Assembly (NCBI GenBank): GCA_001775715.1
Contig: MEYC01000098.1
Span: 4,122 to 37,384, forward strand
Origin: Candidatus Aminicenantes bacterium RBG_16_66_30
GTDB taxonomy: Bacteria; Acidobacteriota; Aminicenantia; Aminicenantales; Saccharicenantaceae
DNA length: 33,263 nucleotides
Direction of reading: 5' to 3'
The notes beneath the pieces are model-generated. The model was not told where the DNA came from. It saw only the letters and a list, made by a program, of their open reading frames with translations, and did not search any database. Both the position numbers and the translations under genes were made by a program. Shown piece after piece: positions 1 through 33,263 of this stretch (positions are counted from its first letter, which is position 1; every line of letters begins with the position of its first letter).

Positions 1-3
1 ACG

Positions 4-45
4 TAAACTTTAAAAGTGGACTGTCTTAAAGTTTAAAAGTGGACT
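4..45. repeat. Left IS end: two copies of a TTAAAGnTnAAAAGTGGACT-like motif
   Basis: AAAAGTGGACT at 12-22 and 35-45, 23 bp apart. The inner copy overlaps the transposase stop codon. Confidence 0.88.
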
Positions 46-1295
46 AGATTCAGGCTGTCAGATTTGATCTTACGGATTCCGAGGAAGCGGTCTTCGCACC
101 AGAAGCGGATCTCGGCCAGGCCGTGGCCGACGTCCGGGACGATCCGGAGTTGAACCCTATCACGGACAGCGACACCGTCCAGCTTGAACTCGAGATTGTT
201 GAACGAGATCTTCCGGTATTGATCAACGACCCGCTCGGCCTTGAGCGAGAAGACATCTTTGGTCGAGCGGAACGGCGGCGGCACCTCGAAGTCCCGGAAC
301 AGGGTCCGTTTCTCTCGCAGCGCCCGGCGGAACCTCATGATCGGGATCTCGCCGGTCGTGGTATGGACCTGACGGTAGTTGTAGCGGTGTTTTTCTGCTT
401 GAAGGACCTCCCGGGCCTGGCTGATGGTCGTGACGCTTTCCCGGGCACAGGTCCTGACGATCCTGTCCTGGAGCCAGCCATAGGGGCGCTCGATCTTCCC
501 CTTGGCCTGAGGCGAGAGGGCGTAACGAGGATCGATCCCGCATTCCCGGAGGACGATCTTCCATTGCGGGTCGATGTCGTCGGTGACCAGATAATGCTTC
601 CTCCAGATCGAGTCGCGGCCCTGGACGAAGCGGAAGATGGAGTGGCAGTCGGTGTAATAGGCATAGGGGACGCCGTAGTTCAGGACCACGTCTTCCAGGG
701 CAGAGATATGGTCCCAGCTGGTCTCCCGCTCCACGAAGTCGGCGTACAGGAGCAGCCGGCTGTGGTCATCGAGGCTGGTGATCAGATGCCACTTTCTCCC
801 GGCATCGGGGGCCCATTTATGTTCGGAGGAATCGTGCTGGACGAGCTCGCCCACGTAGTTGGTCAGGACCTCCCGATCATGGGCCTTTCTTTTGGGCTTG
901 GAGAGATAAAAATCGTGTTCCTTGGCCCTCTTGATGATCGTCGGCACAGACACCTTCTGGCGATAGACCTCCCGGAGCCGGTCCCGGACGTAACTGTAGT
1001 TATAACTTCGCAGCGGAACGTCGGGGTTGTCGATCAGCCGCTTTTCGAAGTGCAGCTCCCGGAGGATATTCTTTTCGATCTCCGGGGCGAGCTTGCGAGG
1101 ACTGCTCTTCCTCTGATAGGCCAGGCTAAAACCCCGCGGGTTGGTCCGGTAATCTTTGAGGATCGCGAAGAACCGGCTGCGCCCGATCTTGAGAACGCCG
1201 AGGATGTGCTCGAGCTTGATCTCCTGTCCGACATAGCGCTCCAGAAGCGCCCTGACCTGCTGGTCGCTGAAGGCTTTGTGAAGATGTCTGGCCAT
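33..1295 (-). CDS. Integrase catalytic-domain (rve/DDE) transposase
   Basis: 420 aa; N-terminal HTH-like region; HDSSEHKWAP...LITSLDDHSRLLLYADF...YYTDCHSIF...LSPQAKGKIERPYGWLQDRIVR typical of an rve-core DDE transposase. Confidence 0.93.
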   Translation of the reverse strand: MARHLHKAFSDQQVRALLERYVGQEIKLEHILGVLKIGRSRFFAILKDYRTNPRGFSLAYQRKSSPRKLAPEIEKNILRELHFEKRLIDNPDVPLRSYNYSYVRDRLREVYRQKVSVPTIIKRAKEHDFYLSKPKRKAHDREVLTNYVGELVQHDSSEHKWAPDAGRKWHLITSLDDHSRLLLYADFVERETSWDHISALEDVVLNYGVPYAYYTDCHSIFRFVQGRDSIWRKHYLVTDDIDPQWKIVLRECGIDPRYALSPQAKGKIERPYGWLQDRIVRTCARESVTTISQAREVLQAEKHRYNYRQVHTTTGEIPIMRFRRALREKRTLFRDFEVPPPFRSTKDVFSLKAERVVDQYRKISFNNLEFKLDGVAVRDRVQLRIVPDVGHGLAEIRFWCEDRFLGIRKIKSDSLNLVHF

Positions 1296-1344
1296 GATGT
1301 AACCTCCTTGATGATCAGGGGGTTAAATCACAGCCCGGCCTCCC

Positions 1345-1396
1345 AGTCCACTTTTCATCTTTAAATCAGCGAAAAACAGTCCACTTTCAATCTTTA
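1345..1396. repeat. Right IS end: two inverted copies of the same motif
   Basis: AGTCCACTTTTCATCTTTAA (1345-1364) and ACAGTCCACTTTCAATCTTTA (1376-1396), inverted relative to the left end. Confidence 0.88.
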
Positions 1397-1419
1397 GATG
1401 ACATCGCGGCCGCGCATCA

Positions 1420-1448
1420 TTGACACATCTCCCCCCAGGGCCTATCAT
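1420..1448 (+). promoter_or_regulatory. Sigma70-type promoter for the Kelch-repeat lipoprotein
   Basis: TTGACA (1420-1425), 17-bp spacer, TATCAT (1443-1448), about 60 bp upstream of ATG 1507. Confidence 0.7.
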
Positions 1449-1506
1449 AGTCCCTCAGGCGGGGCGACGATCCCGAGCCCAAATCCCTGTTCCTGGACGA
1501 GGTCGA

Positions 1507-2922
1507 ATGAAGAACTTAGGCAAGATCATCCCGGCGGCTTCCGTTTTGATAGCTCTGTCGGCGTTTTCCGCCTGCGAAAAAAAGCAAGAGCCCATCCCCG
1601 AGCCCGTGACGACCGTCAAGTGGGCCTGGGTTGCCGGCAGCAAGACGATCAACCAGGCCGGCGCCTACGGGACGAAAGGCGTGCCGTCCGCGGCGAACCT
1701 GCCCGGAGCCAGAGAGGACGCGATAGGCTGGGTCGACGCCGGTGACAAGCTCTGGCTCTTCGGCGGCTATGCCCATGATTCGACGGGATTCCCCGGCCGG
1801 GCGAACGACCTCTGGACGTTCGATCCGGCGGCCGGCACGTGGACCTGGGTCGCCGGCGCCGACGTCCGGAACCAGGCGGGAATATACGGCACGGTGGGCT
1901 TGCCCGACCCGATCAGCACGCCCGGAGCGCGGAACGGGGCCGTATCCTGGATCGACGCGAGCGGCCGGCTCTGGCTCTTCGGCGGGCTGGCCCACGACGC
2001 GACGGGCGCCATCGGCCAGATCAACGACCTCTGGAGCTTCGATCCGGCGACCGTCCAGTGGACCTGGGTCGGCGGGAGTCCGACCCGATACCAGACCGGC
2101 GTGTACGGTACGCAGGGCGTCGCCGATCCCTTGAACTTCCCGGGGGCGCGGGTCGGGGCCGCTGCCAGCCTCGACGCGAGCGGCAGCCTCTGGCTCTTCG
2201 GCGGATTCGGTTATGACGGGGCCGGCGACAAGGGCCGGCTCAACGACCTCTGGAAATTCGACCCGGCGACGCTCCTGTGGACCTGGATCTCCGGCAGCGA
2301 CGCCATCGATCAGATCGGAACCTATGGCACCTTGGGCGAATCCGATCCCGCGAACGTCCCCGGAGCGAGGTTCGAGACCGTGTCCTGGATCGACGCGAGC
2401 GCCGCGCTCTGGCTCTTCGGCGGGGACGGCCTGGACTACGTGGGCACTATCTACAAGCTCAACGATCTTTGGAAATTCGATCCGGCGACCCTCGAGTGGA
2501 CGTGGGTCGATGGCAGCAAGTTCCCGGGGACCGCCGGCGTCTTCGGCACCCTGAACACCCCCGACGCGGCGAACATCCCCGGCGCACGGTCCGGGTCGGT
2601 CACCTGGCTCGACGCTAACGGGCTCCTCTGGCTGTACGGCGGATACGGCATCGATGCCACGACCGACGAGGGCTGGCTCAACGACCTCTTCAGGTACGAC
2701 CCGGAGGTCTCGGACTGGACGTGGGTGGGGGGCTATCCCCTGCACGGCCAGAAGGGCGTGTACGGCACGCTGGGAACGGGCTCCATAGAGAACATCGCGG
2801 GCTCGAGGTATTTCGCCGTCTCGTGGATCGATTCCCAGGGCGTGCGCTGGCTCTTCGGGGGATACGGCCTGGATTCCGAAGGCGCGGCCGGCTGGCTCAA
2901 CGACCTTTGGCGCCAGGACTGA
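1507..2922 (+). CDS. Lipoprotein with six Kelch/galactose-oxidase-like repeats (predicted six-bladed propeller)
   Basis: MKNLGKIIPAASVLIALSAFSAC lipobox, then repeats of WTWVxGS...YGT...PGAR...W.DA...LWLFGGYG...LNDLW.FDPAT. Confidence 0.88.
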   Translation: MKNLGKIIPAASVLIALSAFSACEKKQEPIPEPVTTVKWAWVAGSKTINQAGAYGTKGVPSAANLPGAREDAIGWVDAGDKLWLFGGYAHDSTGFPGRANDLWTFDPAAGTWTWVAGADVRNQAGIYGTVGLPDPISTPGARNGAVSWIDASGRLWLFGGLAHDATGAIGQINDLWSFDPATVQWTWVGGSPTRYQTGVYGTQGVADPLNFPGARVGAAASLDASGSLWLFGGFGYDGAGDKGRLNDLWKFDPATLLWTWISGSDAIDQIGTYGTLGESDPANVPGARFETVSWIDASAALWLFGGDGLDYVGTIYKLNDLWKFDPATLEWTWVDGSKFPGTAGVFGTLNTPDAANIPGARSGSVTWLDANGLLWLYGGYGIDATTDEGWLNDLFRYDPEVSDWTWVGGYPLHGQKGVYGTLGTGSIENIAGSRYFAVSWIDSQGVRWLFGGYGLDSEGAAGWLNDLWRQD

Positions 2923-3004
2923 TCTCGATCGGCCGCCCGAGGGAACCTTCTTCCCGGATCATCTGTATCGTCACCCGTTCAATCCATTTCGGAAGGAGTT
3001 AGAC

Positions 3005-3358
3005 ATGGCCAAGATCCAAGCGTACTGCGGACTCGACTGCGGCGAATGTGAGGCCTATATCGCTACCCAAACGAACGACCGGGCCGGCCTCGAGGAGACG
3101 GCCAAGAAGTGGGCCCAGCAGTTCGGCGGCGGCGTGAGTTCCTGGGAGGCTTGCGTTTGCGACGGCTGCTCCTCGGGAAAGCGGATGAGCACGGCCCATG
3201 CTGCGACCTGCGCGATCCGTCTCTGCGCCTCGAAGCGCGGGGTCGTGACCTGCGCCCACTGCGCGGACTACGGTTGCGCGACCCTGCAGCAGTTCTTCGC
3301 CTTTGCCCCCGTCCTGAAGGATAAGCTTGAGGCGATCCGAAAGGACCTGGGGAACTAG
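3005..3358 (+). CDS. DUF3795-type cysteine-rich protein
   Basis: Starts MAKIQAYCGLDCGECEAYIATQTND, with CVCDGC and several further Cys; upstream SD AAGGAG. Confidence 0.85.
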   Translation: MAKIQAYCGLDCGECEAYIATQTNDRAGLEETAKKWAQQFGGGVSSWEACVCDGCSSGKRMSTAHAATCAIRLCASKRGVVTCAHCADYGCATLQQFFAFAPVLKDKLEAIRKDLGN

Positions 3359-3389
3359 GCCGACGGGGCAGCTTCCGGGATCCCCGAAA

Positions 3390-4481
3390 ATGACCCGTCC
3401 TCTCCTTTTCGCGCTCGGCCTGGCCCTGATGCTGCCGATCCCGTCGAGCCCGGCCGCCAAGGAAGATCCTCTTATCAAGATCACCCTGGGGCCGTCCCTG
3501 GAGATCGGCCGCCGGGACCTCCTGTTCGCCTCGATCTCCTCCGTCTGCGAGGATGAGAAAGGCGATTTCTATGTCCTCGACCGGATGGAATTCAAGGTCC
3601 ATCGCTTCTCCGCCGCCGGCCGCCCGATCGGGACGTTCGGCCGGAAAGGCCAGGGCCCGGGCGATCTCCAGGCCTCCGCGAGCATCGTAAATACTTCGGG
3701 CGGGGAGCTGGCCGTCCTCGAGGACCTGTCCCTTGTCTCCTTCTTCGACACCGAAGGCGTATTCCGCAGGCGGATCGACCTCAACGGGCGCCTCGGGCTC
3801 GGATATGTCGGCCCGGACCGGTTCTACGGCTGGGTCTGGCGGCCCGAGGACAAGCAGCAGATCCTGGTCGACGGGAGGAACGCGACCCTCTCGACCTTCG
3901 ATGTCCAGGCGAGGGACGCTTTTTCCGTCGTCCTGCCCGACGAGTCCGGCCGGGCGGTGATGTTCAACTACGCCTCGGAATACTATGTTCCCGAATTCCT
4001 CTTCGACCACAACCGGGCCCTGAGCGCCGTCGGGATCAGCCATCGCTATCGCATCGCCCTTCTCGACGAGAGCGGGCGGGAGGTCGGCCGCATCGAGCGG
4101 GACCCCGGGCCGCGGAAGCTCACCGGCCGCGAGAGGGCCTATCTCGAACAGGGCGTCCTCGAATTCGTCAAGGCCAAGGGGTGGCCGCCGCGCGTCGGCC
4201 GGGAGCTCGGGAAGAAGGTCCCGGAGACGAAGAACGCGGTGCGCGCCGTCCGGATCTCGCCGAGCCGCGTCCTCGTCTTCAGGTTCCCCCCGGACATCAC
4301 CCGCCGGGACGCCCCGGTCCCTGTCGACGCCTTCACGCGACGGGGCGAGTTCCTGGGCGAAGCCGAGCTCCCTGAGGTCCCGCTCCACGTGTCGGACAAG
4401 GCCATGTATTTCGTCCGGACCGACGCGGACGGGAACGTCTATCTCGTCAGGACGGAATACGCGATGTCCGCGGCGCGCTGA
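3390..4481 (+). CDS. 6-bladed beta-propeller (NHL-like) secreted protein
   Basis: Signal peptide MTRPLLFALGLALMLPIPSSPA, then ISSVCEDEKGDFYVLDRMEFKVHRFSAAGRPIGTFGRKGQGPGDL typical of these propellers. Confidence 0.75.
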   Translation: MTRPLLFALGLALMLPIPSSPAAKEDPLIKITLGPSLEIGRRDLLFASISSVCEDEKGDFYVLDRMEFKVHRFSAAGRPIGTFGRKGQGPGDLQASASIVNTSGGELAVLEDLSLVSFFDTEGVFRRRIDLNGRLGLGYVGPDRFYGWVWRPEDKQQILVDGRNATLSTFDVQARDAFSVVLPDESGRAVMFNYASEYYVPEFLFDHNRALSAVGISHRYRIALLDESGREVGRIERDPGPRKLTGRERAYLEQGVLEFVKAKGWPPRVGRELGKKVPETKNAVRAVRISPSRVLVFRFPPDITRRDAPVPVDAFTRRGEFLGEAELPEVPLHVSDKAMYFVRTDADGNVYLVRTEYAMSAAR

Positions 4482-4530
4482 CGTTTTTTCGCCCGCTCGA
4501 TCGGGTCGCTCCGTGAGGCCCGAAGGCGGA

Positions 4531-4560
4531 TTGACAGCGGCGGGCATAGCGGAATATCCT
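4531..4560 (+). promoter_or_regulatory. Sigma70-type promoter for the C69 dipeptidase
   Basis: TTGACA (4531-4536), 18-bp spacer, TATCCT (4555-4560). Confidence 0.6.
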
Positions 4561-4593
4561 CTTCCCCACCTAGCCAACGACCAGGAGGTGCCC

Positions 4594-6351
4594 ATGAAAC
4601 CGATCCGACTCGTCCTGCCGGGAGCTTTGTTATTCGTTCTCCTGGCCTTCCTCACGGCCGGGCCCGTGGCCATGACCCAGGACCCGGCCTGCCCGACCTG
4701 CGGCCCGGCCGGCGAGCCCGAAGGCTGCACGGTCATCATGGTCGGCAAGAACGCTTCGACCGACGGCTCGGTCATGACCACGCATACGTGCGATTGCGGC
4801 GAGTGCGATTGGACCTGGCGGTACATCCCCGCGGCCGACCACAAGCCCGGCGAGACCCGCAAGATCTACCACATCAGCCAGTTCGGCAACTGGGCCCCCG
4901 ACGCCGGATTGAAGTGGGAGGACATCAAGCGGACCGTGGTCATGGAGATCCCCGAGCTTCCGCGCACGCGCGCCTACATCCACGGCGACTTCGGCTACAT
5001 GAACGACGCCCAGGTGGCCATCGGCGAGTCGACCGTCGGTTGTCAGGCCAAAATGGAGAATCCCACGCCGGCGGCCAAGTTCGACATCACCATGCTGACG
5101 CTCATCGCCATGGAACGGGCCGGGACGGCCCGGGAGGCCATCAAGATCATGGGCGAGCTCGGCGAGAAGTTTGGTTACGGGCACACGGACACGGGCGAGA
5201 TGCTGGCCGTGGCCGACCCGAACGAGGTCTGGGTGTTCGAGATCATGCCCGTCGGCCCGCTGTGGACGCCCCAGAGCGGCAAGCCCGGCGCGGTCTGGGC
5301 GGCCCAGCGCGTCCCCGACGACCACGTCAGCGTCTGCCCCAACGAGTCGCGCATCGGCGAGATCGACCTCAAGAAGCCCGACTATTTCATGGCCTCGCCC
5401 AACGTCGTCCAGCTCGCCGTCGACATGAAGTTCTACGATCCCAAGGGCGGCAAGGCCTTCAATTGGAAGAAGGCCTACAACCCCACGGACGTCAGCGCGG
5501 CGAACACGAACGGCTCCCGCGTCCGGTTGTGGCGGTTCATGGACCTCGTCGCCCCGTCGCAGAAGTTCCGTCCCGAGACCCTGAACGAGGACTTCCCTTT
5601 CTCGGTCAAGCCGGAGAAGAAGCTCTCCGCGCGCGACGTCATGATGATGACCCGGGACAAGACCGAGGGCACGCCCTACTGGCCTGCCCGGGGCATCCAG
5701 GGCGGGCCGTTCCAGAACCCGAACTACCTGCCCTACGGCTTCGAGCTCGACGGCAAGCGCTATAACACGCCGCGGATCATCGGCGTCAACCGGGCCGAGT
5801 ACGTCACGGTCACCCAGAGCCGGGGCTGGCTGCCCCACCCCATCGGCGGCATCGTCTGGCTGGCCTGGGGCGCCCAGGACACCTCCTGCTTCATGCCCCT
5901 CTACGCGGGGATGACCCGGATCCCGCGCTCGTTCGAGATCGGCGACCACTGGCAGTTCGACCGCGACTCGGCCCGGTGGGCCTTCGACTATGTGGACTTC
6001 CACACCCAGGTCGCCTACAACCTGGCCATCGAGGACGTCCGCGCCGCCCAGAGGGCTTATGAGGATCCGGCCATCGAAAGGACGGACGTCATCGACAAAG
6101 CCGCCCTGGACCTCTATAAGAAGGACCCGGCCCTGGCCGTCAAGTTCCTGAACGACTACTGCCTCTCGAACATCGATCACGTTCTCGCCGCCTGGTGGCA
6201 GCTCGGCGACGACCTCCTCGTCAAATACAACCACATGTGGGTTTACGACAAGGCCACCCGCAAGCGGGGGCCGCTGAAATTCCCCGATTGGTGGCTCAAG
6301 CTCCTGGTCGAGTACAACCAATTGACACCCCAGCCGGCCGCGAAAAAGTGA
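4594..6351 (+). CDS. C69-family dipeptidase (Ntn-hydrolase fold), secreted
   Basis: CTVIMVGKNASTDGSVMTTHT matches the C69 nucleophile-Cys motif; signal peptide from ATG 4594 with SD AGGAGG; long conserved C69-like body. Confidence 0.88.
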   Translation: MKPIRLVLPGALLFVLLAFLTAGPVAMTQDPACPTCGPAGEPEGCTVIMVGKNASTDGSVMTTHTCDCGECDWTWRYIPAADHKPGETRKIYHISQFGNWAPDAGLKWEDIKRTVVMEIPELPRTRAYIHGDFGYMNDAQVAIGESTVGCQAKMENPTPAAKFDITMLTLIAMERAGTAREAIKIMGELGEKFGYGHTDTGEMLAVADPNEVWVFEIMPVGPLWTPQSGKPGAVWAAQRVPDDHVSVCPNESRIGEIDLKKPDYFMASPNVVQLAVDMKFYDPKGGKAFNWKKAYNPTDVSAANTNGSRVRLWRFMDLVAPSQKFRPETLNEDFPFSVKPEKKLSARDVMMMTRDKTEGTPYWPARGIQGGPFQNPNYLPYGFELDGKRYNTPRIIGVNRAEYVTVTQSRGWLPHPIGGIVWLAWGAQDTSCFMPLYAGMTRIPRSFEIGDHWQFDRDSARWAFDYVDFHTQVAYNLAIEDVRAAQRAYEDPAIERTDVIDKAALDLYKKDPALAVKFLNDYCLSNIDHVLAAWWQLGDDLLVKYNHMWVYDKATRKRGPLKFPDWWLKLLVEYNQLTPQPAAKK

Positions 6352-6417
6352 CCCGGGTCAACTTTTCCGGGAGCGAATTCGTAGATACGGGAAAGCCCCC
6401 GGGAGGGTGGGGCGACC

Positions 6418-7347
6418 ATGCTTGAGATCCGAAACCTGACTAAATCCTACGGCGACATCCTGGCCCTCGACCGGTTCTCCTTGGACCTCGGCAAGGGCGA
6501 GGTCCTGGGCCTGCTCGGCCCGAACGGGGCGGGCAAGACGACGCTCATCTCCATCCTGGCCGGGACCCTCGCCGACTTCAGCGGCACGGTCACGTTCCAA
6601 GGCCGGAACCTCTTCGCCGATCGTGCGCTCAAGAACCGCTTGGGCATCGTCCCCCAGGACATGGCCTTCTACGACGAGCTCAGCGCCATGGACAACCTGC
6701 TGTTCTGGGGCGGCCTCTATGACGTCCCCCGGGCCGAGCTGAAGCGGCGGGCCGCGGAGCTTCTCGAGCGCGTCGAGCTCGCCGGCCGGGCCAAGGAACC
6801 GGTCAAGAAGTTCTCGGGGGGCATGAAGCGCCGCCTCAACACGGCCATCGGCCTCCTCCACCACCCCGACCTCCTGCTCCTCGACGAGCCGACGGTCGGC
6901 ATCGACGTCCAGGCCAAGGTCAGCATCCTCGACATCATCCGTAACGCCGGCGCGTCCGGCACGGCGGTCATCTTCACGACCCACCAGCTGGCCGAGGTCG
7001 AGACGACCTGCTCCCGCATCGCCATCATGGACCACGGCCGCATCCTGGCCCAGGGGACGCTCGACGAGCTTGTCCGCATCGTCGGCGAGCGCGACATCGT
7101 CGAGATCACGGGCGAGTTCGCCGCGGGCCCGTTCTCCGAGGCCCTCCAGGACATCGCCGGCGACGGCATCGAGCTCCTGTCCGTGGCCGACAACCTGGCC
7201 TCGCTGGCCGTGGCCGCGACGGAGCAGATCCCCCGGATCATGGACCGGCTCTTCCGCCGGAAGCTCGCCGTGACCGATCTCAAGATCAAATCGCCCAACC
7301 TCGAGACCGTGTTCCTGAAGCTGACCGGCCGCAGCCTGAGGGATTGA
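6418..7347 (+). CDS. ABC transporter ATP-binding protein (ABC-2 exporter)
   Basis: Walker A GPNGAGKTT, signature FSGGMKRRL, Walker B LLLLDEPTVGID, H-loop TTHQ. Confidence 0.96.
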   Translation: MLEIRNLTKSYGDILALDRFSLDLGKGEVLGLLGPNGAGKTTLISILAGTLADFSGTVTFQGRNLFADRALKNRLGIVPQDMAFYDELSAMDNLLFWGGLYDVPRAELKRRAAELLERVELAGRAKEPVKKFSGGMKRRLNTAIGLLHHPDLLLLDEPTVGIDVQAKVSILDIIRNAGASGTAVIFTTHQLAEVETTCSRIAIMDHGRILAQGTLDELVRIVGERDIVEITGEFAAGPFSEALQDIAGDGIELLSVADNLASLAVAATEQIPRIMDRLFRRKLAVTDLKIKSPNLETVFLKLTGRSLRD

Positions 7348-7350
7348 CCC

Positions 7351-8595
7351 GTGCGCCGGCTGCTTCTCGTGCTCGCGAACGACGTCCGCCGCCATCTCAA
7401 GGCGCCGATGGCCATCCTGATCTTCATGGTCATCCCGCTGGGCATGACGGGCCTCATCGGCGTTATCTTCGCGCCCCAGACCGAAGGCAGCGAGCTCCCC
7501 CCCATTTCGGTCCTCCTCGTCGACAACGACAAGGGCCTGGCTTCGAAGCTCCTCGTCGGCGCGTTCGACGTCGACCAGATGAAGGAGATGTTCCAGGTGA
7601 CCGTGACCGACGAGGCCGACGGCCGGAAGCGGATGGGGCGCGGCAAGGCCTCGGCCATGGTCGTCATCCCCGAGGGCTTCACCCTTGACCTGCTGGACGC
7701 GAAGCCCGTGACCCTCCTCGTCGTCAAGAACCCGTCCGAGCAGTTCCTGCCCGATGTCGTCGAAGAGTTCATGAACACTATGGCGGTCATGCTGTCGGGC
7801 GTCGTCCAGGCGTTCGCCGAGGAGGTCCGGGGCATCCGGGCCATGCTCGACCGGCCCGTCGAGAGCTTCCCCTGGGATAAGCTCGGCCCGGAGTTCGGCA
7901 AGGCCCAGAAGAAGGTCGTCGCCGCCCGGACATACCTGGACCCCCTGATCCTCCGTCTGAAGGCGGAGGAGACCAAGGCTGCGGGGGCCCGGACGAGCTT
8001 CACCCAGGCGGACCTGTTCTCGGCCGTCCTCCCCGGCATGGCCGTCATGTTCCTGCTGTTCATCGTCCAGACGCTGATGCGCGACATCATCTCCGAGCGC
8101 GAGGACGGCAAGCTCCGGCGCATGCTGACGACGCCGCTCCGGCCGATCGAGCTCATCGGCGCCCGCATCGCCGGCGGCTGGGTCATGGGCATCGCCGTCC
8201 TCCTCGTCATGGTCGCGGCCGGCACCCTCATCTTCCGCGCGACCTGGGGCCCGCTCGGCGGGTTCCTCCTGCTCGGCGCCGTCGCCTCGTTCTGGGCGGC
8301 CGCCTTCTTCGCCCTCCTGCACGCCCTCGTCAGGAACCGGAACCAGTCCGGAGCGTTCAGCGCGCCGATCATCCTGGCCTTCAGCCTGTTCGGGGGCTCG
8401 ATGATGAACCTCGAGGCGATGCCGAAGGCCTTCCGGACGGTCGGGATCCTGACGCCCAACCGCTGGTTCATCGACGGCGCGGCCCTCCTCCGGGACGGCC
8501 GCTTCCCCTTCGTCCCGATCCTCATCTTGGCCGGGAGCGGCATCCTCCTCCTGGCCCTGGCCGTCCCGGCCCTGCGGCGGCGGACATCGGTGTGA
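7351..8595 (+). CDS. ABC-2 type permease
   Basis: GTG start 3 bp after the ATPase stop; N-terminal TM, large soluble loop, C-terminal TM cluster with MRDIISEREDGKLRRMLTTPL. Confidence 0.93.
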   Translation: MRRLLLVLANDVRRHLKAPMAILIFMVIPLGMTGLIGVIFAPQTEGSELPPISVLLVDNDKGLASKLLVGAFDVDQMKEMFQVTVTDEADGRKRMGRGKASAMVVIPEGFTLDLLDAKPVTLLVVKNPSEQFLPDVVEEFMNTMAVMLSGVVQAFAEEVRGIRAMLDRPVESFPWDKLGPEFGKAQKKVVAARTYLDPLILRLKAEETKAAGARTSFTQADLFSAVLPGMAVMFLLFIVQTLMRDIISEREDGKLRRMLTTPLRPIELIGARIAGGWVMGIAVLLVMVAAGTLIFRATWGPLGGFLLLGAVASFWAAAFFALLHALVRNRNQSGAFSAPIILAFSLFGGSMMNLEAMPKAFRTVGILTPNRWFIDGAALLRDGRFPFVPILILAGSGILLLALAVPALRRRTSV

Positions 8596-8597
8596 CC

Positions 8598-9731
8598 ATG
8601 AGACGCGCGAAACGGATCCTCCACGTGGCCGGGAACGACCTGCGGATCATGGTCGGCGACAAGGCCTTCTTCTTCTGGACCCTGGCCTTCCCGATCTTCT
8701 TCATCGTCATGTTCGGGCTCCTCTACAAGTCGGGGGAGAACGCCCCGGCCGTCGCCGAGCTGACCGTGGTCAACCTCGACGAGGGGCGGTGGGGCGGCTA
8801 TTTCGTCGAGAAGATCAAGGCCCCCAACCTGACGATCAAGACGGCCGACGCCGAGCCGGCCGAATACAGCCGCCTGCTCGTCCTGCCGGCCGACTTCTCG
8901 GCCCGGATCGAGGCCCGGCGCGACCAGGCCCTGGCCTTCAAGAAGCGCTCCGGCGCGTCGGTGAAGGCGGCCGCCCGGGTCGAGACCCGGCTCTATCAGT
9001 CGATCGCCCGGGTCATCAGCGAGCTCGTCCTCTACGGCGAGGGCGATCTCACCAAGTTCCTGGACGGACATCCCGAGTTCCGCGACATCGTCCGGGTCGA
9101 GAGCCGGTTCCCCGAAAAGACGGTCACCGTCGTCCCCAGCGGGTTCGACCACTCCATTCCCGGGACGACCATCCAGTTCATCATGATGATGGTCATCATC
9201 TACGGCGGCGTCACCGTGCTGGAGGACCGGAAGAAGGGGGTCCTGGCGCGGATGCTCTTCTCGCCGCTGTCGACGGCGGACGTCTTCCAGGCCAAGCTCC
9301 TGGGGCGGTGGTCGTTGGGCTTTCTCCAGGCGCTCATGCTCATCGTCGTCGGCAAGATCTTCTTCGGGCTGAATTTGGGCAGCCTGCCGCTCGCGCTCCT
9401 CGTCATCGCCGTCTTCGCTCTGGCCATGGCCGCGCTCAGCGTCTTCATCGGCTCGCTCTGCACGAAAGAGGACATGATCATCGGCCTGGCCGTGCTCCTC
9501 GCCAACATGTTCGCCGGCCTCGGGGGGTGCTGGTGGCCGAACGAGATCGTGCCTCCGGCCGTGCGCCGGGTGGCCATGATCTCGCCGGCCCACTGGGCCA
9601 TGGACGCGCTCCACAAGCTCCGGTTCTTCCAGGGCGGATTCGCCGATATCCTGCCGAACCTGGGGGTCCTCCTGGCGCTGTCCGTGGTCCTGGCGGTCGT
9701 CGCCGGGCGCGCGTTCAAGATCAGGGACTGA
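8598..9731 (+). CDS. ABC-2 type permease, second subunit
   Basis: Follows the first permease directly (GTG at 8592 overlaps the previous stop, ATG at 8598); VLEDRKKGVLARMLFSPLSTADVFQAKLLGRW motif plus TM cluster. Confidence 0.92.
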   Translation: MRRAKRILHVAGNDLRIMVGDKAFFFWTLAFPIFFIVMFGLLYKSGENAPAVAELTVVNLDEGRWGGYFVEKIKAPNLTIKTADAEPAEYSRLLVLPADFSARIEARRDQALAFKKRSGASVKAAARVETRLYQSIARVISELVLYGEGDLTKFLDGHPEFRDIVRVESRFPEKTVTVVPSGFDHSIPGTTIQFIMMMVIIYGGVTVLEDRKKGVLARMLFSPLSTADVFQAKLLGRWSLGFLQALMLIVVGKIFFGLNLGSLPLALLVIAVFALAMAALSVFIGSLCTKEDMIIGLAVLLANMFAGLGGCWWPNEIVPPAVRRVAMISPAHWAMDALHKLRFFQGGFADILPNLGVLLALSVVLAVVAGRAFKIRD

Positions 9732-9737
9732 CGCGGG

Positions 9738-11114
9738 TCAGAACTGCCGGGTGCCGCTGAGCGGCAGGACGATGCGGAAGGTCGTGCCCTTGTCGGGCTC
9801 GCTCTCGGCCTCGATCCCCCCGCCGTGCATCTTGGCCACGGAGAGGGCGATGGCCAGGCCCAGACCCGTGCCCCCGTCGGAGGCGGTCCGGGCCTTGTCC
9901 ACGCGGTAGAACCGGTCGAAGATGAACGGCATGTGTTCGGCCGCGATGCCGATCCCCGTGTCCGTGATGGACGCGACCGCGTGGCTGTCCCTCCGGGCGA
10001 GCGAGGCCGTTATCGCGCCGCCGTCCGGCGTGTAGCGGATGGCGTTGTCGAGGACGTTCAGGAACAGCTGCTTCAGTTTGACCCGGTCGCCCCGGACCTT
10101 GAGGTCGTCCATCGGGCCGAGGTCGAGCCGCAGGCCCTTGTCCTGGACGAGGAGCTCCATGTCCTGGGCCAGCTCGCCGATGAGGTCCTTGAGCCGGATG
10201 TCCTCGAAATCGACCGGCTCCGAACCCGAATCGCTCCTCGCGAGGAGGAGCATCTTGCCGACGACCTCGGACATGTAGGCGACTTCCTGGGACACGAGCT
10301 CGAGCGACCTCTGGTATTCGTCCTCGCTCCGGCTCTTCTCCAGGGCCAGGGAGGATTCGGCCTGGATGATGGCCAGCGGCGTCCGCAGCTCGTGGGAGGC
10401 GTCGGCCACGAACTGGCGCTCCTTCTTGAACGCGGCCTCGAGCCGTCCGATCATCCCGTTCAGCGTCGTGGCCAGCAGGCCCAGCTCGTCGTCCGTCTGG
10501 ACGTCGATGCGCCGGCTCAGGTCGCTTTCGCCGATCCCCCGGGCCGTCTCGGCGATCTGCTCGACCGGCCGGAGGGTCCGGTCCGTCAGGAATATCCCGC
10601 CGATGCCGGCCAGGATGACGACGAAGATGGACGAGTTCAGGATGACCATGCGGAAGATGGCCAGGACGCTGACAATCTCATTCGTCGTCCGCCCGACGAC
10701 GAGGGCGACGCGGGTCTGGGAATCGACGTTGAACGGCGCCGCGTAGAGCCGCACGTCCGGCCCCTCGGCCCGCCCGGCCGACTGGAACGCGCTCTTCCCA
10801 AAGAGGGCCTGCTCGACGGTCTTGTCGATGTTGGAGAACTGGACGTTGGGGCCGAGGCGCTGCATGAGGACGCCGTCCGCGTCATAGATCATGACGAGCT
10901 CGTTGACCTTCTCGTCGAACGTGAACTGGCGGCCGTCGTAAGTGATGGATCCCTGAAGCTCGATGAACCGCGTCCGGAGCGAGTCGTCGAGGTTCCGGTA
11001 GAGGTTCCGCGAGAGGAGGGTGTAGGCGAACGTGCCGAAGACGGCCAGCATGGCCACGATCGCCGCCAGATACCAGAGGGTCAGGCGGAACTTGATGCTC
11101 TTGAGGAACTTCAT
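9738..11114 (-). CDS. Sensor histidine kinase, heavy-metal-sensor-like architecture
   Basis: N-terminal [20 protein letters not shown], second [29 protein letters not shown]-box, N/G boxes [14 protein letters not shown] and [20 protein letters not shown]. Confidence 0.95.
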
Positions 11115-11782
11115 GGGACGCGCAGACGGTAGCCCGCTCCTCTCACGGTCTGGATCAGGCTGTCCTCGCCCTCCCGGTCGATCTTCTTGCGCAGGCGACG
11201 GACATAGACGTCGATGATGTTCGAGAGGCCGTCGAACTCGTAGTCCCAGACGTTCTCGCCGAGCATGGTCCGGGTGACCACGGCGTTGGGGCGGCGCATG
11301 AAGTATTCGAGGATGGCGTACTCCTTCGAGGTCAGCTCGACGCGCCGGCCGTCCCGCCAGACCTCCCGGCTCTGCGGGTCGAGCGTCATGTCCCCGACCT
11401 CGTACTTCTGGACCTTGGGCAGGATGTCGCGCCGGAGCAGGGCGCGCAGGCGCGCCAGAAGCTCGGCGAAGGCGAAGGGCTTGACGACGTAGTCGTCGGC
11501 GCCCGTGTCGAGCCCGGTCACCCTGTCCTCGACGCTGTCCTTGGCCGTGAGCATGAGAACGGGCGTGTTGACGCCCTTGGCCCGGAGGTCGCGGCAGACG
11601 GCGAGTCCGTCCTTCTTGGGCAGCATGATGTCCAGGACGATGAGGTCGAACGGCGTCGTCTCGGCCATGTACTGCGCTTCTTCTCCATCGTAGGCGCTGT
11701 CGACGGCGTACCCCTCTTCGAGAAGCCCTCTCTTGATGATGCCGGCCAGTCGCCTGGAATCTTCGACTACGAGGATCCTCAT
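11111..11782 (-). CDS. OmpR/PhoB-family response regulator
   Basis: [14 protein letters not shown]...[14 protein letters not shown]...[12 protein letters not shown]...[10 protein letters not shown] plus winged HTH; 4-bp overlap with the kinase gene. Confidence 0.96.
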
Positions 11783-11841
11783 CCGTTTCTCTCCCGAGAG
11801 TCGTGCGGTGACAGGCCTAGCATACCGCATTTCAGATGAAT

Positions 11842-11870
11842 ATATTATGAAAATAGAATGAAAACGTCAA
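11842..11870 (-). promoter_or_regulatory. Sigma70-type promoter for the TCS operon
   Basis: On the minus strand TTGACG (11870-11865), 17-bp spacer, TAATAT (11847-11842). Confidence 0.75.
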
Positions 11871-11878
11871 CCTCATTT

Positions 11879-11917
11879 TTAATCTAAAATTAATCTTCGT
11901 TTAACATTGGTTTCATC
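11879..11917. promoter_or_regulatory. Candidate response-regulator operator: 11-bp-phased direct repeats
   Basis: TTAATC 11879, TTAATC 11890, TTAACA 11901, TTCATC 11912, each exactly 11 bp apart, just upstream of the TCS -35. Confidence 0.65.
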
Positions 11918-11971
11918 TCCGGCTGATACTGTGACCTGGAACGGGCGAGATCGACGACCTTGGAGAAGACC

Positions 11972-12580
11972 ATGAATGCGATCCTGATGAAACACAACTC
12001 CCTGATGGAGCGGATCGTCAGGGAATACGGCGCCATGATCCGGGCCGCGGTCCAGAAGTCCCTCGGCTTGATGGCGCCCACGGAGGACCTCATCGCCGAG
12101 ATCCATTTCGCGGTCTTCATGACCCTGCGGAAGCTCGGCGAGGGCTGGACGCCGCCGCGGTCGTTCGTGTCCACGGTCGTCAGGAACAAGGTCAACGAGC
12201 TCCTATGGCAGAAGCACTGGGACACGGACGACATCAGCAGGATCAAGAAGCACCGGGCCGAGCAGACCCTCCGCCGGGAGGAGGCCATGGCCCACATCCA
12301 TACCCTCACCCCGGGCGAATTCAAGGTCTTCCGGCTGCTGGGGCTGGGCCTGACGAACCAGGAGGTCGCCGAGAGCCTCTTCATCTCCCCCCTGACCGTC
12401 AGGACCCACGTCAAGAGGATCCACTCCAAGTGCGGCATCCAGGGCCGGGCCAAGCTGGCCCTCGCGGCCTACCAGGCGTGCTATCGCGAGCACGCGGAGA
12501 GCCCCGATGCCGCCGGCCTGACCTCCCACGGCCCCGGCGGGTATCTCAAGCCGAACCTGCTCTCCGAACAGGCTAACTAG
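11972..12580 (+). CDS. Regulator combining an ECF sigma region-2-like N-terminus with a LuxR/GerE HTH
   Basis: PTEDLIAEIHFAVFMTLRKL...RSFVSTVVRNKVNELLWQKHW resembles sigma region 2; LTPGEFKVFRLLGLGLTNQEVAESLFISPLTVRTHVKRIHSKCGI is a LuxR-type HTH. ATG 11972 with SD GGAGAAG. Confidence 0.8.
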   Translation: MNAILMKHNSLMERIVREYGAMIRAAVQKSLGLMAPTEDLIAEIHFAVFMTLRKLGEGWTPPRSFVSTVVRNKVNELLWQKHWDTDDISRIKKHRAEQTLRREEAMAHIHTLTPGEFKVFRLLGLGLTNQEVAESLFISPLTVRTHVKRIHSKCGIQGRAKLALAAYQACYREHAESPDAAGLTSHGPGGYLKPNLLSEQAN

Positions 12581-12600
12581 GACAGGCCGCCCCCCTTTCA

Positions 12601-12629
12601 TTGACTCCCGACGGGCCCCGTGCTATTTT
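12601..12629 (+). promoter_or_regulatory. Sigma70-type promoter for the repeat lipoprotein
   Basis: TTGACT (12601-12606), 17-bp spacer, TATTTT (12624-12629). Confidence 0.55.
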
Positions 12630-12656
12630 GTGAGCAAGCGGCTCCCGAGGGACCCA

Positions 12657-14359
12657 TGCCAGAGATTATCCGACGCTCTCGGCCTACGGCTGCCGCTCTG
12701 TGCTTCGCCGGCTTCCTTCTGTCCTTCGCGGCGTGCAAGTCGTCGACCGCGCCGGGCCCCCCCGCCGCGCAATACCAGCTGACGGTCGCGGCCTCGCCCT
12801 CGAACGGAGGGGCGGTCGCGAAGTCGCCCGACCAGGCCCAGTACGCGTCCGGGACGGTCGTGACCCTAACGGCGACGCCCGCGGCCGGCTATCTGTTCAC
12901 CCGCTGGGCCGGGGACGCTGCGGGAACGGCCAACCCGACCACGGTCACGATGAGCGCAAACCGGAGCGTGAGCGCGGTCTTCACGTCGACGACCCCGCGG
13001 CACACGCTGACCGTCGCGGTCTCGCCCTCGACGGGCGGGATCGTCGCGAGATCGCCCAACCTGGCCGAGTACGAGACGGGGACGGTCGTGACGCTGACGG
13101 CGACGCCCGCCTCGGGCTATGAGTTCACCCGTTGGGAGGGGGACGCCTCCGGGACGGCCAATCCCGCTTCGGTCACGATGGACGCGAACAAGAGCGTCAT
13201 CGCCGTCTTCACGGCCACGGTGCGATACACGCTGACCGTCGTCGCTTCGCCCACGGGCGGCGGGACCGTGACGCGATCGCCCGATCTGGCCCAGTACGAT
13301 CCGGGCACGGTCGTGACCCTGACGGCGACACCGGCATTGGGCTACGCGTTCTCGCGCTGGGACGGAGGCCTGACCGGGACGGCCAATCCGGCGACGGTCG
13401 CGATGAGCGCGGACCGGACCGTGACCGCGATCTTCACGGAAACGGACACGCCGGTCATCCGGCTCTCTCCGGCGAGCCTGTTCTTCTCGGCGACCCGCGG
13501 GGGGCCGGCTCCCTTGGCCCAGGCCGTCAGCGTCGAGAACGCCGACGGAGGGACGCTGAGCGGATTGGCCCGGGGCTTCCCCGACGGCGAGCCGAATTGG
13601 CTGACGGCGACGCTCAGCGGGTCCATCGCGCCGGCGACGCTCACGGCCCAGGTCTCCATGTACGATCCCTTCGGCCACCCCCTCGCGCCGGGGACGTACG
13701 CGACCCGCGTCGCCATCTCGTCGGCGACGGCGGCGAACAGCCCTCAGGACATCGCCGTGACGTTCACGATCCTCTCCGAGACGACCCTGACCGCGTTCGC
13801 CGCCTTCGACAACACCGTCATGGCGTCCACCCACGACGCCCAGCCGGCGAACAGGGTCTACTTCGATACCCCCCTAGCCGTGGGCGCCGATTATATCGGG
13901 AGCCCCCCCGGCTATGAGACCATCCAGGCCGCGTCGGCCGTCCTCTTCGATGTCCAGTCTCAGATCGCCGGGCGGAACATCGTCCGGGCGACCCTGCGCC
14001 TGTTCGTCCACACGTCCCGGGGGGACCTGTCCGTCACGCCGCTCATCCGGGTGAGCGCGTTCGCCTCCCTGTGGAATCCGGCCACGTTGACATGGAACGC
14101 CTGGCAGACGATGCAGGTCCATGCGACCGGAACGGCCGTTCAGGACGCGCCGTCGAGCCCGGCTATCCCGGTCGATCTCGACGTCACGACGATCGTCAGG
14201 AACTGGGCCTCCTCGGCCTGGAACAACTACGGCCTCCAGATCGATTCCCTGAACCACCCCTATCCGGGGTCGACGTCCTTGCAGACGACCCGCTTCCAGA
14301 GCCTCGAGCAGTTCTTTGACCTGACGCGGAGGCCCCTGCTCATCGTCGAATTCCAGTGA
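12657..14359 (+). CDS. Lipoprotein with three InlB-B-like repeats and a C-terminal DNRLRE-type domain
   Basis: LCFAGFLLSFAAC lipobox; three repeats YxLTVxxSPxxGGxVxxSPDxxxYxxGTVVTLTATPAxGYxFxRWxGDxxGTANPxxVTMxAxxxVxAxF; C-terminus with AAFDNTVMAS...VLFDV..I.G..IVRATLRLFV...ATLTWNAW. Confidence 0.83.
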
Positions 14360-14372
14360 CGGGGCCGGGGCC

Positions 14373-15164
14373 CTATTCCCACAGATAGTAGCGCACGTAG
14401 TCGATGACGTACCGCAGCGGGAAGATGGCGTCGTCGATCCCTTGCTGGCCGCCCCAGTTGCCGCCGATGGCTGTATTGAGGAGCAGGTAGAACGGCCGGT
14501 CGAATCGCCAGTAATCGGGGTACCTGGAATCCTTCCGGTAGGTGAAATACTTCTCTCCGTCGACGATGAAATCCAGCCGGTCGGCGTGCCAATCGACCGC
14601 GTATACGTGGAAGTCCGAGAACGGATCGGCGATGTCGATGTGCCCGCCCCGATCGACCTTCCCGGGATCGTTGACGGAACCCGGCGTGTGGACGGTGGCG
14701 TAGATCATGTCCGGCTCGTAGCCGACGTTCTCCATGATGTCGATCTCGCCGCATTCCGGCCAACCCGCCTGGGGGATGTTCGTGCCCATCATCCAGATGG
14801 CCGGCCACGAGCCGCGACCCGTGGGGATCTTGGCCCGGACCTCGATCCGGCCCCGGAAGAACTCCCGTTTTCCCAGGGTGTTCACGCTGGCCGAGGTGTA
14901 ATGCGCCCCGGCGTATTCCTCTTTTCGGGACTCGATGACGAGATTGCCGCCCTCGACCCGGGCGTTCTCGAGGCGCCCCTCCGTGTAGTACTGGGCCTCC
15001 TGGTTCCGGATGAGGCCGACCTCGTAGCTCCACACCGCCGGATCGGGCGGCCCGTCGGCGCTGAACTCCTCCGCCCAGACGAGCACGGGCTCCGGCGGCT
15101 CCTCCGGCGCGGCGCACGACAGGGCCAGCGCGGCGGCCAGAAGGAGCGGGATGAAGGGCTTCAT
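14373..15164 (-). CDS. Glycoside hydrolase family 16 lipoprotein (laminarinase-like)
   Basis: Lipobox LLLAAALALSC; RIEVRAKIPTGRGSWPAIWMMGTN...GEIDIMENVGYEPDMIYATVHTPG contains the GH16 ExDxxE catalytic motif. Confidence 0.93.
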   Translation of the reverse strand: MKPFIPLLLAAALALSCAAPEEPPEPVLVWAEEFSADGPPDPAVWSYEVGLIRNQEAQYYTEGRLENARVEGGNLVIESRKEEYAGAHYTSASVNTLGKREFFRGRIEVRAKIPTGRGSWPAIWMMGTNIPQAGWPECGEIDIMENVGYEPDMIYATVHTPGSVNDPGKVDRGGHIDIADPFSDFHVYAVDWHADRLDFIVDGEKYFTYRKDSRYPDYWRFDRPFYLLLNTAIGGNWGGQQGIDDAIFPLRYVIDYVRYYLWE

Positions 15165-18100
15165 GGGACGGGCAGGGATCTCTTGACTTCGAAGTGCCAT
15201 TTCCAGACCTCATAGATCGCCGGGTAGACGATGAGCTCGAGGAGGAACGACGTGAAGATCCCCCCGATCATCGGCGCGGTGATGCGCTTCATGACGTCGG
15301 CGCCGGCTCCGATCGACCACATGATGGGAACGAGGCCGATGAAGGTCGTCGAGACGGACATGAACTTGGGGCGCAGGCGCTTGACCGCGCCGTAGCGGAT
15401 GGCGTCCTGGAGGTCGGCCAGGCCGCGCATCCGGCCCTCGGACTTGGCCTGCTCGTAGGCCAGGTCGAGATAGAGGAGCATGAAGATGCCCGTCTCGGCG
15501 TCGACGCCGAGCAGGGCGATGAGCCCCACCCAGACGCCGATGCTCATGTTGTAGCCGAGGGCGTAGAGAAGCCAGAAAGCGCCCACGGCCGAAAAGGGCA
15601 CGGCCAGGAGCACGATCGCCGTCTTCGCGAGCGACCGCGTGTTGAGATAGAGCAGGAGGAAGATCAGGAGGAGGGTCACCGGCAGGACCACGGCGAGCCG
15701 TTTCCTGACCCGCTGCATGACCTCGTACTGCCCGCTCCACGCCAGGGAATGCCCGGCCGGCAGGCGGACGCTCTGGCGGATGACCTTGTCCGCCTCGCGG
15801 GTATAGTCGCCCTGGTCGACCCCGGTGATGTCGATATAGACATAGCCCGTGAGCAGGCCGTTCTCGTTGCGGATCATGGACGGGCCCGAGGCCAGCTTGA
15901 TCGTCGCCAGCTGGGAGAGCGGGATCTGCCGGTCCCCGCCGGCCGCCACCAGGACCCGCCCGAGCGCGTCGAGGTCGGCCCGGAAATCCCGCATGTACCG
16001 GATGTTGACCGGGTAGCGCTCCCGCCCCTCGATCGTGGTCGTGATGTTCTCCCCGCCGATGGCCCGCTGGATGACCTCCTGGACCGCGGCGATGCTCAGG
16101 CCGTAGCGGGACAGGGCCTCCCGGTTGCACTCGATGTCCAGGAAGTAGCCGCTCGCGGTCTTCTCGGCGAAGACGCTACGGGTCCCCTCGACCTGGTTGA
16201 GCGCGGCCTCGACCTGGGCGCCGATCTCCTCGATGGTGTCGAGGTCCGAGCCGGAGATCTTGAGGCCGACGGGGGTCCGCAGGCCGGTGCTCAGCATCTC
16301 GATGCGGCCGCGGATGGGCATGGTCCAGGAATTGGCCAGACCCGGCAGGGCCAGGGCCTCGTCCATCAGATTGATCAGGTCCTCCTGGGAGATGTTGTCG
16401 GGCGTGAAGTGCCGGAAAACAGATTTGGCCCAGCCCGGGGCCCAGGAGGAATACCATGTCGGCACTTTCCGCCACTCGCTCTTGGGCTTCAGGGTGATGA
16501 CCGTCTCGAGCATCGAGAGGGGGGCGGGATCGGTCGACGTGTCGGCCCGGCCGGCCTTGCCCAGGACCCGGTCGACCTCTGGGAATTCCCGGATGATCCG
16601 GTCGGTCACCTGGAGGATCTTCTGGGCTTCTGTGATCGAGATCCCCGGCATGGTCGTGGGCATGTAGAGGAGCGATCCCTCCTCGAGCGGGGGCATGAAC
16701 TCCGAGCCGATCTCGAGGAAGACGGGGACCGTCGCCGCGACCAGCACGAGCGCGGCGCCGATGACCAGCCATTTCTTCCTCAGCGTCCAGCGGACGACGG
16801 GATCGTAGATCCTCATCAGGAAGCGGCTGACCGGATGGCTGTCCTCGTTCCGGATCTTGCCGACGAGGACCGCGTTGGCCGTCCGGCTGAGCCAGCGCGG
16901 CCGGAAATCGAAGTTCCTCGCGTGCATGAACAGGACGCGCAGGGCGGGATCGAGGGTGATGACCAGGATCGCGGCGATGATCATCGACAGGTTCTTGGTG
17001 TAGGCCAGCGGCTTGAACAGGCGGCCTTCCTGGGCCTCGAGGGTCAGCACCGGGAGGAAGGACACGGCGATGACGAGGAGGGCGAAGAAGCTCGGCCGCG
17101 CGACCTGCTTGACGGCGCCGATCACGACCGCCCGGTCGTCGCCGGGGCGGCCCGCCTTATGCCACTGCTCGAGCTTCTTGTGCGTCTGCTCGACGACGAC
17201 CACCGCCGCGTCGTCGAGGGCGCCGATGGCGATGGCCAGGCCGCCGAGGGACATGATGTTGGCGGTGATGCCGAGCATGCGGAAGGGGATGAACGAGAGC
17301 AGGACCGCCACGGGGATGGTGATGACCGGGATGAGGGCGCTGGGGATGTGCCAGAGGAACAGGAAGATCATCAGGCTGACGGTCACGAGGATCTGGAGGA
17401 GCGTCGACTTGAGATTGCCGATGGCCCGGTGGATGAGATCGGAGCGGTCGTAGACGGGAACGACCTTGACGCCGGGGGGCAGTCCGGGCTCGACCTCTTT
17501 GAGCTTGGCTTTGACGCGATCGATGACCTTGAGGGCGTTCTGGCCCTGCCGCATGACCACGATAGCCGAGACGGCCTCGCCCTGGCCGTCGAGCTCGGCG
17601 ACGCCGCGGCGGATATCGGGCCCGAGAACGACCTGCCCGAGGTCCTTGATCCGGATCGGCGTGCCGCTCGGACTGGCCGAAACGACGATGTCCTCGAAAT
17701 CCTTCGTCGATTTCGCGTAGCCCCGGCCGCGGACCATGTATTCGGTCCCGCCGAACTCGACCAGGCGGCCGCCGACCTCGGCGTTCCCCTGGCGCACGGC
17801 CTCGGTCACCTGGCTGATCGTGATGCCGTAGGCCTGGAGGCGGTTGGGATCGAGGTTGACCTGGTACTGGTTCCCGAAGCCGCCCACGGCCGCCACCTCG
17901 GCGACGCCGGGCACGGACTTGAGATGGTACCTCAGATACCAGTCCTGCACGGACCGGAGCTCGGCCAGGTTGTAGCTGCGGGACTCGTCAATGAGCGCGT
18001 ACTGATAGATCCAGCCGAGGCCGGTCGCGTCGGGCCCGAGCTCGGTCTTGGCCCCTTCGGGGAGCTGGGAGAGCACGGGCGAAAGGTACTCCAGGGTCCG

Positions 18101-18421
18101 GGAGCGGGCCCAATAGATGTCGGTGCCCTCCTCGAAGATGACGTAGACGTAGGAATAGCCGAAGTCCGAGAAGCCGCGGACCGACTGGACGCGGGGCGTC
18201 CCGAGCATGGCCGAGACGATCGGATAGGTCAGCTGGTCCTCGACGATGTCGGGGCTCCGGTCCCAGCGCGAGAAGATGATGACCTGAGTGTCGCTCAGGT
18301 CGGGGATGGCGTCGAGGGACAGGTTCTGGATGGACCAGACGCCGGCCAGGCAGGCGGCGGCCACGGCGGCGATGACCAGGACCTTGTTGTTGACCGAGAA
18401 GTCGATGATGCGGTCGATCAT
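15161..18421 (-). CDS. Heavy-metal-efflux RND permease (CusA/CzcA family)
   Basis: 1086 aa; MIDRIIDFSVNNKVLVIAAV..., RSVRGFSDFGYSYVYVIFEEGTDIYWARSR, GALDDAAVVVVEQTHKKLE, IRGRIEMLSTGLRTPVGLKISG typical of HME-RND. Confidence 0.96.
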   Translation of the reverse strand: MIDRIIDFSVNNKVLVIAAVAAACLAGVWSIQNLSLDAIPDLSDTQVIIFSRWDRSPDIVEDQLTYPIVSAMLGTPRVQSVRGFSDFGYSYVYVIFEEGTDIYWARSRTLEYLSPVLSQLPEGAKTELGPDATGLGWIYQYALIDESRSYNLAELRSVQDWYLRYHLKSVPGVAEVAAVGGFGNQYQVNLDPNRLQAYGITISQVTEAVRQGNAEVGGRLVEFGGTEYMVRGRGYAKSTKDFEDIVVSASPSGTPIRIKDLGQVVLGPDIRRGVAELDGQGEAVSAIVVMRQGQNALKVIDRVKAKLKEVEPGLPPGVKVVPVYDRSDLIHRAIGNLKSTLLQILVTVSLMIFLFLWHIPSALIPVITIPVAVLLSFIPFRMLGITANIMSLGGLAIAIGALDDAAVVVVEQTHKKLEQWHKAGRPGDDRAVVIGAVKQVARPSFFALLVIAVSFLPVLTLEAQEGRLFKPLAYTKNLSMIIAAILVITLDPALRVLFMHARNFDFRPRWLSRTANAVLVGKIRNEDSHPVSRFLMRIYDPVVRWTLRKKWLVIGAALVLVAATVPVFLEIGSEFMPPLEEGSLLYMPTTMPGISITEAQKILQVTDRIIREFPEVDRVLGKAGRADTSTDPAPLSMLETVITLKPKSEWRKVPTWYSSWAPGWAKSVFRHFTPDNISQEDLINLMDEALALPGLANSWTMPIRGRIEMLSTGLRTPVGLKISGSDLDTIEEIGAQVEAALNQVEGTRSVFAEKTASGYFLDIECNREALSRYGLSIAAVQEVIQRAIGGENITTTIEGRERYPVNIRYMRDFRADLDALGRVLVAAGGDRQIPLSQLATIKLASGPSMIRNENGLLTGYVYIDITGVDQGDYTREADKVIRQSVRLPAGHSLAWSGQYEVMQRVRKRLAVVLPVTLLLIFLLLYLNTRSLAKTAIVLLAVPFSAVGAFWLLYALGYNMSIGVWVGLIALLGVDAETGIFMLLYLDLAYEQAKSEGRMRGLADLQDAIRYGAVKRLRPKFMSVSTTFIGLVPIMWSIGAGADVMKRITAPMIGGIFTSFLLELIVYPAIYEVWKWHFEVKRSLPVP

Positions 18422-19773
18422 TTTTCGGGCGTCACGGCGGCGGCGTCCTTGCCGGCGTATCTTTGCGGTTCTTTATCGAACCGCTCCCGGCACTCGACCG
18501 AGCAGAAATAATAGGTCTTTCCCTGATAGACGCTTTTTCGTCCGTCCTCCTCGGCCTTCTTGACGGAGACCGGGGTGCCGCACACCGGGTCCTCGGCCAA
18601 GCCTCCGGTCATCCCGGCGGCGGCCAGCTCCATCCGGCTCTCGGAGTCGATCAGGAACGTGCCCGAGACGACGATACGCTCGCCCGGAGAAAGGCCCTTG
18701 ACGATCTCGACCGTATTGCCGAGACGCCGCCCGGTCTCGACCTCCCGGGGCTCGAAGAACCCGCCGCCCCGGTCGACGAAGACCGTTCTCTTGAGCCCGG
18801 TATCCAGGACGGCGTCGGTAGGCACGGACAGGGTGGCTTCGAGCGTGACGGGCAGCTCGACGTCGACGAACATGTCCGGCCTCAGAACATAGCCCGGGTT
18901 ATCGGCTTCGAGCCGGACCTTCATCGTCCGGCTCTCGGGATCGAAGAGGGGCAGGACGTCGCTGACCACGGCCTCGAAGCTGGCGTTGCGTCCGGCCAGC
19001 GCGACCCTGGGTCTGGCGCCCGGCTTGAGATATTGGGTCTCGTTCTCGTAGACGTCGAGGAGGATCCAGACGCGGCGAAGATCGGCGATCCTGAAGAACT
19101 CCGTCCCCTGGACGAACTTGAGCCCGAGGAAGATGTTCCGGGCGATGACGATGCCGGTGGCCGGCGAGCGCATCTCGATCTGCTGGACCCGCTCCTTGGT
19201 CTTGGCGATCGCGTCCATCTGGATGTCGCTCATGCCCAGATTGTGGAGGGCGTCCCGGGCCTGCTGGACGCTGACCTCGACGGAGGTGAGCTGGGAGGGC
19301 AGGGCCGTCCCTTCGCTCTTCAGCCGGTCGAGGGTGTTGAGGCTGTAGACGTAGGACTGCTGGGCGCCGAGGACCTCGGGGGCGTAGAAGGCGGCCAGGA
19401 CCTCGTCCTTCTTGACCAGCGCGCCCGGGGTCACGTCCGAGATCCCCATGACCCAGCCGGCGGTCGCGGCATTGATGACGTAGAGGGCGGTCTCGTCTGC
19501 GGCCACCCTGCCGAGGACCCGAAGGGTATGGGTCACGGGCTCCTTCCGGGCTTCGGCGATGCGGATGCCGGCCAGCTGGCGCTTTTCGGGGCCGACGCTC
19601 ACCGTGCCAGGGGCGAAATCGCTCTCGTCCACGGCGGCCGCGGCCGGGGCGGCTGCCGCCCCGACGTTGGGAAACCCGGGGTCCGGGGACCCGCGCCGGC
19701 TCAGCATCATGCCGAGCACGAAAGCACCGACGAGGAGGACCGCGACCAGGATGATCGTCCAGAGTTTCTTCAC
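18418..19773 (-). CDS. RND periplasmic adaptor (CusB-like) with C-terminal YHS/TRASH-type metal-binding domain
   Basis: Adaptor body VSVGPEKRQLAGIRIAEARKEPVTHTLRVLGRV...GERIVVSGTFLIDSESRMELA, then DPVCGTPVSVKKAEEDGRKSVYQGKTYYFCSVECRERFDKEPQRY; 4-bp overlap with the permease. Confidence 0.93.
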   Translation of the reverse strand: MKKLWTIILVAVLLVGAFVLGMMLSRRGSPDPGFPNVGAAAAPAAAAVDESDFAPGTVSVGPEKRQLAGIRIAEARKEPVTHTLRVLGRVAADETALYVINAATAGWVMGISDVTPGALVKKDEVLAAFYAPEVLGAQQSYVYSLNTLDRLKSEGTALPSQLTSVEVSVQQARDALHNLGMSDIQMDAIAKTKERVQQIEMRSPATGIVIARNIFLGLKFVQGTEFFRIADLRRVWILLDVYENETQYLKPGARPRVALAGRNASFEAVVSDVLPLFDPESRTMKVRLEADNPGYVLRPDMFVDVELPVTLEATLSVPTDAVLDTGLKRTVFVDRGGGFFEPREVETGRRLGNTVEIVKGLSPGERIVVSGTFLIDSESRMELAAAGMTGGLAEDPVCGTPVSVKKAEEDGRKSVYQGKTYYFCSVECRERFDKEPQRYAGKDAAAVTPEK

Positions 19774-19884
19774 TTGAACCCCCGCTTCCTCATGATAGCG
19801 ATCCCCCTCGATCCGCCGGGTCGCTCGAGAACATAAGAACCATGCCTGCTATTCTAAAGCAAAATCGGTGCCAAAATGAAGCCC

Positions 19885-19961
19885 GGTCCTCTCGGACAGG
19901 ACCGAGGTCCGGACAGCGCGATGATACCGCCGGAGCGCCGGATCATCCGGCGCCCCGGCGG
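19885..19961. repeat. Two adjacent intergenic hairpins between MCO and adaptor genes
   Basis: GGTCCT(19885-19890)/AGGACC(19898-19903); near-perfect 35-bp palindrome CCGCCGGAGCGCCGGAT-C-ATCCGGCGCCCCGGCGG (19927-19961, one mismatch). Confidence 0.75.
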
Positions 19962-19996
19962 CGATGAGTTGACTCGCTTCCGGCCTGCACCCGGCC

Positions 19997-22159
19997 TCAG
20001 ATGATGACGAGGGGCCTCATCATGTCGTGCTCTTCGTGCTCGAGGATATGACAGTGCCAGACGTATTCGGCCCCGCCCGTCCTCGGGCTCGGCGGAATGA
20101 CCGGCACGTTGGGAGGATTCGGGCCAATATCGAACTTCATGATGACCGTCGTGACCTCACCGGGATTCATCCGGACCGTCTCTTTATACCCCATTTCATT
20201 GAGGTCAGGGGCGATCGGATTGCCGATGGGGTTGATCGTGAACGTCCCCCCCAGCTTCACATTGATCGCCTGGCGGTAGAGGATCTGGACGTTGGAAAGA
20301 TGAAAGTGGATCGGATGCGTGTCGGCCGTGATGTTGGCGATCTGCCAGACCTCGACGCTGCCCGCCGGGGCGACTTCGGTGGCCGGCGAATCGTATTTCC
20401 TGCCGTAGAAACCCGCCATCGCTCCCGCTTCCGGAGTGTCGGTTCCAAGGAACTGGCCCAACCGGCCGTACTCGTCGAAGCCCTCGTTCAGCGTGAGCGT
20501 GCGGACGTTCACCGGGAACGTCTGCCCGCCGAACTGGATCGATCCCGGGATAGGCGTCGGGATTCCCGGCGTTTGGGTGACCAAAAGCGGGTCGCTCAGG
20601 TTGGCCGCGCCCATGTTGACCGTCCTCGGCAGAGGGGTTGCCGCTGTCGTTGGGGCGATGACCCTGATCTTCATCAAGGTCCGGGTGTTCGGACCGAAGC
20701 CGGGGGTCGACCAGGGGGTCTTCGAGTTCTTGGGGTAGAAATCGAAGATCCCCGCGCCTCCCGGATAAGGACCCGGCGCGTCGTTATAGAGGATGAACTC
20801 CTTGCCCGGCTTGACCTTGGAGAAATCGATCAGGATGTCCGCTCTCTCGGCGGGCGCCAGCAGTAAGGGGGCGAATCCCTGCCCGCTCACCGGGACGGCC
20901 TGGGGCAGGTAGCCGCCCTCGGTCCCGATCTGGATGAAGCCGGGGCCGAGATTACGCACGTCGGGCTCGGCGCTTTCCGGGAATATCTTGCCCATGGTGG
21001 CCACCAGCCTGGGGTTGAGGAACCTCGAGCTGCAGGCGTTGAGCATTCGGATCCGGACGGGCCTGGCCTCGACTTCGAGCGTGGGATAGGCCGCGCCGTT
21101 GACCAGGATCGTGTCGCCGAAGAACTCCGGGACACAGGACGGGACCGGGAATGGAGTTTGGAGCCCTTCGCCAAAGGAAGGGGGCCCGGCCGGGCCGAAC
21201 AGGGCCGGATCATAGGTGTAGGCATAGAAAAGGTCGCCGGGGCCCGCATTTGCGCCATAATCCGCCGGAGCCCCGCCCGGGCCGAAGAAGACCTTGTCCT
21301 GGAAGATCAGGTAAAAGAACTTGGAGTTGATGATGCCCAGATCGAGAGCCGATGGGACCCCCGGGTTGGCGGTGTCAAAGGCGGCTTCGGCCGTCGGATC
21401 GACGAGCACATAGCCCGACGCGATGCCCGCGTAGGCGTTCGTCCGGGTTATTCCCCAAGCATGGTCGTGATACCACATGAGGCGGGCGCTCTGGTCGTTC
21501 GGGTAGAAATATTCCGCCTCGTTGGCCAGGGCCGTCCCGGGCGCTCGGAGCACCGTGTTATTGAGAAAGCTGGCTCCGCGTGAGCCGTCCGGGGCCCACC
21601 AGTCGAAAGGACCGCCGTCGCTGATCCAATGGACGTGCCCGCCGTGGAGATGGACCGCCGTGCGGTTCTGTCCCGGATCGCTCGGGACCGTCGGATCGTT
21701 GGGGATGATCTGAAAGCCCGGCAGATTGTTCTTGAATGTGATCTGGAGGGGGACGTTCCTCTGGGCGACGATGATGCCGCCGAGATGCTTGTGGTTGCCC
21801 CCTTGGCCGTAGCCCCAGAGCTTTGTCCCTCCGAAGCCCGGAATGTAAGCCGCTTTTCCAGGTGTCACGAAATCGGAGTGAAGCACATCGTTGAATGGCC
21901 CGATGTCGATCGTGTAATGTTGAACCCCGGTCACAGGCGCGGCGAAGCCGTCTTCGCCGGCAAGCGGAATATCTCCGCCGATCGTCCGCAGGGGATCGAC
22001 GAACTTGGTCAGGGCCGGGCTGACGGCCCCATAGGGCCCCGTGACCGGGACCGCCGCGGACAGCATGCTCTTCCATTGGAGCGACGCCAAGGCCGCGGCC
22101 GAAGCCGAGTACTTGATGAAGTCCCGCCTGGAGCATCCCCTCCTTACCGTCTTCTTCAT
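19997..22159 (-). CDS. TAT-exported multicopper oxidase
   Basis: SRRDFIKYSASAAA TAT signal; copper motifs HLHGGHVHW, WYHDHAWGI, HPIHFHLSNV, VWHCHILEHEEHDMMRPL; ATG 22159 preceded by AAGGAGG. Confidence 0.95.
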   Translation of the reverse strand: MKKTVRRGCSRRDFIKYSASAAALASLQWKSMLSAAVPVTGPYGAVSPALTKFVDPLRTIGGDIPLAGEDGFAAPVTGVQHYTIDIGPFNDVLHSDFVTPGKAAYIPGFGGTKLWGYGQGGNHKHLGGIIVAQRNVPLQITFKNNLPGFQIIPNDPTVPSDPGQNRTAVHLHGGHVHWISDGGPFDWWAPDGSRGASFLNNTVLRAPGTALANEAEYFYPNDQSARLMWYHDHAWGITRTNAYAGIASGYVLVDPTAEAAFDTANPGVPSALDLGIINSKFFYLIFQDKVFFGPGGAPADYGANAGPGDLFYAYTYDPALFGPAGPPSFGEGLQTPFPVPSCVPEFFGDTILVNGAAYPTLEVEARPVRIRMLNACSSRFLNPRLVATMGKIFPESAEPDVRNLGPGFIQIGTEGGYLPQAVPVSGQGFAPLLLAPAERADILIDFSKVKPGKEFILYNDAPGPYPGGAGIFDFYPKNSKTPWSTPGFGPNTRTLMKIRVIAPTTAATPLPRTVNMGAANLSDPLLVTQTPGIPTPIPGSIQFGGQTFPVNVRTLTLNEGFDEYGRLGQFLGTDTPEAGAMAGFYGRKYDSPATEVAPAGSVEVWQIANITADTHPIHFHLSNVQILYRQAINVKLGGTFTINPIGNPIAPDLNEMGYKETVRMNPGEVTTVIMKFDIGPNPPNVPVIPPSPRTGGAEYVWHCHILEHEEHDMMRPLVII

Positions 22160-22444
22160 GATACCTCCTTCTCCTTTGACTAGATAGGGCGCTTGTTCGC
22201 CCTTTGTTGGGCTAAGTTGCTCCAAGATTCGTGCCAAGTCGCCGGAAAGCCTCGAAATAGCCCGGTACAGATAACGAGGCGAAATCCGGCCCCGGGAATG
22301 CGGCTCTGACGCCCCAAACCTTCCTCTTCCGTGGGATTTATTACTTGAGAGCAGGATGGATGTCAAGCGGATTTATAGGATCAATAGGGTCCTTGACCGC
22401 GATCCAAAAAAAGGCTTTTATTAGGAGGGCGAAAAACCAGGCGA

Positions 22445-23479
22445 ATGAACGGCAACCAACGCATCCGGGCCGCCCTCTCCGGCGGCCGCCCCGACCGCGT
22501 GCCGGTCATGCTCCACAATTTCCTCATGGCCGCGCGGGAGGCGGGCATCTCGCAGCGCCGCTTCCGCGAGGATCCGGCGGCGATCGCTGTGAGCTTCATC
22601 CAGGCCGTCGAGACCTATGACTACGACGGCGTCCTGGTCGACGTCGACACGGTGACGCTGGCCGAGGCCCTGGGCGTCAAGGTCGATCTTCCCGAGGACC
22701 AGCCGGCGCGATGTGCTGGCCCGGCGATCGGCGGCCTGTGGGAGGTCCGGGACCTGCCGCCGCCGGAGATCGAAAGCCAGCCGCGCATCCAGGTCTGGCT
22801 CGAAGCGGTCCGCCGGCTCAAGGCCCATTTCCGCGACGAGGTGTATGTTCGCGGCAACTGCGACCAGGCCGCCTTCTCCCTGGCCTCGATGGTGCGCGGG
22901 CCGGCCGAGTGGATGATGGACCTTGTCGACCCGGGGAATCGCGAGGACGCCCATGCTCTGCTCGCCTATTGCGCCGGAGCCGCGGCGTCCTTCCTCCGGC
23001 TCATGGCCGCGGCGGGGGCCGACATGGTCTCGAACGGCGACAGCCCGGCCGGACCAGACCTCATCTCGCCGGCCATGTACGCGGAGTTCGCCCAGCCCTA
23101 CGAGCGGAGGCTGGTCGAGGAGGCCCATCGCCTGGGATTGCCGTATGCTCTCCACATCTGCGGCAACACGACCCGGATCCTCGACGGGATGCTGGCCACG
23201 GGCGCCGACGCCCTCGAGCTCGATTATAAAACGGACGTCCGGGCGGCCCGCGAGGCTATGAGGGGGCGGGCGACGTTCATCGGCAACATCGACCCGAGCG
23301 CTGTCCTGGCGCTGGGGACCCCGGCGCTCGTCGAGACCAAGACCCGGGAGCTTCTCGGGGTCTTCGCGGGGACGCCGGGATTCATCCTCAACGCCGGCTG
23401 CGCCATCCCGGCCGAGACGCCCCCGGCCAACCTCCGGGCCATGATCGCCGCGGCCCGGAGATTCGAGCCCCGCGCCTAG
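22445..23479 (+). CDS. UroD/MtaA-superfamily methyltransferase (zinc corrinoid methyltransferase-like)
   Basis: UroD-like fold motifs plus LHICGNTTRILDGM and FILNAGCAIPAETPPANL, supplying the His-x-Cys...Cys zinc ligands of MtaA-type enzymes; SD TTAGGAGG. Confidence 0.85.
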   Translation: MNGNQRIRAALSGGRPDRVPVMLHNFLMAAREAGISQRRFREDPAAIAVSFIQAVETYDYDGVLVDVDTVTLAEALGVKVDLPEDQPARCAGPAIGGLWEVRDLPPPEIESQPRIQVWLEAVRRLKAHFRDEVYVRGNCDQAAFSLASMVRGPAEWMMDLVDPGNREDAHALLAYCAGAAASFLRLMAAAGADMVSNGDSPAGPDLISPAMYAEFAQPYERRLVEEAHRLGLPYALHICGNTTRILDGMLATGADALELDYKTDVRAAREAMRGRATFIGNIDPSAVLALGTPALVETKTRELLGVFAGTPGFILNAGCAIPAETPPANLRAMIAAARRFEPRA

Positions 23480-24252
23480 TCCCAGATCCCCTGGAGGAGC
23501 GGGTACTGGGTCTTGAAGCCCAGGATGGCCAGGTAGAGCCCGTAGTCGGGGTAGTTCTGCCGGAGCTCCTTGAGGTTCTCCATGGGATCGTAAGGCGTCC
23601 CCTCGGGGATCTCGTGGCCGACGCACTCGGAGAGGAGGTGGAGCTTTTTCGACATCCAGGCGTCGAGCGTGACCGGCAGACCGAAGGCGAGGAGCGCGTC
23701 GAGCCGGTCGTCCCGGCCGATGATCGGCTGGGTGATGATGAACGACGCTCCCGCGTCCACCTTGCGCTTCATCTTTGCGAGCTCGGCGTCCTGCGGCTCG
23801 TACGGATTGAAGGCGACGCCGCAGGTGAATTGGCCGGGGTATTCGCGGTCGATGTAGCGGAGGAGCTCGACCGAGGTCACGGTCGTGCAGTCGAGGCCGA
23901 CCTCGGCCGGTTCGAGCCTGTGGAGGCGCTGGCTGCCGTCGCCCGAGACGACGAGCAGGTGCCTGCCGCCTACTGCCTGGAACGCGTCCAGGATCCCGTC
24001 GAGCTCCTTCTTCGGGTGGAACGTGTTGAGGTGGACCATCAGCTGTTCGGGATGGACGGGGAGTCCCAGGAGCTCGATCGTCTCCATGGCCCCGTAGCTC
24101 AGGAGGCCCATGGGATTGTCGGTGATGCAGACGATCCAGCCCGCCGCGACGACCTTCCTGTACTTGTCCTCGAAGGTGGCCAGGTCCTTCTCGATGTCCT
24201 CGGAGCTGCGCTTGGGCGTCTGGAGCTCGACGTGGAGGATCTTGTCAGACAT
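23476..24252 (-). CDS. Methylenetetrahydrofolate reductase-like (MTHFR superfamily) protein
   Basis: HVELQTPKRSSEDIEKDL, CITDNPMG, HLLVVSGD, FTCGVAFNPYE, DAGASFIITQPII consistent with the MTHFR TIM barrel. Confidence 0.8.
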   Translation of the reverse strand: MSDKILHVELQTPKRSSEDIEKDLATFEDKYRKVVAAGWIVCITDNPMGLLSYGAMETIELLGLPVHPEQLMVHLNTFHPKKELDGILDAFQAVGGRHLLVVSGDGSQRLHRLEPAEVGLDCTTVTSVELLRYIDREYPGQFTCGVAFNPYEPQDAELAKMKRKVDAGASFIITQPIIGRDDRLDALLAFGLPVTLDAWMSKKLHLLSECVGHEIPEGTPYDPMENLKELRQNYPDYGLYLAILGFKTQYPLLQGIWD

Positions 24253-25120
24253 AGAATTCCTTGAGCCGCATGAGCGTGTCGTAGCCTTCGAGCTTGAGGA
24301 TGTCTTCGAGGCAGGCCCGGGCCGGATGGCCGGCCGGGAGGATCTCGTATCTGCGCACGGTCGAGCCGATGATCGTATCGAGCCCGAGGGACATGGCCAA
24401 GGTCAAAAAAGCGCTCTCGAGCGGGCCCTTGACCGGCGAGCCATCGGCCCTCTTCGAGGGCAGCATAACCGTGAAGTTGCTCAACCCGACCGACCTATGG
24501 ACGCCGGCGAAGAGGGGATCGGCCTGGATGAGGGCGAGCGCGTCGAGGACGCGCTTGAGCTGACCCTCGCAGTCGCTGCCGATCGGGGCGATGCCGGGAT
24601 CGATGATGGCCTGGTCGCTGGTGAAGCCGGGGATGCGCCGCCGGGCCTCTTCGAGGAGCATCCGGGCCGTTTCTCGCGTCTCCTCGGCCGTTCGGTTGGC
24701 GCTGCCGCATCCCGCGCCGGGCTCGTATCGCTCCGAGGCCATGAGGATCGGGATGAACGGGCGGACCGCGGTGAGGTCGAACATGGCCAGGCGGAGCGGC
24801 GAGATCGAGTTCAGGATGGGCTTCCGCCCCCCGGCCCGCTCGATGTCGTAGGCCCGGAGGGCCGCCTCGGCGATGGCCGGGTCGGGCGTGTCGATGGAGA
24901 GCGGCTTGGCCGTGACCGATTGGATGCGGCGGACGAGGTCGGCCATGAACTCCGGGGGGCGGAGGCCGACGTTGATGTCGATCCAGGCGGCGCCCTTCTC
25001 GTCCTGGCTCCGGGCGAGATCGAGCAGGCCGGCGACGTCGTTCGCGTCGAAGAGCTTCTTCGTCGAGGGCACGGAATCGTTGATCGACTCGCCGATGATC
25101 GTCAATCCGGGAACGGCCAT
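24245..25120 (-). CDS. Pterin-binding (DHPS-like) methyltetrahydrofolate methyltransferase-like protein
   Basis: LTIIGESINDSVPSTKK, GAAWIDINVGLRPPE, PLSIDTPDPAIAEAAL, KPILNSIS, IIDPGIAPIGSD, VGLSNFTVMLP are pterin-binding/MeTr-type motifs. Confidence 0.85.
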   Translation of the reverse strand: MAVPGLTIIGESINDSVPSTKKLFDANDVAGLLDLARSQDEKGAAWIDINVGLRPPEFMADLVRRIQSVTAKPLSIDTPDPAIAEAALRAYDIERAGGRKPILNSISPLRLAMFDLTAVRPFIPILMASERYEPGAGCGSANRTAEETRETARMLLEEARRRIPGFTSDQAIIDPGIAPIGSDCEGQLKRVLDALALIQADPLFAGVHRSVGLSNFTVMLPSKRADGSPVKGPLESAFLTLAMSLGLDTIIGSTVRRYEILPAGHPARACLEDILKLEGYDTLMRLKEFYV

Positions 25121-25144
25121 GGCGGCAGCCCTCCTGTCCCAACG

Positions 25145-25173
25145 AAGATATCCGCTGCGTCGGATCTTGTCAA
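25145..25173 (-). promoter_or_regulatory. Sigma70-type promoter for the MeTr-MTHFR operon
   Basis: On the minus strand TTGACA (25173-25168), 17-bp spacer, TATCTT (25150-25145). Confidence 0.72.
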
Positions 25174-25232
25174 CCAACCTGTTCGTATCCGTTTGTTATT
25201 GAAAGACTTAATGGTCGCAAAATAATTTCGTT

Positions 25233-25261
25233 TTGCGCGCGCGGGCCATTTGTGCTAGGAT
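25233..25261 (+). promoter_or_regulatory. Candidate extended -10 promoter for the RRM gene
   Basis: TTGCGC (25233-25238), 17 bp, TGC-TAGGAT (25253-25261), giving a roughly 110-nt 5' UTR. Confidence 0.5.
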
Positions 25262-25381
25262 ATCTCCCGTAATTCCCCCGTCGAGGGGGCGCGGGTCGGA
25301 TAAAGGCACGGAGATCGAGGCCCGAACAGCCGGCATGCTCCTCTCCTTTATTGCGATCGAATTTTTGGTGAGGAGTCGAGC

Positions 25382-25684
25382 ATGAATATCTACGTTGGCA
25401 ACCTGTCCTTCTCGGTGACCGAGGAGGACCTCCGCACGGCCTTCCAGGCCTACGGGGCCGTGGAGAAGGCCGCCGTCATCTCCGACAAGATGAGCGGCCA
25501 GTCGCGCGGATTCGGCTTCGTCGAGATGCCGAACAAGGACGAGGCCATCAAGGCCATCGAGAGCCTCAACGGCAAGGACCTCAAGGGCCGGAACCTGAAG
25601 GTCAACGAGGCCCAGCCCCGCCCGGCCGGCGGCGGCGGCGGCGGCGGCAGAGGCGGATTCGGCGGCGGCCGCGGCCGTTACTGA
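25382..25684 (+). CDS. Glycine-rich RRM RNA-binding protein
   Basis: MNIYVGNLSFSVTEEDLRTAF (RNP2), GQSRGFGFVEM (RNP1), C-terminal GGGGGGGRGGFGGGRGRY tail; SD GAGGAG. Confidence 0.97.
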   Translation: MNIYVGNLSFSVTEEDLRTAFQAYGAVEKAAVISDKMSGQSRGFGFVEMPNKDEAIKAIESLNGKDLKGRNLKVNEAQPRPAGGGGGGGRGGFGGGRGRY

Positions 25685-25698
25685 TCGCCCCGGTCTTC

Positions 25699-25732
25699 GG
25701 GGACACTTACTTGTATGTGTCCCCTTTCTTTC
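25699..25732 (+). terminator. Hairpin/terminator downstream of the RRM gene
   Basis: GGGGACAC(25699-25706)-loop-GTGTCCCC(25717-25724) followed by TTTCTT. Confidence 0.65.
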
Positions 25733-25741
25733 GGTTTTTCG

Positions 25742-25780
25742 GGCGGACGCCCCGGGGAAGGGTCGTCCGCCTTTTTTATT
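25742..25780 (+). terminator. Second intrinsic terminator
   Basis: GGCGGACG(25742-25749)...CGTCCGCC(25764-25771) followed by TTTTTTATTT. Confidence 0.85.
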
Positions 25781-25859
25781 TCGTCGCGAAGCTTGAGTGG
25801 ACTTTAAGCTCGTCGAGCCGGCCCCGTTCGAGCCCGTTGCCCTGATCTGGTCCGAGCTG

Positions 25860-25893
25860 GCGGGCGTCTCGGACGGGTCGCCCGCTTTTTTTT
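25860..25893 (+). terminator. Third intrinsic terminator, no annotated gene between it and the second
   Basis: GCGGGCG(25860-25866)...CGCCCGC(25879-25885) followed by T8. Confidence 0.8.
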
Positions 25894-25907
25894 CGTCCCC
25901 CCTGACC

Positions 25908-25936
25908 TTGACATAGGCCCCGAGCCCGCCTAGATT
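25908..25936 (+). promoter_or_regulatory. Sigma70-type promoter for the exported hypothetical protein
   Basis: TTGACA (25908-25913), 17-bp spacer, TAGATT (25931-25936). Confidence 0.6.
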
Positions 25937-25955
25937 GAAGGGGGAGGGGAATACC

Positions 25956-26474
25956 ATGAGCATGAGGGGCCTTCTGGTCGCAGCCGTCCTCGTTGCGATC
26001 GTTTCCGCTCTTTGTCTCGGCGGATCCACCGAGGACCAGGTCGCCGCCGACGTCAAGGCTTTCCAGGCCGAGCTCGAAGCCATGAAAGGCCAGGAACCGA
26101 AGGGGGTCCTGGACAAGCTCGCGTCCTGGAAGTTCGAGCTCCTGGCCGCGCGGAAGACGGAGGACCCCGCTTCGCCGGATTTCAAGAAGCTCAACAAAGG
26201 CAAGACCAGGTTCTCCAAAAAAGAGATCGCCGAGATCCTCGGGCCGGCCGGGACATACAAGATCGCTCTCTATGGCCTCCTGATCGGAACGGAGGCCGCC
26301 ACGACAGGCACCATCGATGAGCTTGGGCGGGGCGTCGACAAAGACGCCTCGTACACCGTCCGGATCTACACGGCTATCCGCATCACCTTTAGGGACAACA
26401 AGCTGATCGATGTCCGGAGCTGGCCAAAGGTCGACAGCTCCCAGGTCTCGGGAGGGACATGGCGTCAACGATGA
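25956..26474 (+). CDS. Exported hypothetical protein
   Basis: Signal sequence MSMRGLLVAAVLVAIVSALCLGG, 173 aa, SD GGGGAGGGG; no family recognised. Confidence 0.8.
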   Translation: MSMRGLLVAAVLVAIVSALCLGGSTEDQVAADVKAFQAELEAMKGQEPKGVLDKLASWKFELLAARKTEDPASPDFKKLNKGKTRFSKKEIAEILGPAGTYKIALYGLLIGTEAATTGTIDELGRGVDKDASYTVRIYTAIRITFRDNKLIDVRSWPKVDSSQVSGGTWRQR

Positions 26475-29272
26475 GGCCAGCCGCCCTGGCTCTGGCCGCA
26501 GGCGCGGTCCTCGCGGTCTTGGCAGGCGGCGCGTGCTCGCCCCGATCCGCTGCGATCCGCGTCGGGAGCCTGAGCTGCGAGAACCGCCCGGACGCGACCG
26601 GGGCGAGCGTCGTCCGTCCCGTATTCGGCTGGGAGACCGCCTCCGACGAGAGGGGAGCGGCCCAGCGGGCCTGCCGCGTCCTCGTGGCCACAGCGGTTTC
26701 CTTCCTCGAGCCCGGCCGGGCCGACGTCTGGGATTCGGGCCGGCTCACGACCTCCCAGTGCACTTTCGTCGCCTACGGGGGGAAAAGGCTCGATCCCGGA
26801 CGGATCTATCACTGGCGGGTCGGCGTCTGGGGCCGTCGGGGCCGCGCTCCGGCATGGAGCGATGCGGCCCGATTCACGACCGAGCTCGCCCGTCCGGAGG
26901 ACTGGTCCGGGGCCCGGTGGATCGGCTTCGAGGAGCTTCCCGGCCCGCTCAAGGTCGTCCCGGGAGTCCACGGCGGCGGCGACGAGCTCGGGGAGCGGGG
27001 TCTCAGGCGTCCCGTCGTTCCGGCCTTCCGTAAGGAATTTGATGTCCGTGACGAGGCCGTCGAACGGGCCTTTGTCTTCGTCTCCGGGCTCGGACATTAC
27101 GAGCTCCGCCTCAATGGCCGCGCCGTCGGCGACTCTTTCCTCGCCCCGGGTTGGACCGATTACCGCAAGACCTGCCTCTACAACACCTTTGATGTGACGG
27201 ATCTCCTCGGCCCCGGGCGGAACGCGATCGGGGCCGTCGTCGGCAACGGCTTCTTCAACGTTAACCGGGAGCGCTACCGCAAGCTGGTCATCGCCTACGG
27301 CATGCCCATGCTCGTCCTCAAGCTGGATATCCTGTTCGCCTCCGGCCGCCGCGAGACGATCGTCAGCGGCCCTGACTGGCGGACGGCGCCGTCTCCCATC
27401 GCCTTCGCCAGCATCTACGGCGGCGAGGATTACGACGCCCGGCTCGAACAGCCGGGCTGGGATGCCGCGAACTTCGATGACTCCGCGTGGAAGGACGCGC
27501 TCGCCGTCGCCGGTCCCGGCGGCCAGCTCGAGCCGGAGCGGGACTTTCCGCTCAAGGTGATGGAGAGGATCGGGGCGAAGACGGTCGCCGAGCCGAGCCG
27601 CGGCGTCTTTGTCTATGATTTCGGGCAGAACGCCTCCGGCATCGTCCGCCTGAAAGTGAGCGGCAAGCGCGGAACGACCGTCACGATCTCTCCCGGTGAG
27701 CTCGTCCATGACAACGGGCTCATCGACCAGAGGGCCTCGGGCTCTCCCTACCGTTTGACCTATACGCTCAAGGGCGCCGGCGTCGAGGAATGGACGCCCC
27801 GGTTCACTTATTATGGATTCCGCTATGCCCAGGTCGAGGGAGCCGTTCCCGAAGGCGAGGACGGGCCGGAGGACGCGCCCCGCCTCGTCGGGCTCGAACT
27901 GCTCCACACCCGGAACTCCGCGCCCACGGTGGGCTCGTTCTCCTGCTCAAAGGAGCTTTTCAACCGGACCTTCGCGCTTATCGACTGGGCCATCCGGAGC
28001 AACCTGGCCAGCGTGCCCACGGATTGTCCTCACCGGGAGAAGCTCGGCTGGCTCGAACAAACCCACCTCATGGGCGGATCGATCCAGTATAACTACCGCA
28101 TCCTGACCCTTTACAGGAAGCTCGTCGAGGATATGATGGAGGCGCAGCTCCCGGACGGCCTCGTCCCCGATATCGCGCCCGAGTTCGTTCCCTTTTTCGG
28201 GGGGTTCCGCGATTCGCCGGAGTGGGGGAGCGCGGCCGTCATCCTGCCCTGGCTCCTTTACGAATGGTACGGCGACTTCGAGACCATGGCCGCGGCCTAT
28301 CCGATGATGATGAAGTATGTCGAGTATCTGGCGACTAAAGCGGAAGGAAACATCCTGTCCCACGGACTCGGCGACTGGTACGACCTCGGGCCGAACCCTC
28401 CCGGCGAGGCCCAGCTGACCCCGAAAGCGCTGACGGCGACGGCGATCTATTACCGCGACCTCGACCTTCTCTCGAAGATGGCCGCCATGCTCAAAAGGAC
28501 GGGCGACGCGGCCGCCCTGAGGCGGCGTGCGGATGACGTCCGCAAGGCCTTCAACAGGAGGTTCTTCGACGCTTTTTCCATGACTTACTCGACCGGAAGC
28601 CAGACGGCCTTCGCCATGCCGCTTCACTTCGGCATGGTGCATAAGCTGACCCGTGGCGAGGTCTTCGGCAACTTCGTCCGGTCCATCCGGCGGGGAGGCG
28701 GCGCGCTGACCGCCGGCGATGTCGGCTTCGACTACTTCCTCAAGGCCCTCGAGGAGGGCGGCGCGTCGGATCTCATCTACGAGATGAACGCCCGCGAGGA
28801 CGTGCCGGGCTATGGCTTCCAGCTGGCCAAGGGCGCGACGGCCCTGACGGAATCATGGGCCGCCCGCACGGACGTCTCCAACAACCATATGATGCTCGGG
28901 CACCTGATGGAATGGCTCTACTCGGGGTTGGCCGGGATCCGTCCGGCCTCGGCCGGATTCGAAACGGTCGAGATCAAGCCGCACCCCGTCGGGGACGTCA
29001 CCTGGGTCAAGGCCCGCTATCATTCGATCAGGGGCGAGATCGTCTCCGATTGGCGGAACGAGAGCGGCCGGTTCCATCTCGACGTGACCGTCCCGGCCGG
29101 CGCCAGAGGGGCTTGGGTCCTCATCCCGGCCTCGTCCGCTTCGGCGGTTACGGAGAGCGGCGCTCCGGCGGCCCGGGCGGAAGGCGTCAAGCTCGTCGGG
29201 ATGCGGGACGGCCGGGCGGTCTTCGCCGTCCGTTCGGGCAAATATCGCTTCGCGGCTGATCTGAAAAGATAG
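26459..29272 (+). CDS. GH78-like alpha-L-rhamnosidase (secreted)
   Basis: N-terminal Ig-like LSCENRPDATGASVVRPVFGWE, FVSGLGHYELRLNGRAVGDSFLAPGWTDYRKTCLYNTFDVTDLL, and catalytic-region signature SVPTDCPHREKLGWLEQ. Confidence 0.92.
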   Translation: MASTMRPAALALAAGAVLAVLAGGACSPRSAAIRVGSLSCENRPDATGASVVRPVFGWETASDERGAAQRACRVLVATAVSFLEPGRADVWDSGRLTTSQCTFVAYGGKRLDPGRIYHWRVGVWGRRGRAPAWSDAARFTTELARPEDWSGARWIGFEELPGPLKVVPGVHGGGDELGERGLRRPVVPAFRKEFDVRDEAVERAFVFVSGLGHYELRLNGRAVGDSFLAPGWTDYRKTCLYNTFDVTDLLGPGRNAIGAVVGNGFFNVNRERYRKLVIAYGMPMLVLKLDILFASGRRETIVSGPDWRTAPSPIAFASIYGGEDYDARLEQPGWDAANFDDSAWKDALAVAGPGGQLEPERDFPLKVMERIGAKTVAEPSRGVFVYDFGQNASGIVRLKVSGKRGTTVTISPGELVHDNGLIDQRASGSPYRLTYTLKGAGVEEWTPRFTYYGFRYAQVEGAVPEGEDGPEDAPRLVGLELLHTRNSAPTVGSFSCSKELFNRTFALIDWAIRSNLASVPTDCPHREKLGWLEQTHLMGGSIQYNYRILTLYRKLVEDMMEAQLPDGLVPDIAPEFVPFFGGFRDSPEWGSAAVILPWLLYEWYGDFETMAAAYPMMMKYVEYLATKAEGNILSHGLGDWYDLGPNPPGEAQLTPKALTATAIYYRDLDLLSKMAAMLKRTGDAAALRRRADDVRKAFNRRFFDAFSMTYSTGSQTAFAMPLHFGMVHKLTRGEVFGNFVRSIRRGGGALTAGDVGFDYFLKALEEGGASDLIYEMNAREDVPGYGFQLAKGATALTESWAARTDVSNNHMMLGHLMEWLYSGLAGIRPASAGFETVEIKPHPVGDVTWVKARYHSIRGEIVSDWRNESGRFHLDVTVPAGARGAWVLIPASSASAVTESGAPAARAEGVKLVGMRDGRAVFAVRSGKYRFAADLKR

Positions 29273-29288
29273 GAGCGGCCGGCCCGGA

Positions 29289-30122
29289 CTAGATGCGGAG
29301 GGCGATCCCGGCGCTGGCCATGAAGCCGTTGAAGACGCCGCCGTCGACGAAGAGGTGGACGCTCCTCATCAAGCGCACCTTCAGCCCCAGGTTGAGCTGA
29401 AGGAAGGGGATGAAGTTCGGGATCGGGAAGTCGTTGTCCGGGTCCGCCAAGGCCTCGTCGCGGAGCTCGCGCAGGGTCTTGGTCTCGGAGCCTTCGACCG
29501 TCTCGGCCGGGATCGAGCTCCCGGCGAGCTGGCCGCTGTAGCTGTAGGCCAGGGTCGAATCGTCGAGCGCCCGGGATGTCGAGATGCCGCCGCCGAACGT
29601 GATGTACGGATGGACGACGGCCCTGGGGATGATGTCCCAACGGAACGTCAGCAGGAAGGAGGTCGCCTTGATGATGGCGCTGGCGTTCGCGGTCCCGTCG
29701 AAGGTCGCCGTTTCCGACGTGACCGTGTCCTGGAGGCCCATCAGGGCCGTCGCCGTCGGCAGGACCCTGAACGTGCTCCTCTCGACGGAGACACCGAGGC
29801 TGAACGAGCCCCGGCGCCCGCCCGGATACCAACGGAAGCCGACTCCGAAATCGTCGCCGCTCGAATCGAACTCCAGGGCCTGGTCGTAGCTCGTCAGGCT
29901 CAGGTTCGGATAGTCGGCCTGGATGTTCTCGAGGATGCGGTCCTGGATCTCTGTATCGATGGCATCGTTGAGGAGCTTCTCGGCGCTGTTCCCCAGGATG
30001 TTCAGGCTCCAGCGTCCGTAGTGACCGCTGAGCTCGAAGTGGCCGCCCTGGGCCATGAGGGCGGGGGCCCCGGCCAAAAGCAAGGCCACGGAGAAGATGA
30101 GAAACAGATGGCGTGCGCGCAT
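29289..30122 (-). CDS. Outer-membrane beta-barrel-like protein
   Basis: Signal peptide ending LMAQ; alternating strands FGVGFRWYPGGRRGSFSLGVSVERS, FLLTFRWDIIPRAVVHPYITFGGG, C-terminal strand ASAGIALRI. Confidence 0.72.
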   Translation of the reverse strand: MRARHLFLIFSVALLLAGAPALMAQGGHFELSGHYGRWSLNILGNSAEKLLNDAIDTEIQDRILENIQADYPNLSLTSYDQALEFDSSGDDFGVGFRWYPGGRRGSFSLGVSVERSTFRVLPTATALMGLQDTVTSETATFDGTANASAIIKATSFLLTFRWDIIPRAVVHPYITFGGGISTSRALDDSTLAYSYSGQLAGSSIPAETVEGSETKTLRELRDEALADPDNDFPIPNFIPFLQLNLGLKVRLMRSVHLFVDGGVFNGFMASAGIALRI

Positions 30123-30198
30123 ATTCGCTTCCTTTCCGGCCCGGGTCCGGGCCTTTTCCTGATATATTAGTCGCCCGAAGACGCCACATATGAACGTG

Positions 30199-30228
30199 TT
30201 GACTATCCTCGGCGGCGGGGGCTATGAT
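30199..30228 (+). promoter_or_regulatory. Sigma70-type promoter for the M55 peptidase
   Basis: TTGACT (30199-30204), 18-bp spacer, TATGAT (30223-30228). Confidence 0.6.
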
Positions 30229-30246
30229 TCCCCGCGGGAGGCGAAC

Positions 30247-31320
30247 ATGAAAAGACAGGTCGTCCTGGCGCTCGCGTGCGCCTTCGTTCTTCTGTCGCTC
30301 GGGATGTCCCAGCCGAAATCGCTCAAGGTCCTCGTCCTTTATGATATGGAGGGCGTGTCGGGCGCGTCGTCGGTCCGGCACACGGATTTTGGGGCCGAAC
30401 CCGAATACACGGAGGGCCGCAAATCCCTGACCGCCGACGTCAACGCGGCTATCGCCGGGCTCAAGGCGGCCGGAGCGACCGAGATCATCGTCGTCGACGG
30501 CCACGGCTCGGGCAACTCCCAGAGCCCGGACGTCTTCGAGGCGGAGCTCCTGGCGCCGGCCAAGATGATCTCCCGCGACCGGCCTTTCGACATCTACATG
30601 GACAGCTACGACCAGTCGATCGATGCCATCGTGGCCGTCGCCATGCATGCCGGCGCCGGGAATCCCGACGGATTCCTCTCGCACACCTACACCATCGAAG
30701 ACGTTCAGTACCGGGTCAACGGGACGCCGTTCAACGAGTCGATGATCCTGGCCATGGGGGCCGCGCGCTACGGCATCCCTCTGATCATGGTCAGCGGCGA
30801 CGACCAGCTCGACACGGAGATCCGGCGATATCTGCCCTGGGTCAAGTACGCCGCCGGCAAGCGGGCGGTGGGCCGGGCCAAGGCCGAGCCGTTCGCCCGG
30901 GACGAGGTCTCGCGCCGGATCGAGAAAGCGGCGAAGGAGGCCCTCCTCGGCCTCGATTCCGCCCGCGTTCCCGAGAATTTCCTTGGGCCGTATCGGTTTG
31001 CCCTGACCTTTCAGGACGAATCTCAAGCTTCGACCGTCGCCCGGCTCCAAGGCGCGGAACTCCTGTCGGATTCGGTCTCCGTCCAGATCCGGGCCGCGGA
31101 CTTCGAGGAAGGTTACCGGGCCAGCCTGAGGCTTATCTCGATGGCCGGGCTTGTCGGGCGGATGCAGGCCATGCAGAGAGTCATCGCCGCTCAACCGAAC
31201 GCGGAGAAATTGCGCGATGCACTTTCTCAGGTTGTCACCGACCGCTGGCTCGATCCGAAGTCCTTCCCGGCAGCGCCTGCCGGATCCGGGACGCCGCAGC
31301 GTTATTTCGGAGCCCGTTAG
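30247..31320 (+). CDS. M55-family (DppA-like D-aminopeptidase) metallopeptidase, secreted
   Basis: KVLVLYDMEGVSGASSVRHTDF, IIVVDGHGSGNS, AVAMHAGAGNPDGFLSHTY, LIMVSGDDQL; ATG 30247 with SD GGAGG. Confidence 0.92.
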   Translation: MKRQVVLALACAFVLLSLGMSQPKSLKVLVLYDMEGVSGASSVRHTDFGAEPEYTEGRKSLTADVNAAIAGLKAAGATEIIVVDGHGSGNSQSPDVFEAELLAPAKMISRDRPFDIYMDSYDQSIDAIVAVAMHAGAGNPDGFLSHTYTIEDVQYRVNGTPFNESMILAMGAARYGIPLIMVSGDDQLDTEIRRYLPWVKYAAGKRAVGRAKAEPFARDEVSRRIEKAAKEALLGLDSARVPENFLGPYRFALTFQDESQASTVARLQGAELLSDSVSVQIRAADFEEGYRASLRLISMAGLVGRMQAMQRVIAAQPNAEKLRDALSQVVTDRWLDPKSFPAAPAGSGTPQRYFGAR

Positions 31321-31423
31321 GCGCGGCCGCGCGGGATCTCGCCGATCGTTCCCATAAGGGCCTTCCCCGCCGTGGGCTCGTTCAGATACAATGGGGACAG
31401 CCCGGGAGAAGGAGCATTCGATC

Positions 31424-32074
31424 ATGCGGCGAAATTCCCTGCTGATTGTTTCGATCCTCGGACTGGCCGTTGTCCTGGTTTATTTGGGCGCGGCCACGGG
31501 CATCCTGAGGGGGGCGGACAACCTCACCCTGGCCCTTGTCTTCGCCATCGGCCCGGTGGCCATCGTCGGGGTCATATCCATTTCCCGACGGCTGGCGCCG
31601 CAGGGGGGAAGCCTGGTCCTGAGGGCCGGGACGACGTTCCTGACCATCGGCTTCGCCTTGTTCACCCTCATGCTCGTCGTCCAGCAGACGATCTTCATCC
31701 AGTTCCGCCAGTTTCGCTCCGAGGCGGCGGGCCAGGCGGTCCAGGACGCGCTGGCCCTCGTCTTCAAGGGCGTCAATCTCGTCCAGCTCGGCGCGGATGT
31801 CGCCTTCGATATCTTTTATTGTCTCGGCATGATCCTGCTCGCGGCGGTGATGTATCGCCATCGCGATTTCGGCAAGGTCTTCGGGATCTTCGGGATCGCC
31901 TCCGCGGCTGCGCTGTTGGCCTTTAACCTCTACACGTTCCCGTATATCCCGGCCGATTCGGGCCTCGTCGACCTTGGCCCCGTCACCGGCCTGTGGTGGC
32001 TCGCGGTGATCGTGCAGTTTTTCCGGCTCGAGCGAAAAGCCAGGAGCGCGGCGAAGCCGGTCAGGGAGCCTTGA
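31424..32074 (+). CDS. Multi-pass membrane protein of unknown function
   Basis: About six hydrophobic segments from ATG 31424; SD GGAGAAGGAG. Confidence 0.75.
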   Translation: MRRNSLLIVSILGLAVVLVYLGAATGILRGADNLTLALVFAIGPVAIVGVISISRRLAPQGGSLVLRAGTTFLTIGFALFTLMLVVQQTIFIQFRQFRSEAAGQAVQDALALVFKGVNLVQLGADVAFDIFYCLGMILLAAVMYRHRDFGKVFGIFGIASAAALLAFNLYTFPYIPADSGLVDLGPVTGLWWLAVIVQFFRLERKARSAAKPVREP

Positions 32075-32120
32075 TCCCGAAAGACGCGCTCGATACGGGA
32101 GGGATCGCCGCCGGCCGGAC

Positions 32121-33005
32121 TCAGAGGCCGCGGCCCATCTTCCGGAGCCCCTCGAGGCACCCCCTGATATTGCCCATGGGGTCGTCGCCGACTTCGTGCT
32201 CGACGACATACCAGACCGTGCCGGCGGTCGTCTCACAGACCTGGAAGACCTCGGCCCAGGGGACGACGCCCTGCCCGATCACGGCCGCATCGGGTCCGCC
32301 GTGTTCCTTGACGTGGACGCTCGCGGAGCGGCCGGGGTACTTTTTCAGGATGGCCACGGGATCCCCTCCGCCGTCCAGGCAGTTGCCCGTGTCGTTCTGC
32401 ATGATGACATCCGGACCGGTGTTGTCGAAGAAGATCTCCCACGAGGTCGTGTCGCCGAGCTTGCGGAAGTCGCCGGCGTGGGCGTGGTAGCCGACGCGCA
32501 TGCCCTGCTCCTTGGCCTTGGCCGCGATCTCGTCGAACCTCTTGGCCATCTCGAGCCAGCCCGGAGCGCCCTCGACCCGGAGGCTGGGGACGATGAGGAA
32601 TGTATTGCCCAGGATGGCGTGAAGCTCGGCCGTGGCCTTGAGGTTGTCGCCGGTGACGGTCTCGAGGCCCGTGTGTGTGCCGCAGCACTTCAGGCCGTTC
32701 GCGTCGAGGAGCTTCCTCAGCTCCTTCGGCTTGGCCTCCCAGCCGTAATAGCCGGCGAATTCGACGCCTTTATAGCCCATCTTGCCGATGGCCTCGAGGA
32801 CGGCGGGGAGGTCCTTGGCCGCGAGATCGCGGACCGAATAGAGCTGGACGCCGACGGGGATCTTCTTGCGCGGTCCCCCCGCCTGCCGGGTCGCGGCGAG
32901 CAAAGCGTCGCGGCCTTTCCAGCCGACGAGTCCGGCCCCGGCCCCGACCGTGGCGGTTTTGATAAAATCGCGTCGCGAGAATCCTGCCGTTCCGTGTTTC
33001 TTCAT
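32121..33005 (-). CDS. TAT-exported sugar phosphate isomerase/epimerase-like TIM-barrel protein
   Basis: FSRRDFIKTATVGAGAGLVG TAT signal; VGVQLYSVRDLAAKDLPAVLEAIGKMGYKGVEFAGYYG, GYHAHAGDF, NDTGNC typical of the AP-endonuclease-2/xylose-isomerase-like fold. Confidence 0.93.
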   Translation of the reverse strand: MKKHGTAGFSRRDFIKTATVGAGAGLVGWKGRDALLAATRQAGGPRKKIPVGVQLYSVRDLAAKDLPAVLEAIGKMGYKGVEFAGYYGWEAKPKELRKLLDANGLKCCGTHTGLETVTGDNLKATAELHAILGNTFLIVPSLRVEGAPGWLEMAKRFDEIAAKAKEQGMRVGYHAHAGDFRKLGDTTSWEIFFDNTGPDVIMQNDTGNCLDGGGDPVAILKKYPGRSASVHVKEHGGPDAAVIGQGVVPWAEVFQVCETTAGTVWYVVEHEVGDDPMGNIRGCLEGLRKMGRGL

Positions 33006-33122
33006 ACGCTCCTCCTTCGAGGCCCTGTGGCCTTCCTCTGTCCAAGTATAGAGGGCCTAAATCGGGGACACAATACCAATTCCCCAATTATTTGGTTCTT
33101 CTCCCTTTTCCGGGAATCCTCT

Positions 33123-33241
33123 CGAGGCGGCGAGGGATGTTGCCTCGAAGATCCCCGTCCGTGGAGGGGGGACCGGCGGGGAGCGAAGTCCTCGGAGCGA
33201 CCATCAGCGCCGCCCCGGAGCAACCCGGAGGGGCGGTGCTG
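33123..33241. other. Run of three stem-loops in a noncoding right edge (candidate structured RNA or mobile-element end, truncated)
   Basis: CGAGGC/GCCTCG (33123-33128/33142-33147); CCCCGTCC with GGAC..GGGG (33153-33160/33170-33181); CAGCGCCGCCCC/GGGGCGGTGCTG (33205-33216/33230-33241). Confidence 0.45.
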
Positions 33242-33263
33242 GGAAATATCTGAAGAAAGCGCT

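Follow-up and report, generated by a model that had tools for sequence, protein, structure and literature searches.

Two opposed 11-bp half-site arrays as a predicted bidirectional operator between a two-component system and a divergent sigma/LuxR hybrid gene in an Aminicenantes bacterium

In a stretch of 33,263 nucleotides from Candidatus Aminicenantes bacterium RBG_16_66_30 (contig MEYC01000098.1, positions 4,122 to 37,384; hereafter the window), a two-component system (TCS) operon and a gene for a sigma-like regulator diverge from an intergenic region in which short words recur every 11 bp. This locus raises the question of whether the repeats serve as an operator, which protein would bind them, and in which direction each of the two genes would be regulated. 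In the initial annotation, four of the repeats were read as a helically phased OmpR-family direct-repeat operator common to the TCS and the divergent gene, with autoactivation of the former and reciprocal repression of the latter. The features concerned are as follows, in window coordinates.

9738..11114, minus strand: HAMP sensor histidine kinase, 458 aa, in the response-regulator operon
11111..11782, minus strand: 223-aa response regulator combining a receiver with an OmpR/PhoB winged helix, starting at the ATG of 11782
11819..11824, minus strand: candidate regulator-dependent TCS -10 (P2), TATGCT, located 16 nt past the 5' end of the last minus half-site
11835..11862, minus strand: minus array, three tandem half-sites at 11-bp pitch, oriented towards the response-regulator gene
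11842..11870, minus strand: candidate basal TCS promoter (P1), TTGACG-N17-TAATAT, overlapped by the minus array
11879..11917, plus strand: plus array of four half-sites in tandem, oriented towards the hybrid gene, near-invariant in eight genomes
11924..11932, plus strand: extended -10 of the hybrid gene, TGATACTGT (TGnTAnnnT), conserved columns
11972..12580, plus strand: 202-aa hybrid regulator with sigma-70 region 2 at the N-terminus and a LuxR/GerE-type HTH at the C-terminus

The start of the response regulator at 11782 is backed by a GGAG conserved in 7/8 genomes. An ATG at 11830, which would give a 239-aa reading, was rejected as the start, given that the stretch upstream is not conserved and the GGAG before 11782 is. 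Against the heavy-metal CusR/CzcR/CopR model (TIGR01387) the regulator scores 256.1 bits, under the cut-off of 279.2, and the sensor kinase scores 277.6 bits against the curated heavy-metal subfamily (cut-off 292.6). The regulator also falls below the cut-offs for PhoB (TIGR02154; 217 vs. 296.2 bits) and PmrA (NF007928; 205 vs. 330 bits). The description of the divergent gene as a sigma/LuxR hybrid was borne out by profile matches to both domains. The LuxR/GerE HTH is present in all nine hybrid homologues scanned and sigma-70 region 2 (PF04542) in eight of them (best E 4.9e-13), with a weak match, below cut-off, in the window's own hybrid (E 0.027). Sigma region 4 was not recovered in the hybrid, where Sigma70_r4_2 reaches 22 bits (under its cut-off) vs. 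46 bits for the GerE/LuxR HTH. The predicted structure is helical at its N-terminus and contains an HTH (mean pLDDT 71.6); by fold it matches NarL-type HTH domains and, less closely, ECF sigma factors. Since Foldseek returned no match to this model with E below 0.001, the domain assignment rests on the profile matches, by which "sigma/LuxR hybrid" is a fair label for the 202-aa product. The same organization, with a LuxR/GerE HTH replacing region 4 behind sigma-70 region 2, is seen at 11972-12580 of the window and in the homologues L034-L043; among 94 genomes from the order it is confined to one genus and G050, apart from the distant outlier in G011.

All four repeats of the initial annotation are present on the plus strand, where TTAATC (11879), TTAATC (11890), TTAACA (11901), and TTCATC (11912) follow one another in exact 11-bp steps and share the word TTMAY. 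The minus strand carries three more, TTCATT (11862-11857), TTCATA (11851-11846), and TTCATC (11840-11835), again in exact 11-bp steps. The overall layout is that of two opposed direct-repeat arrays (<<< >>>>), with seven half-sites between the TCS operon and the hybrid gene. This regularity is beyond chance: the four-unit chain at 11 bp was reached in 0/20,000 dinucleotide-preserving shuffles of segment 11830-11935, and the five 11-bp pairs likewise in 0/20,000. The self-identity of the segment peaks at lag 11 (46/95), with lag 6 as the runner-up (44/100). A three-unit TTMAYM search allowing at most two mismatches finds 4 matches in the window vs. 0.06 expected, and the 11-bp TTMAY pairs of the whole 33-kb window number five, all at the intergenic arrays.

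Conservation was assessed in the window and seven further genomes (G001, G002, G003, G006, G009, G012, and G050), which are related and do not represent independent events. The eight intergenic regions align without gaps across 132 bp, and all seven half-sites persist as a gapless block in each of the seven relatives, G050 differing at single bases. Mean information is 1.90 bits in half-site columns, 1.07 in the spacers within the arrays, and 0.85 in the flanks; this difference was unmatched in 100,000 permutations and is maximal at zero shift. The third plus half-site varies at its third and last base. Within each genome, exact three-unit arrays are almost confined to this intergenic locus. 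The 11-bp phasing, whose loss in orthologous regions had been named as a finding that would speak against an operator, is kept in all orthologues aligned. An operator of the OmpR/PhoB class is recognized by at least two same-orientation half-sites at 10-11 bp pitch, an adjacent or known regulator of that type that binds them, and conserved phasing. The locus has four and three half-sites at exactly 11 bp, a neighboring Response_reg plus Trans_reg_C protein, and gapless phasing in orthologues from eight genomes in two families of one order. As far as sequence can indicate, the arrays are most likely a candidate OmpR/PhoB-type tandem direct-repeat operator, with binding predicted.

The arrays belong to a narrowly distributed gene pair. 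Among 60 relatives, a close response regulator (78-92% identity) was found in the seven genomes named above, of which six are of the same genus and G050 is of another family of the order, and the hybrid gene is divergent from the regulator in every one. Across the order (94 genomes), the hybrid is confined to the genomes with a close regulator, to G007, and to G011, where it is an outlier of 33% identity; 396 genomes sampled from the phylum yielded no further hybrid. G007 is the sole genome with the hybrid and no regulator seen, and its contig ends inside the intergenic region. The distant homologue in G011 stands without the regulator and has no array upstream. In the draft genome G001 (L208, contig C478), the kinase gene lies in two pieces separated by a frame break (1266-2475) and the hybrid match contains a TAG (6-407), either of which may reflect sequencing error or decay.

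The position of each array relative to promoter elements bears on the sign of regulation. In the extended -10 of the hybrid gene, the TA (11927-11928) and the final T (11932) are invariant in 8/8 genomes and the TG (11924-11925) is kept in 7/8; no -35 is conserved for this promoter. The TTAACA-N18-GATACT promoter proposed for this gene by the initial annotation can be read on the plus strand (11901-11930), but it is not preserved in that form, with T, C, or A in column 11930. On the minus strand, the TTGACG-N17-TAATAT candidate promoter (P1; 11870-11842) lies where it had been placed and is conserved, with TTG in register in 7/8 genomes and two invariant -10 T positions; the minus array that covers it had gone unseen. 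Past the minus array, the P2 hexamer matches TATAAT at 4-5 of 6 positions; counted from where the last minus half-site begins, it lies at +15/+16 in 7/8 genomes and is degenerate or absent in G050. Counted from the A of TTCA, a convention that depends on how half-sites are aligned between regulators, the last plus half-site stands 11 nt before the extended -10 in 8/8 genomes, and the minus array stands 12 nt before P2, within 1 nt in 7/8. For PhoP boxes, direct orientation at 11-12 nt from the -10 with overlap of the -35 is predicted or shown to be class II activating, and activity is abolished when the boxes are reversed (PMC3335776). The geometry here is that of PhoP architectures I and II, in direct orientation, about 11-12 nt before a -10 and with no good -35, and activation is predicted from it.

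It is on balance probable that the intergenic region serves as an operator in both directions, through which the response regulator would activate the hybrid gene and, via P2, the TCS operon, while occluding P1. The phosphorylated regulator would bind as head-to-tail dimers on TTMAY-N6 half-sites in both opposed arrays. On the four half-sites of the plus array it would be placed for class II activation of the hybrid gene, a prediction made because the last of these half-sites sits where PhoP-type boxes give class II activation. On the three half-sites of the minus array it would be placed to activate the TCS operon from P2, and the same occupancy would cover the spacer, -10, and start of P1, switching transcription from P1 to P2. 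We infer the identity of the binder, the sign of regulation, and this switch from the arrangement of the region. More tentatively, the two arrays may constitute one switch, by which the phosphorylated regulator would close a basal sigma-70 promoter and simultaneously open a pair of divergent class II promoters, in a locally confined circuit that signals to a sigma-like protein whose LuxR-type HTH replaces the -35-recognizing region 4.

Other assignments of sign have been considered. In the scheme of the initial annotation, the TCS is autoactivated from TTGACG-N17-TAATAT through the upstream plus array, and the hybrid gene is repressed by covering its -35, TTAACA. The plus array does lie directly upstream of P1 and does overlap the proposed -35; however, it is reversed relative to P1, and because three minus half-sites cover the spacer, -10, and start, autoactivation from P1 is unlikely. 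If the TCS is autoactivated, this should occur through the -10 at 11824-11819. The repression half of the scheme is likewise disfavored, given that the plus array lies in class II register before the conserved extended -10, which predicts activation, and that GATACT is not a conserved element. The scheme as a whole is improbable. A negative-feedback arrangement is possible though rather doubtful: the regulator would activate the hybrid gene via the plus array and repress its own operon, with the minus array occluding P1 and P2 being no promoter. P1, with its conserved -35 TTG and -10 at 17-bp spacing beneath the minus half-sites, is consistent with this arrangement, as is AfsQ1, which activates the divergent sigQ and leaves its own operon unactivated (PMC6988585). 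Activation from P2 is instead favored by the recurrence of a -10-like hexamer at +15/+16 in 7/8 genomes and by similar geometry at paralogue promoters. Since P1 is conserved, the main TCS start could be P1, in which case the minus array would be purely repressive.

The identity of the binder is suggested by gene order and by the paralogues. OmpR-type winged-helix genes are few per genome (three each in G000, G002, G003, and G006), and a close orthologue of the focal regulator adjoins the array in 8/8 genomes. Upstream of their own genes, paralogous regulators (45-57% identity) carry seven 11-bp pairs at 5 of 22 loci vs. 0.31 expected, a signal reached in 0/100 dinucleotide shuffles and with no other spacing as enriched; at three of these loci the repeats precede a CATAAT -10. 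In 80 more distant regulators the signal was not significant (3 pairs vs. 0.86; 8/100 shuffles), and 11-bp repeats are therefore not claimed family-wide. A genome-wide search for two half-sites plus a -10 gave few additional sites, the clearest at a porin gene near a PhoB-like regulator. There, a four-unit 11-bp array (TTAACN/TTGTCN/TTAATC/TTAAYN) lies just upstream of a -10 (TATCAT, TATTTT, or TATATT) before a Porin_O_P-like gene (L176:1479-1532, L200:980-1033, and L189:1479-1532; also G003:C2:152853 and G012:C293:2387). This gene is about 7 kb from the PhoB-like regulator gene in G002, G003, G005, and G009, and its array looks like a Pho box of the lineage. Because a porin gene linked to the PhoB-like regulator has a four-unit array of its own, the half-site word does not by itself name the binder.

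The porin array gives some weight to the idea that a different protein occupies the focal arrays, be it the hybrid or another regulator of OmpR type, for instance the PhoB-like one. No close copy of the PhoB-like regulator was seen in G006 or G050, however, where the focal arrays are intact, and the arrays track the regulator-hybrid pair, being absent beside the G011 homologue. The hybrid is a poor candidate for the further reason that LuxR-type HTH proteins usually bind inverted repeats rather than 11-bp direct repeats. A different binder is accordingly quite unlikely. At 29% GC in a window of 65% GC, segment 11830-11935 also invites the view that it is simply AT-rich promoter DNA, its periodicity due to chance or to UP-element function or curvature, with no cognate protein. 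Such an origin is very improbable in light of the shuffles, which drew on the same AT-rich sequence, and of conservation concentrated in the half-sites rather than in general A/T content. The adjacent response regulator is the best candidate binder, as judged from these sequence comparisons. Similar arrays were also observed elsewhere. An exact three-unit 11-bp TTAAY array (L202:1490-1533; G006:C49:44667-44710) lies downstream of paralogous regulator and kinase genes, ahead of a gene whose small product is lipoprotein-like. Between the gene for a Limisphaerales regulator of 50% identity and a divergent gene encoding a secreted protein, 11-bp TTAAY pairs occur on both strands (L073:3392-3500), and L026 has opposed TTCAT pairs; opposed arrays may thus recur at other loci.

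The surroundings of the locus include two transport systems. A DrrA-like ABC ATPase and two ABC-2 permeases (6418-9731) are convergent with the kinase gene, and these exporter genes are syntenic in G001, G002, G003, G006, and G012 (5/7 other genomes); they were not found in the G009 stretch examined, and the G050 contig ends before the position. The exporter is a likely output or partner of the TCS, but its promoter carries no half-site array. A CusA/CzcA-type RND pump with a CusB-like partner bearing a YHS domain lies at 15161-19773, and no such pump was found in the examined stretches around orthologous loci. At neither the ABC exporter nor the CzcA genes of the window was a half-site array pair detected.

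The region amounts to an evolutionarily supported predicted operator for an uncharacterized TCS, with half-site coordinates precise enough for testing and with the sigma2-LuxR hybrid as the most likely direct target of the TCS. Several known systems share parts of its design. The PmrA/BasR box consists of head-to-tail half-sites, CTTAAG and XTTAAT, 5 bp apart (PMC3973317); the 11-bp pitch is the same, and TTTAAT-N5-ATTAAT here fits XTTAAT-N5-XTTAAT. In contrast to that single two-half-site box, four and three opposed half-sites are found here, several of them TTCAT, and the regulator is no PmrA by the curated model. In Streptomyces, PhoP binds 11-nt repeat units with a GTTCACC core at phoU-phoRP, a bidirectional region between an autoactivated TCS operon and a divergent gene (PMC6283541). 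Those units run in one direction, towards phoU, whereas each direction has its own array here and the divergent gene is sigma-like. The regulator and kinase are closest to the curated CusR/CopR/AgrR family, just below its cut-offs. Positive autoregulation occurs in this family and AgrR sites can include extra in-phase direct repeats, but the core box of such heavy-metal regulators is an inverted 6-4-6 repeat (PMC7380067); none is present in the intergenic region, which shows direct repeats in a wide opposed arrangement. Salmonella PhoP architectures I and II resemble the locus in their direct boxes 11-12 nt upstream of the -10 with an optional further upstream box (PMC3335776), and differ in their GTTTA half-sites and in lacking two opposed arrays for two genes. 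In the AfsQ1/Q2-sigQ system of Streptomyces, as here, the response-regulator gene is divergent from a sigma gene, which AfsQ1 activates from the shared region, as is predicted for the hybrid; AfsQ1 recognizes a GlnR-like site and has no control over the operon that encodes it, and SigQ is a sigma factor rather than a sigma2-LuxR hybrid (PMC6988585). The locus is of a familiar kind, to which OmpR/PhoB tandem boxes and divergently placed regulator and sigma genes (AfsQ1-sigQ, for example) also belong. What sets it apart is the opposition of its arrays and the hybrid nature of the target, and the layout offers a compact natural case in which a single regulator would be positioned to drive a class II promoter in each direction and at the same time to cover a basal promoter.
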